64,000 nucleotides of DNA from Variovorax sp. 54 (GTDB taxonomy: Bacteria > Pseudomonadota > Gammaproteobacteria > Burkholderiales > Burkholderiaceae_C). Within the stretch, counting starts at the first letter, position 1, and every line of letters starts with the position of its first letter. Position numbers and translations under genes: made by a program. Location: positions 3,985,501-4,049,500 of the forward strand of contig NZ_PEFF01000001.1 in NCBI RefSeq assembly GCF_002754375.1. Direction: 5' to 3'. This document shows positions 1 to 64,000 of this stretch, piece after piece. Below the pieces are notes generated by a model. It worked only from the letters and a program-made list of their open reading frames with translations. It did no database searches and was not told the origin of the DNA.

Positions 1-61
1 TGTGTGCATGCAAATCCTCGCCGCCAATCAAATTCGGACTGATCTCGTGAACTTATTGAAA

Positions 62-460
62 ATGAAGAGAGATGAAATTTTCTCCTCTCAATTCATTCGA
101 TTTCTCGTTGTGGGTGTCATAAATACCCTGAGTGGGTTGTCGATAATATTTGCTGCGAAGTATTTCTTTCATGCGGGGGATGTCGTCGCGAATCTCATAG
201 GCTATGGCGTTGGGTTGTGCATAAGTTTCAATCTCAACAGCCGATGGACGTTTGCGTACCAGGGGCGGCAACTGACTGCGGTAGTGAAATTTATTCTTGC
301 TACTGCAGTTGCTTACGGCGCAAACCTTTTGACAGTCATTGTTGCAATAGAACACCTTGGGTTGAATAGCTATCTTGGGCAGGCAATGGGCATGCCTGCG
401 TACACAGTGACAGCCTATCTGGCGAGCAGGTATATCGTGTTTCGCCCGACCCGTTCGTGA
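62..460 (+). CDS. GtrA-family membrane protein (probable polyprenyl-phosphate sugar flippase)
   Basis: A hydrophobic protein of about 132 residues with four predicted membrane segments, beginning FIRFLVVGVINT, which is typical of the GtrA family. These proteins are thought to flip polyprenyl-phosphate-linked sugars across the inner membrane for O-antigen or lipid modification. I chose the ATG at 62 because the domain begins 10 residues later; in-frame GTG at 2 and ATG at 8 are alternatives, and the true 5' end could lie outside the window. No clear ribosome site is seen. The gene is visibly more AT-rich than its neighbours, as is common for polysaccharide genes gained by transfer. No GtrB partner is visible in the window. 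Confidence 0.8.
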   Translation: MKRDEIFSSQFIRFLVVGVINTLSGLSIIFAAKYFFHAGDVVANLIGYGVGLCISFNLNSRWTFAYQGRQLTAVVKFILATAVAYGANLLTVIVAIEHLGLNSYLGQAMGMPAYTVTAYLASRYIVFRPTRS

Positions 461-620
461 CCCGGAGCGGTTGCTGCTGGGACGCAGGTCAATCGGAATT
501 GTTTTTCATCGGTGTGCTGCTGGTGGCTGCGGGTGTCACAGTTATGAAATGTCAACCGTATACTCGCCCGACTTGCTTCGGCGCGGGACACCTTTCTTCT
601 GACTTACCACACCGTTGCAC

Positions 621-1268
621 ATGACTCTTTTTATCTATGGGGCCGGCGGACTGGGACGCGAAGTGCTGTCCGCCCTGCAAGCATGCGGGGAGTGCGTGTC
701 CGGCTTCATGGTTGATCCGGGCTTCTCGACGGCGGATATCCAGGGTCTGCAAGTGCGAGCCGAGCGTCTGGAGGCTTTGTCGGACCCTGCCGCGCGCTTC
801 GTCCTGGCGGTCGGGGATGGCAGGGCGCGTCAACGTGCTGCGCTGTCGCTGGGTACCGGCACTGAGTTCGTCACGGTGCGGCATCCGGCCGCAGTGATCG
901 GCTCCTGCGTTTCAATCGGCGAAGGAACCATGGTCATCGGCCTGTGCAGCATCACGACGGATGTTTCGATCGGGTCCCACGGGCTGATCAATCCCGGTTG
1001 CACGATCGCCCATGACTGTGTGCTCGAGGACTTCGTCAATCTCGGGCCTTCGTGCGCTCTTGCCGGGCGTGTCACGATTCAAGAGGGCGCGAATCTGGGC
1101 GTGGGCGTCTCAGTCGCGCCAGGCGTCGTGATCGGTGCCTGGTCGACGGTGGGGGCCGGCGCGGTGGTGATACGGGACGTCGAGCCCGGATCGACCGTCG
1201 TTGGCGTTCCGGCGCGCCCCATTCGGCACAGGGGTGACCCTGACCCTGCGGTTCTCTCTTCGACCTAG
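621..1268 (+). CDS. NeuD/PglD-type sugar O/N-acyltransferase
   Basis: A protein of 215 residues. The N-terminus is a small Rossmann-like fold with GAGGLG at residues 7-12. The second half is a left-handed beta-helix of hexapeptide repeats (about residues 95-200). The likely catalytic base is His131 in the segment IAHDCV, as in PglD and NeuD. The family acetylates the amino group of nucleotide-linked amino sugars or hydroxyls of sialic-type sugars. The next gene encodes a PLP sugar aminotransferase, so the pair probably aminates and then acylates a nucleotide sugar for the polysaccharide. The start is ATG 621; an in-frame TTG lies 6 nt upstream. The matching 4,6-dehydratase is not in the window. 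Confidence 0.85.
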   Translation: MTLFIYGAGGLGREVLSALQACGECVSGFMVDPGFSTADIQGLQVRAERLEALSDPAARFVLAVGDGRARQRAALSLGTGTEFVTVRHPAAVIGSCVSIGEGTMVIGLCSITTDVSIGSHGLINPGCTIAHDCVLEDFVNLGPSCALAGRVTIQEGANLGVGVSVAPGVVIGAWSTVGAGAVVIRDVEPGSTVVGVPARPIRHRGDPDPAVLSST

Positions 1269-1291
1269 TCTTTTATCGCCCCACTGCTCAG

Positions 1292-2404
1292 ATGCCTCAA
1301 GCCATGCCCAATCAAGAACACGACGCTTCCCCGGCGACGATCAAGGTTCTGCGACCGAAACTGCCGACGTCGGCTGAACTCCTCCCTTACCTGGAGCGCA
1401 TCGACAGCTCCCGCACATACAGCAACTACGGGCCGCTCAATGGAGAGTTCGCGCGCCGTCTCGGCGACCTGGTCGGAGGAAGTCACACGACGCTGACCTC
1501 CAATGGAACCACCGCAATTGAGCTTGCGCTCAGGTTGCGCTGTGACCAAGGCGGTCATTGCCTGATGCCGGCATTCACCTTCATCGCCAGCGCGCACGCG
1601 GTGTGCAATGCCGGGCTGACGCCGTACCTGCTTGAAACAGACCCGGACTCCCTGGCGCTCACGCCCGAAATCGCGACCGCAGCGCTGAACTCGGTGCCTG
1701 GTCCGGTCGCGGCGGTGCTGGTCGTCAGTGCCTTCGGCGCACCACCGGACTTCGCCGCTTGGGCCGACTTTGAGGCGCGGCATGGGATTCCCGTCGTGTT
1801 CGATGCGGCGGCGGCATTGACCTCGCTCTCCGGTATCGGTCAGCAACCCGTGTGCGTGAGCCTGCATGCCACCAAGACGCTGGGCATCGGTGAAGGCGGT
1901 GCCATCTTCTGTGCCGACCGGACGCTGATGGACCGCGCAACGGCCATGACGGGCTTCGGATTCGTCGGTCAGGAGCGCCTGTCGTCACTGCGCGCGGGCA
2001 ACTATCGCATTTCCGAATACTCGGCAGCGGTGGGTCTTGCCGGGCTGGACGGGCTGCCGATGCGCCTCGAGGAGATGCGTGAATTGACGGCCGCGTATGC
2101 GAGTCGACTGGAAGGAAAAGCGGTGCAGCTCCAGCGCGGCGTCGGAATCGATTGGGTCACCATGACACTGAACGTGATTGTTCCGGCTGCGGATGTTGCC
2201 GCGACCCTGGGTCGACTCGACGATGCCAAGGTCGAGTGGCGCCGCTGGTGGGGCCTGGGTTGCCACAAGCATCCGGCGTTCAAGGATGTGCCGATGTCCG
2301 ATTTGTCGGTCACCGATGCCCTCGCGCCTCGTGTCATCGGCTTGCCTTTCCATGCCGACCTGTCGCCGGGTGACCTGGACCGCGTCACCGGTTGCCTCCA
2401 ATGA
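1292..2404 (+). CDS. DegT/DnrJ/EryC1/StrS family sugar aminotransferase
   Basis: A 370-residue PLP-dependent aminotransferase of the family that converts keto groups on nucleotide sugars into amino groups. Visible features are PAFTF at 93-97, Asp171 (VVFDAAAAL, contacting the pyridine nitrogen) and the Schiff-base Lys195 in HATKTLGIGEGG. It follows the NeuD-like acyltransferase by 23 nt, and its stop overlaps the next start (ATGA at 2401-2404), so translation is probably coupled to the glycosyltransferase. Inference: with the upstream acyltransferase it makes an N-acylated amino sugar. The exact sugar cannot be read from the sequence. Confidence 0.88.
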   Translation: MPQAMPNQEHDASPATIKVLRPKLPTSAELLPYLERIDSSRTYSNYGPLNGEFARRLGDLVGGSHTTLTSNGTTAIELALRLRCDQGGHCLMPAFTFIASAHAVCNAGLTPYLLETDPDSLALTPEIATAALNSVPGPVAAVLVVSAFGAPPDFAAWADFEARHGIPVVFDAAAALTSLSGIGQQPVCVSLHATKTLGIGEGGAIFCADRTLMDRATAMTGFGFVGQERLSSLRAGNYRISEYSAAVGLAGLDGLPMRLEEMRELTAAYASRLEGKAVQLQRGVGIDWVTMTLNVIVPAADVAATLGRLDDAKVEWRRWWGLGCHKHPAFKDVPMSDLSVTDALAPRVIGLPFHADLSPGDLDRVTGCLQ

Positions 2405-3567
2405 GCACGAGCCCGCTTCTTTCGTACATCGTTCTTTCGTACAACTACGAGCGCTACATAGGCAAGACATTGCGCAGCATCCTGGACCAGACGGTGCAGG
2501 ACTTCGAGATCGTGGTCGTGGACGACAGATCCATCGACAACTCGGTGGCCGTCGTGTCGGCCATTGATGACCCGCGCATCAGACTGTTCGTCAATGAGAA
2601 GAACCTGGGCGGTGCGGCGAGCTACAACCGGGCGGTTCAAGAAGCGCGCGGCGAGTGGTTGGTCAACCTGGATGCGGACGATTGGGTCGATCCGCGAAAG
2701 GCTGAAATCCAGTTGGAGGCGGCTGCTCGGAATCCACAACTCGATGTCATTGGCACCTATGTCGAGATCTATGACGAGAATGACAATCGACATCCGTCGG
2801 CCGATGCGATGGAGGCGGGATACAACCAGCCGCGCGACCTGAATCTGGTCGACACCTGGATCGGTGCCAACCATCTGTGTCGGTCCTCCACCATGGTGCG
2901 CGCTTCCGCGCACAAGCGAATCGGGTTGGATGACCCGCTGATGGTCCGTGCGCCCGACTACGAACTGTGGACGCGCGCGCTGCAGCACGGGTGCAAGTTC
3001 GCCATCATTCCGCAGCGCCTGACTTTCATTCGTGCGCACTCGCGCGGCGTGACCCATGGTGATCCGGTCGGCACGCTGCTCGAGGTCAGCTACGCGATGC
3101 AACGCAATCTGGTGCCCCTTGCCGAGGCCCGTTCGCTGCTTCTTTCCATCACTCGAATGGTTGCATGGACATGCCGCCATCCATCGCTGAGCCAGTTGCC
3201 TCCATTGCAGGCGCACAGGCTGATGGGCGTGATGATGCAATCGACTGCGGCCTCCGATTTCCAGCATTTCCTGGCGATGCTGGGAAACTACAGCGACCAT
3301 CCCGAACTCGCTGAAGTCGGTCGACGCTCCTTTGCATTCGTGGGGCCGAGCGCCGATGCCTATCAGGATGTCGACAAACTTCACAGTGACATCCGGGCCT
3401 ATATCGAGGCGAGGGACTACTTCAAAGGGGAGTGCGAGAACTGGGAGCGCGCCTACCGCACGCTTCAAGCCGAGCACCAAGCGCTCAACGACGCTCTGGC
3501 CTCACGCGGTTCACTCTCTCTTCCCCGGCGTGCTTGGTCGCGTCTTATCCGTACCCTGACCAAATGA
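2401..3567 (+). CDS. Family 2 glycosyltransferase (GT-A fold)
   Basis: A protein of 388 residues. The N-terminal GT2 domain shows SYIVLSYNYERY near residue 8, the Asp pair D41-D42 (VVVDDRS) and a DADD metal/nucleotide motif at 91-94. It transfers a sugar from a nucleotide donor to the growing lipid-linked glycan at the inner membrane. The C-terminal 60 residues are charged and look coiled-coil. It starts inside the stop of the aminotransferase gene (ATGA), and its own stop overlaps the next start in the same way, so these three genes form a tightly coupled unit. Donor and acceptor are unknown. Confidence 0.88.
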   Translation: MSTSPLLSYIVLSYNYERYIGKTLRSILDQTVQDFEIVVVDDRSIDNSVAVVSAIDDPRIRLFVNEKNLGGAASYNRAVQEARGEWLVNLDADDWVDPRKAEIQLEAAARNPQLDVIGTYVEIYDENDNRHPSADAMEAGYNQPRDLNLVDTWIGANHLCRSSTMVRASAHKRIGLDDPLMVRAPDYELWTRALQHGCKFAIIPQRLTFIRAHSRGVTHGDPVGTLLEVSYAMQRNLVPLAEARSLLLSITRMVAWTCRHPSLSQLPPLQAHRLMGVMMQSTAASDFQHFLAMLGNYSDHPELAEVGRRSFAFVGPSADAYQDVDKLHSDIRAYIEARDYFKGECENWERAYRTLQAEHQALNDALASRGSLSLPRRAWSRLIRTLTK

Positions 3568-4634
3568 ACTCGCCCCGTATCCTGGCGCTGCTCCCTTTCC
3601 TGGTGAAGGGGGCTCTCTCGATTGCGATCTTCCGTGCGCTCCGAGCGCGCGGAGTCGAAATCACGGTTGCCTATTGCGGCGATGCCTCGGCGGACTACGA
3701 GCCCGATGCGCTGGAAGATTTCGCCTCGACCGGGCACCTTCTCGATCTGTCCGACATGAGCGCGGTGACCCGGTTCGATCTGGTTCAGAAACAGCTTGTC
3801 GATCGCAAGATCGATCTCGTGCTGCAGGTAGGCGCTACACAGCTGTATCACCTGCTTCCCTATTGGAAAGAGCGGTTGCCTGCGCTGCGGATCGCCGACG
3901 TTCTTTACAACGAAATCGGCCATACGTTGAATCACTTCCTCTATGAAGGATGTTTCGATGCGGTGATCGTCGAGAGTGATTTCATGGGCGGTTTCATCAG
4001 ACGTTCATCCCTCAGGCCTGATCCTCCTGTTGTCGTCGTTCGCAGCGGTGTCGCTCTGGACGAGTTTTCTCCTGCCACGACGCACAGCGGCTCGGGACTC
4101 AAGGTCGGATATGTGGGCCGGATGTCAGACGAGAAGAATCCCGTCGGATTCGTCGAGTTGGCACGGCGACTGGCGAGCCTGAACCCCGGGCTCGAGTTCG
4201 AAATGTTCGGCACGGGCCCCGATGCGGCCATGGTCAAGGAGCGCGTTGCAGCCAGTGGGATCACAGAAAGACTGAGATATCACGGCTTTGTGGAGCACGC
4301 CCGAGATGCGTTGCACCAATTGGACGTACTCATCCTGCCGTCGAAGTTCGATGGCAGACCCGTTCTGGTCATGGAGGCGAATGCGTGTGGTATTCCCGTG
4401 ATCGCAGCGCCGGTGGGCGGAATCCCTGAACTGGTGGCCGACGGGGTCAACGGCTTTCTGATGCATCCGACTGAAACCGAGCGCATTCATGGGTTGCTGT
4501 CCAGGTTGCAGGAGCAACCGCAGGCACTCCAAGCGCTGAAGACCGCAGCGCGCGCCCATGCGCTGGAGCATTTCAGCCGCGACAAGATGATCGAGGCGTA
4601 TGCAGCCGCCTTTGCGAAAGTGGCCCTCGTTTGA
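3564..4634 (+). CDS. Family 4 (GT-B) glycosyltransferase
   Basis: A protein of 356 residues. The C-terminal half is a GT-B nucleotide-sugar domain with VGYVGRMSDEKNP followed by the E-x7-E type region (LPSKFDGRPVLVMEANACG) and GGIPELV, typical of retaining GT4 enzymes. The start at 3564 overlaps the preceding stop by ATGA. It probably adds one sugar of the surface polysaccharide on the cytoplasmic face. Specificity cannot be assigned. Confidence 0.88.
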   Translation: MNSPRILALLPFLVKGALSIAIFRALRARGVEITVAYCGDASADYEPDALEDFASTGHLLDLSDMSAVTRFDLVQKQLVDRKIDLVLQVGATQLYHLLPYWKERLPALRIADVLYNEIGHTLNHFLYEGCFDAVIVESDFMGGFIRRSSLRPDPPVVVVRSGVALDEFSPATTHSGSGLKVGYVGRMSDEKNPVGFVELARRLASLNPGLEFEMFGTGPDAAMVKERVAASGITERLRYHGFVEHARDALHQLDVLILPSKFDGRPVLVMEANACGIPVIAAPVGGIPELVADGVNGFLMHPTETERIHGLLSRLQEQPQALQALKTAARAHALEHFSRDKMIEAYAAAFAKVALV

Positions 4635-4703
4635 AAGAGACTCACGACCGGTATCGCGAGCTTCGCTGTGACGCGCGTAGCAGCAAGCGCACGGGCCCAA
4701 ACG

Positions 4704-5858
4704 ATGCCGCAGCAACCCACCATTGAAAATCTAAGGGCGCTGACCAGCCTGCGGTTTTTTGCCGCAATGATGATTGTGGTCTTGCACGGGTCCAACAGCC
4801 TTGCCTGGCCATGGCTGCGCGGTGCGCCTTTGGCGCTTGCACAGGGCGTCAGTTTCTTTTTCGTCCTGTCCGGTTTTATCCTGACGCATGTCTACGCTGA
4901 TCGCCCGCCTGGGTCGATCCTGACGTTCATGCGCGCAAGGGTGGCAAGACTTTGGCCAGTGCACGTGGTCGGCATTGTCTTACTGGTCGTCGGCGTCGCG
5001 CCAGACTCGATCACGTTCGACGGTCCCGGGATTTTCAACAAGTGGGTGGTGCTCGGCTTCAATGCCATCCTCGTGCACTCGGTTTTCCCCTTTCTGGCGT
5101 ACACGTTCTCGTGGAACTCGGTGTCGTGGAGCATCTCGACAGAGATGTTTTTCTATCTGGCGTTTCCGTTTCTGCTGGTCAACATCGAGCGCACCTGGCA
5201 CTGGAAGCTCTTGGGCGCCGCTCTGTTGGCGGCGGTTTTGATCGCAGCGCTTCGCATCGCGGCGGTACCGATCCAAAGCGATGACTTCAATCGATTCACT
5301 GCGGGCTATGCGACCTACCCGAGCCCATTGATGCGTGGGTTCGAGTTTGTGCTGGGCATGTCGACCAACGTGCTGTGGAGGAAGTATCTGAGCCCTCAGT
5401 CCAGATCGCTGTGGTGGTGGACGGCAGTCGAAGTGTTCGCACTCGCTGTCTTCACATGGTGGATGTTGACGGGCTTCTACGTGGTGCAACGACAGTTCCC
5501 GAGCCCGTGGTTCAACCTGTTTTTTCAGCCGGCCGGATCGTGCTGGGCCTTTGCATTGGCGATCGGGTGTCTTGCCTCCGGTCGCGGCCTGGTCGGGCGA
5601 TTGCTGTCCGTGCGCCCGCTCGTATTTTTTGGCGAGATCAGCTTCTCCATCTACATGCTGCATCTCATTCTGATCAAGGCATTCGTCACCACGTTCGCAT
5701 GGCCGGGCGTCCCCGAGGTTGTCTACTTCAGTGTGCTCTTTGTGTTGGCGACGACGGTCTATCTGCTCGTTGAAAAGCCTGCACAGCGGCTGCTGCGTGG
5801 TGGGAGCAAGGCCAAGACCTTGCATCCGCCGATTGCAGAGCGAGCGGCGGCAAAGTAG
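4704..5858 (+). CDS. Acyltransferase family 3 membrane protein (OafA/YrhL-like), first of two tandem copies
   Basis: A multi-pass integral membrane protein of about 384 residues. It begins with NLRALTSLRFFAA and the conserved His in MIVVLHGSN, and then shows SFFFVLSGFILTHVYADR, hallmarks of acyltransferase-3 enzymes that O-acetylate polysaccharides or lipids. I prefer ATG 4704 because the conserved first helix starts just after it; GTG 4668 in frame is the alternative. Neither has a clear ribosome site. It is followed 14 nt later by a second, divergent enzyme of the same superfamily, which suggests two different O-acylation positions on the glycan. Confidence 0.85.
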   Translation: MPQQPTIENLRALTSLRFFAAMMIVVLHGSNSLAWPWLRGAPLALAQGVSFFFVLSGFILTHVYADRPPGSILTFMRARVARLWPVHVVGIVLLVVGVAPDSITFDGPGIFNKWVVLGFNAILVHSVFPFLAYTFSWNSVSWSISTEMFFYLAFPFLLVNIERTWHWKLLGAALLAAVLIAALRIAAVPIQSDDFNRFTAGYATYPSPLMRGFEFVLGMSTNVLWRKYLSPQSRSLWWWTAVEVFALAVFTWWMLTGFYVVQRQFPSPWFNLFFQPAGSCWAFALAIGCLASGRGLVGRLLSVRPLVFFGEISFSIYMLHLILIKAFVTTFAWPGVPEVVYFSVLFVLATTVYLLVEKPAQRLLRGGSKAKTLHPPIAERAAAK

Positions 5859-5872
5859 AGCGCCATCGACCC

Positions 5873-6940
5873 ATGAGAGAAACCTACCTTGACGGCCTGC
5901 GCGGCTGGGCGGCGCTCGTCGTCGTCCTGTGCCACGCGGGAGAGGTCCTCTGGCCAGCATGGCATCCTGGCTTCTTCCCTCTCCTCACCGACGGGTCATT
6001 TTCGGTGTTCATCTTTTTCGTTCTCTCCGGCTACGTGTTGAGCGTGGGGTTTTTTCGGACCGGTGAGCGACGCGCGGTCGTCGACCTCGCGCTTCGACGC
6101 TATCCACGGCTCACTGTGCCGATCTTTGCGGCTTCGTGTCTGGCCATGGTGTTGATGGCGCTTGGCTGGATGCGCAACATCCCGGCGAGCAAAGTGGCAG
6201 GAAGCGAGGGCTGGCTGCCGATCGTCTATACCTTCACCCCCACCGTGGCAGACGTGCTGCACTTTTCCTTCTGGAGGGTGTACGTCGACGGCTCGCCGGC
6301 AAGCTCCTACGATGCGCCACTTTGGACCATGCCCGTCGAGATGCAAGGCTCGATCCTTGTCTTTGCGGCGCTGCTTGTCATGGGGCAGGGGGCTGTGCTG
6401 CGAGGCGTCATTCATGTGGCGCTGCTCGCGATCACCGGATGGCTTGCATCTCCGTTCGTGGCGATGGCCGCAGGGGCCGCGATTGCGAACTTCACGCAAC
6501 TCGACATGCATCGGAAGCTGGGCGAATCAAAAGCCGCGCCCGTGGTGTCGTGGGCGCTGCTGATCGGTGCGATCGTTTTAGCCGCGGTGCGGCCGAAGGA
6601 CTTCGGGCCGGTGTGGCTCACGCTCTGCAGCGCCGGGCTGCTCTACGGCGTGTTGCTCAACAAAGGATTTCAGCGGGCACTTTCGTTGCCGATATCCCAG
6701 TGGCTCGGCCGGATCTCCTTCTCGCTGTACCTGTTGCACGTTCTGGTGCTCTGCAGCTTCACATCGTGGGCCTATCTGGCGTTGGGGCGCGGAGAGAAGC
6801 TGTCGAGCAGCGGGACCGCTGTGCTGCTGTGCGCAACGGTCGGCCTTTGCCTTGTCGCTGCCACCCTGTTCCATGCGGTGGAAAGAGGGGGCATCGCCCT
6901 AGGGCGCCGCTTTTCACGGGCCGTCCTTCGCACCGTCTAG
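5873..6940 (+). CDS. Acyltransferase family 3 membrane protein, second tandem copy
   Basis: A 355-residue multi-pass membrane protein starting YLDGLRGWAALVVVLCHAGE, with the Arg and His typical of acyltransferase-3, then FFVLSGYVLS and a final helix IPLIL-like region ending SFSLYLLHVLVL. It probably O-acetylates a sugar of the surface polysaccharide. It differs strongly from the preceding acyltransferase-3 protein, so it is unlikely to be a recent duplication. It converges with the methyltransferase gene on the opposite strand; the 91 nt between the two stops show no clear terminator. Confidence 0.85.
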   Translation: MRETYLDGLRGWAALVVVLCHAGEVLWPAWHPGFFPLLTDGSFSVFIFFVLSGYVLSVGFFRTGERRAVVDLALRRYPRLTVPIFAASCLAMVLMALGWMRNIPASKVAGSEGWLPIVYTFTPTVADVLHFSFWRVYVDGSPASSYDAPLWTMPVEMQGSILVFAALLVMGQGAVLRGVIHVALLAITGWLASPFVAMAAGAAIANFTQLDMHRKLGESKAAPVVSWALLIGAIVLAAVRPKDFGPVWLTLCSAGLLYGVLLNKGFQRALSLPISQWLGRISFSLYLLHVLVLCSFTSWAYLALGRGEKLSSSGTAVLLCATVGLCLVAATLFHAVERGGIALGRRFSRAVLRTV

Positions 6941-7031
6941 TCGCGGCGCGTCTTCGATTCGCGATGCGCCGCAGTCGTCCAGGTGCTGCGCCCTGATCCG
7001 GAGCGGTCCCTGGAGTTTCTCGACACGCCGT

Positions 7032-8156
7032 TCAGGATGGATTCAACAGCGACTGCAGCTGCTTGTACATCGCAGCGTTGGTCGCTTTCAGGTTTTCAGT
7101 GTCGTGATGCAGGCGATCCCACTCATGCTGCCAATTTTTCGCCTGTTGCTCATGCCATTTCGCACTCTCCAACGCACCTCCGGCGTTGTCTGCGACGACC
7201 CGGTCCGTGTGCCAGAGCTGCGTCAGGCGCTTCACCAGATTGAAGCTGTAGGCGTGCTTGACGAGCGTAGGCAGCGCCAGAATGCGGTCTGCCGTCACGT
7301 TGAATGAGTGGACGACGTTGTACGCAAGATTGATGCAGGTCTCCGCGTCGGAAAGGCCGGCAGGCGAAGGCTTTGTCATGGCCTCGAAAAGCTGACTCAC
7401 GCGAGAAAAAACCTGCGGATCACGGGCGGCAACGCCGATATAGGTCGAGCTGTAGCCGGCGATGTCGGACTCGAATCCCGTGAACTGATAGTTCGGGAAT
7501 TCCTTGAACAAAGCCTCCAACCCCTTGACCGTGGGGTAGTACACATGCTCGTACGAGGATTCGAGCCAATCCTTGTTGTTCCTTGTGTACGACATCAGCG
7601 GAACCTCGAAGATGAGGACGCCGTCGGGTCGAAGGGATTGCAGGGAAACATCGAATGCGCCCCTGAAGTCGTTCACGTGCTCGAAGGTTGCGATCGACGT
7701 GATGAAGTCAAAACTGCCGTGCGTTCGATTGCTGACTGCGGGATCGAACACATCGGAGGCAATGACGGCCACGCCTCTCTTCTTGGCCACGCTGGCTGCG
7801 GCCGCATTGACCTCGATGCCGAAGCGTTCGTAGGCCCCGTTCAGGCTTTGGAGCAAATGGCCGTTGGCGCAACCGATGTCCAGAATCCGGCCCGCGGGTG
7901 AGATCGCCTCCAGGACCAGCTTGACCCACAGAAGGCTGTGGTCCGCCGTGAACTCGTAGTCGTGGTACCCGACCTCGTCCGCGTTGCTCGCGCCGTAGTA
8001 CGTGTCTTCATAGAAAACGCTCGTATCTTCGGGAACCACTTCGACGACCCCCATGTCGCAGTTCTCGCAGAACAGGACATTGCGCCCATCACCCCGTGTC
8101 AGTGACCGGCCCGCACGGACAGACGCGCAAACGTTGCATTTGAAATGCATATTCAT
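7032..8156 (-). CDS. SAM-dependent methyltransferase with N-terminal Cys pairs and C-terminal coiled region
   Basis: A protein of 374 residues. The N-terminus carries two CxxC pairs (C7/C10 and C30/C33) that could bind zinc. It is followed by a class I methyltransferase domain with motif I ILDIGCANG at 91-99 and the later FEHVND and FEVPLMSY segments. The last 50 residues are Gln/His/Asn-rich and look helical. It lies downstream of wzm/wzt on the same strand with a 102-nt gap. Inference: it methylates a sugar of the polysaccharide, possibly the non-reducing end, but the acceptor is not known. Confidence 0.82.
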   Translation of the reverse strand: MNMHFKCNVCASVRAGRSLTRGDGRNVLFCENCDMGVVEVVPEDTSVFYEDTYYGASNADEVGYHDYEFTADHSLLWVKLVLEAISPAGRILDIGCANGHLLQSLNGAYERFGIEVNAAAASVAKKRGVAVIASDVFDPAVSNRTHGSFDFITSIATFEHVNDFRGAFDVSLQSLRPDGVLIFEVPLMSYTRNNKDWLESSYEHVYYPTVKGLEALFKEFPNYQFTGFESDIAGYSSTYIGVAARDPQVFSRVSQLFEAMTKPSPAGLSDAETCINLAYNVVHSFNVTADRILALPTLVKHAYSFNLVKRLTQLWHTDRVVADNAGGALESAKWHEQQAKNWQHEWDRLHHDTENLKATNAAMYKQLQSLLNPS

Positions 8157-8258
8157 TCAATCCTTGAGGGGCGCAATACGGGGGCAATCATCATTTTTGT
8201 TGAATGTCCCGAGGCTTTGTGGAGGCCGAAGAGAACCAGGGCGCCGGAAGCCGTACCT

Positions 8259-8960
8259 TCAACTTTCGACGATTCGCCCGTGCTCCATGTGAATCACGCG
8301 ATTGCACTCTTTGGCAATCAGGTCGGGCGAGTGCGATGCCAGCACCAGGATGCCCGACTTCGACACCACGTCGCGCATCCGCTTCTCGGCCTTCTCGGTG
8401 AACGCAGCATCGCCCACCGACAGCCATTCGTCCATCAGCAGGATGTCGGCTTCGACGCTGGTCGAGATGGAGAACGCGAGCCGCATCATCATGCCGGTGG
8501 AGTAGGTGCGAACAGGCATGTTGACGTACTCGCCCAGCCCGCTGAACTCGCAGATCTCGGGCGTGAGCCGGTCGACCTCTTTCTTGCTCATGCCCATCAC
8601 GAGGCCGCGCAGCATGATGTTTTCGATGCCGGTGGCGTCCATCTCGATGCCCAGTGCGGGGTCGATCAGGCTCGCGACGGAGCCCTGGCGCGTGAATTCG
8701 CCCGACGACGGCTCATAGACGCCCGCCAGCGTGCGCAGCAGCGTGGACTTGCCTGCGCCGTTGTGGCCGATCAGCCCCAGCCGGTCGCCGCTCTTGAGCT
8801 CGAGGTTGAGGCCGCTGAGCGCCTGCACCACGGTGACCCCGGTTTCCTTGCCGAAGCGCCCGCCGGTGACGGACGCCGCCAGCGTCTTCTTGAGCGACAC
8901 CGAGCCTGCCCCGTAGATGGGGAAGCTGACCGAAACGTTTTTAAGTGAAATGGATGCCAT
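8259..8960 (-). CDS. wzt: Polysaccharide ABC exporter ATP-binding protein (Wzt-like, short form)
   Basis: A 233-residue ABC ATPase. Walker A is GHNGAGKST at 65-73, the signature YSTGMM is at 153-158, Walker B ILLMDE is at 173-178, and the H-loop lies in LASHSPDL. The sequence matches the KpsT/Wzt class that powers export of undecaprenyl-linked O-antigen or capsule through the inner membrane. It ends shortly after the ATPase core, so the C-terminal carbohydrate-binding domain found in some Wzt proteins is absent. It follows wzm with a 3-nt gap, so the two are co-translated. Confidence 0.92.
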
Positions 8961-8963
8961 GGA

Positions 8964-9767
8964 TCAGAGCCAGTAAACGACGCGGCGACGGTATTTGACG
9001 AACATCACGCTCGCGGCGGTCAGGCACAACACGGTCCACAGACCGATACCGATCCAGCTCTCGAGGTGGGCTACGCCGCCCATCAGCGGTGTGCGCAACA
9101 GGTCGAGCATCTGCGCGAAGGGGTTCCAAAGCACGTACTTGGCGCGGCCCGGGAGGTTCTCGGGGAGCCAGAACACGGGCGTGAGGAACATCAGCATCTG
9201 CATGACGCTGGTGATGATCTGGGTCACGTCGCGGTAGCGGGTGCAAATGAGGCCCAGCAGCAGGCCGAGCGCGTGGGCGTTGACGACGAGGATCAGGAAG
9301 GCCGGAATGACCAGGAGAACCGACCATGACAGCGAGACACCGGCCCAGAGGGCGACGGGGATGTACAGCACGATCTGGTGGGCGAACTGGATCAGGTTGC
9401 GTCCCAGGCCTCGCCATACGAAGAGACTGACGGGGAAGTAGCCCTGCTTCAAATAGTTGGAGGCGCCGACAAAGGCGTTGCAGGCATCGGTGACGATGGC
9501 GGAGAAGAAACCCCAGAAGATCACGCCGAGCGCCAAGTGCGGGAAGAACTTGTCCAGCTGGGTGCCGAAGAGCGAGGCGTACAGCGGGCCCATGCCGCCG
9601 ATCATGATGCCCATGCTCAGCGTGAGCCACAGCGGCCCCAGCATGGAGCGGCGGTAGCGCAGCACGATGTCGAACCACGCCAGGGTCCACCAGATGTCGG
9701 TGCGGCGGGTGCCTTCCCACCAGTCGGCCAGGGCGCTTCGATGGAGATTGGAATGAACTTGGCTCAT
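8964..9767 (-). CDS. wzm: Polysaccharide ABC exporter permease (Wzm-like)
   Basis: A 267-residue ABC-2 type permease with about six membrane segments, including YRRSMLGPLWLTLSMG and the conserved VLWNPFAQMLDLLR region near the C-terminus. It is the membrane half of the exporter whose ATPase is encoded 3 nt downstream. It moves lipid-linked polysaccharide to the periplasm. The gene is divergent from the glycosyltransferase at 10006, with a 238-nt AT-rich gap that probably holds both promoters. Confidence 0.92.
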   Translation of the reverse strand: MSQVHSNLHRSALADWWEGTRRTDIWWTLAWFDIVLRYRRSMLGPLWLTLSMGIMIGGMGPLYASLFGTQLDKFFPHLALGVIFWGFFSAIVTDACNAFVGASNYLKQGYFPVSLFVWRGLGRNLIQFAHQIVLYIPVALWAGVSLSWSVLLVIPAFLILVVNAHALGLLLGLICTRYRDVTQIITSVMQMLMFLTPVFWLPENLPGRAKYVLWNPFAQMLDLLRTPLMGGVAHLESWIGIGLWTVLCLTAASVMFVKYRRRVVYWL

Positions 9768-10005
9768 GCGTGTGCGTCAGTGTCTTTGTCTGCCATGCGG
9801 ATGGTGATGTGCAGGGTCAGGTTCCCACCGCCGCGTGAAACGGCGATGAGCAAAAGCGCTTCGTGGCCGAGGGGGTCAAGCGGGATTTCTTGGAGGGCTA
9901 TGGCCGGATGGGCCGGGACGGTGCTCGTGCGAGCCCGCGCATTTTATTCAGAGTATCAACTGAGAGATAATTTTACCGGCTCCGGTTCCCGTGCAATTCG
10001 TAACC

Positions 10006-11091
10006 ATGGAAGAGCCCACCGCTCCCCCGATCGGCCGGGTTGTGGCTGCCATCGGCAGCATGCCCGACAGAAAAAACGATCAGCCCATGCGCAATTCCCG
10101 TTCCCTCGAAGTCTCCGTCGCCCTGTGCACCTACAACGGCGCCCGCTTTCTGCGCGAACAGGTGCGCAGCATCTGCCTGCAGACCCGGCCGCCGATCGAG
10201 ATCGTGCTCTCCGACGACGCTTCTCGCGATGGCTCGGTCGATGTCGTGCGCGCCACGGTGGCCGAATGCGCGGCGGAGCGCCCCGGGCTGGCCATCGCCT
10301 TGCGGGTCTTCGAGAACCCCGTGGCCCTGCGGGTCGTCAAGAATTTCGAGCAGGCCATCTCGGCCTGCACCGGCGACCTGATCGCGCTGAGCGACCAGGA
10401 CGACGTGTGGGTGCCCGACCGGCTCGAGCGGATGGTGGCGCCTTTCGTGCAGGACGACAACCTGTGGCTGCTGCACACCGACGCGCGCTTGGTGGATTCG
10501 CAAGGCCGCGACCTGGGCAACACGCTGTTCCATGCGCTCGAGGTCACGCCGTCCGAAATCGAGCGGATTCACACCGGCCGGGCCTTCGACGTGCTCCTGC
10601 GCCGCAACCTCGTGACCGGCGCCACCACGGTTTTCCGCCGCGCGCTGCTCGCCGATGCGCTGCCTTTGCCCGTCGAATGGGTGCACGACGAGTGGCTGGC
10701 CATCGTCGCGTCGACGACGTCGCGGGTCGACCTGCTGGAAGAGCCCCTCATCGAATACCGGCAGCACGAATCCAACCAGATCGGTGCCCGCCGCGACACC
10801 TACAAGGAAAAAGTGCGCAAGGCGCTCGCCTCGCGCGGCAACACGCACGTCGAGCGCGCGATCAAGGCCGAGCTGCTGCTGGAGCGCCTGCTTCAGCTGG
10901 GCGACCGCGTGCCTCCCGAAATCCTCGACAAGGTGCGCAGCAAGATCGTGCATCAGCGCTTTCGCGCCGCCCTGCCGGCCTCGCGCCTGGCGCGGTGCGT
11001 GCCGATCCTGCGCGAAGCCATGACCGGTCGCTACGACAAGTTCGGTCGCGGGGTGCGCGGCGTGGTCCGCGATCTTTTCGAGTCTGTCTGA
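10006..11091 (+). CDS. Family 2 glycosyltransferase (rhamnosyltransferase-like)
   Basis: A GT2 protein of about 361 residues. The catalytic domain begins SVALCTYNGARFLREQ and includes SDDASRDGS and LSDQDDVWVPDR (metal-binding QDD), then WVHDEWLA further on, as in rhamnosyltransferase-like GT2 enzymes of O-antigen loci. The start is uncertain: in-frame GTG 9991, ATG 10006, ATG 10060 and ATG 10087 are all possible, and the domain itself begins just after 10087. No strong ribosome site decides it. The next GT2 gene follows after 17 nt. Confidence 0.82.
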   Translation: MEEPTAPPIGRVVAAIGSMPDRKNDQPMRNSRSLEVSVALCTYNGARFLREQVRSICLQTRPPIEIVLSDDASRDGSVDVVRATVAECAAERPGLAIALRVFENPVALRVVKNFEQAISACTGDLIALSDQDDVWVPDRLERMVAPFVQDDNLWLLHTDARLVDSQGRDLGNTLFHALEVTPSEIERIHTGRAFDVLLRRNLVTGATTVFRRALLADALPLPVEWVHDEWLAIVASTTSRVDLLEEPLIEYRQHESNQIGARRDTYKEKVRKALASRGNTHVERAIKAELLLERLLQLGDRVPPEILDKVRSKIVHQRFRAALPASRLARCVPILREAMTGRYDKFGRGVRGVVRDLFESV

Positions 11092-11108
11092 TAGAGCACA
11101 CAACAACA

Positions 11109-12173
11109 ATGAATTCCACCCACACCCCCATGAACTCTCCCCGGCCCAGCGAGCCGCCGGCCTGGCCGAGCGTCGTGGTCATCATTCCGTTCTACAACGG
11201 CGCCGATTTCATCGAGCGTTCGGTGAAGAGCGTGTTCGAGCAGTCGGTGCCCGCGCACGAAGTGATCGTGGTCAACGACGGCTCGCGCCCCGAAGAGCGC
11301 GCTGCGCTCGACGGGCTGGCCGCCCGCTACCCGTTCCGCATCCTCGACAAGGAGAACGGCGGACAGGGCTCGGCGCGCAATGCGGGCGTGGCGGCGTCGA
11401 CGTCCGAGTACATCTGCTTCCTGGACCAGGACGACTTCTACCTGCCGAACCACATCGAGACGCTGGTGTCGTCGATTCCGGCGGACGACCGCCTGTTCGG
11501 CTACATCTACGCCGACCTGTACGAGGCGGACGGCGACGGCAACGTGATCCGCACCGGCGTCATCAAGGACCACGCGCAGCACCCGAAGCGCAGCATCTTC
11601 GACCTGCTGCGCTACGACATGTTCGTGCTGCCCTCGGCCACGCTCGTGAGTCGCAAGGCCTTCGACGCGGTGGGTGGTTTCGACTCGCAGTTCATGGGCT
11701 ACGAGGACGACGACCTGTTCCTGCGCATCTTCCGCAAGGGCTACAGCAATCACTTCGTGGACAAGGCGGTGACGGTCTGGTGCATCCACACGGCCAGCAC
11801 CTCGTTCGGCATCCGCATGGTGCGCAGCCGCTTCAAGTACTTCAAGAAGCTGCTGCAGATGTTCCCCGACGAGCACCAGCGCGGTCGCTACTACCTGCGC
11901 GAATACCTGATGCCGCGCTTCCAGCTGTTCTTCGTGAACGAAGCGATCGAGGCCATCAAGAAGGACGACCAGTACCGCGGCGAGATGACGGCGGTGCTCG
12001 ACGACTACGCGGCCATCGTCTTCGCAAACCCGTATGTGGGCCGCAAGAAGAAGCTGCGTCTGTGGATCACGTTGTTCCTGCTGCGTCGCAGCACGCCGGG
12101 CATGGTGCGCTTCATCGGCGCGCTGACGAAGCTGCCGGGCATTCGCAGCCTGCGCAAGGTCTACAAGTCCTGA
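11109..12173 (+). CDS. Family 2 glycosyltransferase
   Basis: A 354-residue GT2 enzyme with VVIIPFYNGADF, VVNDGSRP and FLDQDDFYLPN motifs, and a C-terminal helical region with basic residues that probably meets the membrane. The start is ATG 11109; a second in-frame ATG lies 21 nt later. It is co-directional with the preceding GT2 gene and probably acts in sequence with it on the same glycan. It converges with the acyltransferase-3/SGNH gene; 43 nt separate the stops. Confidence 0.87.
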   Translation: MNSTHTPMNSPRPSEPPAWPSVVVIIPFYNGADFIERSVKSVFEQSVPAHEVIVVNDGSRPEERAALDGLAARYPFRILDKENGGQGSARNAGVAASTSEYICFLDQDDFYLPNHIETLVSSIPADDRLFGYIYADLYEADGDGNVIRTGVIKDHAQHPKRSIFDLLRYDMFVLPSATLVSRKAFDAVGGFDSQFMGYEDDDLFLRIFRKGYSNHFVDKAVTVWCIHTASTSFGIRMVRSRFKYFKKLLQMFPDEHQRGRYYLREYLMPRFQLFFVNEAIEAIKKDDQYRGEMTAVLDDYAAIVFANPYVGRKKKLRLWITLFLLRRSTPGMVRFIGALTKLPGIRSLRKVYKS

Positions 12174-12216
12174 CGATGCGCACCGCGGCGGCCCCGAGGC
12201 CGCCGCAGCCTGGTGC

Positions 12217-14244
12217 TCAGCGGGCCGGCGCCGGCACCGGCGTGGTCATTGCCGGGTCCATGTAGGTCGCGTGCTTGCGCACGTACTCGGCGCGCAGGTG
12301 GCCAGCGTCCTTGTAGATCGGCGTGGCGTCGGCATCGGCGCGGGTGCACCAGTCTTTCTCGCACAGGGTCGGAATCGGGTCGATCACGATCGCGCCGCTG
12401 CGCTGCGCGATCTGCCGCATGCGCTCGTGCAGCACCTTCTGCTTTGGGTCCCAGGGCGCGGTGGGCGACATCTTGCCCACTTGCATGTCGCCCAGGCGCC
12501 CGCCCTTCACGAACTCTTCGGGGCCGAAGCCTTCGCCGACCGGGTTGTCCAGCAGCAGGTAGACCTGCTTGTGCTTGGCCAAGGTGGTCAGCACGGTCTC
12601 GAGCATGTTGAGCGAGAAGTCCACCCCGCCGCCGCCCATGAAGCGCCGTTTGTCCTTGCCGTCGAAGAAGTAGTAGCGGTCGGCCGCAGCGGTCTCGGCA
12701 TTGGGCTTGCCGGTCTCGGAGAAGTAGCAGTTCCAGCAGCCACCGAAGACGACGGCATCGAACCGGTCGCTCATGGCCAGCCGCATGCCGCCGTCGCGGC
12801 GTTCGCCGCAGAGGTTGTTCTGCTCGTCGACCACGTTGGGAATCGGCGGGCAGGCGCCCCAGGTCACGAAGGAGAGCGAATCGAGCGTGCCCGGCGAGGT
12901 CTTGGCGAGCTCCACGGCGCGCGGCCCGTACTGTTCGACGTGGCTGTCGCCGAAGAACAGCACCCGGCGCTTGCCCTGGCCGATCTGCTGCAGCACCTCG
13001 CCGTCGACCTTGATCGGACTCAGGCCATCCGGGTAGGCCCAGTCCTTGGCGGCGGCAGCGGTCTTGTTGAAGTACGGATCGCTGTGGCGGCCCACGTAGT
13101 AGCGCGTGGTCGCCAGCAGCCCGAGCACGACGAAGCCGACCATCACTGCGACCAGCCCCGCCGTGATCGCCGGGTTCTCGCTGCGGCGCGTGTAGCGCTC
13201 GACGAAACGGTAGGTGAGCCACGCGAGCACGAACGACGCCACCAGCATCAGCGCGCGAATGCCGTCCGGCGGCAGCTTGCCTTCGAGGATGTGCGCGTAG
13301 GCCAGCAACGGCCAGTGCCACAGGTACAGCGGATAGCTGATGAGCCCCACCCACACCATCGGCTTGGACGCGAGCACGTAGCGGTTCAGCACGCCAGTCG
13401 GCCCGGCGGCGATACAGAAGAAGGCGCCGAGTGACGGCAGGATGGCCCAGAAACCCGGGAAGGCCTTGCCGCCGCGGATGTAGCACAGGCCCAGAATGAT
13501 CAGCACGAGGCCGGCGATCGACTGCGCGTGGCGGCTCCAGCCCGGCTTCGGTGGCGGCCGGTGCAGCCGCGCATAGGCCAGCATGCCGCCGATCATCAGC
13601 TCCCAGAAGCGCGACAGCGGCGAGTAGAACGCGGCCGTGCGGTGGCTGTGGATGGTCGTCACGTTGAGCAGGAACGACATCGCTGCCACCGTGCCGAGCA
13701 CCGTGAGCATCCGCCACTTGCGCTTCCAGGCCAGGCCCAGCAGCACGGGCCAGAAGATGTAGAACTGCTCTTCGATGGCCAGCGACCACAGGTGCAGCAG
13801 CGGCTTGGTCTCGGCGGCGTTGTCGAAGTAGCCCGCTTCGCTCCAGAAGGCAAAGTTCGAGACAAAGCCCGCGCCCGCGGCCACGTGCTTGCCCAGCTGT
13901 TCCCATTCGTGTGGCAGCAGCGAGAACCAACCGAAGGCCATGGTGGCCAGCAGCACCAGCGCCAGCGCCGGAAAGATCCGCTTCACACGACGCGCATAGA
14001 ACTCGCGGTAGCTGAAGCCGTCGCCCTGGAAGCTGCCCAGGATGATGGTGGTGATCAAAAAGCCCGAGATGACGAAGAAGATGTCGACGCCGATGAAGCC
14101 GCCCTTGATCCACTGCGGGAACGCGTGGTAGCCGAGCACCGAGAGCACCGCGACGGCGCGCAGCCCGTCGATGTCCGGGCGGTATTTCGGGTGGACCAGG
14201 TGGGCGTGTTCGGGGAGGGAGGGCGGGCTGCTCGGTGTCGTCAT
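12217..14244 (-). CDS. Acyltransferase-3 / SGNH fusion protein (OafA-like O-acetyltransferase)
   Basis: A protein of 675 residues. The N-terminal half (about 20-370) is a ten-helix acyltransferase-3 domain starting YRPDIDGLRAVAVLSVLGYH, with IDIFFVISG-type helix 2. The C-terminal half is a periplasmic SGNH hydrolase-like domain with GDSH (block I, in LFFGDSHVEQ), an FGGCWN segment and the DAGH Asp/His block near residue 650. Such fusions pass acetyl groups across the membrane and O-acetylate sugars of O-antigen or peptidoglycan. It lies on the strand opposite to the flanking glycosyltransferases and is the third acyltransferase-3 enzyme in the locus. Confidence 0.9.
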   Translation of the reverse strand: MTTPSSPPSLPEHAHLVHPKYRPDIDGLRAVAVLSVLGYHAFPQWIKGGFIGVDIFFVISGFLITTIILGSFQGDGFSYREFYARRVKRIFPALALVLLATMAFGWFSLLPHEWEQLGKHVAAGAGFVSNFAFWSEAGYFDNAAETKPLLHLWSLAIEEQFYIFWPVLLGLAWKRKWRMLTVLGTVAAMSFLLNVTTIHSHRTAAFYSPLSRFWELMIGGMLAYARLHRPPPKPGWSRHAQSIAGLVLIILGLCYIRGGKAFPGFWAILPSLGAFFCIAAGPTGVLNRYVLASKPMVWVGLISYPLYLWHWPLLAYAHILEGKLPPDGIRALMLVASFVLAWLTYRFVERYTRRSENPAITAGLVAVMVGFVVLGLLATTRYYVGRHSDPYFNKTAAAAKDWAYPDGLSPIKVDGEVLQQIGQGKRRVLFFGDSHVEQYGPRAVELAKTSPGTLDSLSFVTWGACPPIPNVVDEQNNLCGERRDGGMRLAMSDRFDAVVFGGCWNCYFSETGKPNAETAAADRYYFFDGKDKRRFMGGGGVDFSLNMLETVLTTLAKHKQVYLLLDNPVGEGFGPEEFVKGGRLGDMQVGKMSPTAPWDPKQKVLHERMRQIAQRSGAIVIDPIPTLCEKDWCTRADADATPIYKDAGHLRAEYVRKHATYMDPAMTTPVPAPAR

Positions 14245-14329
14245 CGTCGGTGCTGAAAGCGGCGCTTGCGGGCTTTTCTTGCGGGGCTTTTCGGCCCCGA
14301 TTGTCCTCGCAAACGTCGCGGTGCCTTTT

Positions 14330-15088
14330 TCAGGCGGTGGCGCGCTGCAGCCGCCAGTACCGCCAGAACGCCCCCGACAGCCACACCTTGAGCAGGCTGG
14401 TCACGTGCCAGTACAGGTACTTCTTGCTGCGGTGGCTGGCGCGCTGGGCGTCGTGGCGTGCGCGCAGGTCTTCGGCCACCTGGAGCTTCCAGCCGGCCAG
14501 CCGGGTGCGGGCGCAGATGTCGAAGTCTTCCCCGTACATGAAGAAGCGCTCGTCGAAACCGCCGATCTGGCGGTAGGCCTCGCTGCGGAACAGCATGAAC
14601 AGGCCGGGAATCCAGGCCGGCACGGCCGGCGGCTGGTAGCCGGGCTTCTTGCGGCCCAGGATCTCGAAGGGGGTCAGCAGGTCGCGGTGCGGCTCGGGCA
14701 CGGGGCGGCCCGACTCCAGGATGCGCGGCGTCATGAGGCCGGCGTCGGGCGCGGCCTGGGCGAGCATCGGGGCGAGCACGTCGGCGTCGAAGCGGATGTC
14801 GGGGTTGAGCACCAGGAACCAGGGTGTGTCGCAGCGCGCAAAGGCCTGGTTGTGGTTGGCACCGAAGCCCAGGGGCGCCGGGTTCTCGATCCGCTCGATG
14901 GCAAAGCCCCAGGGCCGTCCTGCGGTCAGGTCGGCCTCGGGAATGTTCAGCGTGAGCACGACCTTGGCGATCGAGTCCCGGCTGTGGCGGTCGAGCTGCT
15001 CGAGCAGCGGCAGCACCAGCGCGAGCTGGCCGTGGCTCACGATCGACAGGGTGACCGGGGCTTGGGGTGAAGAAGGGGGCGTGGGCAT
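14330..15088 (-). CDS. Family 2 glycosyltransferase (WbbL-like rhamnosyltransferase)
   Basis: A 252-residue GT2 protein with LNPDIRF (the DxD equivalent) near residue 100, FDERFFMYGEDFDICAR and the C-terminal HRSKKYLYWH motif seen in WbbL-type enzymes, which add rhamnose to lipid-linked GlcNAc. It diverges from the sugar-1-phosphate transferase gene 45 nt away, which makes the lipid-linked first sugar. A role in the second sugar step is therefore a reasonable inference. The sugar donor is not proven. Confidence 0.83.
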   Translation of the reverse strand: MPTPPSSPQAPVTLSIVSHGQLALVLPLLEQLDRHSRDSIAKVVLTLNIPEADLTAGRPWGFAIERIENPAPLGFGANHNQAFARCDTPWFLVLNPDIRFDADVLAPMLAQAAPDAGLMTPRILESGRPVPEPHRDLLTPFEILGRKKPGYQPPAVPAWIPGLFMLFRSEAYRQIGGFDERFFMYGEDFDICARTRLAGWKLQVAEDLRARHDAQRASHRSKKYLYWHVTSLLKVWLSGAFWRYWRLQRATA

Positions 15089-15133
15089 GGTCTAATTTCG
15101 CTCGGGAATTCTAGGGTTCCCCCAACCCCACTC

Positions 15134-16225
15134 ATGATTGCCCTGATCATCCTCAGTTTCTTCGTCTCCGCCATCGCGGTGCAGCTGTTCATGCGCCGCG
15201 CGCGCAGACACGCGCGCCGCTACGGCGCCGACATGCCCCAGCGTTTCCACAAGGGCCACGTGCCGCGTCTGGGCGGGGCCGGCATCATGCTCGGCATGAG
15301 CGCGGCCTGGCTGGGCGCCGGCCTGATCGAGCCGCTGAACATCGCCTGGCCGCTCAAGACCTCGATGCTCACGCTGGTGTGCATCCTGCCGGCCGTGCTC
15401 GGCGGCATCGTCGAAGACGTGACCCAGCAGGTCAAGGTGCGCTACCGGCTGGGCCTGACCATCGGCTCGGCGTTGCTGGTGTGCTGGGTGCAGGGGCTGG
15501 GCGTGGCGCGCACCGGCTTCGAGACGCTCGACGGCTGGCTCGCAGTGCTGCCGTATGCCTCGCTGGTCTTCGCGGCCCTGGCCATCGGCGGCCTGCCGCA
15601 TGCCTTCAACATCATCGACGGCTACAACGGGCTGGCTGGCACCGTGGCCGTGCTCGTGTGCCTGGCGATCTCGCACGTCGCGCTGCAGCTGGGCGACCGG
15701 CAACTGGCCGCGATGGTGATCTGCCTGGTCGGCGCCACCTTCGGCTTCCTGGTCTGGAACTACCCGCGCGGCAAGATCTTCGCGGGCGACGGCGGCGCCT
15801 ACGTCTGGGGCATGGTGATCGCCGTGGCCTGCGTGACGCTGGTGCAGCGCCACCGCGTGGTGTCGCCGTGGTTCCCGATGCTGCTGCTGATCTACCCGGT
15901 GTGGGAGACGCTGTTCTCCATCTACCGCAAGCTGGCCCGGGGCCAGTCGCCGGGCACGGCCGACGCGCTGCACTTTCACCAGCTGATCTTCCGGCGCATC
16001 GTGCGCGTGGCCTTCGCGGACGACGAGGCGCGCCAACTGCTGGCGCGCAACAACCGCACCTCGCCGTACCTGTGGATGTTCGCCGCGCTGTCGGTGGTGC
16101 CCGCGGTGCTGTTCTGGAACAACACCTTCGTGCTGATGCTGTTCTGCCTTCTGTTCGTCACGACCTACGTCGGGGCGTACCTGATGATCGTGCGCTTCAA
16201 GGTCCCGCGCTGGCTGCGGCCCTGA
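15134..16225 (+). CDS. WecA/MraY-family polyprenyl-phosphate sugar-1-phosphate transferase
   Basis: A 363-residue multi-pass membrane protein. It shows HKGHVPRLGGAGI in the first cytoplasmic loop, the metal-binding region GGIVEDVTQQ (Glu-Asp where WecA and MraY carry Asp-Asp), FNIIDGYNGLAG and FAGDGGAYVWG. The family transfers a sugar-1-phosphate from a UDP-sugar to undecaprenyl phosphate and so starts O-antigen synthesis at the inner membrane. The gene closes the polysaccharide locus; argB begins 64 nt downstream. The sugar (GlcNAc or another HexNAc) cannot be told from sequence. Confidence 0.87.
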   Translation: MIALIILSFFVSAIAVQLFMRRARRHARRYGADMPQRFHKGHVPRLGGAGIMLGMSAAWLGAGLIEPLNIAWPLKTSMLTLVCILPAVLGGIVEDVTQQVKVRYRLGLTIGSALLVCWVQGLGVARTGFETLDGWLAVLPYASLVFAALAIGGLPHAFNIIDGYNGLAGTVAVLVCLAISHVALQLGDRQLAAMVICLVGATFGFLVWNYPRGKIFAGDGGAYVWGMVIAVACVTLVQRHRVVSPWFPMLLLIYPVWETLFSIYRKLARGQSPGTADALHFHQLIFRRIVRVAFADDEARQLLARNNRTSPYLWMFAALSVVPAVLFWNNTFVLMLFCLLFVTTYVGAYLMIVRFKVPRWLRP

Positions 16226-16289
16226 CCGCCGGCGCACCCTTGTTGCGAGAATCCTTTCCTTCGTCCACCGCTTCGGAGCCTGACTGTCC

Positions 16290-17183
16290 ATGACCGATCC
16301 CGTCCTCAACATTCCTCCGCGCGACAAGGCCGAGATCCTGGCCCAGGCGCTGCCGTACATCCGCAAGTTCCACGGCAAGACCATCGTCATCAAGTACGGC
16401 GGCAACGCCATGACCGACCCGGCGCTGCAGGCCGACTTCGCGGAAGACGTGGTGCTGCTCAAGCTGGTCGGCATGAACCCGGTGGTGGTGCACGGCGGCG
16501 GCCCGCAGATCGAGGCCGCGCTCAACAAGTTGGGCAAGAAGGGCAGCTTCATCCAGGGCATGCGCGTGACCGACGCCGAGACCATGGAAGTCGTCGAATG
16601 GGTGCTGGCCGGCGAGGTGCAGCAGGACATCGTGGGCCTGATCAACCAGGCCGGCGGCAAGGCCGTGGGCCTCACGGGACGCGACGGCGGCCTCATTCGC
16701 GCGCAGAAGCTCAAGCTGGCCGACCGCACCGACCCCAACGTGCACCACGACGTGGGCCAGGTCGGCGACATCGTCTCCATCGACCCCAGCGTGGTCAAGG
16801 CGCTGCAGGACGACGCCTTCATTCCCGTCGTGAGCCCGATCGGCTTCGGCGAAGAGAACGAGAGCTACAACATCAACGCCGACGTCGTCGCCGGCAAGCT
16901 CGCCACGGTGCTCAAGGCCGAGAAGCTCATGCTGTTGACCAACACGCCCGGCGTGCTCGACAAGAACGGCAACCTGCTCACCAACCTGAGCGCGCGCGAA
17001 ATCGACGAGCTGTTCGCCGACGGCACCATCTCGGGCGGCATGCTGCCCAAGATCGAAGGCGCGCTCGACGCGGCCAAGAGCGGCGTGAACGCCGTGCACA
17101 TCATCGACGGCCGCGTGCCGCACGCGATGCTGCTCGAGATCCTGACCGACCAGGCCTACGGCACGATGATCCGGGCGCGCTGA
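16290..17183 (+). CDS. argB: Acetylglutamate kinase
   Basis: A 297-residue amino-acid kinase, the usual length. It phosphorylates N-acetyl-L-glutamate in the second step of arginine synthesis in the cytoplasm. Features are KYGGNAM near residue 33, [10 protein letters not shown] near residue 67, GRDGGLIRA in the middle and [12 protein letters not shown] in the ATP-binding part, ending [11 protein letters not shown]. The N-terminal helix before the kinase fold (about 25 residues) is the type often linked to arginine-sensitive hexameric enzymes. It is followed by a hairpin and slmA. Confidence 0.97.
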
Positions 17184-17190
17184 AGGCCCT

Positions 17191-17220
17191 CGCGTGCCTT
17201 CGGCGACCCGAAGGCGCGCG
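17191..17220 (+). terminator. GC-rich hairpin between argB and slmA
   Basis: The arms 17191-17203 and 17208-17220 pair over 13 bp with one G-T wobble around a CGAC loop. There is no T-run, so it could be a weak or Rho-assisted terminator, or an mRNA-stabilising stem, just after argB. Confidence 0.45.
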
Positions 17221-17270
17221 CTCACTGCGCTGTGCGAGAATCAATTGATTACATCTTTGCACGCGCTCCC

Positions 17271-17921
17271 ATGCAGAACGAAGAGACAGCTGCCCCCGGC
17301 GTAGAGACCCCGGCCGACACGCCCGCCGCCGCACCGACGCGCAAGCGCCCCAAGCCGGGCGAGCGGCGCGTGCAGATCCTGCAGGCGCTGGCCGCCATGC
17401 TGGAGCAGCCCGGTGCCGAGCGGGTCACCACCGCCGCGCTGGCCGCGCGGCTCGAGGTGAGCGAGGCGGCCCTGTACCGCCACTTCGCGAGCAAGGCCCA
17501 GATGTTCGAGGGCCTCATCGATTTCATCGAGCAGAGCGTCTTCACGCTGGTCAACCAGATCCTCGAGCGCGAAGGTGCCACCGGCAGCCAGCAGGCCGCC
17601 CGCATCCTCACGCTGCTCGTGCAGTTTGCCGAGCGCAACCCCGGCATGACGCGCGTCATGGTCGGCGATGCGCTGGTCTACGAGAACGAGCGCCTGCAGC
17701 AGCGCATGAACCAGTTCTTCGACAAGATCGAAGCCACGCTGCGCCAGGTGCTGCGCGGCGCGGCCGCCGCCGACGGCTCGGCCACGCCCAGCGTCGATGC
17801 CCAGGTGCGCGCCGCGGCGCTCACGGCCTTCGTGGTCGGGCAGCTGCAACGCTTTGCGCGCTCGGGTTTCCGCCGCGCGCCGTCCGAACACCTGGAAGCC
17901 ACGATCGCCCTGATCGTTTGA
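17271..17921 (+). CDS. slmA: SlmA nucleoid occlusion factor (TetR-fold)
   Basis: A 216-residue TetR-fold DNA-binding protein. After a Pro/Ala-rich N-terminal tail it follows Escherichia coli SlmA closely: RRVQILQALAAMLE, the helix-turn-helix VSEAALYRHFASKAQMFEGL, AERNPGMTRVMVGDAL and RMNQFFDKIEATLRQVLR. SlmA binds dispersed chromosomal sites and inhibits FtsZ assembly over the nucleoid. The start at ATG 17271 gives the extended tail; GTG 17232 in frame is less likely. Its closeness to argB is common in Burkholderiales. Confidence 0.9.
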   Translation: MQNEETAAPGVETPADTPAAAPTRKRPKPGERRVQILQALAAMLEQPGAERVTTAALAARLEVSEAALYRHFASKAQMFEGLIDFIEQSVFTLVNQILEREGATGSQQAARILTLLVQFAERNPGMTRVMVGDALVYENERLQQRMNQFFDKIEATLRQVLRGAAAADGSATPSVDAQVRAAALTAFVVGQLQRFARSGFRRAPSEHLEATIALIV

Positions 17922-18041
17922 CGGCAAGGCCGGCCGGCTCGGCACGGCCATGCCGAACTCGACGCGCCCCCTTGCGGCGCGTACGATGAATTCCCTCCCT
18001 TGCCGCCACGCGGTGCCGCGGTGACAAGCCCGTTTCGCATG

Positions 18042-18058
18042 ACCTCTGGATCGGAGGT
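18042..18058 (+). promoter_or_regulatory. Small hairpin covering the leader-peptide ribosome site
   Basis: ACCTC (18042-18046) pairs with GAGGT (18054-18058). The right arm contains most of the GGAGG ribosome site of the possible 22-codon leader at 18063, so folding could hide that site. This is a structural reading only. Confidence 0.3.
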
Positions 18059-18062
18059 TCGC

Positions 18063-18131
18063 ATGAGTGCTTGTCGTTGCAACAACCCGCGCAGCCGCGG
18101 CCATCGGCCTGATGGAGCGCGCCATGCCTGA
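18063..18131 (+). CDS. Possible 22-residue leader peptide upstream of the EamA transporter
   Basis: A short frame MSACRCNNPRSRGHRP... with a strong GGAGG ribosome site 6 nt before its ATG, and rich in Arg plus two Cys. It ends inside the start region of the EamA gene (stop at 18129-18131, transporter ATG at 18124), so the two would be translationally coupled. It may be chance, but the ribosome site is better than that of most genes nearby. If real, it could be a regulatory leader; no function is assigned. Confidence 0.35.
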   Translation: MSACRCNNPRSRGHRPDGARHA

Positions 18132-19005
18132 CGCCGCCGCCCGCCCGGCCCTTCTCCTGCACGCCGTCGTGCTCACCGCGGTCGCCATGGTCGCGTTCGC
18201 GGCCAACTCGCTGCTGTGCAGGCTCGCGCTTCAACAGGGCGGCATCGATCCGGCCAGCTTCGGCAGCATCCGGCTCGCGTCCGGCGCGATCACGCTGGCG
18301 CTCGTCGTGCGGTTCCGCGCGCAGCCGTCGGCCCTCGGGCGCACCAGCTGGCTCCCGGCCGTCATGCTGTTCGCGTACGTCGCGTTCTTCTCCTTCGCCT
18401 ACCTGAGCCTGTCCGCGGGCACGGGCGCGCTGATCCTGTTCGGTGCGGTGCAGCTCACGATGCTGGGCGCGGGCCTGGGCAGTGGCGAGCGCTTCGGGGT
18501 GCTGGCGTGGTTCGGCTTTGTCCTCGCGGCGGCCGGACTCGTCTACCTGGTGTCGCCCGGCGTTGCCGCGCCGCCGCTGCTCGGCGCCGTGCTGATGGCG
18601 GTGGCGGGCGTGGCGTGGGGCGTGTATTCGCTGCGCGGCCGGGGCGTGGCCGACCCGCTGGCGGCCACGGCGCGCAACTTCCTGCGCGCGGTGCCACTGG
18701 CCTTCGCACTGAGCCTGGTGTTTGCCACGCGCGCGCACGCCGATGCGCGTGGCATTGCGCTGGCCGTGGCCTCCGGTGCGCTGACCTCGGGGCTCGGCTA
18801 CGTGGTCTGGTACGCGGCGCTGGGCCGCCTGTCGGCCTTGCGCGCGGCCACCGTGCAGCTGTCGGTGCCGCTGCTGGCGGCGTTCGGCGGCGTGCTGTTC
18901 CTGTCGGAGGCGATCACGCCGCGGCTGGCGCTCGCCTCGGTGGCGATCCTCGGCGGCATCGCGCTCGTGCTGAGCCAGAAGTCGCGCCGCGCGGCGCGGC
19001 GTTAG
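18124..19005 (+). CDS. EamA/DMT-superfamily transporter
   Basis: A 293-residue protein of about ten membrane segments forming two EamA halves (FAANSLLCRLAL in the first; VAGVAWGVYSLRGR in the second), typical of drug/metabolite exporters. It probably exports a small metabolite across the inner membrane; the substrate is unknown. ATG 18124 is preferred because GGAG lies about 8 nt upstream and the first helix follows; ATG 18112 is in frame. Its last 4 nt overlap the convergent Ldh2-type gene. Confidence 0.82.
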   Translation: MPDAAARPALLLHAVVLTAVAMVAFAANSLLCRLALQQGGIDPASFGSIRLASGAITLALVVRFRAQPSALGRTSWLPAVMLFAYVAFFSFAYLSLSAGTGALILFGAVQLTMLGAGLGSGERFGVLAWFGFVLAAAGLVYLVSPGVAAPPLLGAVLMAVAGVAWGVYSLRGRGVADPLAATARNFLRAVPLAFALSLVFATRAHADARGIALAVASGALTSGLGYVVWYAALGRLSALRAATVQLSVPLLAAFGGVLFLSEAITPRLALASVAILGGIALVLSQKSRRAARR

Positions 19006-20060
19006 ACGACGGCCACGCCCACCTTGGCACCGGCGGCGACGATCTCGCCCCACGTCGCGTCATCGACCCACACGCCGTCGCGTCGACGTGCCGCGCGCGC
19101 CTGGCGTTCCGGCTCGCCCGCGATCTGCACGGCCTCGAAGCCCTGGCCCTGCGGGCTTTGCCGCAGCCAGTCGATGAACGCGCGCGCCTCGTCGTCGAAG
19201 GCCTTCTGCGTGCCGAGCTTCACGGGGTCGATCAGCACCGTCAGCATGCCGTTCAGCACCGTGCGCGCCGTGTCCGCCGGCCGGTGCCAGGTGCCGCCGC
19301 CCGTGAGCGCGCCGCCCAGCAACTCGCAGGCCACCGCCATGCCGTAGCCCTTGTGCTCGCCGAAGGTCATGAGCGCGCCGAACAGGCCGTTGCCCTGCGG
19401 CACCACGACCACGCCCGGGTCGTTGGTGGGCGCACCGCGTTCGTCGATGAGGTAGCCGTCGGGCACCTGCTCGCCCTTGTTGTGGGCCACGCGCATCTTG
19501 CCCTGCGCCACGCGGCTGGTGGCGTAGTCGAGCACGAAGGGCTCGGCGCCCGCGAGCGGAATGCCGATGCAGCACGGGTTGGTGCCGAAGCGCCCGTCGC
19601 CGCCGCCCCAGGGCGCCACCACGGGCCGCGAGAGCACATTGACGAAGTGCATCGCCACCAGCCCCTGCGCCGTCGCCATCTCCGCGAAGTGCCCGATGCG
19701 TCCCAGGTGGTGTGCGTGCGCGAGCGTGAAGATGCAGCTGCCGTGCTGCTTCGCGCGCGCGATGCCCAGCTCCATCGCCTGCACGCCGACGATCTGCCCG
19801 TAGCCGTGCTGGCCGTCCAGGCCCATCAGCGTGCCGATGTCGAGGTTGACCTTCACAGAGGCGTTGGGCACGAGGCCGCCCTCGGCCACTGCGTCGATGT
19901 AGCGCGGCAGCATGCCCACGCCGTGCGAGTCGTGCCCGCTCAGGTTGGCCAGCACGAGGTTGGCGGCCACCTGCTGCGCCTCGGCGGCCGTGCTGCCTGC
20001 GGCTTCGAGGATGCGGGCGACGTTGGCTTGCAGGCCGTCGGCCTGCAGGGTTCTGGACAT
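19002..20060 (-). CDS. Ldh2/malate-L-lactate-ureidoglycolate type NAD(P)-dependent dehydrogenase
   Basis: A 352-residue enzyme of the type-2 malate/L-lactate dehydrogenase family, with the N-terminal GHDSHGVGMLPRY motif, AHAHHLGRIGHF and GTNPCCIGIPLAG in the NAD(P) domain. Members oxidise 2-hydroxy acids or reduce 2-keto acids in the cytoplasm. It is the last gene of the minus-strand TRAP/UxaA cluster, 71 nt after the dehydratase gene. Inference: it oxidises the hydroxy acid released by the pathway (lactate or glycolate-like) or an intermediate. It converges with the EamA gene by a 4-nt overlap. Confidence 0.85.
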   Translation of the reverse strand: MSRTLQADGLQANVARILEAAGSTAAEAQQVAANLVLANLSGHDSHGVGMLPRYIDAVAEGGLVPNASVKVNLDIGTLMGLDGQHGYGQIVGVQAMELGIARAKQHGSCIFTLAHAHHLGRIGHFAEMATAQGLVAMHFVNVLSRPVVAPWGGGDGRFGTNPCCIGIPLAGAEPFVLDYATSRVAQGKMRVAHNKGEQVPDGYLIDERGAPTNDPGVVVVPQGNGLFGALMTFGEHKGYGMAVACELLGGALTGGGTWHRPADTARTVLNGMLTVLIDPVKLGTQKAFDDEARAFIDWLRQSPQGQGFEAVQIAGEPERQARAARRRDGVWVDDATWGEIVAAGAKVGVAVV

Positions 20061-20131
20061 GGATCAGGCTCCTCGTGCGTTCAATGGGATGGCGTGGCCG
20101 AAGGGGAGGGCGGGCATGGACTGCGCGGGCC

Positions 20132-21658
20132 TCACATCACTGCGCCGACCTGCCAGGGCACGAACTCGTTCTGCCCGTAGCCGTGCTGCTCGCTCTTCGA
20201 CTGCGCACCCGAGGCCGTGGCCAGCACCAGTTCGAAGATGCGTTGGCCCATCTCCGCAATCGAGGCCGTGCCGTCGACGATCTCGCCGCAGTTGATGTCC
20301 ATGTCTTCTTCCTGCCGCTGCCACAGCGCCGAGTTGGTCGCGAGCTTGAGCGACGGCGAGGGCGCGCAGCCGTAGGCCGAGCCGCGCCCCGTCGTGAAGC
20401 AGATCAGGTTCGCACCGCCGGCCACCTGGCCCGTGGCGCTCACCGGGTCGTAGCCCGGCGTGTCCATGTAGACGAAGCCGTGCGCGGTGACGGGCTCGGC
20501 GTACTCGTACACCGCTTCGAGGTTGCTCGTGCCGCCCTTGGCGACCGCGCCGAGCGACTTCTCGAGGATGGTCGTGAGACCGCCCGCCTTGTTGCCCGGC
20601 GAGGGGTTGTTGTTCATCTCGCCCTCGTTGATCTCGGTGTAGTGCTCCCACCACTTGATGCGGTCCACGAGCTTCTGGCCCACCTCGCGCTTCACCGCAC
20701 GGCGCGTCAGCAGGTGCTCGGCGCCGTACACCTCGGGCGTTTCGCTGAGGATGGCCGTGCCGCCGTGCGCCACCAGCAGGTCGACCGCCGCGCCCAGCGC
20801 CGGGTTGGCGCTGATGCCCGAGTAGCCATCGGAGCCGCCGCACTGCAGCCCGATGGTGATGTGCGCGGCGCTGCAGGGCTCGCGCTTCACCGCGTTGGCG
20901 CGCGGCAGCATCTCGTTGATGAGCGCCACGCCCTTCTCGACCGTCTTGCGCGTGCCGCCCGTGTCCTGGATGTTGAAGGTGCGGAAGTTCTCGCCTTCGG
21001 CCAGATGCCCGGTCGCGAGCCAGGCGTTGATCTGGTTGGCCTCGCAGCCGAGCCCGACCACCAGCACGCCCGCGAAATTCGGGTGCGTGGCGTAGCCCGT
21101 GAGCGTGCGCTCCAGGATCTGCATGCCCATGCCCTGCGTGTCCATGCCGCAGCCGGTGCCGTGCGTCAGCGCGACGATGCCGTCCACGTTCGGAAATGCC
21201 GCGAGCGCCTGCGGATTCGTCTTGCGCGAGAAGTGGTCGGCAATCGCGCGCGCGGCCGTCGCCGAGCAGTTCACGCTGGTCAGCACACCGATGTAGTTGC
21301 GCGTGGCCACGCGGCCGTCGGCGCGCCGGATGCCCATGAACGTGGCCTCGCGTTTCGCGGGCGCGGGCTTCACGTCGGCACCGAAGGCGTAGTCGCGTTC
21401 GAAGTCTCCCTTGTCCGGGCCCATGTCCAGGTTCTGCGTGTGCACGTGCTCGCCCGCGGCGATGGGCTTGCTCGCGAAACCGATGATCTGGTTGTAGCGG
21501 CGCACCGGTTCGCCCGGTGCGATGGCGCGCATGGCGATCTTGTGGCCCGGCGGAATCAGGCCGCGCACGGCGACGTGCTCGACGACGGTGCCGCCGAGCA
21601 GTTGCGAACGCGCGATGACGACGTCGTCGGCGGGGTGGAGTCGGATGTAGGGCGTCAT
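20132..21658 (-). CDS. UxaA-family sugar-acid dehydratase (altronate/galactarate dehydratase-like)
   Basis: A 508-residue protein joining an N-terminal SAF domain (VIARSQLLGGTVVEHVAVRG) to the large UxaA/GarD domain with RNYIGVLTSVNCSATA, HGTGCGMDTQG and GLGCEANQ. The family dehydrates altronate, galactarate or related aldonates to 2-keto-3-deoxy acids using iron. The start is ATG 21658, 2 nt after the dctM stop, so it is co-translated with the TRAP importer. The neighbouring SDR and FAH-family hydrolase suggest a 6-deoxy-hexonate or pentonate substrate rather than altronate, but this is not proven. Confidence 0.88.
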   Translation of the reverse strand: MTPYIRLHPADDVVIARSQLLGGTVVEHVAVRGLIPPGHKIAMRAIAPGEPVRRYNQIIGFASKPIAAGEHVHTQNLDMGPDKGDFERDYAFGADVKPAPAKREATFMGIRRADGRVATRNYIGVLTSVNCSATAARAIADHFSRKTNPQALAAFPNVDGIVALTHGTGCGMDTQGMGMQILERTLTGYATHPNFAGVLVVGLGCEANQINAWLATGHLAEGENFRTFNIQDTGGTRKTVEKGVALINEMLPRANAVKREPCSAAHITIGLQCGGSDGYSGISANPALGAAVDLLVAHGGTAILSETPEVYGAEHLLTRRAVKREVGQKLVDRIKWWEHYTEINEGEMNNNPSPGNKAGGLTTILEKSLGAVAKGGTSNLEAVYEYAEPVTAHGFVYMDTPGYDPVSATGQVAGGANLICFTTGRGSAYGCAPSPSLKLATNSALWQRQEEDMDINCGEIVDGTASIAEMGQRIFELVLATASGAQSKSEQHGYGQNEFVPWQVGAVM

Positions 21659-21660
21659 GG

Positions 21661-23058
21661 TCAATAGAACATCTTGGGAACCCAGAGCACCAGCTTGGGC
21701 ATGTAGGTGATCACGCCCAGGCTGAGCAGGAGCGGCACCAGCCAGGGCAGGATGGCCATCGTCGTGCGCTCGAAGCTCAGGCCCGCCACGCGCGCCAGCA
21801 CGAACAGCACCATGCCCATCGGCGGGTGCAGCAGGCCGATCATGAGGTTGAGCACCATCACCAGGCCGAAGTGGATCGGGTCCACGCCGAGCTGCGTGGC
21901 AATGGGCAGCAGGATCGGCACGAGGATGGTGATGGCCGCCGTCGGCTCCAGGAAGCAGCCCACGAACAGCATCAGCAGGTTGGCCAGCAGCAGGAACACC
22001 CACGCTTCCTGGGTGAAGCCCAGCACCCAGCTCGCGATGCTGGTGGTGACGCCCGTGGCCGTGAGCATCCAGCCGAAGATCGACGCGGCCGCCACGATGA
22101 ACAGCACTGTGCTCGTGGTCTCGATGGTGTCCAGGCAGACCTTGATGAACATCTTCCACGACAGCGTGCGGTACCACGCGAAGCCCAGGATCATGGCCCA
22201 CACGCAGGCCGCAATGGCGCCTTCGGTGGGCGTGAACAGGCCCGTGGTCATGCCGCCGATGAGCAGCACCGGCGTCATGATGGGCAGCAGCGCCTCGAAG
22301 CGGAAGATCTTGTCCAGCACGAAGAGCGAAGCCAGCCCCGCGAACACCGTGAGTTGCGGCGGCGTGCCCAGCTTGGTCACAAGCACCCACAGCATCAGCG
22401 GCCAGCCGACCACCACGGCCAGCTCCATCAGCGCCTTGAACAGGCGCGTGCGCGAGAACTTGACGTCGGCGCCCCACTTGTTCTTGTGCGCGTAGTACGC
22501 CACCGTGAGCATCATGAGGATGGCCATCAGCGCACCCGGCAGCAGGCCCGCGAGGAACAGCGCGCCCACCGACACGTTGGCCATCATTCCGTAGATCACG
22601 AAGGGCAGGCTCGGCGGAATGATCGGGCCCAGCGTGGCCGAGGCGGCCGTCACGCCCACCGCGAACTCGGTCGAGTAGCCGTGCTCCTTCATGGCCTTGA
22701 TCTCGATGGTGCCCAGGCCGGCCGCATCGGCAATGGCCGTGCCGCTCATGCCCGCGAAGATCACCGAGCCCAGCACGTTCACGTGGCCCAGGCCGCCCTT
22801 GAGCCAGCCCACCAGCGCCAGCGCGAAGTTGTAGATGCGCGTGGTGATGCCGGCGTTGTTCATCAGGTTGCCGGCCAGGATGAAGAAGGGCACGGCCAGC
22901 AGCGGAAAGCTGTCGATGCCGCTCACCATGCGGTGGATCACCACGAACGGCGGCAGCGTGCTGTCGCTCACGAGGATGTAGACCAGCGAGGCGCCGGCCA
23001 TGGCGATGGCCACGGGAATGCCGCCGGCCATGAAGAACAGGAAGATGATTTTCAGCAT
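21661..23058 (-). CDS. TRAP transporter large permease (DctM)
   Basis: A 465-residue integral membrane protein with about 12 segments, including AVPFFILAGNLMN, FAGMSGTAIADAAG and ASATLGPIIPPSLPFVIYG, all typical of DctM, the sodium-coupled channel subunit of TRAP importers. It lies between dctQ (60 nt upstream) and the UxaA dehydratase gene. The set should import the organic or sugar acid that the dehydratase uses. Confidence 0.93.
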   Translation of the reverse strand: MLKIIFLFFMAGGIPVAIAMAGASLVYILVSDSTLPPFVVIHRMVSGIDSFPLLAVPFFILAGNLMNNAGITTRIYNFALALVGWLKGGLGHVNVLGSVIFAGMSGTAIADAAGLGTIEIKAMKEHGYSTEFAVGVTAASATLGPIIPPSLPFVIYGMMANVSVGALFLAGLLPGALMAILMMLTVAYYAHKNKWGADVKFSRTRLFKALMELAVVVGWPLMLWVLVTKLGTPPQLTVFAGLASLFVLDKIFRFEALLPIMTPVLLIGGMTTGLFTPTEGAIAACVWAMILGFAWYRTLSWKMFIKVCLDTIETTSTVLFIVAAASIFGWMLTATGVTTSIASWVLGFTQEAWVFLLLANLLMLFVGCFLEPTAAITILVPILLPIATQLGVDPIHFGLVMVLNLMIGLLHPPMGMVLFVLARVAGLSFERTTMAILPWLVPLLLSLGVITYMPKLVLWVPKMFY

Positions 23059-23118
23059 GGGGTTCCGTCGGGAGGCGGGGCCTCCGTGTTTGACCGAGGT
23101 GTGCCGGCGCGCGCCGCC

Positions 23119-23676
23119 TCAGCGGTCGTGCAAAGTGGATTCGGGTTGTTCGAGCACGCTGTAGCCGCGCTGCCAGTGGATGCGCAGCACCTGCAGCGAA
23201 CGCCACGCCATCGCGGCGAAGCCGAACACGCACAGCGCGTACACCACGTTCATCGGCAGGTCGACGATGGTCATGCGCGTCTGGTTGCCGATCTTCAGCA
23301 TCATCTGCACCGTCATGGCGACGGCCGCGACGAAGAAGGCGGTGCGCAGCACATCGACGGCCATCGAGAGCGCACGGCCCATCGCGCGCGGCATGTGGCG
23401 GTAGAAGAAGTCGACCTGGATCTGGTTGTTCTTCGCCACCCCCACCGCCGCGCCGACGAAGACCACGCCGATGAGCATGTAGCGCGCGACCTCCTCGGTC
23501 CAGGCCGCCGAATCGTTCATCACGTAGCGCGTGACGAACTGGTAGAACACCGTCAGGCCCAGCATCCAGAACAAGGCCAGGGAGATCCAGCCTTCGGCGA
23601 TGGTGTCCGACAGGTCGACCACTTCGTCTTCCGCATGGAAGTGGCCCTCGTCGTCGATGATCTTCTGTTCGGTCAT
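23119..23676 (-). CDS. TRAP transporter small permease (DctQ)
   Basis: A 185-residue protein with four predicted membrane helices, and WTEEVARYMLIGVVFVGAAVG plus VDFFYRHMPRAMGR matching the DctQ family. It is the small membrane subunit that partners DctM. It starts 11 nt after the dctP stop. The N-terminal acidic segment before the first helix is longer than usual. Confidence 0.9.
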   Translation of the reverse strand: MTEQKIIDDEGHFHAEDEVVDLSDTIAEGWISLALFWMLGLTVFYQFVTRYVMNDSAAWTEEVARYMLIGVVFVGAAVGVAKNNQIQVDFFYRHMPRAMGRALSMAVDVLRTAFFVAAVAMTVQMMLKIGNQTRMTIVDLPMNVVYALCVFGFAAMAWRSLQVLRIHWQRGYSVLEQPESTLHDR

Positions 23677-23687
23677 GGCCGCTTCGC

Positions 23688-24695
23688 TTACTTGATGGCC
23701 AGGATGCGGTCGTAATCTTGCTGGCGGTAGCCCTGGTCGGTGGGCTTCGTGGCCTTGAGCACCGCTTCACGGAACGCGTTCTTGTCGACCGTGATCACGT
23801 TGTTGCCCTTCTTCTTGAACTCTTCCACCAGGCGCGCTTCGGACGCGATGATTTCGCGGCCGGTCTTTTCGGCGGCTTCCTGCATCACCTCGGTGAAGAT
23901 CTTCTTGTCTTCCGCCGAGAGCTTGGTCCACAGCTGGCCCGAGGTGATGGTGAGCAGCGAGTCGACGATGTGGCCGGTGAGCGAGATGTTCTTCTGCACC
24001 TCGAAGAACTTCTTGGCCTCGATGGTCGGCAGTGGGTTCTCCTGCGCATCGACCGTGTTGTTCTGCAGTGCCAGGTACACCTCGGCAAACGCGATCGGCG
24101 TCGGGTTGGCGCCCAGCGCTTTCGGGAACGCCAGGTAGGCCGGTGCGTCGGGCACGCGGATCTTCAGGCCCTTCATGTCCTCGGGCTTGGCCACGGGCCG
24201 TGCGGCGCTCGAGGTGACGTGGCGCGCGCCGTAGTAGCTCAGCGCCGTGATGTGGTTGCCGCTCTTGTCGTCGTAGCCCTTGGCGAGCTCCTTGAACACG
24301 TCGCTCTTGGCGTACTTGAGCTGGTGTTCGGCGTCGCGGAAGATGAACGGGAAGTACGAGATCGCCAGCGGCGTGTAGGTGCGGCCAGCGAAGCTCGCGC
24401 CCGACAAAATGATGTCGACCGTGCCCAGCGTCAGGCCCTGGTTGATGTCGGCTTCCTTGCCCAGCGTGGAGGCCGGGAACACCTGCACCTCGTAGCGGCC
24501 GTTGGTGCGCTTCTTGATCTCGTCGCCGGCCCACACCGAGTACTTGTGGAAGGGCTCCGAGGTCTCGTACACGTGGGCCCACTTGAGCTTGGTCTGCGCA
24601 CTGGCGATGCCCGCCACACCCAGCGCGCCGGCTGCGAGGGCGCAGGCGGCCAGTGCCTTGAGGGCGGTGCGTTTGCTGTTCTTGCTGCTGATCAT
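23688..24695 (-). CDS. TRAP transporter periplasmic solute-binding protein (DctP)
   Basis: A 335-residue secreted binding protein. It has a signal peptide of about 33 residues ending ASAQ, then KLKWAHVYETSEPFHKY and the conserved RVPDAPAYLAFPKALGANPTPIAFAEVYLALQ block, where a conserved Arg binds the ligand carboxylate. It delivers an organic or sugar acid to DctQM. It is the first transporter gene, 47 nt after the GntR regulator gene on the same strand. The start is ATG 24695. Confidence 0.92.
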   Translation of the reverse strand: MISSKNSKRTALKALAACALAAGALGVAGIASAQTKLKWAHVYETSEPFHKYSVWAGDEIKKRTNGRYEVQVFPASTLGKEADINQGLTLGTVDIILSGASFAGRTYTPLAISYFPFIFRDAEHQLKYAKSDVFKELAKGYDDKSGNHITALSYYGARHVTSSAARPVAKPEDMKGLKIRVPDAPAYLAFPKALGANPTPIAFAEVYLALQNNTVDAQENPLPTIEAKKFFEVQKNISLTGHIVDSLLTITSGQLWTKLSAEDKKIFTEVMQEAAEKTGREIIASEARLVEEFKKKGNNVITVDKNAFREAVLKATKPTDQGYRQQDYDRILAIK

Positions 24696-24742
24696 GTGGC
24701 TTGTCTCCGTTGTAGTCGTTGGCAAAAATTGCTGGCGAAAAA

Positions 24743-25450
24743 TCAGGAAGGCTTGGCGCGGCGCCAGCTCGCGCTGAAACGGTGGTGCGAGTTGTCCATG
24801 TGCGCGTGCATGGCGGTGCGCGCGGCCTCGGCGTCGCGCGCGGCAATGGCGTCGCGAATCGCCTCGTGCTCGGCGATGGCGGCGCGCCACGAGGTCACGG
24901 TCTCGAAGTAGCCGCCCAGCCGCGTGAAGATCGGGCCGCGGCGCGAATCCCAGAAGCCCTGCACCGTCTCGGCCAGCACCACGTTGCCGCCGGCGTTGAC
25001 GATGGCCAGGTGAAAGGCGCGGTCGCCGTCCAGCGGCATGACGTTGCGGTCGGCCATCTCGCGCATGGCGGCAATGGCGCGCGTCATCGCGTCCACGTCC
25101 TTGCGCTTGCCCGACAGGGCGGCGATGGCGGCGGTCTCGCCTTCGATCACGCGGCGCGCGCGGATCAGCTCCAGCGGCCCCCACTCGGTGGGCGCCACCG
25201 GCGCGCTGGCACGGTGCGAGCGGTCGAGCACGTACACGCCCGAGCCGGTGCGCACCTCGACCCAGCCCTCGACCTCGAGCGCAATGAGTGCCTCGCGCAC
25301 CGAGGGCCGGCTCACGCCGAGCTGCTTGGCCAGGTCGCGCTCGGCGGGCAGGCGCGCGCCCACGTCGAACTCGCCCTTGGCGATCAGCCCCCGGAGCTGG
25401 TCGGCAATCTGGCGATAAAGGCGTTGGGGTTCGACGGTCTGGAGCGGCAC
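24743..25450 (-). CDS. GntR/FadR-family transcriptional regulator
   Basis: A protein of about 235 residues. The N-terminal winged helix includes LAKQLGVSRPSVREALIALE, followed by a helical FCD ligand-binding domain with FHLAIVNAGGN and HEAIRDAIAARD. It probably controls the divergent sugar-acid genes in response to a pathway metabolite. I prefer GTG 25450 (PLQTVEPQRLYRQI), which gives the usual family length and places the operator-like repeats upstream; ATG 25561 in frame would add 37 poorly conserved residues. Neither has a good ribosome site. Confidence 0.87.
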   Translation of the reverse strand: MPLQTVEPQRLYRQIADQLRGLIAKGEFDVGARLPAERDLAKQLGVSRPSVREALIALEVEGWVEVRTGSGVYVLDRSHRASAPVAPTEWGPLELIRARRVIEGETAAIAALSGKRKDVDAMTRAIAAMREMADRNVMPLDGDRAFHLAIVNAGGNVVLAETVQGFWDSRRGPIFTRLGGYFETVTSWRAAIAEHEAIRDAIAARDAEAARTAMHAHMDNSHHRFSASWRRAKPS

Positions 25451-25497
25451 GGGACGAGAGGGCAGGTGGCGGGCGAGGCGGTGGATCGGCTTAAGGG

Positions 25498-25533
25498 TTG
25501 TCCTGAATTGGACAAGTGGTAAGGCCAATTCAG
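25498..25533. promoter_or_regulatory. Overlapping operator-like inverted repeats between gntR and the SDR operon
   Basis: Two perfect inverted repeats overlap: TTGTCC-N6-GGACAA (25498-25515) and CTGAATTGG-N13-CCAATTCAG (25503-25533). They sit in the divergent control region, the expected place for the GntR protein to act on both transcription units. Binding is inferred from position only. Confidence 0.55.
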
Positions 25534-25627
25534 AATACGGCGATTCACAGTTGTCACCCATCGGGCCTAACCCGAATCCACCCCCGCACACCCCTGCATC
25601 CGCAGAACACCCCAGGAGACACCGACC

Positions 25628-26362
25628 ATGAGATTGAAGGGAAAGACCGTGCTCGTCACCGCCGCCGGCCAGGGCATCGGCCGCGCGAGCGTGCTGGCGC
25701 TCGCGGCCGAGGGCGCCCATGTGTGGGCCACCGACGTCAACGAGACGCTGCTGGCGGCCTACGCCGGCGTAACGAATGTCACGGCCCTGAAGCTCGACGT
25801 GCTCGACAAGGCCGCCATCGGCGCGCTGGTGGCGCAGCTGCCCACGCTCGACGTGCTGTTCAACTGCGCGGGCGTGGTGCACAACGGCACCATCGAGCAG
25901 GCCAGCGACGACGACCTCGACTTTGCCTTCCGCCTCAACGTGCGCGCGCAGATGTGGACCATCCAGGCCGTGCTGCCCGGCATGCTCGCGGCCGGGCGCG
26001 GCAGCATCATCAACATGGCCAGCGTGTGCTCCAGCATGAAGGGCCTGCCCAACCGCTTTGTCTACGGCACCACCAAGGCGGCGGTGCTCGGCCTCACCAA
26101 GAGCGTGGCGGCCGACTACGTGGCACGCGGCATCCGCTGCAATGCCGTGTGCCCGGGCACGGTCGACACGCCCTCGCTGGGCGATCGCATCAATGCCAAC
26201 GCCGACCCCGAGGCCGCGCGCAAGGCCTTCGTGGCGCGCCAGCCCATGGGCCGCCTCGCGCAGGCCGAGGAGATTGCGCCGGTGGTGGTGTTCCTGGCCA
26301 GCGACGAATCCATCTTCGCCACCGGCCAGTACTTCACCGTCGACGGCGGCATCACGATATGA
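25628..26362 (+). CDS. SDR oxidoreductase, 2-keto-3-deoxy-L-fuconate dehydrogenase-like
   Basis: A 244-residue SDR with TAAGQGIG at 11-18, Ser132, Tyr146 and Lys150 (VYGTTK), and the C-terminal FTVDGGITI. It resembles the DHRS6-like group that includes 2-keto-3-deoxy-L-fuconate dehydrogenase, which oxidises C4 of the keto-deoxy acid with NAD+. The FAH-family hydrolase two genes later would use such a diketo product. First gene of the plus-strand operon, preceded by the divergent operator region. The substrate remains an inference. Confidence 0.83.
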   Translation: MRLKGKTVLVTAAGQGIGRASVLALAAEGAHVWATDVNETLLAAYAGVTNVTALKLDVLDKAAIGALVAQLPTLDVLFNCAGVVHNGTIEQASDDDLDFAFRLNVRAQMWTIQAVLPGMLAAGRGSIINMASVCSSMKGLPNRFVYGTTKAAVLGLTKSVAADYVARGIRCNAVCPGTVDTPSLGDRINANADPEAARKAFVARQPMGRLAQAEEIAPVVVFLASDESIFATGQYFTVDGGITI

Positions 26363-27114
26363 ACCGGCTCGATTTCGAAGGCCGCCATGCAGTGGTCACC
26401 GGCGGTGCCACGGGGCTGGGCTTCGGCATCGCGCAGCGGCTCGTCGCCTCGGGCGGCAGCGTCACGCTGTGGGACCGCGACGAGGCCGCCGCCGGACGTG
26501 CGGCCGAAGCGCTCGGCGCCAAGGCCTTCGCACTGAAGGTCGACGTGACGCAGCAGCCGTCGGTTGCGAAAGCCGTGGCCGCCACGCTCGCGCACGCGCC
26601 ACGCATCGATGCGCTGGTCAACAGCGCCGGCATCACCGGGCCCAACGTCAAGCTCTGGGACTACCCGGTGGACGACTGGCGCCAGGTGATGGAGGTCAAC
26701 GTCAACGGCGTGTTCCTGTGCTGCCGAGAGGTGGTGGCGCAGATGCGCAAGCAGGGCGCGACGGGCGAGGGCCGCATCGTCAACATCGCCTCGGTCGCCG
26801 GCAAGGAAGGCAACCCCAACGCCAGCGCCTACAGCGCAAGCAAGGCCGCCGTCATCGGGCTCACCAAGTCGCTCGGCAAGGAACTGGCCGACACCGGCAT
26901 CCGCGTGAACTGCGTGACGCCCGCGGCAGTGAAGACCGCCATCTTCGACCAGATGACGCCCGAGCACATCGCGTTCATGTTGTCGAAAATCCCCATGGGC
27001 CGTTTCGGCACGGTGGACGAAGTGGCCGCACTGGTCGGCTGGCTTTGCACCGAAGATTGTTCTTTCTCCACGGGCGCCGTGTTCGACCTGTCCGGCGGCC
27101 GCTCTACGTACTAA
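26359..27114 (+). CDS. SDR family oxidoreductase (FabG-like)
   Basis: A 251-residue classical SDR with TGGATGLG near residue 14, Ser145, Tyr158 and Lys162 (YSASK). Its ATG overlaps the stop of the preceding SDR gene (ATGA), so the two are translationally coupled. It resembles FabG and sugar 1-dehydrogenases. In this operon it could oxidise the starting aldose or an intermediate, but no lactonase is present nearby, and the role is open. Confidence 0.82.
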   Translation: MNRLDFEGRHAVVTGGATGLGFGIAQRLVASGGSVTLWDRDEAAAGRAAEALGAKAFALKVDVTQQPSVAKAVAATLAHAPRIDALVNSAGITGPNVKLWDYPVDDWRQVMEVNVNGVFLCCREVVAQMRKQGATGEGRIVNIASVAGKEGNPNASAYSASKAAVIGLTKSLGKELADTGIRVNCVTPAAVKTAIFDQMTPEHIAFMLSKIPMGRFGTVDEVAALVGWLCTEDCSFSTGAVFDLSGGRSTY

Positions 27115-27144
27115 TCCCCCATTTCAATGCACTGAAAGGAACGC

Positions 27145-27993
27145 ATGAAACTCGTCCGCTATGGCAACCCCGGCAAAGAGAAGCCCGGCCTCATCGATGC
27201 CGAAGGCAAGCTGCGCGACCTGAGCGCCATCGTCAAGGACATCGGTCCCGACCAGCTCGGCGATGCCGCCATTGCCAAGCTGCGCAAGACCAAGGTCGAC
27301 AAGCTGCCGCTGGTCAAGGGCAAGCCGCGCCTGGGCAGCCCCGTGGCCAACGTCGGCAAGTTCATCGCCATCGGCCTGAACTACGCCGACCACGCGGCCG
27401 AATCGGGCCTGCCGGTGCCCAAGGAACCCATCGTCTTCATGAAGGCCACGAGCTGCATCCAGGGCCCGAACGACCCGGTGATGCTGCCCAAGGGCTCGGT
27501 CAAGTCCGACTGGGAAGTCGAACTCGGCGTGGTCATCGGCACGAAGGCGCGCTACGTCTCGCAGAAGAGCGCACTCGACTACGTGGCCGGCTACTGCACC
27601 ATCAACGACGTGAGCGAGCGCGAGTTCCAGATCGAGCGCGGCGGCACCTGGGACAAGGGCAAGGGCTGCGACACCTTCGGCCCGCTCGGCCCCTGGCTCG
27701 TCACGCGCGACGAGATCGAGAACCCGCAGAAGCTCGCCATGTGGCTCGACCTGAACGGCCAGCGCGTGCAGACCGGCAGCACCAAGACCATGATCTTCAG
27801 CGTGGCCAAGCTCGTGAGCTACGTGAGCCAGTTCATGACGCTGATGCCCGGCGACGTGATCACCACCGGCACGCCGCCCGGCGTCGGCATGGGCATGAAG
27901 CCGCCGCTGTACCTGAAGAAGGGCGACGTGATGACGCTGGGCATCGAAGGCCTCGGCGAACAGCGCCAGGAAGTGCTGCCCTTCAAGCTCTGA
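27145..27993 (+). CDS. FAH-family hydrolase, 2,4-diketo-3-deoxy-L-fuconate hydrolase-like
   Basis: A 282-residue fumarylacetoacetate-hydrolase-fold enzyme. The FIAIGLNYADHAAESG motif and the metal ligands Glu124, Glu126 (DWEVELGVVIG) and Asp155 are visible, then TGTPPGVGMG. Relatives cleave 2,4-diketo-3-deoxy acids into pyruvate plus a hydroxy acid, or act as isomerases and decarboxylases. The SDR, UxaA dehydratase and TRAP neighbours support the first role. The last 11 nt overlap the convergent LysR gene. Confidence 0.86.
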   Translation: MKLVRYGNPGKEKPGLIDAEGKLRDLSAIVKDIGPDQLGDAAIAKLRKTKVDKLPLVKGKPRLGSPVANVGKFIAIGLNYADHAAESGLPVPKEPIVFMKATSCIQGPNDPVMLPKGSVKSDWEVELGVVIGTKARYVSQKSALDYVAGYCTINDVSEREFQIERGGTWDKGKGCDTFGPLGPWLVTRDEIENPQKLAMWLDLNGQRVQTGSTKTMIFSVAKLVSYVSQFMTLMPGDVITTGTPPGVGMGMKPPLYLKKGDVMTLGIEGLGEQRQEVLPFKL

Positions 27994-28870
27994 TCACGCG
28001 GATCAGTTCGTCGTACACCAACCGCACGCGCGCCGGCACCGGCGCGCGCTGCGGGCGGTAGACGTGAACCGGCCAGGGCTCCGGCGCATCGGCCGCCAGC
28101 AGCTCCACCATCGCGCCTGATTGCAGCCACGGCTCCGCCAGCGGGCCGATGAGCTGGCCGAAGCCGATGCCCGCCAGCACCGCGGCGCATTCGGCGTCGA
28201 TGTTGTCCGCAACGAACGCGGGCGACGATACGGTGAACACCCGCTTCTTGTTGAACGCCCAGGGCCAGGGCCGGCCCGAGCTGCGGTCGATCAGCGCCGT
28301 GACCGGCAGCGCAGACAGCGCATCGACGGTGCGCGGCGCGCCGACCCGCTCGATGAGCGCCGGTGAGGCCACCACGCGCAGCGGCATCTTTCCCACGCTC
28401 CGGGCCACGAAGCGCGCGTCGCGCATCGGCCCGACGCGCACGCCGATGTCGATCTGCTGGTCGACCACATCGGCATGCTGCTCCGACAGCCGCAGGTCGA
28501 GCACCAGCCCGGGGTGCGCCACCAGCAGCGGCGCCAGCGCCTGCGGAATGAACCGGCCGTACACATGCGGCGCCGTGACCCGCACCGTGCCCGCGTGCTG
28601 CGACAGCGCGCGCCGGTCGATGCGGTGAAAGAGATCGTCGACGCCGCCCACCGCGATGCGAGCGCGTTCGGCGAGTTGCCGCCCGAAATCGGTGAGCTGC
28701 ACGCCGCGCGTGCTGCGGTGAAAGAGCGGCTCGCCCAGTTCGTCTTCGAGTTCGCGCACCGCGCGCGTCACCACCTGCGGCGACACCGACAGGCGCACGG
28801 CCGCCTCGCGGAAGTTGGCGGCAGCTGCGGCGGTGAAGAACACGCGCAGGGCTTCGAGGCGGTTGGGCAT
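27983..28870 (-). CDS. LysR-family transcriptional regulator
   Basis: A 295-residue LysR protein. The N-terminal winged helix (MPNRLEALRVFFTAAAAANF, then AAVRLSVSPQVVTRAVRELE) is followed by a periplasmic-binding-like effector domain. It diverges from an SDR gene 117 nt away, which is probably its target. A LysR-type dyad lies 14 nt upstream of its start. It belongs to the CrgA/GltC-like broad group; the effector is unknown. Confidence 0.88.
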   Translation of the reverse strand: MPNRLEALRVFFTAAAAANFREAAVRLSVSPQVVTRAVRELEDELGEPLFHRSTRGVQLTDFGRQLAERARIAVGGVDDLFHRIDRRALSQHAGTVRVTAPHVYGRFIPQALAPLLVAHPGLVLDLRLSEQHADVVDQQIDIGVRVGPMRDARFVARSVGKMPLRVVASPALIERVGAPRTVDALSALPVTALIDRSSGRPWPWAFNKKRVFTVSSPAFVADNIDAECAAVLAGIGFGQLIGPLAEPWLQSGAMVELLAADAPEPWPVHVYRPQRAPVPARVRLVYDELIRVIRA

Positions 28871-28883
28871 GAGGTGTTCCTTG

Positions 28884-28900
28884 ATTCCTGGATATGGAAT
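28884..28900. promoter_or_regulatory. LysR-type dyad upstream of the LysR gene
   Basis: ATTCC-N7-GGAAT, a perfect 5-bp dyad containing a T-N11-A core (28886-28898), lies between the divergent LysR and SDR genes. This is the usual form and place of a LysR autoregulatory and activation site. Confidence 0.5.
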
Positions 28901-28987
28901 TCTGAAGTCGCCAGAGTTTCATTTACTGGAACGCGTGGATTTTCCACACTGCATGCACTTCTTCCACACCCCTCAAAGGAAATTCCC

Positions 28988-29746
28988 ATGACTTCCGTTC
29001 AAGACAACATCCAAGGCAAGGTCGCCATCGTCACCGGCGCGAGCAGCGGCCTGGGCGAATCGACGGCGCGCCACCTGGCCGCGCGCGGCGCCAAGGTGGT
29101 GCTCGCGGCCCGCCGCACCGACCGGCTCGACAAAGTCGTCGCCGAGATCCGCGAAGCCGGCGGCGAAGCCATCGCCGTCGCCACCGACGTGGCGAAGCGC
29201 ACCGATCTGGAAAAACTCGCTGCCGCCACCGTCGAGGCCTTCGGCCGCATCGACGTGCTGGTCAACAACGCGGGCGTGATGCCGCTGTCGCCCCTCGACA
29301 AGCTCAAGGTCGACGAGTGGGACCGCACCATCGACGTCAACATCAAGGGCGTGCTCTACGGCATTGCCGCCGTGCTGCCGCGCATGCAGGCACAGGGCAC
29401 CGGCCACATCGTGAACGTCGCATCGATTGCCGGGCTGAAGGTGTTCACGCCCATCGGCACCGTCTACAGCGCGACCAAGCACGCGGTGCGCGCCATCTCC
29501 GAGGGCCTGCGCGTGGAGGTGGGCAACAGCGGCGTGCGCGTGACCATCGTGTCGCCCGGCGCCGTGGACTCGGAACTGAAGCTCGGCAGCAGCGACGCCG
29601 AGAGCGCCGCGGGCGTGAAGGCTTTCTACGACGCCAACCAGATCCCCGCCGACTCGGTCGCGCGCGCCATCGTCTATGCGGTGGAGCAGCCGGCCAACGT
29701 GGACATCAACGAGGTCGTGCTGCGGCCCGTGTCGCAGGAGTTCTGA
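28988..29746 (+). CDS. SDR family NAD(P)-dependent oxidoreductase (YdfG-like)
   Basis: A 252-residue classical SDR with TGASSGLG at 16-23, Ser146, Tyr160 and Lys164 (YSATK), and NNAGVMPL. It is of the NADP-preferring group that reduces small ketones, aldehydes or 3-hydroxy acids. The start ATG 28988 follows an AAAGGA-type ribosome site. It is divergent from, and probably controlled by, the LysR gene. A hairpin terminator follows 9 nt after the stop. Confidence 0.85.
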   Translation: MTSVQDNIQGKVAIVTGASSGLGESTARHLAARGAKVVLAARRTDRLDKVVAEIREAGGEAIAVATDVAKRTDLEKLAAATVEAFGRIDVLVNNAGVMPLSPLDKLKVDEWDRTIDVNIKGVLYGIAAVLPRMQAQGTGHIVNVASIAGLKVFTPIGTVYSATKHAVRAISEGLRVEVGNSGVRVTIVSPGAVDSELKLGSSDAESAAGVKAFYDANQIPADSVARAIVYAVEQPANVDINEVVLRPVSQEF

Positions 29747-29755
29747 GGCCGCAAG

Positions 29756-29793
29756 GCAAGGGTGCGACCCCCTGGCGGTCGCCCCTTGCTTTG
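29756..29793 (+). terminator. Hairpin terminator after the SDR gene
   Basis: GCAAGGG-T-GCGACC (29756-29769) pairs with GGTCGC-CCCTTGC (29777-29789) with one bulged base, followed by TTTGG. It separates the SDR gene from the TetR/beta-oxidation unit. Confidence 0.6.
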
Positions 29794-29863
29794 GCTAACC
29801 TTCATTAACCTACCGCGGACCAAGGTCATTTGCGGTCAAAAGTGCAAAGCCCCTGCAAAATAG

Positions 29864-29877
29864 AACGACCGTTCGTT
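29864..29877. promoter_or_regulatory. TetR-type operator upstream of the beta-oxidation regulator
   Basis: AACGA-CCGT-TCGTT is a palindrome of the kind bound by TetR/FabR/PsrA-like repressors. It lies 19 nt before the TetR start, overlapping the likely promoter, so autorepression is expected. Confidence 0.6.
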
Positions 29878-29895
29878 TTATTCGGAGCTTTCACG

Positions 29896-30600
29896 ATGTC
29901 TGCCACCGCCGTTCCCGCCAAGCCGGCCCGCGCCGCCCCCAAAGGCCAGCAGACCAAGGCCATCATCGTCGACGCCGCACTGGCGCTGGCTGCGCAGATC
30001 GGGCTCGAGGGCCTGTCGATCGGCGCCGTGGCCGAAATCACCAAGATGAGCAAGTCGGGCGTCTTCGCCCACTTCGGCTCGCGCGAAGAACTGCAGATTT
30101 CCGTGGTGCGCGAGTACCACGCCCGCTTCGAGCAGGAAGTGTTCTTCCCGGCTCTGACAGCCCCGCGCGGCCTGCCGCGCCTGCGCGCCATGTTCGCCAA
30201 CTGGATGAAGCGCACCTCGACCGAAATCGACTCGGGCTGCATCTACATCAGCGGCGCTTCCGAATTCGACGACCGCCCGGGCCCGGTGCGCGATGCGCTG
30301 GTCGAGTCGGTCAGCATCTGGCAGGCCGCCGTGCTGCGCGCCATCGTGCAGTCGAAGACCGAAGGCCACCTGCGCGCCGACGCCGACGAGCGCCAGGTCG
30401 GGTTCGAGATCCACGGCCTGATCCTCGCGCTGCACTACGAAGCCCGCTTCCTGCAGGTGCCCGGCTCCATCGGCCGCGCCAACGTCGGCTTCGACAACAT
30501 CCTTGCGCGTGCCGCCACGCCGGACGCGCCGCCCGCCTCCAACGCCGCCGAGTCCGCGCCCGCTGCGCGCGGCACGCGCCGGCTCAAGACCGTGCGCTGA
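29896..30600 (+). CDS. TetR-family transcriptional regulator of the beta-oxidation cluster
   Basis: A 234-residue TetR protein with the helix-turn-helix LSIGAVAEITKMSKSGVFAHFGSREEL and a helical ligand domain. ATG 29896 has GGAG 8 nt upstream and is preferred over an in-frame start at 29830, which lies before the operator. It precedes acyl-CoA dehydrogenase, the HAD/ECH fusion and thiolase genes on the same strand. It is therefore likely an acyl-CoA-responsive repressor of fatty acid degradation. The ligand is inferred from context. Confidence 0.86.
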   Translation: MSATAVPAKPARAAPKGQQTKAIIVDAALALAAQIGLEGLSIGAVAEITKMSKSGVFAHFGSREELQISVVREYHARFEQEVFFPALTAPRGLPRLRAMFANWMKRTSTEIDSGCIYISGASEFDDRPGPVRDALVESVSIWQAAVLRAIVQSKTEGHLRADADERQVGFEIHGLILALHYEARFLQVPGSIGRANVGFDNILARAATPDAPPASNAAESAPAARGTRRLKTVR

Positions 30601-30679
30601 GCGCCGCGGCTGCCCGTTTCGTTTTTCTTTCCGTTTTCGTTTTTTCCAATCTATCTAGCTTCGACCAGGAGAGTCCCGG

Positions 30680-32476
30680 ATGCCTACCTACAACCCCCCC
30701 GTGCGTGACATGCAGTTCGTGCTGCACGAAGTGCTCAACGTCGCCGAGGAACTCAAGGCACTGCCGGCCCACGCCGAGACCGATGCCGACACCATCAACG
30801 CCGTGATCGAAGAGGCCGGCAAGTTCGCGGCCGAAGTCACCTTTCCGCTGAACATCAGCGGCGACGAAGAAGGCTGCGTGCTCGACAAGGCCACGCACGA
30901 AGTGAAGACCCCCACCGGCTTCAAGGACGCCTACGCCAAGTACGTCGAAGGCGGCTGGCCCGCGCTGTCGTGCGACCCGGCCTTCGGCGGCCAGGGCCTG
31001 CCGTTCGTGGTGAACCAGTGCCTGTTCGAAATGCTCAACAGCGCCAACCAGGCCTGGACCATGTACCCGGGCCTCTCGCACGGCGCGTACGAGGCGCTCA
31101 AGGCCCACGGCACCGACGACCAGAAGAAGACCTACCTGCCCAAGCTCACGAGCGGCGAGTGGACCGGCACCATGTGCCTGACCGAACCCCATTGCGGCAC
31201 CGACCTGGGCCTCTTGCGCACCAAGGCCGAGCCGCAGGCCGACGGCACCTACCGCATCACCGGCAGCAAGATCTTCATCTCGGCCGGCGAGCACGACATG
31301 ACGGACAACATCATTCACCTGGTGCTGGCCCGCCTGCCGGACGCGCCCAAGGGCAGCAAGGGCATCAGCCTGTTCGTGGTGCCGAAGTTCCACGTCAAGG
31401 CCGACGGTTCGCTCGGCGAACGCAACCCGATCTTCTGCGCCGGCCTGGAGCACAAGATGGGCATCCACGGCAACGCCACCGCGCAGATCGTGATCGAAGG
31501 CGCCACCGGCACGCTGGTGGGCGAGCCCAACAAGGGCCTGGCCGCGATGTTCGTGATGATGAACGCCGCACGCCTGGGCGTGGGCAACCAGTCGCTCGGC
31601 CTGACCGAAGTGGCTTATCAAAATGCGCTGGCTTACGCCAAGGACCGCATCCAGATGCGTTCGCTGTCGGGCGTGAAGGCCAAGGACAAGGAAGCCGACC
31701 CGATCATCGTGCACCCCGACGTGCGCAAGATGTTGCTCACGGCCAAGGCGTACGCTGAAGGCGGTCGCGCGCTGCAGATCTTCTGCACGCTGCTGCTCGA
31801 CAAGGAGCACAACCATCCCGATGAAAAGGTGCGCAAGGACTCCGGCGAACTGGTCGCATTGCTCACGCCCATCGTCAAGGCCTTCATCACCGACAACGGC
31901 CACATCGCGACCAATTCGTGCATGCAGGTCTTCGGCGGCCACGGCTTCATCAAGGAATGGGGCATGGAGCAGTTCGTGCGCGACAACCGCATCAACATGA
32001 TCTATGAAGGCACCAACACGATCCAGTCGCTGGACCTGCTGGGCCGCAAGATCCTGGGCAACAACGGCGCCTCGCTGAAGAAGTTCGGCAAGCTCGTCGC
32101 CAAGCTGGTGGAAGAAGAAGGCGTGAACGAGAAGATGGCCGAGTTCATCAACCCGATCGCGATGCTGGGCGACCAGCTCACCAAGTTCACGACCGAGATC
32201 GGCTTCAAGGGCTTCCAGAACCCCGACGAAGTGGGCGCCGCCGCCGTCGACTACCTGCGCGTGGCCGGCCACTTCGTGTTCGGCTACCTGTTCGCCCGCA
32301 TGGCGCAAGTGGCCCTGCGCGAAATCGCCGCGGGCAACACCGATCCGTTCTACGTCGCCAAGCTGCAGACCGCACGCTTCTACTTCGCCAAGCTGTTCCC
32401 CGAGACCGTGATGCTCATGCGCACCGCGCGCGCCGGCAGCAAGGTGTTGATGGACACCGACGCAGCACTCGCGTAA
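30680..32476 (+). CDS. Acyl-CoA dehydrogenase (long FadE-type with C-terminal extension)
   Basis: A 598-residue FAD enzyme, longer than the usual 380-residue form because of a C-terminal helical extension, as in the DmdC/FadE5-like group. It shows MCLTEPHCGTDLG in the middle domain, GGHGFIKEWGMEQFVRD, and the catalytic base Glu443 in YEGTNTIQ. It makes the first double bond in beta-oxidation and would pass electrons to ETF. The ribosome site is AGGAGAG. It is the first enzyme gene after the TetR regulator. Confidence 0.93.
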   Translation: MPTYNPPVRDMQFVLHEVLNVAEELKALPAHAETDADTINAVIEEAGKFAAEVTFPLNISGDEEGCVLDKATHEVKTPTGFKDAYAKYVEGGWPALSCDPAFGGQGLPFVVNQCLFEMLNSANQAWTMYPGLSHGAYEALKAHGTDDQKKTYLPKLTSGEWTGTMCLTEPHCGTDLGLLRTKAEPQADGTYRITGSKIFISAGEHDMTDNIIHLVLARLPDAPKGSKGISLFVVPKFHVKADGSLGERNPIFCAGLEHKMGIHGNATAQIVIEGATGTLVGEPNKGLAAMFVMMNAARLGVGNQSLGLTEVAYQNALAYAKDRIQMRSLSGVKAKDKEADPIIVHPDVRKMLLTAKAYAEGGRALQIFCTLLLDKEHNHPDEKVRKDSGELVALLTPIVKAFITDNGHIATNSCMQVFGGHGFIKEWGMEQFVRDNRINMIYEGTNTIQSLDLLGRKILGNNGASLKKFGKLVAKLVEEEGVNEKMAEFINPIAMLGDQLTKFTTEIGFKGFQNPDEVGAAAVDYLRVAGHFVFGYLFARMAQVALREIAAGNTDPFYVAKLQTARFYFAKLFPETVMLMRTARAGSKVLMDTDAALA

Positions 32477-32519
32477 GCGACACACAGCCTTTCTTCATCG
32501 ACCCACCGGGAGCCCGCTC

Positions 32520-32954
32520 ATGAAAGCTACGCTTGCAGCCGTCTTGTTCACCGTCACCGCCGTCTCGGCCATGGCCCAGAGCACGCCGGTGGGCCTGTGG
32601 CGCAATGCCGACGACAAGACCGGCGAGGCCAAGGCCGAGATCCGCATTGCGGAGACCAACGGCGCGCTCAGTGGCCGCATCGAGAAGTCGTTGAAGAAAG
32701 ACACCAAGCCCGACGCCACCTGCGATGAATGCGGCGACGACCGCAAGGGCAAGCCCATCGCGGGCCTGGAGATCATCCGTGGCGGCAAGAAGGCCGAGGG
32801 CAAGGACGTCTGGGAAGGCGGGAAGATCCTCGACCCCGAGAACGGCAAGGAATACCGCGCGAGCTTCACGCCCATCGAGGGCGGAAAAAAGCTCGAGGTC
32901 CGTGGCTATCTGGGCCCCTTCTGGCGCACCCAAACCTGGAACCGCGTTCCTTGA
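32520..32954 (+). CDS. DUF2147 domain secreted protein
   Basis: A 144-residue protein with a signal peptide (MKATLAAVLFTVTAVSAMAQ) and a DUF2147 beta-barrel-like domain starting PVGLWRNADDKTGEAKA, with a CDECGDD segment. The function of the family is unknown; members are periplasmic, often near fatty-acid genes in Burkholderiales. It sits between the acyl-CoA dehydrogenase and HAD/ECH genes. Confidence 0.85.
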   Translation: MKATLAAVLFTVTAVSAMAQSTPVGLWRNADDKTGEAKAEIRIAETNGALSGRIEKSLKKDTKPDATCDECGDDRKGKPIAGLEIIRGGKKAEGKDVWEGGKILDPENGKEYRASFTPIEGGKKLEVRGYLGPFWRTQTWNRVP

Positions 32955-32966
32955 CCCACCCCCGTA

Positions 32967-33042
32967 GCTGCTCACTTCGTGTAGCAGCCTCCCCCTCAAG
33001 GGGGCAACACCAGCGGCCCGGCAAAGCCGGTTCCGCGGTGTT
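32967..33042. repeat. Compound palindromic intergenic element
   Basis: Three hairpins in series: GCTGCT/AGCAGC (32967-32988), CCCCC-tcaa-GGGGG (32991-33004), and a long stem AACACC..GCGG..CCGGC/GCCGG..CCGC..GGTGTT (33006-33042). It resembles the REP-like elements common in Comamonadaceae and lies between the DUF2147 and HAD/ECH genes. Confidence 0.6.
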
Positions 33043-33075
33043 CCCCGAACTGATTCAGAACTTCGAAACTCCGCT

Positions 33076-35499
33076 ATGTCCCGATTTCAAGTGAAGAAGG
33101 TCGCCGTGCTCGGCGCCGGCGTGATGGGCGCGCAGATTGCCGCCCACCTCGTCAACGTGCGCGTGCCTGTCGTGCTGTTCGACCTGGCCGCCAAAGACGC
33201 GACCGGTGCGGTCGCTCAAGGTGCAGCGAAGAACGGCATCGTCACGCGCGCCATCGACAACCTCAAGAAGCTCAAGCCCGCGCCGCTCGGCGACGTGGCC
33301 GATGCGGGCCTGATCGAGCAGGCCAACTACGAAGACGACCTGGCCAAGCTCGGTGAATGCGACCTCATCATCGAGGCCATTGCCGAGCGCATGGACTGGA
33401 AGCTCGACCTGTACAAGAAGATCGCGCCGCACGTGGCCAAGCATTCGATCCTGGCCTCGAACACCTCGGGCCTGTCGATCACCAAGCTCAGCGAAGCACT
33501 GCCTGAAGCCCTGAAGCCGCGTTTCTGCGGCATTCACTTCTTCAACCCGCCGCGCTACATGTTCCTGGTGGAGCTGATCAACACGCCCACCACGCAGCCG
33601 CAGGTGCTCGACGACCTCGAGGCCTTCGTCACCAGCACGCTCGGCAAGGGCGTGGTGCGCGCGCACGACACGCCCAACTTCATCGCCAACCGCGTCGGCA
33701 TCGCCGGCATGCTGGCCACGCTGAAGGAAGTCGAGAAGTTCGGCTTGACGCCCGACGTGGTCGACGACCTCACCGGCAAGAAGCTGGGCCGCGCGAGCTC
33801 GGGCACCTTCCGCACCGCCGACGTGGTGGGCCTGGACACCATGGCCCACGTCGTGAAGACGCTGCAGGACAACCTCAACGCCGAGACCGATCCGTTCTAT
33901 GCCAACTTCGCGACGCCGCCGGTGCTCGCCAAGCTGCTGGAGCTGGGCAACCTGGGCCAGAAGGCCAAGGCCGGTTTCTTCAAGAAGGTCGGCCGCGACA
34001 TCCTGCGCTTCGACCTGAAGAGCGGCGAGTACGTGCCCGCCGGCACCAAGGCCGACGAGGTGTACGGCCGCATGCTCAAGAAGCCCGCGGGCGAACGCCT
34101 GAAGCTGCTGCGCGAGAGCGAAGGACCGCAGGGCCAGTTCCTCTGGGCCATCCTGCGCGACGGCTTCCACTACGCCGCCGTGCACCTGGCCGACATCGCC
34201 GAGAGCGCACGCGACATCGACTTCGCGATGCGCTGGGGCTTCGGCATGAAGCAGGGCCCGTTCGAACTCTGGCAGGAAGCCGGCTGGGCGCAGGTCGCCA
34301 AGTGGGTGCAGGAAGACATCGACGCCGGCAAGGCACTGAGCACTGCACCGCTGCCGAAGTGGGTGTTCGAAGGCCCGGTCGCACAAGCCGGTGGCGTGCA
34401 CACGCCCGAAGGCTCGTGGAGCGCCTCGCAGAACAAGTTCGTGCCGCAGCGCAAGCTGCCCGTGCATGACCGCCAGCTGTTCCCCGAGAGCGTGCTGGGC
34501 GCCAACGCGGCCGATGCCAATACGGCCGGCACGACGATCAGCGACGAAGGCGATGTGCGCGTGTGGACGCTCGACGGTGAAGTGCTCATTGCGAGCATCC
34601 AGTCGAAGATGCACGCCATCAGCCCCGACGTGGCCGAAGCACTCGGCGCCGCGGTCGACCTGGCCGAAGCCGAATACAAGGGCCTGGTGATCTGGTCGCC
34701 CGACGAGGTGTTTTCGGTCGGCGCCGACCTGCAGGCGATGCTGCCGGCCTTCGTGGTCGCGGGCATCGGCGCGGTCGAAGGCGCGGAAGAAGAGCTGCAG
34801 AACGTCATGCTCAAGATCCGCTACGCCAACGTGCCGGTGATCTCGGCCGTGCGCGGCATGGCACTGGGCGGCGGCTGCGAGCTGGCCATCCACTCGGCCA
34901 AGCGTGTCGTCGCAATGGAAAGCTACATCGGTCTGGTCGAAGTCGGCGTGGGCCTGATCCCCGGCGCGGGCGGCCTGACGTACATCGCACGCCGCGCGGC
35001 CGAGAACGCATCGGCTTCCACAGGCACCGACCTGCTGCCGTTCCTCACCGAAGGCTTCACCGCCGCGGCGATGGCGAAGGTCGGCACCGGCGCGCTCGAT
35101 TCGAAGAAGCTGGGCTACCTGCTCGACAGCGACGTGATCGTGCCGAACAAGGACGAGCTGCTGTACGTGGCGCTGCAGCAGGCCAAGGCCATGGCCGACG
35201 CCGGCTACCGCCCCCCGCTGCGCCGCACCTTCCGCGTGGCCGGCCGCAGCGGCGCCGCCACGATCAAGGGCCAGCTCGTGAACATGCGCGACGGCGGCTT
35301 CATCAGCGCGCACGACTTCCACATTGCCAGCCTGATCGCCAACGTGGTCACCGGCGGCGACGTGGACGCGGGCTCGCTCGTGACCGAGGAATACCTGATG
35401 ACGCTGGAACGCAAGGCGTTCTGCTCGCTCATCGTGCATCCCAAGACGCAGGAGCGGATCATGGGGATGCTCAGCACCGGCAAGCCGGTCCGCAACTAA
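33076..35499 (+). CDS. 3-hydroxyacyl-CoA dehydrogenase / enoyl-CoA hydratase fusion (FadN/FadB-like)
   Basis: An 807-residue bifunctional enzyme with the dehydrogenase first and the hydratase last, the order seen in FadN rather than E. coli FadB. The NAD fold is VAVLGAGVMGAQIAAHL near residue 7, and the catalytic His154 is in CGIHFFNPP. The hydratase part shows VRGMALGGGCELAIHS and LVEVGVGLIPGAGG with the Glu needed for water addition. It performs steps two and three of beta-oxidation. The thiolase gene follows 11 nt later, so the pair is co-transcribed. Confidence 0.93.
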   Translation: MSRFQVKKVAVLGAGVMGAQIAAHLVNVRVPVVLFDLAAKDATGAVAQGAAKNGIVTRAIDNLKKLKPAPLGDVADAGLIEQANYEDDLAKLGECDLIIEAIAERMDWKLDLYKKIAPHVAKHSILASNTSGLSITKLSEALPEALKPRFCGIHFFNPPRYMFLVELINTPTTQPQVLDDLEAFVTSTLGKGVVRAHDTPNFIANRVGIAGMLATLKEVEKFGLTPDVVDDLTGKKLGRASSGTFRTADVVGLDTMAHVVKTLQDNLNAETDPFYANFATPPVLAKLLELGNLGQKAKAGFFKKVGRDILRFDLKSGEYVPAGTKADEVYGRMLKKPAGERLKLLRESEGPQGQFLWAILRDGFHYAAVHLADIAESARDIDFAMRWGFGMKQGPFELWQEAGWAQVAKWVQEDIDAGKALSTAPLPKWVFEGPVAQAGGVHTPEGSWSASQNKFVPQRKLPVHDRQLFPESVLGANAADANTAGTTISDEGDVRVWTLDGEVLIASIQSKMHAISPDVAEALGAAVDLAEAEYKGLVIWSPDEVFSVGADLQAMLPAFVVAGIGAVEGAEEELQNVMLKIRYANVPVISAVRGMALGGGCELAIHSAKRVVAMESYIGLVEVGVGLIPGAGGLTYIARRAAENASASTGTDLLPFLTEGFTAAAMAKVGTGALDSKKLGYLLDSDVIVPNKDELLYVALQQAKAMADAGYRPPLRRTFRVAGRSGAATIKGQLVNMRDGGFISAHDFHIASLIANVVTGGDVDAGSLVTEEYLMTLERKAFCSLIVHPKTQERIMGMLSTGKPVRN

Positions 35500-35510
35500 G
35501 GACAGATTTC

Positions 35511-36713
35511 ATGAGCAGCAAGCAAGTACAAGACGCCTACATCGTCTCCGCCACCCGCACCCCCATCGGCAAATCCCACCGCGGCTACTTCCGCAACTAC
35601 CGTCCCGACGACCTGCTCGCGACCACGCTGAAGGCAGCGCTGGCCGCCGTGCCCGGCCTCGACCCCAAGGCCATCGAAGACATCATCTGCGGCTGCGCGA
35701 TTCCCGAATCGCAGCAGGGCCTGAACGTCGCGCGCATCGGCGCAGTGCTGGCGGGCCTGCCGACCAGCATCGGCGGTATCACCGTGAACCGCTTCTGCGC
35801 TTCGGGCCTGTCGGCTGTGCAGATGGCGGCGGACCGCATCCGTGTCGGCGAGGCCGATGTGATGATCGCGGCCGGTGTCGAGAGCATGAGCATGGTGCCG
35901 ATGATGGGCAACTCGCCCTCGCTGTCGCCTTCCATCTTCGAACGCGAAGGCGACGTGGGCATTGCCTACGGCATGGGCCTCACGGCCGAGAAGGTCGCGC
36001 AGCAGTGGAAGGTGAGCCGCGAGGCGCAGGACGCGTTCGCGCTCGCCTCGCACCAGAAGGCACTGGTCGCGCAGGCCGCCGGCAAGTTTGCCGACGAGAT
36101 CACGCCGATCGAAGTGACCGACCGCACGCCGGACCTGGCCACCGGCGAGTCGATCGCCAAGACCCGCACCGTGAGCCTGGACGAAGGCGCGCGCCCCGAC
36201 ACCAGCATCGAAGGCCTGGCCAAGCTGCGCACCGTGTTCGCCGCGCGCGGCACCGTGACGGCCGGCAACAGCTCGCAGACCTCCGACGGCGCAGGCGCGC
36301 TGATCCTGGCCAGTGAGAAGGCCATCAAGCAGTACGGCCTCACGCCGCTCGCGCGTTTCGTGAGCTTCGCCAGCAAGGGCGTGCCGCCGCACATCATGGG
36401 CATCGGCCCGATCGAGGCGATTCCCGCTGCGCTGCGCTATGCCGGCCTGAAGCACGAAGACATCGACTGGTTCGAACTCAACGAAGCCTTCGCCGCGCAA
36501 TCGCTCGCGGTGATGAACACGCTGGGGCTCGACCCGTCCAAGGTCAACCCGATGGGCGGCGCCATTGCGCTGGGCCACCCGCTCGGCGCGACCGGCGCGA
36601 TCCGCGCGGCGACCGTGGTGCACGCGCTGCGCCGCGAGAAGCTGAAGTACGGCATGGTCACGATGTGCGTGGGCATGGGCCAAGGCGCCGCAGGCATCTT
36701 CGAGCGCGTCTGA
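35511..36713 (+). CDS. Acetyl-CoA C-acyltransferase (3-ketoacyl-CoA thiolase, FadA-like)
   Basis: A 400-residue thiolase with nucleophile Cys96 (NRFCASGLS), His356 (GGAIALGHPLGATG) and Cys386 (CVGMGQGA). It cleaves 3-ketoacyl-CoA with CoA to acetyl-CoA and a shortened acyl-CoA. It works with the preceding HAD/ECH fusion protein. All three active-site residues are intact. An inverted repeat follows 18 nt after the stop. Confidence 0.94.
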   Translation: MSSKQVQDAYIVSATRTPIGKSHRGYFRNYRPDDLLATTLKAALAAVPGLDPKAIEDIICGCAIPESQQGLNVARIGAVLAGLPTSIGGITVNRFCASGLSAVQMAADRIRVGEADVMIAAGVESMSMVPMMGNSPSLSPSIFEREGDVGIAYGMGLTAEKVAQQWKVSREAQDAFALASHQKALVAQAAGKFADEITPIEVTDRTPDLATGESIAKTRTVSLDEGARPDTSIEGLAKLRTVFAARGTVTAGNSSQTSDGAGALILASEKAIKQYGLTPLARFVSFASKGVPPHIMGIGPIEAIPAALRYAGLKHEDIDWFELNEAFAAQSLAVMNTLGLDPSKVNPMGGAIALGHPLGATGAIRAATVVHALRREKLKYGMVTMCVGMGQGAAGIFERV

Positions 36714-36731
36714 TCGGCAGGGGAATCACGG

Positions 36732-36775
36732 CCATGCACGGCACGCAGCAGCAGCGCCCTGCCGGCGGTGCATGG
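36732..36775 (+). terminator. Inverted repeat after the thiolase gene
   Basis: CCATGCAC (36732-36739) and GTGCATGG (36768-36775) pair perfectly, with further partial pairing inside. No T-run follows, so it is a weak terminator candidate or mRNA end stem. Confidence 0.35.
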
Positions 36776-36861
36776 TCCCCGGTGCGTGCCGCAGTGCAGC
36801 ACGCCAACGTCCCGCACACGACTGCGTGAGGTCATCCACCGGAGGCACACTGGCGATCACC

Positions 36862-37698
36862 ATGCGCACGACCCCACACCCCTTCGACAAAGCCCTGGCC
36901 CTGCACCACAGCGACATCCGCGTGGGGCACTTCACGGGCACCACGAGTCCCGACTACTGGAACATGGTCGGTCCGTTCGGCGGCACCACCGCGGCGCTGG
37001 CGCTGCAGTCGGTGCTCCAGCACCCCGACCTGCTCGGCACGCCCATCGCGTTGACGGTCAACTACGCGGCCGCGCTCGGCGAGGGCGCGTTCGACATCCA
37101 GGCCACTGCCGTGCGGACCAACCGCTCGACGCAGCACTGGACGGTGACGATCACGCAGCCCGGCGCCGACGGCACGACGAACATGACGACCACCGCCACG
37201 GTGGTGACGGCCGCACGCCGCGACACCTGGAGCCAGGCCGACCTCACCATGCCCGAGGCGCCGGCGCCCGAGTCGGTCGATCGCATGAGCATCGGCCCGT
37301 CGGGCGTGGCCTGGCTCGACCAGTACGAGATGCGTCCCTTCAGCGGCGGCATTCCCGCGAAATGGGACAGCAGCCTGCAGCACAGCGAAACCCGCATCTG
37401 GGTGCGCGACGCGCAGGCCCGCCCGCTCGACTTCGCCTCGCTCGCCGCGTTGAGCGACGTGTTCTATCCGCGCGTCTGGCTGCGCCGCGCCAAGCATGTG
37501 CCGGCGGGCACGGTGTCGATCACCACGTACTTCCATGTCGGCGCCGCCGAACTGGCCGAGGTCGGCACGGGCTACCTGCTGGGTTGCGCGGCGGGGCAGC
37601 AGTTCTTCAACGGCTTCTTCGACCAGAAGGCGCAGCTGTGGAGCGAGAAGGGCGCGCTGCTCGCCACGTCCAATCAGATCGTCTACTACAAGGAATGA
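36862..37698 (+). CDS. Acyl-CoA thioesterase (TesB-like double hot-dog)
   Basis: A 278-residue protein with two predicted hot-dog domains. It shows VGPFGGTTAALALQ in the first and the DLTMPEAP and FSGGIPAKWDSS segments in the second, as in TesB-like thioesterases that hydrolyse medium or long acyl-CoA. The start ATG 36862 has GGAGG only 16 nt upstream, which is far, so a non-standard start slightly upstream cannot be excluded. Its stop overlaps the next gene (ATGA). Confidence 0.8.
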   Translation: MRTTPHPFDKALALHHSDIRVGHFTGTTSPDYWNMVGPFGGTTAALALQSVLQHPDLLGTPIALTVNYAAALGEGAFDIQATAVRTNRSTQHWTVTITQPGADGTTNMTTTATVVTAARRDTWSQADLTMPEAPAPESVDRMSIGPSGVAWLDQYEMRPFSGGIPAKWDSSLQHSETRIWVRDAQARPLDFASLAALSDVFYPRVWLRRAKHVPAGTVSITTYFHVGAAELAEVGTGYLLGCAAGQQFFNGFFDQKAQLWSEKGALLATSNQIVYYKE

Positions 37699-38450
37699 AC
37701 GTCATGGCGCTCACCAAGGCTGCTCTCATCGTCGGCGCGGGCGATGCCACCGGCGGCGCCATTGCCCGCCGCTTCGCACGCGAGGGCTACGCCACCTGCG
37801 TCACGCGGCGCAGCCTCGACAAGCTGCAGCCGCTGGTGGCGCAGATCGAGGCCGACGGCGGCCGGGCCCACGCCTTCGCTTGCGATGCACGCAAGGAAGA
37901 AGAAGTGGTGGCGCTCATCGAGCAGATCGAATCGACCGTCGGGCCGATCGAGGTGATGGTGTTCAACATCGGTGCCAACGTGCCGGAGAGCATCCTCACC
38001 GAGTCCGCGCGCAAGTACTTCAAGGTGTGGGAGATGGCCTGCTTCTCGGGCTTTCTCAACGGCCGCGAAGTCGCGAAGCGCATGGTGGCGCGCGAGATGC
38101 CGACGGGCGCTCATCGCGGCACGATCATCTTCACCGGCGCCACGGCGTCGCTGCGCGGTGCGGCCCACTTCGGCGCCTTCTCGGGCGCCAAGATGGCCTT
38201 GCGCGCGTTGGCCCAATCGATGGCGCGCGAGCTGGGGCCGCAAGGCATCCACGTCGCGCATGTCGTGGTCGATGGTGCCATCGACACCGAGTTCATCCGC
38301 AGCAATTTCCCCGAGCGTTATGCGCTGAAGGACAGCGACGGCATCCTGAACCCGGACCACATCGCCGACAGCTACTGGATGCTGCACTCGCAGCCGCGTG
38401 ACGCGTGGACGCACGAGCTTGATCTGCGTCCCTGGTCCGAGAAGTTCTGA
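37695..38450 (+). CDS. SDR-like protein lacking the catalytic Tyr
   Basis: A 251-residue SDR fold with VGAGDATGGAIA as the cofactor loop, Ser152 and Lys166. The catalytic Tyr is replaced by Phe162 (AFSGAK), and the NNAG motif reads NIGAN. It starts inside the stop of the thioesterase gene. It may be an enzyme of a known Tyr-less SDR subgroup with altered chemistry, or a binding protein. Its substrate is probably an acyl-CoA-linked compound, judging from the neighbours. Confidence 0.8.
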   Translation: MNVMALTKAALIVGAGDATGGAIARRFAREGYATCVTRRSLDKLQPLVAQIEADGGRAHAFACDARKEEEVVALIEQIESTVGPIEVMVFNIGANVPESILTESARKYFKVWEMACFSGFLNGREVAKRMVAREMPTGAHRGTIIFTGATASLRGAAHFGAFSGAKMALRALAQSMARELGPQGIHVAHVVVDGAIDTEFIRSNFPERYALKDSDGILNPDHIADSYWMLHSQPRDAWTHELDLRPWSEKF

Positions 38451-38497
38451 CCGGCGCCAGACCTCGCGTCGCGACGCACAGCCATAAGGAGACACCC

Positions 38498-39094
38498 ATG
38501 ACGAAATCCGTCGAGTTCTTTTTCGACGTCGGCAGCCCCGCTGCCTACCTGGCCGCCACGCAGCTGCCGCACGTGTGCGCTGACACCGGCGCCGAGCTGG
38601 TCTGGAAGCCCATGCTGCTGGGCGGCGTGTTCCAGGCCACGGGCAACCATTCGCCGGCCGAGATCAAGGCCAAGGGCCCGTACCTCACGACCGACCTGCA
38701 GCGCTTCGCCAAGCGCTATGGCGTGCCCTTCATGCACAACCCGCATTTCCCGATCAACACGCTGTTGCTGATGCGCGGCGCGACCGGCGTGCAGATGACG
38801 GCGCCCGAACGCTTCGGCGCGTACGTCGATGCGGTGTTCCATGCGATGTGGGTCGCGCCGAAGAACCTCAACGACCCCGCGACCGTCGGTGCCGTCTTGC
38901 AGAATGCAGGCTTCGACGCCGCGGGCCTGCTCGCGCTGGCCGGTGCGCAGGAGACCAAGGACCGCCTCAAGGCGGTCACGCAAGAGGCAGTGGAGCGCGG
39001 CGTGTTCGGCGCCCCCACCATGTTCGTCGGCGACCAGATGTTCTGGGGCCAGGACCGCCTCGACTTTGTCCGCGAAGCCCTCGTCGGCGCCTGA
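38498..39094 (+). CDS. 2-hydroxychromene-2-carboxylate isomerase family protein (DsbA/GST-kappa fold)
   Basis: A 198-residue thioredoxin-fold protein starting VEFFFDVGSPAAYLAA, with the Ser of GSPAAY at the glutathione-activating position, and FGAPTMFVGDQMFWGQDRLDFV near the end. Members isomerise hydroxychromene carboxylates in naphthalene breakdown or act as GST-kappa-like enzymes. The neighbours are fatty acid rather than aromatic genes, so a glutathione-dependent role in acyl metabolism is possible. The ribosome site is AAGGAG. Confidence 0.85.
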   Translation: MTKSVEFFFDVGSPAAYLAATQLPHVCADTGAELVWKPMLLGGVFQATGNHSPAEIKAKGPYLTTDLQRFAKRYGVPFMHNPHFPINTLLLMRGATGVQMTAPERFGAYVDAVFHAMWVAPKNLNDPATVGAVLQNAGFDAAGLLALAGAQETKDRLKAVTQEAVERGVFGAPTMFVGDQMFWGQDRLDFVREALVGA

Positions 39095-39133
39095 GCGCGT
39101 CGCCCCCCGTTTTACCCATCCAAGGATCTTTCC

Positions 39134-39898
39134 ATGAGCGACATCCTCGTCCACACCGAAGCCGGCGTGATGACCATCACCTTCAACCGCGTCGACAAGA
39201 AGAACTCGATCACCAGCAGCATGTACGCCGCGATGGCCGACGCGCTCGCCACCGTCGAGACCGACGCGGCTGTGCGCTGCGTGCTGTTCCAGGGCGACCC
39301 GACGATCTTCAGCGCCGGCAACGACATCGGCGACTTCCTCAATGCGCCGCCCGCCAACACGGAGTCGCCGGTGTTCCGCTTCCTGCGCGGCATCGCCACC
39401 TTTCCCAAGCCGATCGTCGCGTCCGTCTGCGGCCCGGCCGTGGGCATCGGCACCACGATGCTGTTCCACTGCGACCTCGTCTATGCGGGCGACAACGCGG
39501 CCTTCTCGATGCCTTTCGTCAACTTGGGCCTGTGCCCCGAGGCCGCGTCGAGCCTGCTGGTGCCGCAGATGCTGGGTTACCACCGCGCCGCCGAAGCGCT
39601 GCTGCTGGGCGAGCCCTTCATGGCCGAGGCCGCGCTCGAAGTGGGCCTGGTCAACCGCGTGGTGCCGCCGACCGAAGCCAACGGCATCGCGCAGACGCAG
39701 GCCCGCAAGCTCGCGGCCAAGCCGCTGAGCGCGCTGATCGAAACCAAGCGCCTGCTGAAGAAGACGCAGATGCCCGCCGTGCTCGAGCGCATGGGCGAAG
39801 AGGGCGCGAGCTTCGGCCGCATGCTGCGCGAGCCGGCCGCGAAGGAAGCGTTCGGCGCTTTCATGGAGAAGCGCAAGCCCGATTTCTCGAAGGTCTAA
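39134..39898 (+). CDS. Enoyl-CoA hydratase/isomerase family protein
   Basis: A 254-residue crotonase-fold protein with the oxyanion-hole loop FSAGNDIGDFL and CGPAVGIGTTML, and Glu in LGLCPEAASS at the acid/base position. It probably hydrates or isomerises an enoyl-CoA. It closes the group of four genes from the thioesterase onward, all on the same strand with gaps below 50 nt. Confidence 0.88.
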   Translation: MSDILVHTEAGVMTITFNRVDKKNSITSSMYAAMADALATVETDAAVRCVLFQGDPTIFSAGNDIGDFLNAPPANTESPVFRFLRGIATFPKPIVASVCGPAVGIGTTMLFHCDLVYAGDNAAFSMPFVNLGLCPEAASSLLVPQMLGYHRAAEALLLGEPFMAEAALEVGLVNRVVPPTEANGIAQTQARKLAAKPLSALIETKRLLKKTQMPAVLERMGEEGASFGRMLREPAAKEAFGAFMEKRKPDFSKV

Positions 39899-39994
39899 GC
39901 CTTCCGTGGACTTGCCTGCGGACGGTGGCTGCGTACACTGTTCCTCGTGCCTGCTCCAGACATCAACCCGCCCACAGCGCCCGCCACACGGGCG

Positions 39995-41212
39995 ATGCGT
40001 GCTACTGAAAAAGTAGCATTCGGGCCCACGCGCCGGCATGCTTTGGGCTTACTCGCGGGCACGCTCGCGGCGCCCTCGCTGGTGCTGGCGCGCGTGCGGC
40101 CATTGCGCATCGGGGTCATCGGTTCGTGGTCGGGGCCCTATGCGGGCGGCGGGCGCCAGTTCGACGCCGGCATGGCGGTCTGGCTGGCCGATCACAAGCA
40201 GCAGATCGCGGGCCGGCCGGTCGAACTGCTGCGCCGCGACGTGCCCGGCAGCGCGCCCGAACAGGCACGGCGCCAGGCGCAAGACCTCATCGAGAACGAG
40301 CGCGTCGACCTGCTCACGGGGCTGGATTTCAGCTCCAACGCGTACGCCGTCGGCACCGTCGCCACGCAGTCGCGCGTGCCGACCGTGATCATGAACGCCG
40401 CCTCCTCGGGCATCACCGGGCGCTCGCCGTTCATGGTGCGGGTGTCGTTCACCATCGCGCAGGTCACGGCGCCGCTGGCGCGCTGGGCGCTGCAGCAGGG
40501 GCTGCGCGACGTGTGCACCGTGGTGGCCGACTACGCCTCGGGCGTGGACGCCGAAAGCGCCTTCGTCTCCGGCATCACCGCGGGCGGCGGGCGTGTGGGC
40601 GCGATGCTGCGCGTGCCGCTGAACACGCTCGACTATTCGGCCTACATGCTGCGCCTGCGCGAGCTGAAGCCGCAGGCCGTGTTCTTCTTCCTGCCGTCGG
40701 GCCAGATGCCGGCCATCTTCCTGAAGTTCTGGCGCGACCGCGGCATGGCCGACACCGGCATCCGCCTGCTCGCCACGGGCGACGCCACCGACGACCACTA
40801 CCTGGACGGCATCGGCGAACTGGCCGAGGGGCTGGTCACCAGCCACCACTATTCCTTCGCCCACGAGTCGCCGGCCAACCGGCGCTTCGCGGGCGCCTTC
40901 GAGGCCGAGTACGGCAGCCACCTGCGCCCGGGCTACTTCGCCGTGGCGGCGCACGACGGGCTCGCGGCCATCGATGCGGCGCTGAGCGCACCGGGTGCGC
41001 GCGGTGGCAAGGCGGGCGCCGAGCGGCTGGTGGATGCGTTCCGCGGCCTGCAACTGGACAGCCCGCGCGGGCCGGTCGAGATCGACGCCCACACGCGCGA
41101 CGTGGTGCAGTCGGTCTACATCCGCCGCGTGGAGCGGCGCGACGCGCGCTGGATCAACCGCGAGTTCGAGTGCATCGAACGGGTGCGCGACGCCGGCATC
41201 GGCCTCGGCTGA
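39995..41212 (+). CDS. Orphan ABC-type (Leu/Ile/Val-family) substrate-binding protein
   Basis: A protein of about 405 residues with a twin-arginine-like signal (TRRHALGLLAGTLAAPSLVLA) and a periplasmic binding fold of type I: RIGVIGSWSGPYAGGGRQFDAG, then VIMNAASSGITGRSPF and the C-terminal YFAVAAHDGLAAI. Relatives bind amino acids, urea or aromatic acids for import. No permease or ATPase gene lies nearby, so it may serve a distant transporter or a sensor. ATG 39995 is preferred; GTG 39947 in frame is possible. Confidence 0.82.
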   Translation: MRATEKVAFGPTRRHALGLLAGTLAAPSLVLARVRPLRIGVIGSWSGPYAGGGRQFDAGMAVWLADHKQQIAGRPVELLRRDVPGSAPEQARRQAQDLIENERVDLLTGLDFSSNAYAVGTVATQSRVPTVIMNAASSGITGRSPFMVRVSFTIAQVTAPLARWALQQGLRDVCTVVADYASGVDAESAFVSGITAGGGRVGAMLRVPLNTLDYSAYMLRLRELKPQAVFFFLPSGQMPAIFLKFWRDRGMADTGIRLLATGDATDDHYLDGIGELAEGLVTSHHYSFAHESPANRRFAGAFEAEYGSHLRPGYFAVAAHDGLAAIDAALSAPGARGGKAGAERLVDAFRGLQLDSPRGPVEIDAHTRDVVQSVYIRRVERRDARWINREFECIERVRDAGIGLG

Positions 41213-41225
41213 AGAAGGAGGCCGC

Positions 41226-41669
41226 TCAGGCGGCCGGCTGTTCGATGGGGCGGGGGCGGCCGTTGTCGTCGATGGCCACGTAGGTGAAGGTGGCCTGCGT
41301 CACCTTGATGTACTCGCCCTGGGCGCGAAAGCGCTCGGCGAACACCTCGACCGTCACCGTGATCGAGGTGCGGCCCACGCGCACCAGCTTCGAATAGAAC
41401 GAGAGGATGTCGCCCAGCCGCACCGGCTGCTTGAAGATGAACTCGTTGACCGCCACCGTCGCCTGGCGCCCCTTGGCGTAGCGCGCCGGAATCACCGAGC
41501 CGGCCAGGTCGCACTGCGCCATGACCCAGCCGCCGAAGATGTCGCCGTTGGCGTTGCAGTCGGCCGGCATCGGAATGACCTTGAGCACCAGCTCCATGTC
41601 GGTGGGCAGGCTCTTGAGGGTGGCGGCGGCCGTCGCTGCGGCGGAAGAGGCACTGGAAGAAGAGGACAT
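41226..41669 (-). CDS. YciA-like acyl-CoA thioesterase
   Basis: A 147-residue hot-dog protein with NANGDIFGGWVMAQCDLAGS, the YciA/cytosolic acyl-CoA hydrolase motif, where the Asp acts in catalysis. It hydrolyses short to long acyl-CoAs. The Ser/Ala-rich N-terminal tail of 18 residues is low-complexity. It diverges from the Atm1-type exporter 42 nt away and converges with the solute-binding protein gene. Confidence 0.88.
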   Translation of the reverse strand: MSSSSSASSAAATAAATLKSLPTDMELVLKVIPMPADCNANGDIFGGWVMAQCDLAGSVIPARYAKGRQATVAVNEFIFKQPVRLGDILSFYSKLVRVGRTSITVTVEVFAERFRAQGEYIKVTQATFTYVAIDDNGRPRPIEQPAA

Positions 41670-41711
41670 GGGCACAATCTGAGGCAACAACAACAGCCAC
41701 GATTGTCCTCC

Positions 41712-43547
41712 ATGCGCCGAAGCGGCGAAGCCCTTTCCCCCTCTCCCCATGCGCCTGGCGGCCATCCGCCGGACCGCGCCGACCGTTCCGACTGGGCGAC
41801 CCTGCGTCGCCTCTTTCCCTATCTCTGGCAGTACAAATGGCGCGTGATGGCCGCGCTCGCCTTCATGGTGGGCGCCAAGGTGGCCAACGTGGGCGTGCCG
41901 GTGCTGCTGAAGAACCTCATCGACACGATGACGCCCAAGCCCGACATGGCGCAGGCGCTGCTCATCGTGCCCATCGGGCTGCTGCTGGCCTACGGGCTGT
42001 TGCGCTTTTCGACAGCGCTCTTCGGCGAGCTGCGCGAGCTGATCTTCGCCAAGGCCACCGAAGGCACGGCGCGGCAGATCGCGCTGGAGGTGTTCGGCCA
42101 CCTGCATTCGCTGAGCCTGCGCTTTCACCTGGAGCGCCAGACCGGCGGCATGACGCGGGACATCGAGCGCGGCACGCGCGGCGTGCATTCGCTCATTTCG
42201 ATGTCGCTGTACAGCATCGTGCCGACCATCATCGAGCTGGTGCTGGTGCTCACCATATTGGGCGTGAAGTTCGATTCGCTGTTCGTGTGGATCACGGGCG
42301 CGGCGCTGGTGCTGTACATCACCTTCACCGTCACGGTGACCGAGTGGCGCACCCAGTTCCGCAAGACCATGAACGAGCTCGACTCGATGGCGCAAAGCCG
42401 CGCGGTCGATTCGCTGCTGAACTACGAAACGGTCAAGTACTTCAACAACGAGGAGTTCGAGGCGAAGCGCTACGACGCCAGCCTCGACCGCTACCGCAAG
42501 GCCGCCATCAAGAGCCAGCGCACGCTGAGCATGCTCAACACCGGCCAGCAGCTGCTGATTGCGATCAGCCTGGTGCTGATGCTGTGGCGCGCCACCTCGG
42601 GCGTGGTCGAGGGGCGCATGACGCTGGGCGACCTGGTGATGGTCAACGCCTTCATGATCCAGCTCTACATTCCGCTCAACTTCCTGGGCGTGATCTACCG
42701 CGAGATCAAGCAGAGCCTGACCGACCTGGACAAGATGTTCGTGCTGATGGAGAAGGAGCGCGAGGTGCGCGACGCGCCCGGTGCGCAGCCGTTGGCGGGC
42801 ATCAACTCCAGCATCCGCTTCGAAGACGTCAGCTTCGCCTACGAACCCGAGCGCCCGATCCTCAAGCACGTCAGCTTCGAGATCCCCGCCGGCAAGACGG
42901 TGGCCGTGGTCGGCCCCTCGGGCTCGGGCAAGTCCACGCTCGCGCGCCTGCTGTACCGCTTCTACGACGTGCAGCAAGGCCGCATCACCATCGGCGGCGA
43001 AGACATCCGCGCCGTGCAGCAGTCCAGCGTGCGCCGCGCCATCGGCATCGTGCCGCAGGACACGGTGCTGTTCAACGACACGGTCGAATACAACATCGCC
43101 TACGGCCGCCCCGGCGCCACGCGCGAAGAGGTCGAAGGCGCCGCGCGCGCTGCGCGCATCCATGACTTCATTTCGGCCACGCCCAAAGGCTACGAGACGA
43201 CGGTGGGTGAGCGCGGCCTGAAGCTCTCGGGCGGCGAAAAGCAGCGCGTGGCCATTGCGCGCACGCTCTTGAAGAACCCGCCGATCGTGATCTTCGACGA
43301 GGCCACCTCGGCACTCGATTCGGCCAACGAACGCGCCATCCAGTCCGAGCTGCGCAGCGCCGCGCAGGGCAAGACCACGCTGGTCATCGCGCACCGTCTC
43401 TCGACCGTGGTCGAGGCGCACGAGATCCTGGTGCTCGAATCGGGCGTGATCGTCGAACGCGGCACGCACTCAGAGCTGTTGGCCCAGCAGGGGCGCTACG
43501 CCCAGATGTGGGCTTTGCAGAAGAGCGAAGCAGTGCCTTTGCTCTAG
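41712..43547 (+). CDS. ABC exporter, Atm1/HMT1-type (permease-ATPase fusion)
   Basis: A 611-residue half-transporter. About six membrane helices (residues 40-340) are followed by an ABC domain with Walker [10 protein letters not shown], signature LSGGEKQRVAIA and Walker B IVIFDEATSALD. The long helical arm TEGTARQIALEVFGHLHSLS and the NYETVKYFNNE motif are typical of Atm1/HMT1, which export glutathione-linked or sulfur-containing compounds. It probably homodimerises in the inner membrane. Confidence 0.92.
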   Translation: MRRSGEALSPSPHAPGGHPPDRADRSDWATLRRLFPYLWQYKWRVMAALAFMVGAKVANVGVPVLLKNLIDTMTPKPDMAQALLIVPIGLLLAYGLLRFSTALFGELRELIFAKATEGTARQIALEVFGHLHSLSLRFHLERQTGGMTRDIERGTRGVHSLISMSLYSIVPTIIELVLVLTILGVKFDSLFVWITGAALVLYITFTVTVTEWRTQFRKTMNELDSMAQSRAVDSLLNYETVKYFNNEEFEAKRYDASLDRYRKAAIKSQRTLSMLNTGQQLLIAISLVLMLWRATSGVVEGRMTLGDLVMVNAFMIQLYIPLNFLGVIYREIKQSLTDLDKMFVLMEKEREVRDAPGAQPLAGINSSIRFEDVSFAYEPERPILKHVSFEIPAGKTVAVVGPSGSGKSTLARLLYRFYDVQQGRITIGGEDIRAVQQSSVRRAIGIVPQDTVLFNDTVEYNIAYGRPGATREEVEGAARAARIHDFISATPKGYETTVGERGLKLSGGEKQRVAIARTLLKNPPIVIFDEATSALDSANERAIQSELRSAAQGKTTLVIAHRLSTVVEAHEILVLESGVIVERGTHSELLAQQGRYAQMWALQKSEAVPLL

Positions 43548-43590
43548 CCCGATCATTCATTCCCTTTCCTATCGATTCAGGAGTTCAGAC

Positions 43591-44529
43591 GTGTCGACCA
43601 AGATTCCCCTGCTGGTGCTCAACAGCCTCTCGAGCGCCCACCAGGCCCAGATTGCCGAGGTCTACGACATGACCTACGCCTTCGGCGACGCCGAGCGCGC
43701 CGCCGCCATCGCCGAGCACGGCGCCAAGTTCCGCGCGGTGCTGACCATCGGCGTCATCGGCATCACGCCCGAGGAAATCGCGGCCATGCCGGCGGTGGAG
43801 CTGATCTGCTGCCTGGGCGCGGGCTACGAGGGCGTGCCGCTCGACGTGACACGCGCACGCGGCATCGCCACGGCCAACGGCGCCGGCACGAACGACGACT
43901 GCGTGGCCGACCACGCCTTCGGTCTGCTCATCAGCATCGTGCGCGAGTTCCGCAAGCTCGACCGCCTGTGCCGCGAAGGCGTGTGGCGCGAAGCCATTCC
44001 GCAGCCGGCCAACGTGTCGGGCAAGAAGCTCGGCATTCTGGGGCTGGGCACCATCGGCCAGAAGATCGCCAAGCGCGCCGCCGCCTTCGACATGGAGGTC
44101 GGCTATCACAACCGCAAGCCGCGCGAAGGCGCCACGCAGCGCTACTTCGACGACCTGAAGTCGCTCGCCACCTGGGCCGACTTCCTGATCCTGGCCGCGC
44201 CGGGTGGGCCGGCCACGAAGCATCTCGTCAATGCCGAGGTGCTCGATGCGCTGGGGCCGCAGGGCTACCTCGTGAGCATCGGCCGCGGCAGCGTGGTCGA
44301 CACCGAGGCGCTGGCGAAGGCGCTGCGCGAACACCGCATCGCGGGCGCAGGCCTGGACGTGTACGAGAGCGAACCCAAGCGACCCGAGCCGCTCGTCGGC
44401 CTGGACAACGTGCTGCTCACACCGCACATGGCGGGCTGGTCGCCCGAGGCCACGCAGAAGTCGGTGGACCACTTCCTCGCGAACGCCGAAGGGCACTTCG
44501 CGGGGCGGGGCGTGCGCACGCCGATCTGA
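43591..44529 (+). CDS. D-isomer-specific 2-hydroxyacid dehydrogenase
   Basis: A 312-residue NAD(P)-dependent enzyme with LGILGLGTIGQKIAKRA (Rossmann loop), the substrate Arg in GRGSVVDTEAL, the Glu in the loop before PLVGLDNV, and the catalytic His in LTPHMAGWS. It resembles glyoxylate/hydroxypyruvate reductases (GhrB group). It reduces 2-keto acids such as glyoxylate. The ribosome site is AGGAG. A large inverted repeat follows it. Confidence 0.88.
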   Translation: MSTKIPLLVLNSLSSAHQAQIAEVYDMTYAFGDAERAAAIAEHGAKFRAVLTIGVIGITPEEIAAMPAVELICCLGAGYEGVPLDVTRARGIATANGAGTNDDCVADHAFGLLISIVREFRKLDRLCREGVWREAIPQPANVSGKKLGILGLGTIGQKIAKRAAAFDMEVGYHNRKPREGATQRYFDDLKSLATWADFLILAAPGGPATKHLVNAEVLDALGPQGYLVSIGRGSVVDTEALAKALREHRIAGAGLDVYESEPKRPEPLVGLDNVLLTPHMAGWSPEATQKSVDHFLANAEGHFAGRGVRTPI

Positions 44530-44551
44530 CGGTTTTGCTCCTTCCCCCTCT

Positions 44552-44624
44552 GGGGGAGGGCTGGGATGGGGGCGGGCAGAGCGCCCGATGGATGCGCCGC
44601 GTGCCCCCACCCCCGCCCTCCCCC
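44552..44624. repeat. GC-rich imperfect inverted repeat between convergent genes
   Basis: The arms 44552-44572 and 44604-44624 (21 bp each) pair with two mismatches. It stands between the convergent dehydrogenase and amidase genes, where it could end transcription in both directions. Its composition matches poly-G/C REP elements common in Comamonadaceae. Confidence 0.6.
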
Positions 44625-44638
44625 GGAAGGGGAGGGAG

Positions 44639-46090
44639 TCAATCCAACGCAGAGGGGCGCCGCGCGCCCCAGCCGCAGGCCTGGTCATACGCATGCCCCA
44701 GCCGCAGCACCTCGAGGTCCGCATGGATCGGCCCCGCCAGTTGCAGCCCCATCGGCAGCCCGCCGTCGCCGAAGCCCGCGCGCACGTTGAGCGTGGGCAG
44801 GCCCGCGAGCGTGAAGGGCGTGACGATCTCCATCCAGCGGTGGTAGGTGTCGCTCTTCACGCCGTTCACCTCGGCCGGCCAGTGCAGCTCGGCGTCGAAC
44901 GGGAACACCTGCGCGGTCGGCGCGAGCACGAAGTCGAAGCGCTCGAAGAGCTTGAGGAACGCGCGGTACACGTTCGAGCGGTAGAGCGAGGCCTGGTACA
45001 GCGAGGCGGCGTCGAGGTGGCGGCTTTGCTCGATCTCCCATTGCGCCTCGGGCTTGAGCTGGGCGAACAGCTTCGGGTCGCTGACATAGGCGCCGAGCTT
45101 GCCGCCCACCAGCAGTTGGCGCAGGCGCAGCCACGCGCTCCAGTTGTGCTCGCGCGGCACGTCGAGCGTGCAGGGCTCGACCTCGCAGCCGATGGTGCGG
45201 AAGGTGTCGAGCGCCTGTTCACCGAGTTCGCGCACGCCCGGTGCCAATGGCAGCTCGGGCCAGACGCTGCCGAGCCAGCCGATGCGCAGGCCCTTGCCGT
45301 CGCCGTCCAACTGCATGTCATCGGGCGAGGGCAGGGCGTGCGGCGACGACAGCGGCACGCGCGTGTCGAAGCCTGCCTGCACGGCCAGCAGCCGCGCGGC
45401 GTCTTCGACCGTGCGCGCCATCGGGCCTTCGCAGCCGAGTTGCTGGAAGAAGAGTTCCTGCTCCGGATCGCCGGGCACGCGTCCGCGCGAGGGGCGCATG
45501 CCGATCACGTTGTTGAAGGCGGCGGGGTTGCGCAGCGATCCCATCATGTCGCTGCCGTCGGCCACGGGCAGCATGCCCAGGGCCAGCGCGACGGCCGCGC
45601 CGCCGCTGCTGCCGCCCGCGCTGCGGTCGGGCGCGTAGGCGTTGCGCGTGGTGCCGAACACCGTGTTGTAGGTGTGCGAGCCGAGCCCGAACTCGGGCGT
45701 GTTGGTCTTGCCGATGACGACGGCGCCGGCCGCGCGCATGCGCGCGACGTGCAGGCTGTCGGTGCGCGCGGGCGAGCGCGGCGACAGCGGCGAGCCCATC
45801 GAGGTCGGCAGGCCGGCGGCGTGGCTCAGGTCTTTCACGGCCAGCGGAAAGCCGTGCATCCAGCCGCGCCGTTCGCCGCGCGCCAGTTCGGCGTCGCGCT
45901 CGTCGGCCTCGGCCAGCAGCTGCGCCGGGTCGCGCAGGGAGACGATGGCATTGAACTGCGGATTGAGCGCGTCGATGCGGGCGAGCGACGCCTGCATCAC
46001 CTCACGGCAGGACACGTCACGGGCCGCGATGCGGCGCGAAAGTTCGGTGGCGCTGAGGTCGGGCAAGTCTTGCAAGGCGTCGAAAGACAT
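44639..46090 (-). CDS. Amidase signature family enzyme
   Basis: A 483-residue amidase with the Ser-cisSer-Lys triad visible: Lys86 (LAVKDLSH), the Gly/Ser loop AGGSSGG near 159-164, and nucleophile Ser185 in DGSDMMGSLRNPA. It hydrolyses an amide in the cytoplasm; the substrate is unknown. The start is ATG 46090. It diverges from the LysR gene with a 61-nt gap and is probably under its control. Confidence 0.9.
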   Translation of the reverse strand: MSFDALQDLPDLSATELSRRIAARDVSCREVMQASLARIDALNPQFNAIVSLRDPAQLLAEADERDAELARGERRGWMHGFPLAVKDLSHAAGLPTSMGSPLSPRSPARTDSLHVARMRAAGAVVIGKTNTPEFGLGSHTYNTVFGTTRNAYAPDRSAGGSSGGAAVALALGMLPVADGSDMMGSLRNPAAFNNVIGMRPSRGRVPGDPEQELFFQQLGCEGPMARTVEDAARLLAVQAGFDTRVPLSSPHALPSPDDMQLDGDGKGLRIGWLGSVWPELPLAPGVRELGEQALDTFRTIGCEVEPCTLDVPREHNWSAWLRLRQLLVGGKLGAYVSDPKLFAQLKPEAQWEIEQSRHLDAASLYQASLYRSNVYRAFLKLFERFDFVLAPTAQVFPFDAELHWPAEVNGVKSDTYHRWMEIVTPFTLAGLPTLNVRAGFGDGGLPMGLQLAGPIHADLEVLRLGHAYDQACGWGARRPSALD

Positions 46091-46151
46091 GGCGAATGCG
46101 GGAAAAGGAGGGGGAGCCCAGTATGGCGCGGCGCTCGCATAATCGCCGCGT

Positions 46152-47141
46152 ATGGAAACAAAGTGGCTTGAAGACTTCATCAGCTTGGCGGAAACCCGCA
46201 GCTTCAGCCGCTCGGCCCAGTTGAGGCACGTGACACAGCCGGCGTTCTCGCGGCGCATCCAGGCGCTCGAAGGATGGGCCGGCACCGACCTGGTCGACCG
46301 CAGCTCGTACCCCACGCGTCTCACGCCCGCGGGCCAGACGCTCTACAGCCAGGCCATCGAGATGCTGCAGTCGCTGCAGAGCACGCGCGCCATGCTGCGC
46401 GGGCATTCGGCCGCGGGGCAAGACGTGATCGAAATTGCCGTGCCGCACACGCTGGCCTTCACCTTCTTTCCGTCGTGGGTCACCAGCCTGCGCGAGCACT
46501 TCGGGCCGATCAAGAGCCGGCTCATCGCGCTCAATGTGCATGACGCGGTGCTGCGTCTGGTTGAAGGCAGCTGCGACCTGCTGATTGCCTACCACCACCC
46601 CTCGCAGCCGCTGCAGCTCGATGCCAACAAGTACGAGATGGTCAGCCTCGGCGAGGAAACCGTGGCCCCCTGGGTCAAGGCCGATGCCGAGGGCGCACCG
46701 CGCTACCGGCTGCCGGGCCGCCCGGGCCAGCCGTTGCCCTACCTGGGCTATGCGCCGGGCGCGTACCTCGGGCGCGTGGTCGACCAGTTGCTGAAAGAGT
46801 CGGGCACCGCCATCCACCTCGACCGCGTCTACGAGACCGACATGGCCGAGGGCCTGAAAGCGATGGCGCTCGAAGGCCACGGCATCGCCTTCCTGCCGCA
46901 GAGCGCGGTGCGCAAGGAGGTCAAGGCGCGCAAGCTGGTGAGTGCGCTGCCGCCCGAGATCGACAGCCTCGAGGCCAAGATGGAAATCCGCGCCTACCGC
47001 GAGCGGCCCAGCGCACCGGTTCCGGTGAAGGCCGGCGCCGGCCGTTCGGCCGCGCGGGCGGGGTTGTCGGAAAGCATGCAGCCCAAGCGCACGGCCGACG
47101 CGCTCTGGTCGTACCTGGTCGGGACCCAGCCGCCGCACTGA
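46152..47141 (+). CDS. LysR regulator, HypT/QseD-like
   Basis: A 329-residue LysR protein. The N-terminus METKWLEDFISLAETRSFSRS and RHVTQPAFSRRIQALE follow E. coli HypT (YjiE), a methionine-oxidation-sensing hypochlorite regulator. The effector domain starts near residue 90. Gene order suggests that it controls the divergent amidase. Whether the redox function is kept cannot be seen from the sequence. Confidence 0.85.
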   Translation: METKWLEDFISLAETRSFSRSAQLRHVTQPAFSRRIQALEGWAGTDLVDRSSYPTRLTPAGQTLYSQAIEMLQSLQSTRAMLRGHSAAGQDVIEIAVPHTLAFTFFPSWVTSLREHFGPIKSRLIALNVHDAVLRLVEGSCDLLIAYHHPSQPLQLDANKYEMVSLGEETVAPWVKADAEGAPRYRLPGRPGQPLPYLGYAPGAYLGRVVDQLLKESGTAIHLDRVYETDMAEGLKAMALEGHGIAFLPQSAVRKEVKARKLVSALPPEIDSLEAKMEIRAYRERPSAPVPVKAGAGRSAARAGLSESMQPKRTADALWSYLVGTQPPH

Positions 47142-47523
47142 ACGAGCGTGAATGGTGGATGGATTTGTGCACTGCACAATCTATAAGCACCACGCATACG
47201 GCCCCCCGCAATCAGCATTGGCGGCCGGGCCGCGCCGCCACTACAGTCGCGGCAGTTTTTTTCGGCCATTGCACGCCGGGGATCGCCGGTAGCTGCTTCC
47301 GCCACGCACACAGCCGCTCCCACGCGGGCACAAAGGCTGCTTAGTGAAAGTCGGACAATGCGAAATGTCTGGATTGCACCAGGCTGGCGCCTCGATGGGC
47401 GCAGCCGGTGCGAGGCGGGCGGCGATGCCCGTGGGATGCACCGGGTTGGTCCGGGTATCCCGCAAAATGCGAGTGTCTAGAATTTCGTTCTATTTGTTTC
47501 AGTCACCCTCAGGAGCTTTTCGT
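47142..47523. other. Intergenic control region upstream of gltI
   Basis: 382 nt without a convincing gene. It holds a GTGCA-C-TGCAC palindrome at 47167-47177 and, at its end, the AGGAG ribosome site (47511-47515) of gltI. The gltI promoter should lie in the AT-richer last 80 nt. I see no riboswitch-like fold. Confidence 0.5.
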
Positions 47524-48423
47524 ATGAAAAAACAAGTATTGGCATTGGCTGTCGCAGCGCTCGCCACCAGCGGCGCCTTTGCACAGGCCAATGACACCCT
47601 GGCCAAGATCAAGGCCTCGGGCACCATCACCGAAGGCGTGCGTGAGTCCTCCGGCCTTTCGTACACGCTCGGCAATGGCCAGTACACCGGCTTCCACTAC
47701 GACGTCTGCGCCAACATCATCAAGGACCTCGAGAAGGCCGCCGGCAAGAAGCTCGAAGTCAAGTACCAGCCCGTGACCTCGCAGAACCGCATCCCCCTGG
47801 TGCAGAACGGCACCGTGGACATCGAGTGCGGCTCGACCACCAACAACGCCACCCGCCAGAAGGATGTGGCTTTCGGCGTGACCACCTACGTCGAAGAAAC
47901 CAAGATCGTCGTCAAGGCCAACTCGGGCATCAACTCGCTGGCCGACCTGAAGGACAAGACGGTTGCCACCACCACCGGCACCACGCCGCTGCAGACCGTG
48001 CGCAAGCAAAAGCGCGCCGAGAACCTGACCTTCAAGGAGGTCTACGGCAAGGACCACTCCGACAGCTTCCTGCTGCTGGAAACCGGCCGTGCCGACGCCT
48101 TCGTGATGGACGGTTCCATCCTGGCTGCCCTGGCCGCCAAGTCGAAGTCGCCCAAGGACTACAAGATCCTGAACGACGTGCTGGCCGTGGAACCCATCGC
48201 CATCATGATCCGCAAGGACGACCCGGCTTTCAAGAAGGCCGTGGACGACAGCATCAAGGCACAGGCCAAGTCGGGCGAGCTGACCAAGCTGTACGACAAG
48301 TGGTTCCTCAAGCCGATTCCCCCGGCCAACGTGACCATCAACCTGCCGCTCGGCGAAGCCACCAAGAACGCGTGGGCCAACCCGAACGACAAGCCCGCCG
48401 AAGAGTACGTCACCAAGGAATAA
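47524..48423 (+). CDS. gltI: Glutamate/aspartate ABC transporter substrate-binding protein
   Basis: A 299-residue secreted protein. A signal peptide (MKKQVLALAVAALATSGAFAQ) is followed by a periplasmic amino-acid-binding fold with ITEGVRESSGLSYTLGNGQ, YDVCANII and VDIECGSTTNNATRQK, closely matching GltI of dicarboxylic amino-acid importers. ATG 47524 has AGGAG 8 nt upstream. A hairpin after the gene should make its mRNA more abundant than that of the permeases. Confidence 0.93.
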   Translation: MKKQVLALAVAALATSGAFAQANDTLAKIKASGTITEGVRESSGLSYTLGNGQYTGFHYDVCANIIKDLEKAAGKKLEVKYQPVTSQNRIPLVQNGTVDIECGSTTNNATRQKDVAFGVTTYVEETKIVVKANSGINSLADLKDKTVATTTGTTPLQTVRKQKRAENLTFKEVYGKDHSDSFLLLETGRADAFVMDGSILAALAAKSKSPKDYKILNDVLAVEPIAIMIRKDDPAFKKAVDDSIKAQAKSGELTKLYDKWFLKPIPPANVTINLPLGEATKNAWANPNDKPAEEYVTKE

Positions 48424-48445
48424 GCGCGCGTCGCTGCGTGAATGG

Positions 48446-48478
48446 ACGCCCACCTTTCACGGTGGGCGTTTCTTTTCA
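48446..48478 (+). terminator. Attenuator hairpin between gltI and gltJ
   Basis: ACGCCCACC (48446-48454) and GGTGGGCGT (48461-48469) form a perfect 9-bp stem with a 6-nt loop, then TTCTTTTC. It is a typical partial terminator behind a binding-protein gene. Confidence 0.75.
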
Positions 48479-48519
48479 AGGGACGGTATTTCGAAAAGAA
48501 GCTGAAGGAGTAAACACAC

Positions 48520-49248
48520 ATGGGAAACTGGGATTGGCAGGTCTTCCTGCAAGACCCCGGGGGGGAATATCCGAGCTACCTGCAATGGATGCTCTCGGCC
48601 TGGGGCTGGACGGTGTCGGTCGCGCTGCTGGCGCTGATCGTCGCGCTGGTGCTCGGCTCGCTGGTCGGCATCATTCGCACGCTGCCCGACAGTCCGTGGC
48701 TCGTGCGCTTCGGCAATGCATGGGTGGAGCTCTTTCGCAACATTCCGCTGCTGGTTCAGATCTTCCTCTGGTACCACGTGATTCCGGCGCTCATCCCCGT
48801 GATGAAGGGCGTGCCGAGCTTCATCCTCGTGGTGCTGGCGCTGGGCTTCTTCACTTCGGCGCGTATCGCCGAGCAGGTGCGCTCCGGCATCCAGGCGCTG
48901 CCCAAGGGCCAGCGCTACGCGGGCATGGCGGTGGGTTTCACCACGCCGCAGTACTACCGCTACGTGATCCTGCCGATGGCGTACCGCATCATCATCCCGC
49001 CGCTCACGAGCGAGACGATGAACATCTTCAAGAATTCGTCCGTCGCGTTCGCCGTGTCGGTCACCGAACTCACCATGTTCGCCATGCAGGCGCAGGAAGA
49101 AACCTCGCGCGGCATCGAGGTCTACCTGGCGGTGACGGCGTGCTACGTGGTGTCGGCGCTCATCATCAACCGCCTCATGGCATTCATCGAGAAGAAGACC
49201 CGCGTGCCGGGCTTCATCGTCTCGGCCAGCGGCGGCGGAGGACACTGA
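48520..49248 (+). CDS. gltJ: Glutamate/aspartate ABC transporter permease
   Basis: A 242-residue permease with the RNIPLLVQIFLWYHVIP segment, ARIAEQVRSGIQALPKGQ (the EAA loop that contacts the ATPase) and about five membrane helices, as in GltJ/HisM-type subunits. It follows the attenuator and overlaps nearly end to end with gltK (1-nt gap). AAGGAG lies upstream. Confidence 0.92.
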   Translation: MGNWDWQVFLQDPGGEYPSYLQWMLSAWGWTVSVALLALIVALVLGSLVGIIRTLPDSPWLVRFGNAWVELFRNIPLLVQIFLWYHVIPALIPVMKGVPSFILVVLALGFFTSARIAEQVRSGIQALPKGQRYAGMAVGFTTPQYYRYVILPMAYRIIIPPLTSETMNIFKNSSVAFAVSVTELTMFAMQAQEETSRGIEVYLAVTACYVVSALIINRLMAFIEKKTRVPGFIVSASGGGGH

Positions 49249-49249
49249 C

Positions 49250-49939
49250 ATGATGAATCTCGACCTGTCCTTCTACAACTGGGACGTCATCAGCAACTTC
49301 GTCATCAAGGGCTTCTACTTCAGCATCATGCTGACGGTGGTGGCCACGATCGGCGGCGTGATCTTCGGCACGATCCTGGCGCTCATGCGCCTGTCGGGCA
49401 AGAAGTGGCTCGATACGCCCGCGGCCATCTACGTCAACGGCATGCGAAGCATCCCGCTGGTGATGGTGATCCTGTGGTTCTTCCTGCTGGTGCCGGCGTC
49501 GTTCTATTCGCTGTTCGGTTCGCTCGGCTCGAACTACCGCTCGGAAATTTCGGCGGTGATCACCTTCGTTGCGTTCGAAGCTGCCTACTTCTCCGAGATC
49601 ATGCGCGCGGGCATCCAGTCGATCCCGCGCGGCCAGGTGAACGCAGGCCAGGCCGTGGGCATGACCTACGGCCAGAACATGCGCCTCGTGGTGCTGCCGC
49701 AGGCCTTCCGCAACATGCTGCCGGTGCTGCTCACGCAGACCATCATCCTGTTCCAGGACACCTCGCTGGTCTACGCCATCGGCGCCTACGACATGCTCAA
49801 GGGCTTCGAAACGGCGGGCAAGAACTTCGGTCGTCCGATCGAGGCCTACCTGCTCGCGGCGGTCGTGTACTTCGTCATGTGCTACGCCCTTTCCTGGCTG
49901 GTGAAACGCCTGCACAAGAAAATCGCCATCATTCGCTGA
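49250..49939 (+). CDS. gltK: Glutamate/aspartate ABC transporter permease
   Basis: A 229-residue permease of the same family with YVNGMRSIPLVMVILWFFLL and the EAA loop AAYFSEIMRAGIQSIPRGQ. It pairs with GltJ to form the membrane channel. ATG 49250 is adjacent to the gltJ stop; ATG 49253 is a second option. Confidence 0.92.
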   Translation: MMNLDLSFYNWDVISNFVIKGFYFSIMLTVVATIGGVIFGTILALMRLSGKKWLDTPAAIYVNGMRSIPLVMVILWFFLLVPASFYSLFGSLGSNYRSEISAVITFVAFEAAYFSEIMRAGIQSIPRGQVNAGQAVGMTYGQNMRLVVLPQAFRNMLPVLLTQTIILFQDTSLVYAIGAYDMLKGFETAGKNFGRPIEAYLLAAVVYFVMCYALSWLVKRLHKKIAIIR

Positions 49940-49972
49940 TCGAGTTGGCTGAACTGAACCGGAGAGAAACAA

Positions 49973-50722
49973 ATGTCCGAAAAAATGATTGAAATCAAGA
50001 ACGTCTCCAAGTGGTACGGCCCGGTGCAGGTGCTCAACGACTGCTCGGTGAACATCTCCAAGGGCGACGTGGTGGTGGTGTGCGGCCCGTCGGGTTCCGG
50101 CAAGTCCACGCTCATCAAGACCGTGAACGCGCTCGAGCCTTTCCAGAAGGGCGAGATCACCGTCAACGGCATTCCGCTGCACGACCCCAAGACCAACCTG
50201 CCCAAGCTGCGCTCCAAGGTCGGCATGGTGTTCCAGCACTTCGAGTTGTTCCCGCACCTGTCGGTGACCGAGAACCTCACGATCGCGCAGATCAAGGTGC
50301 TGGGCCGCACCGCGGACGAAGCCAAGGTGCGTGGCCTGAAGATGCTCGACCGCGTGGGCCTCATGGCGCACAAGGACAAGTTCCCGGGCCAGCTGTCGGG
50401 CGGCCAGCAGCAGCGCGTGGCGATTGCCCGTGCGCTGTCGATGGACCCGATCGTCATGCTGTTCGACGAACCCACCTCGGCGCTCGACCCCGAAATGGTC
50501 GGCGAAGTGCTCGACGTGATGGTGGCCCTGGCCAAGGAAGGCATGACCATGATGGTCGTCACGCACGAAATGGCTTTTGCCCGCAAGGTCGCGAGCCGCG
50601 TGATCTTCATCGACGTGGGCGGCAAGATCCTGGAAGACTGCCCGAAGGACGAGTTCTTCAACCACCCGGAAAACCGTCAGCCGCGCACCAAGGACTTCCT
50701 CAACAAGATCCTGCAGCACTGA
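49973..50722 (+). CDS. gltL: Glutamate/aspartate ABC transporter ATPase
   Basis: A 249-residue ATPase with Walker [10 protein letters not shown] near residue 39, [16 protein letters not shown] (Q-loop), signature [15 protein letters not shown], Walker [15 protein letters not shown] and the H-loop in VVTHEM. It closes the glt operon. A strong terminator follows 25 nt after the stop. Confidence 0.94.
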
Positions 50723-50746
50723 TTCGCTGCGGCGCTCAAAGCACAA

Positions 50747-50776
50747 AGCCACGCTGTCCGCAGCGTGGCTTTTTTC
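50747..50776 (+). terminator. Rho-independent terminator of the glt operon
   Basis: AGCCACGCTG (50747-50756) and CAGCGTGGCT (50761-50770) form a perfect 10-bp stem with a TCCG loop, followed by TTTTTC. It may also serve the convergent nucleoside hydrolase gene, whose 5' side reads the same stem. Confidence 0.92.
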
Positions 50777-50791
50777 ATGGGCGCGCCGTGT

Positions 50792-51739
50792 TCAGGGCAG
50801 CCGCGCGATGTGCTCCGTCAGCAGGTCGAAGAAGCCCTGTGCATCGCCGTCGACGATCCACTGCACGTTGGCGGGCCGCTTCAGGCTGCCGTGCCAGTCG
50901 GCCACGGTCTGGCCGAAGCCCATGCCTTCGCGGCTGTCGATCTCGACGTGGATGCGGCGGCCCTGGAACAGGTCGGGGCGCAGCAGGTAGGCCGTGACGG
51001 TGGCGTCGTGCACCGGGCCGCCCGGCATGCCGTAGTGCGCCATCTCCTGCGGCGCGTAGGCGTCGAGGATGTCGGCAATGATCGCGCCGGCTCGGTTGCC
51101 CAGCTGGCGCAGCCGCGCGATGCGCGCGTCGCTCGTGAGGATCTTGTGCGTCACGTCCAGCGGCAGCATCGTGATCGGCACGCCGCATTGCAGCACCGCC
51201 TCGGCCGCGTGCGGGTCGGCGAACACGTTGAACTCCGCCACCGGCGTGATGTTGCCGCCGTTGAAGTGCGCGCCGGCCATGAGCACCAGCTCGCGCAGGC
51301 CGCGCACGATGTCGGGCGCCTGTTCGAGCGCCAGCGCGAGGTTGGTCTGCGGGCCGAGCATGGCGAGCGTCACGCTGTGCTCGGGCGCGGCGCGCAGCGT
51401 GCGAACAAGGTAGTCGACGGCACTGCCTTCGGCCAGCGGCATGGCAGGGTCGTGCACGGCCACGCCCGTGAGGCCTTCGCGGCCGTGGATGTTGGCGGCG
51501 TAGATGGGCGTGCGCTGCAGGGGCCGCTCGGCACCCGCATAGACCGGAAGCTCCGGCCGTCCGGCCCATTCGCAGGCCAGGCGCGCGTTGCGCGAGGTCT
51601 TGGCCAGGGGGACATTGCCTGCCACCGTGGTCAGCGCCTGAATCGCCAGTGATTCGGGCGCCGCCAGGGCAAACAGCAGCGCGATCATGTCGTCCGCGCC
51701 GGGGTCCGTGTCGATGATCAGGGTGGTGGGATGCAGCAT
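50792..51739 (-). CDS. Inosine-uridine-preferring nucleoside hydrolase family protein
   Basis: A 315-residue nucleoside hydrolase. The calcium/ribose-binding motif IIDTDPGADD (Asp10, Asp12, Asp16, Asp17) is visible, as is the active-site His in GGPVHDA near residue 236. It splits ribonucleosides into base and ribose. It is the last gene of the minus-strand TRAP unit, 72 nt after dctP. The start is ATG 51739. This pairing suggests that the TRAP importer brings in a nucleoside or a nucleoside-derived acid. Confidence 0.9.
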   Translation of the reverse strand: MLHPTTLIIDTDPGADDMIALLFALAAPESLAIQALTTVAGNVPLAKTSRNARLACEWAGRPELPVYAGAERPLQRTPIYAANIHGREGLTGVAVHDPAMPLAEGSAVDYLVRTLRAAPEHSVTLAMLGPQTNLALALEQAPDIVRGLRELVLMAGAHFNGGNITPVAEFNVFADPHAAEAVLQCGVPITMLPLDVTHKILTSDARIARLRQLGNRAGAIIADILDAYAPQEMAHYGMPGGPVHDATVTAYLLRPDLFQGRRIHVEIDSREGMGFGQTVADWHGSLKRPANVQWIVDGDAQGFFDLLTEHIARLP

Positions 51740-51811
51740 GGCGACATTGTCGCGATCGTCACCACCACCCGTCACCCCGATGCACGGGGAAGAAAGGAAC
51801 GCGAGGCTTGC

Positions 51812-52849
51812 TTACTTCGCGCGGGCCGCGATGGCCTTCTCGGCCTTCGCCACCAGGTCGGTGCCGACGGTCGACTTCCACTTGTCGTACACCGGGCGCG
51901 TGGCCTTCACGAAGGCGTCGCGCTCGGCCGGCGTGAGGTTGGTCACCGTCACACCCATGGCCGCGATGTCTTTCAGCACGGGCTTGTCGGCTTCCACCAG
52001 GCCCTTGCGCGCGATGGCGATTTCCTGCTTGCCGGCGTCGAGCGCGGCCTGGCGCACGATGGCCTGGTCGGCCGGCGTCCACGAGGCCCAGATTTCCTTG
52101 TTCACGACGAACACCAGCGGGTCGGCCACGTAGCCCCAGGTGGTGACGAACTTCTGGCCCACCGTGTGCATCTTGAGCACGGTGAACAGGAACAGCGGGT
52201 TCTCCTGGCCGTCGACCGCGCCGCTGGCCAGCGCGGGCTGCGCGTCGGCCCAGCTCATCTGCGTGGGGTTGGCGCCCAGCGCGGTGAGCATGTCGGAGTA
52301 GATGGGCGAGCCGACCACGCGGATCTTCATGCCCTTGATGTCGGCCGGCGACTTGATCGCCCGCTTCGAGTTGGTGATTTCGCGGAAGCCATTCTCGCCC
52401 CAGGCAAGCGGCACCACGCCGGCCTTGTCGAGCGTCTTGAACATGTCCTTGCCCACTTCACCTTGCGTGAGCGCGTCGATGGCCGCGTAGTCGGGCATCA
52501 GGAAGGGCATGGAGAACAGGTTGAGCTGCTTCACCTGCGGCGACCAGTTGATGGTCGAGCCCACGGCCATGTCGATCACGCCCTGGCGCAGTGCGCTGAA
52601 CTCGCGCGTCTGGTCGCCTTGAATCAGCGACACGCCCGGGTACAGCTTGATGTTGATGCGGCCCTGGGTGCGCTCCTTCACGAGGTCGGCCCAGATCTTT
52701 CCGGCCTGGCCCCACGGCGTGGGCGGGCCCAGCACCAGCGACATCTTGTACTCGGGCTTGTAGGCGGCCTGCGCCATTGCGCCGGTCGAGAACAGGCCGA
52801 GCGTGGCGGCCACAGCGGCAAGGCCGAGCAGGGTGCGGCGGAATTTCAT
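51812..52849 (-). CDS. TRAP transporter solute-binding protein (second system)
   Basis: A 345-residue secreted protein with a signal peptide of about 26 residues ending AMAQA, then YKMSLVLGPPTPWGQAG and the KIRVVGSPIYSDMLTALGANPTQMSWADAQPAL block with the carboxylate-binding Arg. It is the periplasmic receptor of the second TRAP importer. It lies 40 nt after dctM and before the nucleoside hydrolase gene on the same strand. Confidence 0.9.
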   Translation of the reverse strand: MKFRRTLLGLAAVAATLGLFSTGAMAQAAYKPEYKMSLVLGPPTPWGQAGKIWADLVKERTQGRINIKLYPGVSLIQGDQTREFSALRQGVIDMAVGSTINWSPQVKQLNLFSMPFLMPDYAAIDALTQGEVGKDMFKTLDKAGVVPLAWGENGFREITNSKRAIKSPADIKGMKIRVVGSPIYSDMLTALGANPTQMSWADAQPALASGAVDGQENPLFLFTVLKMHTVGQKFVTTWGYVADPLVFVVNKEIWASWTPADQAIVRQAALDAGKQEIAIARKGLVEADKPVLKDIAAMGVTVTNLTPAERDAFVKATRPVYDKWKSTVGTDLVAKAEKAIAARAK

Positions 52850-52889
52850 GAGAGAGGTCTCCTCTTGGTCTGTCGATGGAACGAAAAAA

Positions 52890-54188
52890 TCAGTAGCCCA
52901 GCTTGCGGGGCAGCCAGAGCGCGAGTTCGGGGAAGGCGATCACCAGCACCATCACCACGAACATCGAGAACAGCATCCAGCCCACCCACTGCACGGTTTC
53001 TTCCATGCGCACCTTGGCGATGCGGCACGAGACCATGAGGTTGACGGCCAGCGGCGGCGTGAACTGGCCCAGCGCCACCTTCAGCGTGAGGATCACGCCG
53101 AACCACACCGGGTCCCACTTGTAGTGCTGCACGATGGGCAGCAGCAGCGGCACGAAGATCAGGAAGATCGACACGCCGTCCAGGAACATGCCCACGGTGA
53201 TGAGCAGCAGGATCAGCAGCGCCAGGATGCCGTACTCGCCCAGGCCCGAATTCACGATGGCCTGCGTCACCGGATCGATGATGCCCAGCGTCGAGAGCGA
53301 GTACGCGAAGATGCCCGCCAGCGACACCACCAGCAGGATCACCGCCGACAGCTCGCCCGACTCGCGCAAGATCACGAACAGGTCGCGCACCTTGATGGTC
53401 CGGTGGATGCACATGCCCACGAACAGGCCGTAGAACACCGCCACCACGGCCGCTTCGGTGGGCGTGAACCAGCCCGCGCGCATGCCGCCCAGAATCAGCA
53501 CCGGCGCCGCCAGGCCCCAGATCGCTTCGCGAAAGCTCTTCCAGAACGGCGGGCGCGGCAGCGTCGATTCGAGCGCGCCCATCTTGTGCTTGCGCGCCAG
53601 CCACACGGCCGGAATCATCAGCGCCAGGCCGGCCATGATGCCGGGGATCATGCCGGCCGCGAACAACGCCGGCACCGAGGCGCCGGGCACCAGCACCGAG
53701 TACACGATGAACGCGACCGAGGGCGGAATCAAAATGTCGGTGGCCGCCGCGGCGCCCACCACGCTGGCCGAGAAGGCCGGCGGATAACCGGCACGGCTCA
53801 TGGCCGCGATCATCACCGCGCCCACGGCGGCGGCGTTGGCCGGGCCCGAGCCCGAGATGCCGCCCAGGAACATCGCCACGGCAATCGCCACCAGCGGCAG
53901 CATGCCGGGGCCGCGACCCACGATGGCAATGGCAAAGTTGACGAGGCGCAGCGCCACGCCCGAGCGGTCGAAGATGGAGCCGACCAGCACGAACATCGGA
54001 ATCGCCAGCAGCGGGTACTTGCCCAGGCCGGCGTAGAAGTTCTGCGGCACGGCCAGCAGGCCGAACCACTGGGCGTCGGCGTTGGCCAGCGCAATGCAGG
54101 CCGCGCCCGCCAGGCCGAGCGCGGCGCCGATGGGCACGCCCACCAGCATCATCACGACGAAGGCGACGAAGAGCAGGGTGGCGATCAC
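52890..54188 (-). CDS. TRAP transporter large permease (second system)
   Basis: A 432-residue DctM-type channel protein with about 12 helices, LLAIPMFVLVGSIFDRSG and GGISGSGPANAAAVGAVM. Its first codons overlap the end of the dctQ gene by 4 nt, so the two subunits are co-translated. It partners the small permease encoded just upstream on the minus strand. Confidence 0.92.
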   Translation of the reverse strand: MIATLLFVAFVVMMLVGVPIGAALGLAGAACIALANADAQWFGLLAVPQNFYAGLGKYPLLAIPMFVLVGSIFDRSGVALRLVNFAIAIVGRGPGMLPLVAIAVAMFLGGISGSGPANAAAVGAVMIAAMSRAGYPPAFSASVVGAAAATDILIPPSVAFIVYSVLVPGASVPALFAAGMIPGIMAGLALMIPAVWLARKHKMGALESTLPRPPFWKSFREAIWGLAAPVLILGGMRAGWFTPTEAAVVAVFYGLFVGMCIHRTIKVRDLFVILRESGELSAVILLVVSLAGIFAYSLSTLGIIDPVTQAIVNSGLGEYGILALLILLLITVGMFLDGVSIFLIFVPLLLPIVQHYKWDPVWFGVILTLKVALGQFTPPLAVNLMVSCRIAKVRMEETVQWVGWMLFSMFVVMVLVIAFPELALWLPRKLGY

Positions 54189-54772
54189 TTGGCGTCGCCC
54201 TTCTTGCTGTTGTTGTTGTCGTCAGACTTGTAGTTCGTCTTGCGCCCGCGCCGGACCATCAGGCCGATGGCGCGCCCCGCGATCGCGAACGACACGATAG
54301 GCAGCCAGATCGAATACCACCAGGCCGGCAGGCCGATGCCGGGCGTGGTCTCCTCGAAGCGGTAGTCGTCCCACACCATGCGGATGCTGAGCGCGCCGAT
54401 CAGCGCGAACAAGATGGCGATCATCAGCGCGCCGAACTGGGCCAGCCGCTTGCGCCGCGCCATCGAGCCGCTTTCAGAGAAGTACTCGATGCGGATGTGC
54501 CGGTCGCGCGCTACGGCGGCCGAGCCGGCCACCAGCGCCAGCATGATCATCAGGAACACCGAGAACTCTTCCGTCCACGCGAAGGACGAGTCGGTGAAGT
54601 AGCGCACCAGCACGTTGGCGAAGGTAATGAGCGCGAGCGCGCCCATGATGAGGACCGTGAGCCAGTCTTCGATGGCGAGGGGAACCTTGGTCGGTTCGTC
54701 GGCGGCTTCGATGTCGGGGGGAAGGGGGCTGGCGGCGTCCAGCGTAGGGCCGGACTCGGGAGGAGTTGTCAT
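54185..54772 (-). CDS. TRAP transporter small permease (second system)
   Basis: A 195-residue DctQ-type protein with four predicted helices, WTEEFSVFLMIMLALVAGSAAVARDRHIRIEYF-type middle region and a hydrophilic N-terminal tail of 40 residues. The C-terminus is basic and Asn-rich (KSDDNNNSKKG). It is the first gene of this minus-strand unit; its promoter must lie in the 655-nt gap upstream. ATG 54772 follows an AGGAG-like site. Confidence 0.85.
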   Translation of the reverse strand: MTTPPESGPTLDAASPLPPDIEAADEPTKVPLAIEDWLTVLIMGALALITFANVLVRYFTDSSFAWTEEFSVFLMIMLALVAGSAAVARDRHIRIEYFSESGSMARRKRLAQFGALMIAILFALIGALSIRMVWDDYRFEETTPGIGLPAWWYSIWLPIVSFAIAGRAIGLMVRRGRKTNYKSDDNNNSKKGDAK

Positions 54773-54964
54773 CGCAGGAAGGGGCAGCTGAGGCAGGCGC
54801 CATGTCACCGGGCGGACGCCGGGACGCGATCCGTACACCTTGACAGGCGAGCAGCGCTCGATCCTAGGGGGTCAATGACCATTCATATATCGGGGGTTTC
54901 CTTAGCTGTGGCGGTGCGCTGACGGCCTCGGCTGGGGGTCCTTCGGGGCGCGTGCAAAGGACAC

Positions 54965-55032
54965 CGGGTACTCCCCTCCGCGAATGTCCCCCGCCTTCGG
55001 CTCCTCCTTGATTTCGCTGCGGGGAGCACCCG
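54965..55032. repeat. REP-like imperfect palindrome
   Basis: The 21-nt left arm (54965-54985, beginning CGGGTACTCCCC) and the right arm (55011-55032, ending GGGGAGCACCCG) are near-complementary around a 25-nt loop. It matches the style of dispersed palindromic elements in Comamonadaceae genomes. Confidence 0.55.
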
Positions 55033-55238
55033 ATGCCCTGCGCACGAGGAGTGCAGCTGTGAGGTTGGCGGTTCGACCGCTGCGGCGGATGGCAGATGGA
55101 CGTGTGTGGGGGGGGCGTACTGCTGAGCTTTCGTGAGCGACAGGCACTGGCGAAGCAGAAGTCCGAAGGGCTGGTGTCGGCTGCGGTCGACATAGACATG
55201 GCTGCGTTCAATGTTCGCTTCAGACTGGTTGTTGTCGT

Positions 55239-55258
55239 TCGTTCGATCGATCGAACGA
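55239..55258. promoter_or_regulatory. Perfect 20-bp palindrome
   Basis: TCGTTCGATC followed by its exact complement GATCGAACGA. It has the size and symmetry of a TetR- or LuxR-type operator and lies 169 nt before the serine hydrolase start. No regulator gene is adjacent. Confidence 0.5.
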
Positions 55259-55427
55259 GCAGATCGGAGGGGTGCTATCGGTCACAAGCGGCCAATCGCG
55301 AATGGCTGCTTCGGCGATGCTCTGTCCTCATTCAGAAGGTGTGGGATCGCTAGCTCGGAGGAGTAGGCGATTGACGCGCGCAGCCTTCGCTGCTTAACAT
55401 CAATGCACCTTCCACCGTCGACGTGCC

Positions 55428-56588
55428 ATGAAACGCCGTGAGTTCGTTCTTGTTGGCACTGCGCTTGCCTCACTCGGCGTGTCGGCATGCACCCATTCGA
55501 TCGGAGGCTTCGCCGCGACAACCTCGCGAGAAGATGGCGGGAACATCGCCGCGGGTGACGACGACAAGCTCGTTGACACCACCGCACTCAGCAAGATGGC
55601 CGATCGGCTTGCGGCTTCGGGCTCGAACATTCACTCCGTCCTTGTCGTGCATCGCGGTAAGCTCGTCTTCGAGCGCTACCTGCAAGGCAGCGATCAGGTG
55701 CCGACCAGCTTTTTCGGCAGCCGCGTAGAGAACATCGTCTTCAACGCCGGCACGCGCCATGCAATGAAGTCAGCGACGAAGAGCGTCGCGTCGCTCGCCG
55801 TCGGCATCGCGATCGACCGGGGGCTGATCCATGACGTCGACGAGCCGATCCTTGGCTTCTTCCCCGAACTCGCAGACCTGCGAACGCCAGAATCGGATCG
55901 CCTGTTGCTGCGGCACGCGCTAAACATGACGCTCGGCCTCGAATGGATCGAGTCGACGCCCGCCACCGGCGATCTCGCGAACGACGAAACGCGCATGTAT
56001 TTTTCGGGCGATCCGTGCCGCTACGTGCTAACGCGCCGAGCTGTGGCGGCGCCTGGGCAGCAGTTCTTCTACAGTACCGGCGCCCTAGCGCTTGTATCAG
56101 CGATTCTGCATCGGGCCACCGGCAGACCACTGGACGAGTTCGCGCGAGTGAGCCTGCTGGAGCCCCTGGGCATCTCGGGCGAAGAATGGAGCCGAATGGG
56201 CAGAGACAGCGACGCCGGTGGTGGCCTTCGCATGCGTCCGCGGGACATGGCGAAGATCGGACAGCTCGTGCTAGCGGGCGGGCGCTGGGATGGACGCCAG
56301 ATCGTGTCGAAGGGATGGATCGAAGCTTCCACCGCGTCACTCATCAAGGCAACGGACGACCAGGACTACGGCTACCTTTGGTGGAGCGGCCATGCCAGAG
56401 CGCACCGACGAACAGTCCGCTGGATCGGTGCGCTCGGTCGAGGCGGGCAATCGATCCGCATCGTGCCCGAGCTCGATCTCGTCGTCGCCGTGACGGCAGG
56501 CTACTACCAGGACTACAGCCCGCAGGCATTCAAGGTGCAGTACGGCGTGTTCAGCGATGTGCTGCAGGCTATCTCACCGTCCCAGTGA
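55428..56588 (+). CDS. Serine hydrolase of the beta-lactamase/class C family, predicted lipoprotein
   Basis: A 386-residue protein. The N-terminus has twin Arg, a hydrophobic stretch and a lipobox ending at Cys21 (GVSAC), so it should be anchored as a lipoprotein. The SxxK motif is Ser115-Ala-Thr-Lys118, the YxN position reads Tyr215-Ser-Thr217, and a GRGG segment replaces the KTG box. Family members are esterases, peptidases or carboxypeptidases more often than true beta-lactamases. It is the first gene of the accessory segment. Confidence 0.85.
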   Translation: MKRREFVLVGTALASLGVSACTHSIGGFAATTSREDGGNIAAGDDDKLVDTTALSKMADRLAASGSNIHSVLVVHRGKLVFERYLQGSDQVPTSFFGSRVENIVFNAGTRHAMKSATKSVASLAVGIAIDRGLIHDVDEPILGFFPELADLRTPESDRLLLRHALNMTLGLEWIESTPATGDLANDETRMYFSGDPCRYVLTRRAVAAPGQQFFYSTGALALVSAILHRATGRPLDEFARVSLLEPLGISGEEWSRMGRDSDAGGGLRMRPRDMAKIGQLVLAGGRWDGRQIVSKGWIEASTASLIKATDDQDYGYLWWSGHARAHRRTVRWIGALGRGGQSIRIVPELDLVVAVTAGYYQDYSPQAFKVQYGVFSDVLQAISPSQ

Positions 56589-56831
56589 CTCGGATACCGT
56601 GACTGGCGTCCGTGCTGTCAGCGCTTAATTGAACCGCGAAACATCGAGCGATCTTCGCGAAACGCCTACTACGGTGACTGGCCGCTTGGCGATGGCCCAA
56701 GTTGCACTCGCTACATCCGCTTGGGGCCCCTGGCTGAAGTTAACCTGCAGCCAACAGAAGCGTCGAAGGCTTCTGGAGCCCCTCATAATCAAAACCTGCC
56801 CCCCGCTTGTTCGAGATACCGATCTTTCGCC

Positions 56832-57314
56832 ATGGATAAATTCTTGCTGCAACAGCAGGTGCTGGAACGGCTCGCCGAAGACCTGCTGCAAGCCGAACAG
56901 GCAGTGCGGGCAGCCCATGAAACGGCGACTCACGAAGAGAACATCGCCGAAAACAAATACGACACGTTGGGACTCGAAGCCGCCTACCTGGCCACCGGCC
57001 AAGCCCGGCGCGCCGAAGCCATACGCCAGGCGATGGCCAATTGGCGCCGATTCCGCCCGCGTCCCTACGACGCCATCAAAGGCATACAGCTCGGCTCGCT
57101 GGTCTGCCTGGTCGATTCCGACGACAAGCAGCAACAGCTCTTTCTCGGCCCGGATGGGGGCAGCATGACGTTGGTCAGCGGCACTCAGCTTGTTCAGGTC
57201 ATCAGCAGCGAAGCCCCTTTGGGCAGGGCAATGCTGGGCAAATGCGAGGGTGATGAGGTGTCGATACAGGTCGCTCCCATCCGACAGCAGTTTGAGGTGC
57301 TGCGGGTTCTTTAA
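56832..57314 (+). CDS. GreA/GreB-like transcription factor
   Basis: A 160-residue protein. An N-terminal helical part with the acidic segment HEENIAENKYDTLG (the position of the Gre coiled-coil tip) is followed by a C-terminal FKBP-like domain with SEAPLGRAMLGKCEGDEV, a Gre signature. It probably binds the RNA polymerase secondary channel. ATG 56832 is preferred. No neighbouring gene explains its presence here. Confidence 0.75.
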   Translation: MDKFLLQQQVLERLAEDLLQAEQAVRAAHETATHEENIAENKYDTLGLEAAYLATGQARRAEAIRQAMANWRRFRPRPYDAIKGIQLGSLVCLVDSDDKQQQLFLGPDGGSMTLVSGTQLVQVISSEAPLGRAMLGKCEGDEVSIQVAPIRQQFEVLRVL

Positions 57315-57725
57315 GCCGCAAGCAAGTTCACGCCGAATGGGCCGAGGTCAGCAGACGTGCAGGCGTCGTGAACGTACCGGCTGATCAGCAAGGTCAGCAG
57401 TACTTGAAACCGGCCACTGGGTCGAGATGACACGGGCGCATGAATGACCGCCGCGTGGCCAAGACCGTGAACTCAGGAGGCCAGCATCACCGGCAGCAAC
57501 CGCTGCATAGCCCTCCTTCGTGTGCGGCCGCTTCAGTCTGTTGCGAGGCAGGCCTGCACGCCTGGCTATCTCGCGAATGCACAACCAATCATTTCATTTG
57601 CATCTTTTACTCAGGGCAAATTGGCCGGCGCATCATGCCTTGTGCATGTCGTACTGATGCACTTTGGGTCTCGGCTCGACCCACCCGGCCGCTCCGGTAT
57701 CCAACTACTTCAATTGGAGACCCAA
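57315..57725. other. Intergenic region with a possible transposase remnant
   Basis: 411 nt without an intact gene. The minus strand holds a short stretch resembling an IS21-type helix-turn-helix (see 57480-57584). The rest shows no recognisable feature except the promoter expected for the SnoaL-like gene. Confidence 0.4.
57480..57584 (-). pseudogene. Possible IS21 IstA-type helix-turn-helix remnant
   Basis: The minus strand reads CIREIARRAGLPRNRLKR, close to the SIREIARRTGLSRNT motif at the start of IS21-family transposases, then loses resemblance. It would be a decayed trace of a mobile element; the similarity is short and may be chance. Confidence 0.3.
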
Positions 57726-58289
57726 ATGAAAAAATTCATTCCCAGCGCCATCGCCAGCCTCCTGATCGCAGGGGCAATTTTTCCGGCCGCCGCCAAGGAG
57801 AAAGTCGTCGACCGGAGCATCACGGAAGCGGAAGTCCTGGGGGCCCAGCAGGCCTGGTGCAAGGCGCTGGTCGACATCAGCGCCGCGAATTCCAGCGGAG
57901 GGCAGCCGGCCGCCAGGGCGCTGGCCGAGAAGGTCATCGACAGCGCCTACGCCTACCAGCTGGGCGCAGTGCTGTTCAAGCCGACGCTCACGACATCGCC
58001 GCAGACCTTCCGCACCGCTCGCGACGGCGCGCTGGCGTACTTCGTGGGCGGCAACCCTGCCTTTCCCAACGACACCGGCTTCGCCCTGAAGGGCTGGACT
58101 AAATGCGAGATTGCCAACAGTGCCGTGCTCATCCACGGCGACGTGGCCAGCACGCTGGGTAACGTGCTGTTCACCGACCCGGACGGCAAGGTCACCACGG
58201 TCGACAAGACCTGGACTTTCGTGAAGGACGGTGCCGGCAAGCTGCGCATCGTCGTGCATCACTCGTCGCTGCCGTACGCTGGCCGTTGA
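57726..58289 (+). CDS. Secreted SnoaL/NTF2-like domain protein
   Basis: A 187-residue protein with a signal peptide (MKKFIPSAIASLLIAGAIFPAAA) and a domain with ITEAEVLGAQQAWCKALV, FVGGNPAFPNDTGFALKGW and DKTWTFVKD, as in small SnoaL/DUF4440-like proteins found near nuclear-transport-factor-2 folds. It is probably periplasmic. No catalytic residues can be assigned with confidence. Confidence 0.7.
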   Translation: MKKFIPSAIASLLIAGAIFPAAAKEKVVDRSITEAEVLGAQQAWCKALVDISAANSSGGQPAARALAEKVIDSAYAYQLGAVLFKPTLTTSPQTFRTARDGALAYFVGGNPAFPNDTGFALKGWTKCEIANSAVLIHGDVASTLGNVLFTDPDGKVTTVDKTWTFVKDGAGKLRIVVHHSSLPYAGR

Positions 58290-58457
58290 ACACCGCGTTC
58301 GAGTGCAGCAGACATTGGGTCAGCTTTGACAAGGCGCCAAGCAAATCAGGGTAGATAGAGCCTCCATCCACAGTTCGCTGAAATCGCGCAGCGACGGAGG
58401 CTCCAGTTGCTGTCGAGCGGCAGTGGCCAGCGTGGCTGAACGCGTGCCTGTCTTGGG

Positions 58458-58967
58458 CTAGTAGGCGCCCATGTAGTCGCGCTTGCCGATCTCAATACCG
58501 TTGTGACGCAAGATGGCATAGGTCGTGGTCACGTGGAAGAAAAACTGCGGCAGTCCATAGTGCAGAAGATATGCGCCTGCGGTCAGCTTCTTTTCCTTGG
58601 GGGTGCCGGGGCGCAAGACGATCTCGCGGCTCTCGCTTGAATCAAATTGCTCAGACGTGAAGGAGCCGATATGGGCCAAAGCTTTGGCGATCAACGCTTG
58701 CAGGTCGGCGAAGCTGACCTCAGTGTCGGGCCAGGACGGTATCTCGGCACCAGCCAGGCGGGAGGCAATGCCCTTGGAGAAGTCTGCGGCGATCTGTACC
58801 TGACGCAGTAGCGGAAACATGTCAGGGAACAGCCGCGCCTGCAGCAGCGCATTGGGATCGATATTCTTCTGCGTCGCCTGGTCTTCGGCCTTCTTGAGCA
58901 CGTCGGACAGGGCGCGCAGCATCTGCTGCATGACGGGAACGGAGGCGTTGTAGAGCGGGCTGGTCAT
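58458..58967 (-). CDS. DUF1993 domain protein
   Basis: A 169-residue protein starting SPLYNASVPVMQQMLRALSDVL, with LFPDMFPLLRQVQIAADFSKG and LHYGLPQFFFHVTTTYAILRHNG, matching the DUF1993 family of DinB-like four-helix proteins. The function is unknown. It stands alone on the minus strand within the accessory segment. Confidence 0.85.
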   Translation of the reverse strand: MTSPLYNASVPVMQQMLRALSDVLKKAEDQATQKNIDPNALLQARLFPDMFPLLRQVQIAADFSKGIASRLAGAEIPSWPDTEVSFADLQALIAKALAHIGSFTSEQFDSSESREIVLRPGTPKEKKLTAGAYLLHYGLPQFFFHVTTTYAILRHNGIEIGKRDYMGAY

Positions 58968-59405
58968 AGTGAGTTCACTTCTAAAATTGGGCACGATGGC
59001 CGGAGTTGGCGTGGCAGAGGCCCTGCCGACCATGTAAGGCTAACAGCACAGGGCGAACTGAATCGCCCCGGCCTTTGTGGCCAGCTTTTCTTCCCGCTGG
59101 TAGTCGGAGCAGCCGCGTTGAAGGGCAGTTCACTGGCAAGAAGCGGACGTCAATTGCAGACGCACGACAGACCGCGATCGCTGCAAAGCAGTCGGTCGAC
59201 CTCTCGCATCGAAGGACCGCATCGGGCCCCTTCGCGAAGGCAGAGCCACCGGCTACAGTCGGCCAGGAGCAGTCGGTGGCTCTTAGGTAAAGCGGACACT
59301 CAACGTCGGAGTTGACCGGTGCGCAGTGGCGTTGCTCCGCAAGACGTATGTTCACGTACACAGCCTGCGGCGCAAAGCCGCTGCGTGTCCGTGTCGAACG
59401 ACCTG
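58968..59405. other. Intergenic region with attC site and two repeat copies
   Basis: 438 nt without a gene. It holds most of the attC site (59298-59411) and two minus-orientation matches to the short repeat seen between the array genes: 59132-59151 (GACGTCCGCTTCTTGCCAGT on the minus strand) and a partial one at 59259-59276. Confidence 0.55.
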
Positions 59406-59411
59406 TTAGAC
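59298..59411 (-). repeat. Integron attC recombination site (59-base element)
   Basis: Read on the minus strand, it starts with R'' GTCTAAC (RYYYAAC) and ends with R' GTTGAGT (GTTRRRY). The inner L boxes GTTCGAC and GGTCAAC lie 5 and 6 nt from them, the asymmetry expected of attC. The arms continue as an imperfect dyad (CGCAGCGGCTTTGCGCCGC against a near-matching partner). The site is 114 nt, within the known range. The GNAT stop codon TAA lies inside R''. Confidence 0.75.
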
Positions 59412-59966
59412 CACACTCGTTGTACTCCACTGAGCCTTAAGCAAAGCATATTGCAGAAGGTCGTGGTGCCGGCCTGCCCAGTACCCTGCATCCCGTTGAT
59501 GCCCCTCTTGCAGAAAGCCAAGCGTTGCGAGCAATGCCAGAGACGCCTTGTTGTCAGGGTGTACCTGCGCCTCGATTCGATTTAGTTGCACCTCTCGGAA
59601 CCCCCACGTGATAACTGCTTCTAGCGCTTCTCTTACGTATCCGCGCCCCTGATGCGCCGGAGCGATTTCGTATCCGACTACGCAGGATCTCCAGTTTCGA
59701 TTCCAGCGAAACAGGCCGCACGTACCAATCAGTCCTGGTCGGTCTTTCAGCTCCATGGCCCAGCGCGCTCCAGAAACCGGCTCTTTCCGCCAGCTCGCAA
59801 ACGTAGCGACTAGCTTCCTGGCGTCGTCAAGATTGGGAATCGGATCCGACCCGAACCATCGCATGTGCTCGTGGTCACCATGGATTTGAAGGAGACTTTC
59901 CGCATCCGATTCCAGAATCTCGCGCAGGGTGAGTCGGGATGTCTCGAGCGTTGGGTAGTCGACCAT
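59406..59966 (-). CDS. GNAT acetyltransferase (RimJ/RimL-like) in a gene cassette
   Basis: A 186-residue N-acetyltransferase with LETSRLTLREILESDAESLL, the acetyl-CoA loop region GYEIAPAHQGRGYVREAL and NRIEAQVHPDNKASLALLATLGF, as in RimL-type enzymes. The start ATG 59966 lies 12 nt after a GTTAGAC box, and the stop TAA is inside the GTCTAAC box of an attC site. Both are hallmarks of an integron cassette gene. The target (protein N-terminus, drug or amine) is unknown. Confidence 0.85.
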   Translation of the reverse strand: MVDYPTLETSRLTLREILESDAESLLQIHGDHEHMRWFGSDPIPNLDDARKLVATFASWRKEPVSGARWAMELKDRPGLIGTCGLFRWNRNWRSCVVGYEIAPAHQGRGYVREALEAVITWGFREVQLNRIEAQVHPDNKASLALLATLGFLQEGHQRDAGYWAGRHHDLLQYALLKAQWSTTSVV

Positions 59967-60346
59967 GAGTTGCCTGCGGTCTAACGTTTGACATGAGAGG
60001 CGGCGCCCGGCTTTCCGGGTGATGTATCTCGCAAACCTTGCGAAACAAACTGGACCGTGCGAGATATTCTGGACACTCATTCCTCCTGTAAGTGGCTTGC
60101 GGCCTGAATTTGCACAGGGATGCCTGTTTAAAACCCAGGTACAAAAATCCGCTAAACCCGGCAAGTGTGAAGTCAGCAAACTATAGCGTTGCCCGTAGAC
60201 AGGGACCGGGCCCGCCGACTGTACGTTCGGGCACCGATCAATCCGTTTTGAATCAAGGGCCGCTTTTGGGAAGAGGCCCCGTAGTCGGCTCAGGGCCCAA
60301 AGCCGCCGGTCGCCTTGCTCCAAAGCGGGCACTGCGACACAAGACC
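59967..60346. other. Intergenic region between the GNAT cassette and the small-gene array
   Basis: 380 nt with no accepted gene. It contains the half attC core and a diverged repeat copy near 60254-60270. A frame joined to the GNAT gene, beginning with a GGAGG site near 60075, could extend that protein by 36 residues but is judged less likely because it would read through the attC. Confidence 0.45.
59979..59999 (-). repeat. Half attC core site upstream of the GNAT gene
   Basis: On the minus strand the sequence ends ...CATGTCAAACGTTAGAC, an L box, a 6-nt spacer and an R' GTTAGAC box, 12 nt before the GNAT start. The partner half is not found upstream, so this is either a decayed attC or the scar of a recombination. 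Confidence 0.5.
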
Positions 60347-60733
60347 CTATTCGATTCCCACCGGCAAGCCAGACGCGCCATCCATCTTGCTGATGCGCCA
60401 GCGTCCTGGGTCATCGCGCTCAAAATCGATGTTGAAGTCAAAGCTCGAATTGACGCTAAGCAACAAGACACAAAACGCTTGTTCAGCGGAGCCCATTCGC
60501 TCGCGCAACGCCCAGGCCAATTCGCTCATTCGATTGAAGAACTCTGAGTTCCTCAACGCGGACAACAAGCTGATGTTGGCTCCGGCGACGTATGAAGCGT
60601 TCGACCCCGTCTTCAAGTGGTCCGCCTCGAATCTGAAGAATGCTCGGCTCCACCCCGGAACGTCACGCTGGAGCAAGTCCATGAAGGTCTTGGCCATCTC
60701 AACAACGATTTCGTCGCTACTCTGATTTGTCAT
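60347..60733 (-). CDS. Small hypothetical protein, possibly immunity-like
   Basis: A 128-residue acidic protein with MAKTFMDLLQRDVPGWSRAFFRFEAD and the end FNIDFERDDPGRWRISKMDG. I do not recognise a family with certainty; the shape (acidic, single domain, FDFEDP-like end) recalls YezG/DUF600-type immunity proteins. It is followed downstream by the GNAT cassette region and preceded by a repeat copy. Confidence 0.5.
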   Translation of the reverse strand: MTNQSSDEIVVEMAKTFMDLLQRDVPGWSRAFFRFEADHLKTGSNASYVAGANISLLSALRNSEFFNRMSELAWALRERMGSAEQAFCVLLLSVNSSFDFNIDFERDDPGRWRISKMDGASGLPVGIE

Positions 60734-60758
60734 TTGGGTTCGGTGCGAATGGGTAGCT

Positions 60759-60778
60759 CAATGTCCGGTCATGGCCGA
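60759..60778 (+). repeat. Array repeat copy 1
   Basis: CAATGTCCGGTCATGGCCGA, in the gap between the genes at 60347-60733 and 60818-61102. It matches the array consensus GAARGTCCGSTYCTGGCCGA at most positions. Confidence 0.6.
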
Positions 60779-60817
60779 ACTCGGCCGCAGTAACGAGGCG
60801 AGTCCATGAGTGCCCCT

Positions 60818-61102
60818 TCACGTGTCCCGCCTCCACACTCTGGTGACGTTCATGGTTTCATCCAGTTCGACCCAGAGGAGCGTGTTTGGCATGTGAAGAC
60901 CTGCCGGAAATTTGACTGCGGGCACATCACGCGGAGCACCGCTAGCAGCAAGTCCATTCCCAGGATGCAGAAGGATCCGTATCTCCCCCTTCGTCAGCGA
61001 TCCGAAGACGACGGCAGGAACCTTTTTCAGCCAATCGGCCGGGTACTTCTCTTCTGCGATCAAATGGTCCTCCTCGCCCCTATTCAATACATCGATTTGC
61101 AA
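60818..61102 (-). CDS. Small hypothetical protein with a doubtful start
   Basis: A frame of 94 residues starting at TTG 61102, because no ATG or GTG is available; the first conserved-looking residues are QIDVLNRGEEDHLIAEEKYPADW. The family is not recognised. The missing standard start directly after a repeat copy hints that the 5' end was lost or rearranged at the repeat. It could be a pseudogene. Confidence 0.45.
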   Translation of the reverse strand: MQIDVLNRGEEDHLIAEEKYPADWLKKVPAVVFGSLTKGEIRILLHPGNGLAASGAPRDVPAVKFPAGLHMPNTLLWVELDETMNVTRVWRRDT

Positions 61103-61111
61103 CGCACCCGC

Positions 61112-61131
61112 GAAGGTCGGCTTCTGGCCGC
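61112..61131 (+). repeat. Array repeat copy 2
   Basis: GAAGGTCGGCTTCTGGCCGC, filling most of the 36-nt gap between the genes at 60818-61102 and 61139-61513. Confidence 0.65.
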
Positions 61132-61138
61132 ATTCTGC

Positions 61139-61513
61139 CTATTGAGCAGCGATGCACGCCACAGCCGTTGCGGCCGTGGCTACGACGGAGTGCCATTCGG
61201 GAAGCTCGATGTACTCTGCATCGGAAAGCTTGGTGCCGTGCTTTGCGAAGACGGCTTCAATCGACGCAACTACCGCTGTAACTGTATCTGCCTCTGATGC
61301 ATCTTTGAGAATCCAGCCGATGGTCGAGTGGGGGTCAGATGCAAGCGCCGTATCGTCAAACAGAAAGTGCACGGCGTAGTCAAACTCGTCATGCTGCACG
61401 CCATCTTCGAGCAGTTGATCGACCCACACACGGCGCTGATACTGCGGGTCGGCGAGGCCCTGCAGGTACTCGATGAGTTCCTGCCGCATTTCGGGATAGG
61501 TAATGTGGTTCAT
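61139..61513 (-). CDS. SCO4402-family protein
   Basis: A 124-residue protein with LIEYLQGLADPQYQRRVWVDQLLED, DYAVHFLFDDTALASDP and IGWILKDASEAD, closely matching the SCO4402 family of unknown function found in scattered bacteria. Its end runs straight into a repeat copy, and its start lies 57 nt from the divergent SUKH gene. The small orphan context suggests a mobile cassette gene. Confidence 0.75.
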   Translation of the reverse strand: MNHITYPEMRQELIEYLQGLADPQYQRRVWVDQLLEDGVQHDEFDYAVHFLFDDTALASDPHSTIGWILKDASEADTVTAVVASIEAVFAKHGTKLSDAEYIELPEWHSVVATAATAVACIAAQ

Positions 61514-61524
61514 GAGAACTTGTT

Positions 61525-61544
61525 GAAGGTCCGCTTCTGGCCGA
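61525..61544 (+). repeat. Array repeat copy 3 (closest to consensus)
   Basis: GAAGGTCCGCTTCTGGCCGA, between the divergent SCO4402 and SUKH genes. Confidence 0.7.
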
Positions 61545-61569
61545 ATCGCGTCATGGTAGCTTCAGCAGG

Positions 61570-61980
61570 ATGCATCCCACGTCCCGCGTGCTCATTTTGA
61601 AGCTCTGGTCGGCTCGACCACAGGAAATCCGGTATGTGCCCGCCACCGAAGACGCCCTGAGCTCCTTCGAGAAGGAATTTGGCCCGATTCCACAAGACTT
61701 TCGCTGGTTCCTCGCCTCGTGCGGCGGTGGGGTCGTCGGCAGCGAATGGGTCGATGGAATCGAACAGCTCGCCGGCTCACACCGAAAGCACTTGCGAGAG
61801 CGAACGGCCGGCGAGTGGAAGGCGGATTTCTTTCTCATCGGATGGGATGGCGCAGGGAACCCCTTCGGCATCAACCCCGCGACTGGTGAGCTTGTAGCTG
61901 AGCTCGAGGGAAGCGATAAGGAAGTGCGGCTGCTATCGCCGTCGATTGAAGCCTTCTTACTGAAGGGCATCATCGCTTGA
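61570..61980 (+). CDS. SMI1/KNR4 (SUKH) family protein
   Basis: A 136-residue protein with LSSFEKEFGPIPQDFRWFLASCGGG and DFFLIGWDGAGNPFGINPATGELVAE, the core of the SUKH superfamily. In bacteria these proteins are often immunity factors against toxins delivered by neighbours, or lone orphans. No toxin gene is adjacent here. ATG 61570 follows CAGCAGG. Confidence 0.82.
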   Translation: MHPTSRVLILKLWSARPQEIRYVPATEDALSSFEKEFGPIPQDFRWFLASCGGGVVGSEWVDGIEQLAGSHRKHLRERTAGEWKADFFLIGWDGAGNPFGINPATGELVAELEGSDKEVRLLSPSIEAFLLKGIIA

Positions 61981-61987
61981 GCGTGCG

Positions 61988-62002
61988 GCTGCTTCTGGCC
62001 GC
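61988..62002 (+). repeat. Array repeat copy 4 (partial)
   Basis: GCTGCTTCTGGCCGC, matching the second half of the consensus, in the 55-nt gap between the SUKH gene and the YG-repeat gene. Confidence 0.5.
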
Positions 62003-62035
62003 TTATCTACGGCGCCTTCTCGTCAGAGTCCACCA

Positions 62036-62479
62036 CTACCGTCGACAAAAGGCATCGGAAAGCTTTTCGAGGTCATCGAATTCCTCAGCAGCATCCGTCA
62101 GCGTGACGAGTCCTTTGATGGTCGTTCGCTTGGAGATGTAGGGGTTGGCGGATAGATAGCCGTAGAAGTTCCCCTCCTTGTCGACGACGGCGGGTGCATC
62201 GGTGCTGTACTTGTTCCAGGGCGACGCACTGTTGTACTTCGAACCATAGGTGCCGTACGGGTTCCAGATGCTGTCCGATTGGTATCGTGAACCGAACTGA
62301 CCGTAGGCATTGCAAACCGAGCCGCCGTCGTAGCTTCCGCAGTTCAAGCAGCCAAGAAACGTCTTGTGGCCGGTGCCTCCAAAGAGCAAGAGCGCCGTCG
62401 TTTGCGCAGAGGCTATGGAACCCAAATCTGAAAGGCTGGCCGCGGCAATCAGCCAGACCAACCGCCGACAATTGAACAT
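62036..62479 (-). CDS. Secreted YG-repeat protein of unknown function
   Basis: A 147-residue protein with a signal peptide ending IASAQ, then a GCLNC motif and a 16-residue repeat (NAYGQFGSRYQSDSIW then NPYGTYGSKYNSASPW), and a final SDAFC. The four Cys may form disulfides. The pattern is found in several environmental bacteria but has no known function. ATG 62479 has a GGAG site 6 nt upstream and is preferred over ATG 62491. Confidence 0.75.
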   Translation of the reverse strand: MFNCRRLVWLIAAASLSDLGSIASAQTTALLLFGGTGHKTFLGCLNCGSYDGGSVCNAYGQFGSRYQSDSIWNPYGTYGSKYNSASPWNKYSTDAPAVVDKEGNFYGYLSANPYISKRTTIKGLVTLTDAAEEFDDLEKLSDAFCRR

Positions 62480-62604
62480 GCCCTTCTCCATCCTTATTTT
62501 TCTAGATGCTACGTTCGCGCGCGCGATTGCGCTAGTTCTACAAACGAGGATATCTCACAGGCTGCCTAAAGTGTCGTTGCATGGTCCGACTGGCGGTTGA
62601 GCGG

Positions 62605-62624
62605 GAAAGTCCGGTCCTGGCCGA
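62605..62624 (+). repeat. Array repeat copy 5
   Basis: GAAAGTCCGGTCCTGGCCGA, between the divergent YG-repeat gene and the ferredoxin gene. Confidence 0.65.
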
Positions 62625-62678
62625 CTGGAGCCGGCGGCATGCTACCTTCCGGGCCGATACGGCTCGTTGGAATCATAG

Positions 62679-62912
62679 ATGGACGTACATCAGCCTCGCC
62701 GCCCGCACCGCCTCGGTTGGCTGCCCGCTGTCGACGCCGCGCGTTGCACGGGCTGCGGTTGGTGCGTCGCCGCGTGCAACCTTCACCTTCTCAGCCTCGA
62801 AGTCCAGCAATGGAAGAAGGCGTCGACGCTTCAAGATGCGGATCGGTGCACGGGCTGCAGCGATTGCGCAGTGACTTGTCCTTTTCATGCGATCACCATG
62901 CGAAAGGGCTGA
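62679..62912 (+). CDS. Small 2x[4Fe-4S] ferredoxin-like protein
   Basis: A 77-residue protein with two clusters of Cys: CTGCGWCVAAC and CTGCSDCAVTCP, each ready to bind a 4Fe-4S cluster. It would act as a one-electron carrier. No redox partner gene lies near. ATG 62679 is the only reasonable start. It is the last gene before a stretch of unknowns. Confidence 0.8.
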   Translation: MDVHQPRRPHRLGWLPAVDAARCTGCGWCVAACNLHLLSLEVQQWKKASTLQDADRCTGCSDCAVTCPFHAITMRKG

Positions 62913-63015
62913 AACGCCCTGGGCGCGCGGCTCGCCGCCCAGGCAATCCGTAGACCCGGACGCGTGAGCCCGACGGTCACGAGTGTCGGGTCCTAGCCCG
63001 GATTCTGCCCGACGC

Positions 63016-63330
63016 TCAAACCTCTCGAAGCTGCTCGGCAAACACAACAAAATTGCTGCTTCCTGCGGTGGATTCAACTCCCCAGGGTCGCGTCGTCACA
63101 GCGCTGACCAACGAGCGGCCTTCCGAATCAACCCACTGCGACTCGACCTCGCAAGCGATGACACCAAGCGCGGGAAGCGCACCGATGACGACCGCCGTGG
63201 AGGTCACGATGGCATCCTTCTCCACGAACCGGTGTGTCTGCCCTTTCGCATCGACCAAGAGGCATTCCACGAGGGGCGGATATGCGCTGTCGTCAACCAC
63301 TTGCGCGATTTCAACGACGATGGCTTTCAT
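63016..63330 (-). CDS. Small hypothetical protein
   Basis: A 104-residue protein starting MKAIVVEIAQVVDD, with ECLLVDAKGQTHRFVEKDAIVT and GVIACEVESQWVDSEGR, a beta-rich pattern seen in small orphan proteins of environmental proteobacteria. ATG 63330 with AGGA 7 nt upstream is chosen; ATG 63354 is in frame. The function is unknown. Confidence 0.6.
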   Translation of the reverse strand: MKAIVVEIAQVVDDSAYPPLVECLLVDAKGQTHRFVEKDAIVTSTAVVIGALPALGVIACEVESQWVDSEGRSLVSAVTTRPWGVESTAGSSNFVVFAEQLREV

Positions 63331-63482
63331 CGGGAGTCCTATCTCAGTGACCAAGGTGATGGTCTGCGGCCGGCTTCAGCGGCTCATCCGCAATGTGGCG
63401 AACCGCCACGGCGCGATGCTACGATTTGTATCGAGGGAGTCGGGTGTCGAACCCAAGCTTTCGCCCCGACCAAATCGAATCT

Positions 63483-64000
63483 ATGCAACCCAAACGAAGC
63501 ATCTTCCGCGGCCGTGCAGCATTTCTGAATCGTTGGGGCTGGGGCGAATACGGAATGCTTGCCGCGTTCTGGGCGGTCCTTTCAATTCCCCTCCATGTTC
63601 ACGGCTGGGGGTGGTGGTCGATTCTTAGTCTTCCAAGCTTCTTTGCTCTCATAGTGGCCGCGATAGCGGTCGCCGAACGCTTTGCGAGGCGCCTGCCACG
63701 TTTGAATGCAACGGACGACCATCTCATCGAGTTTTACACCCACCTAGCGGGCACCACCAAGCATGGGACGTTGACCTGTAATCGCGGCGTGCCACACGCG
63801 AGTTGGACGACCACGAGTGAGAGTGGAACGAAGACGACCGCGAATGCACTGCTGAGCCGCGACAGGTTCGCCAAACATTGGACGAGCGCTGGAGCCCGGT
63901 ACCTGAACCCCTACAAAGTCTCCGCCGGCGGCGTAGTCCCGGACCCTGGGGCGCACTACGTCGTCAACGTACGGTTCACCAGGCAGGGTGAGACTTACGG
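63483..64000 (+). CDS. Partial membrane protein of unknown function, cut by the window end
   Basis: An open frame from ATG 63483 to the window end (172 codons, no stop). It begins MQPKRSIFRGRAAFLNRWGW, then shows two hydrophobic segments near residues 24-45 and 47-66, and a soluble region with YTHLAGTTKHGTLTCNRG. No family is recognised. Codon use is consistent with a real gene. The end is missing. Confidence 0.5.
   Translation, partial: MQPKRSIFRGRAAFLNRWGWGEYGMLAAFWAVLSIPLHVHGWGWWSILSLPSFFALIVAAIAVAERFARRLPRLNATDDHLIEFYTHLAGTTKHGTLTCNRGVPHASWTTTSESGTKTTANALLSRDRFAKHWTSAGARYLNPYKVSAGGVVPDPGAHYVVNVRFTRQGETY

What the first reader, a model, noticed from the sequence alone, without database searches (positions are those of the whole stretch)
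60347..62912. One same-direction short repeat in each of five consecutive gaps of a small-gene array
Copies at 60759-60778, 61112-61131, 61525-61544, 61988-62002 (partial) and 62605-62624 share the consensus GAARGTCCGSTYCTGGCCGA and all read on the plus strand, although the genes between them point both ways. Each intergenic gap has exactly one. More diverged or inverted matches lie at 59132-59151, 59259-59276 and 60254-60270. Genes unrelated to each other (SCO4402, SUKH, YG-repeat protein, ferredoxin, unknowns) appear to be slotted between repeats. This suggests modular gain by recombination at the repeat, like a cassette array but not with standard attC.
Basis: partly seen in the sequence, partly recalled or inferred. 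Interest (0 to 1): 0.7.

Follow-up and report, generated by a model that had tools for sequence, protein, structure and literature searches.

The report
Integron-like gene cassette array, non-IntI integrase
The short repeat marks the joints of a row of interchangeable small genes that bacteria appear to swap one at a time, much like an integron but probably with a different, small recombinase and with a different DNA joint.

Summary
The window (Variovorax) carries five same-way copies of a ~28-nt site, GAAnGWCCGSTTnTGGCCGAnTGnnGCC, one in each of five consecutive gaps, plus an inverted copy and decayed ones. In 64 selected loci from 45 genomes of the genus the site scores 630 times (14 in a reversed control). 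Neighbours point the same way in 442 of 466 pairs, about 530 bp apart, with a small gene between; clear genes run antiparallel to the site (271 of 290) and are very diverse (289 proteins, 238 families). Single gene-plus-site units are shared between genomes with different neighbours, and homology switches on and off inside the six bases TGGCCG, so exchange happens there. At the window's locus the relative G155 holds a different ~11-kb array between the same flanks; G157, G172 and G176 have none.

A 206-207-aa tyrosine recombinase (catalytic domain only, not IntI) sits inside or at the end of some arrays, and several solitary copies in other Burkholderiales end at the same core. Architecture is integron-like; integrase and site are not. 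The own genome and many arrays lack the enzyme; its action is inferred. Closest analogues: integrons, Bacteroidales rAID arrays.

The parts
   Evidence: score 29.2
61116..61130 (+). recombination site 2; core 61125-61130
   Evidence: 33.1
61529..61543 (+). recombination site 3; core 61538-61543
   Evidence: 31.7
   Evidence: 19.7; boundary of a cassette shared with G180
62609..62623 (+). recombination site 5; core 62618-62623
   Evidence: 31.3
62985..62999 (+). decayed site (core TAGCCC)
   Evidence: score 10.1; homology to the G210 cassette begins at 62998
59260..59274 (-). inverted site, other arm of the array
   Evidence: 27.5
59132..59151 (-). worn site-like sequence in the conserved left flank, also present in relatives without an array here
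60818..61102 (-). cassette gene, 94 aa, unknown (TTG start in the ORF list); cassette about 60772-61130
61139..61513 (-). cassette gene, DUF7945 / SCO4402 family; cassette about 61125-61543
61570..61980 (+). cassette gene, SUKH-1 (SMI1/KNR4), immunity-like; cassette about 61538-62001; homologous cassette in G180 with other neighbours (81%)
62036..62491 (-). cassette gene, 151 aa, no Pfam or NCBIfam match (reader: YG-repeat protein); cassette about 61996-62623
62679..62912 (+). cassette gene, ferredoxin-like (4Fe-4S families); cassette about 62618-62999
63016..63354 (-). cassette gene, 112 aa unknown; homologue is a single cassette in G210 (window 62998-63364, 80%) and lies without scoring sites in G195
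63393..64000 (+). open frame running past the window end, last gene before the outer site at 4049672 (172 bp past the window)
60347..60733 (-). unknown 128-aa gene between the inverted site and site 1 (centre of the two-armed array)
59406..59966 (-). GNAT acetyltransferase in the centre between the two arms (listed ORF runs to 60332; ATG at 59966 read by eye)
58981..59193 (.). end of the conserved left flank: homology ends at 59170-59193 in G157, G219, G172 and G176, at 59232 in G155; on the right it resumes outside the window, 64212-64394 in G155, G235, G157, G172 and G176

Best explanation
The window holds an array of mobile gene cassettes. Each cassette is typically one small gene plus one copy of a ~28-nt site whose six-base core, TGGCCG, is where strands are exchanged. 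A small tyrosine recombinase (206-207 aa, catalytic domain only) most likely does it in the usual way: two sites in direct orientation recombine over the shared core, the gene between them leaves as a circle carrying one site, and the circle can enter another site. The non-palindromic core would make all sites face one way. Where the recombinase anchors an array it lies at the outer end, reads away from the cassettes, and has an intact site 161 bp upstream of its start and a decayed inverted site downstream. It would then be a former two-ended mobile unit that lost one end and became a capture platform, the counterpart of intI and attI. The own genome lacks the enzyme, so its arrays are remnants or were served by an enzyme now lost. 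Shown: repeats, orientation, sharing of single units, crossover interval, association with the enzyme. Inferred: that this enzyme acts, circular intermediates, capture at the anchor, any benefit from the genes.
For: Sites: 630 in 64 loci against 14 in the control, 586 against 13 in the 60 loci not used for the matrix; 442 same, 24 opposite neighbours; median spacing 526 bp. Clear genes antiparallel 271, parallel 19. Exchange: both HSP ends on sites in 58 of 118 (null 1.1%), in 23 of 30 at >=90% identity. Identity profile, 36 pairs preselected for ends near a site: at the start site the variable bases before the core agree in 0.31-0.42 and bases 9-16 in 0.81-1.0; at the end site bases 0-8 agree in 0.64-1.0, the core in 0.86-1.0, and bases 16-24 in 0.31-0.75, 0.24-0.30 from base 25 on. 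Cleanest junctions: L141/L142, 99.5% identical from TGGCCG onward with different sequence before it; L145/L146 (97%), identical up to the core and different after. Enzyme: 42 of 101 genus genomes at E<=1e-20, 32 of these covering at least 187 of 207 residues. A site lies within 260 bp of the gene in 16 of 22 genus loci and in 34 of 69 loci of other taxa, 12 with inward sites on both sides; reversed controls 0. Of 24 printed pairs (of 44) of similar solitary units with different flanks, 6 end on the right exactly at CGGCC or CGGCCA, among them L222/L224 (99.9%) and L195/L199 (98%). Catalytic R58, K86, H155, R158, H181, Y190 (assignment recalled) invariant in 11. Anchored type: upstream site intact in 4 of 6, downstream core decayed in 6 of 6. 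Same locus, different array in G155; none in G157, G172 and G176.
Against: No recombination assay or circle was seen. 59 of 101 genus genomes, the own included, lack the enzyme at E<=1e-20 yet some have many sites (G162 60, G151 43); site number is only modestly higher with it (median 17.5 vs 11, Mann-Whitney p 0.003). None of the 11 loci fetched from other genera of the order for their sites holds the enzyme at E<=1e-5. 6 of 22 genus loci and 35 of 69 integrase loci of other taxa have no scoring site nearby. 60 of 118 HSPs do not have both ends on a site (19 have none). HSPs between diverged genes tend to end in intergenic DNA anyway, which helps the raw count; the high-identity subset and the base-by-base step are the guard. 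L141 and L142, near copies of each other, have lost the site upstream of the integrase. In several solitary pairs the left end is not at the core (L221/L222, L222/L224). The AlphaFold model is only fair (best 79, others 43-68 mean pLDDT).
Confidence: 0.78

Rival explanations
1. Ordinary integron cassettes (or an integrase-less cluster of attC sites) with unusual attC sites, moved by an IntI.
For: Same architecture: small genes, co-oriented sites about 0.5 kb apart, integrase at the end reading away. Cassette content such as GNAT, SUKH and Arr-type genes resembles what integrons carry (recalled).
Against: IntI model: 2 of 101 genomes at E<=1e-50, 1 over the cut-off, none in the own. attC-like core pairs: 2 near any of 630 sites. 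Sites hardly more foldable than mid-cassette DNA: mean z about -0.5 against -0.4, 120 of 305 sampled, without a positive control. Crossover is in TGGCCG, not GTTRRRY.
Confidence: 0.04
2. The cassette array is real, but another enzyme (a host Xer protein, a phage or island integrase, or an unidentified recombinase) moves the cassettes; the small integrase is only a frequent passenger.
For: Many arrays lack the small integrase, and so did all 11 site loci fetched from other genera. As a cassette (IntA type) it carries a site downstream like any other gene. In the own genome another tyrosine recombinase gene (6536336-6536872) lies about 6.5 kb from the small site cluster at 6543338.
Against: Solitary integrase units in other genera have these sites as their ends. 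Anchored copies keep a site 161 bp upstream in 4 of 6. In the seven other genomes searched, no Phage_integrase hit at E<=1e-6 lies on the same contig within 170 kb of the arrays fetched.
Confidence: 0.15
3. The repeats are REP- or MITE-like intergenic insertions; shared units come from ordinary homologous recombination in conserved genes.
For: Some copies in other genera are palindromic (G105, 95-bp palindrome, z -8.8) or come in inverted pairs.
Against: One orientation over runs of up to 25 sites, usually one gene per interval, and homology of 97-99% that stops inside the repeat rather than running on. The ~15-nt shared stretch is short for homologous recombination (general knowledge). Genus sites are mostly not hairpins.
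Confidence: 0.03

Closest known systems
Integrons (IntI integrase, attI, attC gene cassettes) and integrase-less attC clusters (CALINs); features recalled
   Same: Arrays of small genes each with one co-oriented site; great gene diversity; in some loci an anchored tyrosine recombinase at the array end reading away with a site upstream; arrays without integrase are common.
   Different: Integrase is not IntI (TIGR02249 E 0.003, 16.9 bits against a cut-off of 265), lacks the N-terminal core-binding domain and is ~206 aa. Site core TGGCCG, no RYYYAAC/GTTRRRY pair at the sites, mostly no hairpin.
rAID arrays of Bacteroidales (tyrosine recombinase-associated orphan immunity genes)
   Same: [quoted passage not shown] SUKH immunity-like genes (PMC12247911, passages read; cassette content).
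   Different: Different phylum; gene content here is mixed. The preprint calls the mechanism of rAID biogenesis an area of active research; here the exchange point is mapped to six bases. The two recombinases were not compared.
Catalytic-domain-only tyrosine recombinases such as FimB/FimE-type invertases (comparison recalled)
   Same: About 200 aa, no core-binding domain; weak match to the DNA invertase model NF007371 (E 0.0013).
   Different: No inversion switch was seen; associated with cassette arrays and solitary units.
Solitary 'tyrosine-type recombinase/integrase' genes of Burkholderiales and plasmids
   Same: Same protein family (8000 of 8000 scored candidates at E<=1e-20, cap reached; 443 of 72,556 plasmid records); a TGGCCG-type site nearby in 34 of 69 loci.
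   Different: Where both ends are seen (12 of 69) it is one integrase gene between two inward sites about 870 bp apart, without an array.

Membership tests
Integron | IntI-type integrase (curated model) with the array | tested here: not met
   2 of 101 genus genomes at E<=1e-50, 1 over the cut-off; own genome none; array integrase 16.9 bits vs cut-off 265
Integron | attC sites: RYYYAAC...GTTRRRY, foldable | tested here: not met
   36 core pairs in 1.16 Mb, 2 near sites; little or no excess folding. No positive control: the IntI locus L270 had no attC pair
Integron | cassettes of one gene plus one site, same orientation | tested here: met
Integron | integrase anchored at array end, divergent, with adjacent site | tested here: met
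   L129, L144, L145, L146; in L141 and L142 the adjacent site is lost. Many integrase loci are not of this type
rAID | tyrosine recombinase, co-oriented short genes, intergenic motif | tested here: met
   many arrays lack the recombinase
rAID | Bacteroidales host, orphan T6SS immunity genes | tested here: not met
   host genus is Variovorax, in the 25 families shown of 60: 5 SUKH, 2 Barstar, 1 Imm33 of 140 cassettes, the rest enzymes or unknown
rAID | recombinase homologous to the rAID recombinase | not tested
   no rAID protein was fetched
Tyrosine recombinase superfamily | catalytic R-K-H-R-H-Y | tested here: met
   invariant in 11; in 22 members R158 and Y190 are conserved in 90% or more, the other four invariant; PF00589 E 7.5e-17; fold hits include XerA, XerH, Cre and an integron integrase
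REP/RAYT | short palindromic repeats mobilised by a Y1 transposase | tested here: inconclusive
   genus sites mostly not hairpins; Y1 transposases were not searched

The most novel reading that the evidence does not exclude
A second, independent solution to gene-cassette capture in Proteobacteria. A catalytic-domain-only tyrosine recombinase family, found elsewhere as solitary units, has become the anchor of integron-like arrays by losing one of its ends, and exchanges single genes through a double-stranded six-base core instead of folded single-stranded attC sites. The enzyme family is on 443 of the plasmid records searched, so the platform may supply small genes well beyond this genus.
Probability: 0.53. 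Interest if true: 0.92.

Novelty: new variant of a known kind. Interest (0 to 1): 0.82.

Why it matters
Integrons are the textbook way in which bacteria stockpile and shuffle single genes. A parallel system with its own enzyme and joint, with site matches in all 101 genomes of this genus (few and possibly chance in some) and arrays or pairs in other families of the order, would explain a large pool of orphan small genes. It would also allow site-based mining of unknown genes and show how a cassette platform can arise. The mapped core also offers a testable model for rAID arrays, whose biogenesis is called an area of active research in the preprint passages read.

Tried and rejected
Promoter or regulatory-site reading: dropped after single cassettes were seen to move with the site. 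Positive control for the attC and folding tests: the one IntI over the cut-off in the genus (L270) had no attC pair, so none is available. De novo 11-mer repeats in 37 integrase loci and 3 G105 loci: the site came up only in G105; one other locus (L159) showed a different 11-mer four times about 0.5-1 kb apart, not followed. Adjacent-versus-separated cassette pairs between genomes: 12 candidates, mostly flank rearrangements, one consistent with cassettes inserted between neighbours (G155/G217), no clean empty site. PADLOC: 4 families, one cassette each, of 140; not an anti-phage island by that library. Integrase in phages: 5 of 50,697 records. Literature: ten searches over open-access PMC only; two found nothing by multi-term match, one found none of four motif strings (52), and of the others I saw at most 20 listed papers each, titles and abstract starts; no listed title named this repeat or system. 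I read passages of PMC8138268 and PMC12247911; all other papers only as listings. Subscription papers and most preprints were not searchable. Dropped rows: sites below score 13; HSPs under 150 bp, above E 1e-15, within one genome, overlapping an integrase or outside arrays of at least 3 sites; cassette ORFs without a clear strand, 122 of 412 non-integrase calls; 98 of 238 family representatives not sent to the libraries. The 64 loci were chosen for integrase or top site hits, so densities are not genome averages. On checking I lowered two odds slightly because an own-genome recombinase lies 6.5 kb from one site cluster and because the site loci of other genera lack the enzyme.
Full report
What is in the window. 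The genome is a single 6.64-Mb contig; the window is 3985501-4049500. The genus is Variovorax: the relative G155 has a contig of the same length (90,605) and the integrase at the same place as NZ_BCUS01000009.1, V. boronicumulans NBRC 103145 (the identification is an inference). The repeat is confirmed beyond chance. Aligning 35 copies from this genome, G155 and G180 gives GAAnGTCCGGTTnTGGCCGAnTGnnGCC. The array runs from an inverted site at 59274 to a last site 172 bp past the window end.

Same place, other content. DNA from window 58400-66000 was searched in 101 genomes of the genus. In G155 (flanks 94-97% identical) an ~11-kb array with 18 scoring sites outside the integrase gene, all facing one way, lies between the same flanks and shares no stretch of 120 bp or more with the own array. 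In G157, G172 and G176 the flank homologies lie close together without an array, though a neighbouring segment is rearranged in some. So this is an acquisition locus.

A genus-wide pattern. A sequence-only model of the site finds matches in all 101 genomes at E<=0.05: 23 in the own, 60 in G162 (61 scored at most), but 2-5 in many, where chance can contribute. In 64 loci from 45 genomes, chosen for integrase or top site hits, there are 630 sites against 14 in a reversed control (586 against 13 in the 60 loci not used to make the matrix). Neighbouring sites 150-2000 bp apart agree in direction in 442 of 466 cases; median spacing is 526 bp. Several arrays have two arms, a minus block then a plus block (L235 17 and 13 with one stray, L239 5 and 16, L252 7 and 10, L253 9 and 7). 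The window, with its inverted site at 59274 and plus sites from 60763, looks like a small one (inference).

Cassettes. 422 intervals between like-oriented sites were examined; 421 had an ORF of at least 50 aa. In 290 clear non-integrase calls the gene is antiparallel to the site in 271; the median ORF is 138 aa and fills 77% of the interval. 289 proteins fall into 238 families (BLASTP, E 1e-5), 200 of them singletons. Of 140 representatives scanned, 60 Pfam families had a match; the 25 shown include SUKH 5, GNAT 4, Barstar 2, Imm33 1, Arr-type rifampin ADP-ribosyltransferase 1, glyoxalase 1; NCBIfam gave 75 families, PADLOC 4.

Units move singly and the joint is known. Between genomes, 118 homologous segments lie inside arrays with integrases left out (31 genomes): 58 have both ends on a site, 41 one, 19 none; random shifts give 1.1% with both. 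With identity >=90% it is 23 of 30. In 36 shared-cassette pairs, preselected for ends near sites, the identity step was read base by base: at the leading site the variable bases before the core match at 0.31-0.42, and from base 9 on at 0.81 or more; at the trailing site bases 0-8 match at 0.64-1.0, the core at 0.86-1.0, and the following bases drop to 0.31-0.75 and then below 0.31. The exchange therefore lies in or at the edge of TGGCCG. The clearest single junctions are L141/L142 and L145/L146. From the window itself, the SUKH cassette (61548-62004) is in G180 with other neighbours, and the 63016-63354 gene is a single cassette in G210.

The enzyme. G155 and G180 carry a 207-aa tyrosine recombinase inside the array. 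It matches PF00589 and only weakly XerA, XerC, XerD and IntI models; six catalytic residues are invariant in 11 members. An AlphaFold model of fair quality has no domain before the catalytic one and resembles XerA, XerH, Cre and an integron integrase. 42 of 101 genus genomes have it at E<=1e-20, 32 of them nearly full length; the own does not. Two forms occur. IntA is a cassette with a site 64-89 bp after its stop in 9 of 10 loci scored, decayed in the tenth. IntB stands at the outer end of an array, reads away from it, has an intact site 161 bp upstream in 4 of 6 loci and an inverted site about 100 bp downstream whose core is decayed in 6 of 6; the two without an upstream site are near copies of each other. 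In other taxa 34 of 69 integrase loci have a site within 260 bp, 12 of them inward sites on both sides about 870 bp apart; reversed control 0. Of 24 printed pairs (of 44) of similar solitary units, 6 end on the right exactly at CGGCC or CGGCCA; left ends are less regular. The step from a two-ended unit to a one-ended anchor is my inference.

Not an integron. IntI is nearly absent, attC-like pairs are not at the sites, and sites fold hardly better than control DNA, though without a positive control. The ACTGTAGCC subtype (117 of 474 sites) more often keeps an inverted half-site downstream (16% at +40-62 and 29% at +64-90, controls 1-3%), and one G105 separator is a full 95-bp palindrome, so a hairpin form may be ancestral or used elsewhere; this remains open. 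Same-direction site pairs 36-37 bp apart occur 37 times, unexplained.

Beyond the genus. In 300 genomes of the order, 86 have a site match at E<=0.01, with 12 in G284, 12 in G303, 10 in G539, 7 in G255. G255 has ten minus-strand sites in one stretch; G539 and G284 show inverted pairs with a GGGTCG partner core; none of the 11 loci fetched there holds the small integrase. In G105, another genus of the family, an integrase gene lies next to a site. The enzyme is on 443 of 72,556 plasmid records, including clinical genera.

Weak points. No assay; many arrays lack the enzyme; site number is only modestly linked to it; in the own genome another tyrosine recombinase lies about 6.5 kb from one small site cluster; the collection has one genome per species, so recent gain or loss was not seen directly; literature coverage is partial.

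Noticed in passing
window 59405-59411 and 59979-59985: The GNAT gene in the array centre is bracketed on + by GTTAGAC and GTCTAAC, which look like integron core heptamers (recalled motif); it may be an old true integron cassette.
   Followed up: partly
L087, L088, L089, L090 and window 59132-59151: A worn site-like sequence (core TTGCTG or TTGCCA) is conserved in the left flank of relatives without an array here, next to where the array begins.
   Followed up: partly
64 array loci, e.g. L241 3164/3200: 37 same-direction site pairs exactly 36-37 bp apart and a few at 78-82 bp, perhaps composite sites or emptied cassettes.
   Followed up: partly
L054:5541-5655 (G105), L301, L303: In other genera separators are inverted pairs or a full palindrome, one arm with TGGCCG and in L301 and L303 the other with GGGTCG, closer to attC in shape.
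   Followed up: partly
plasmid records: The small integrase occurs on 443 plasmid records including Pseudomonas aeruginosa, Klebsiella and Escherichia; what it carries there was not examined.
   Followed up: no
G194:C42 (L270): The one IntI over the cut-off in the genus has no attC-like pair by the pattern used in the 20 kb fetched around it.
   Followed up: yes
G162: Most site matches in the genus (60) with no small integrase at E<=1e-20; worth a look for another enzyme.
   Followed up: no
L159:18019-20025: Near a Rhodoferax integrase the 11-mer GATTTCCTGCA occurs four times in one direction 0.5-1 kb apart; could be another repeat type or a coding repeat.
   Followed up: no
L086:4376-6013: A 545-aa gene in the G155 array shows a weak match to the T6SS immunity family Tli3 (17.2 bits, cut-off 27).
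   Followed up: no
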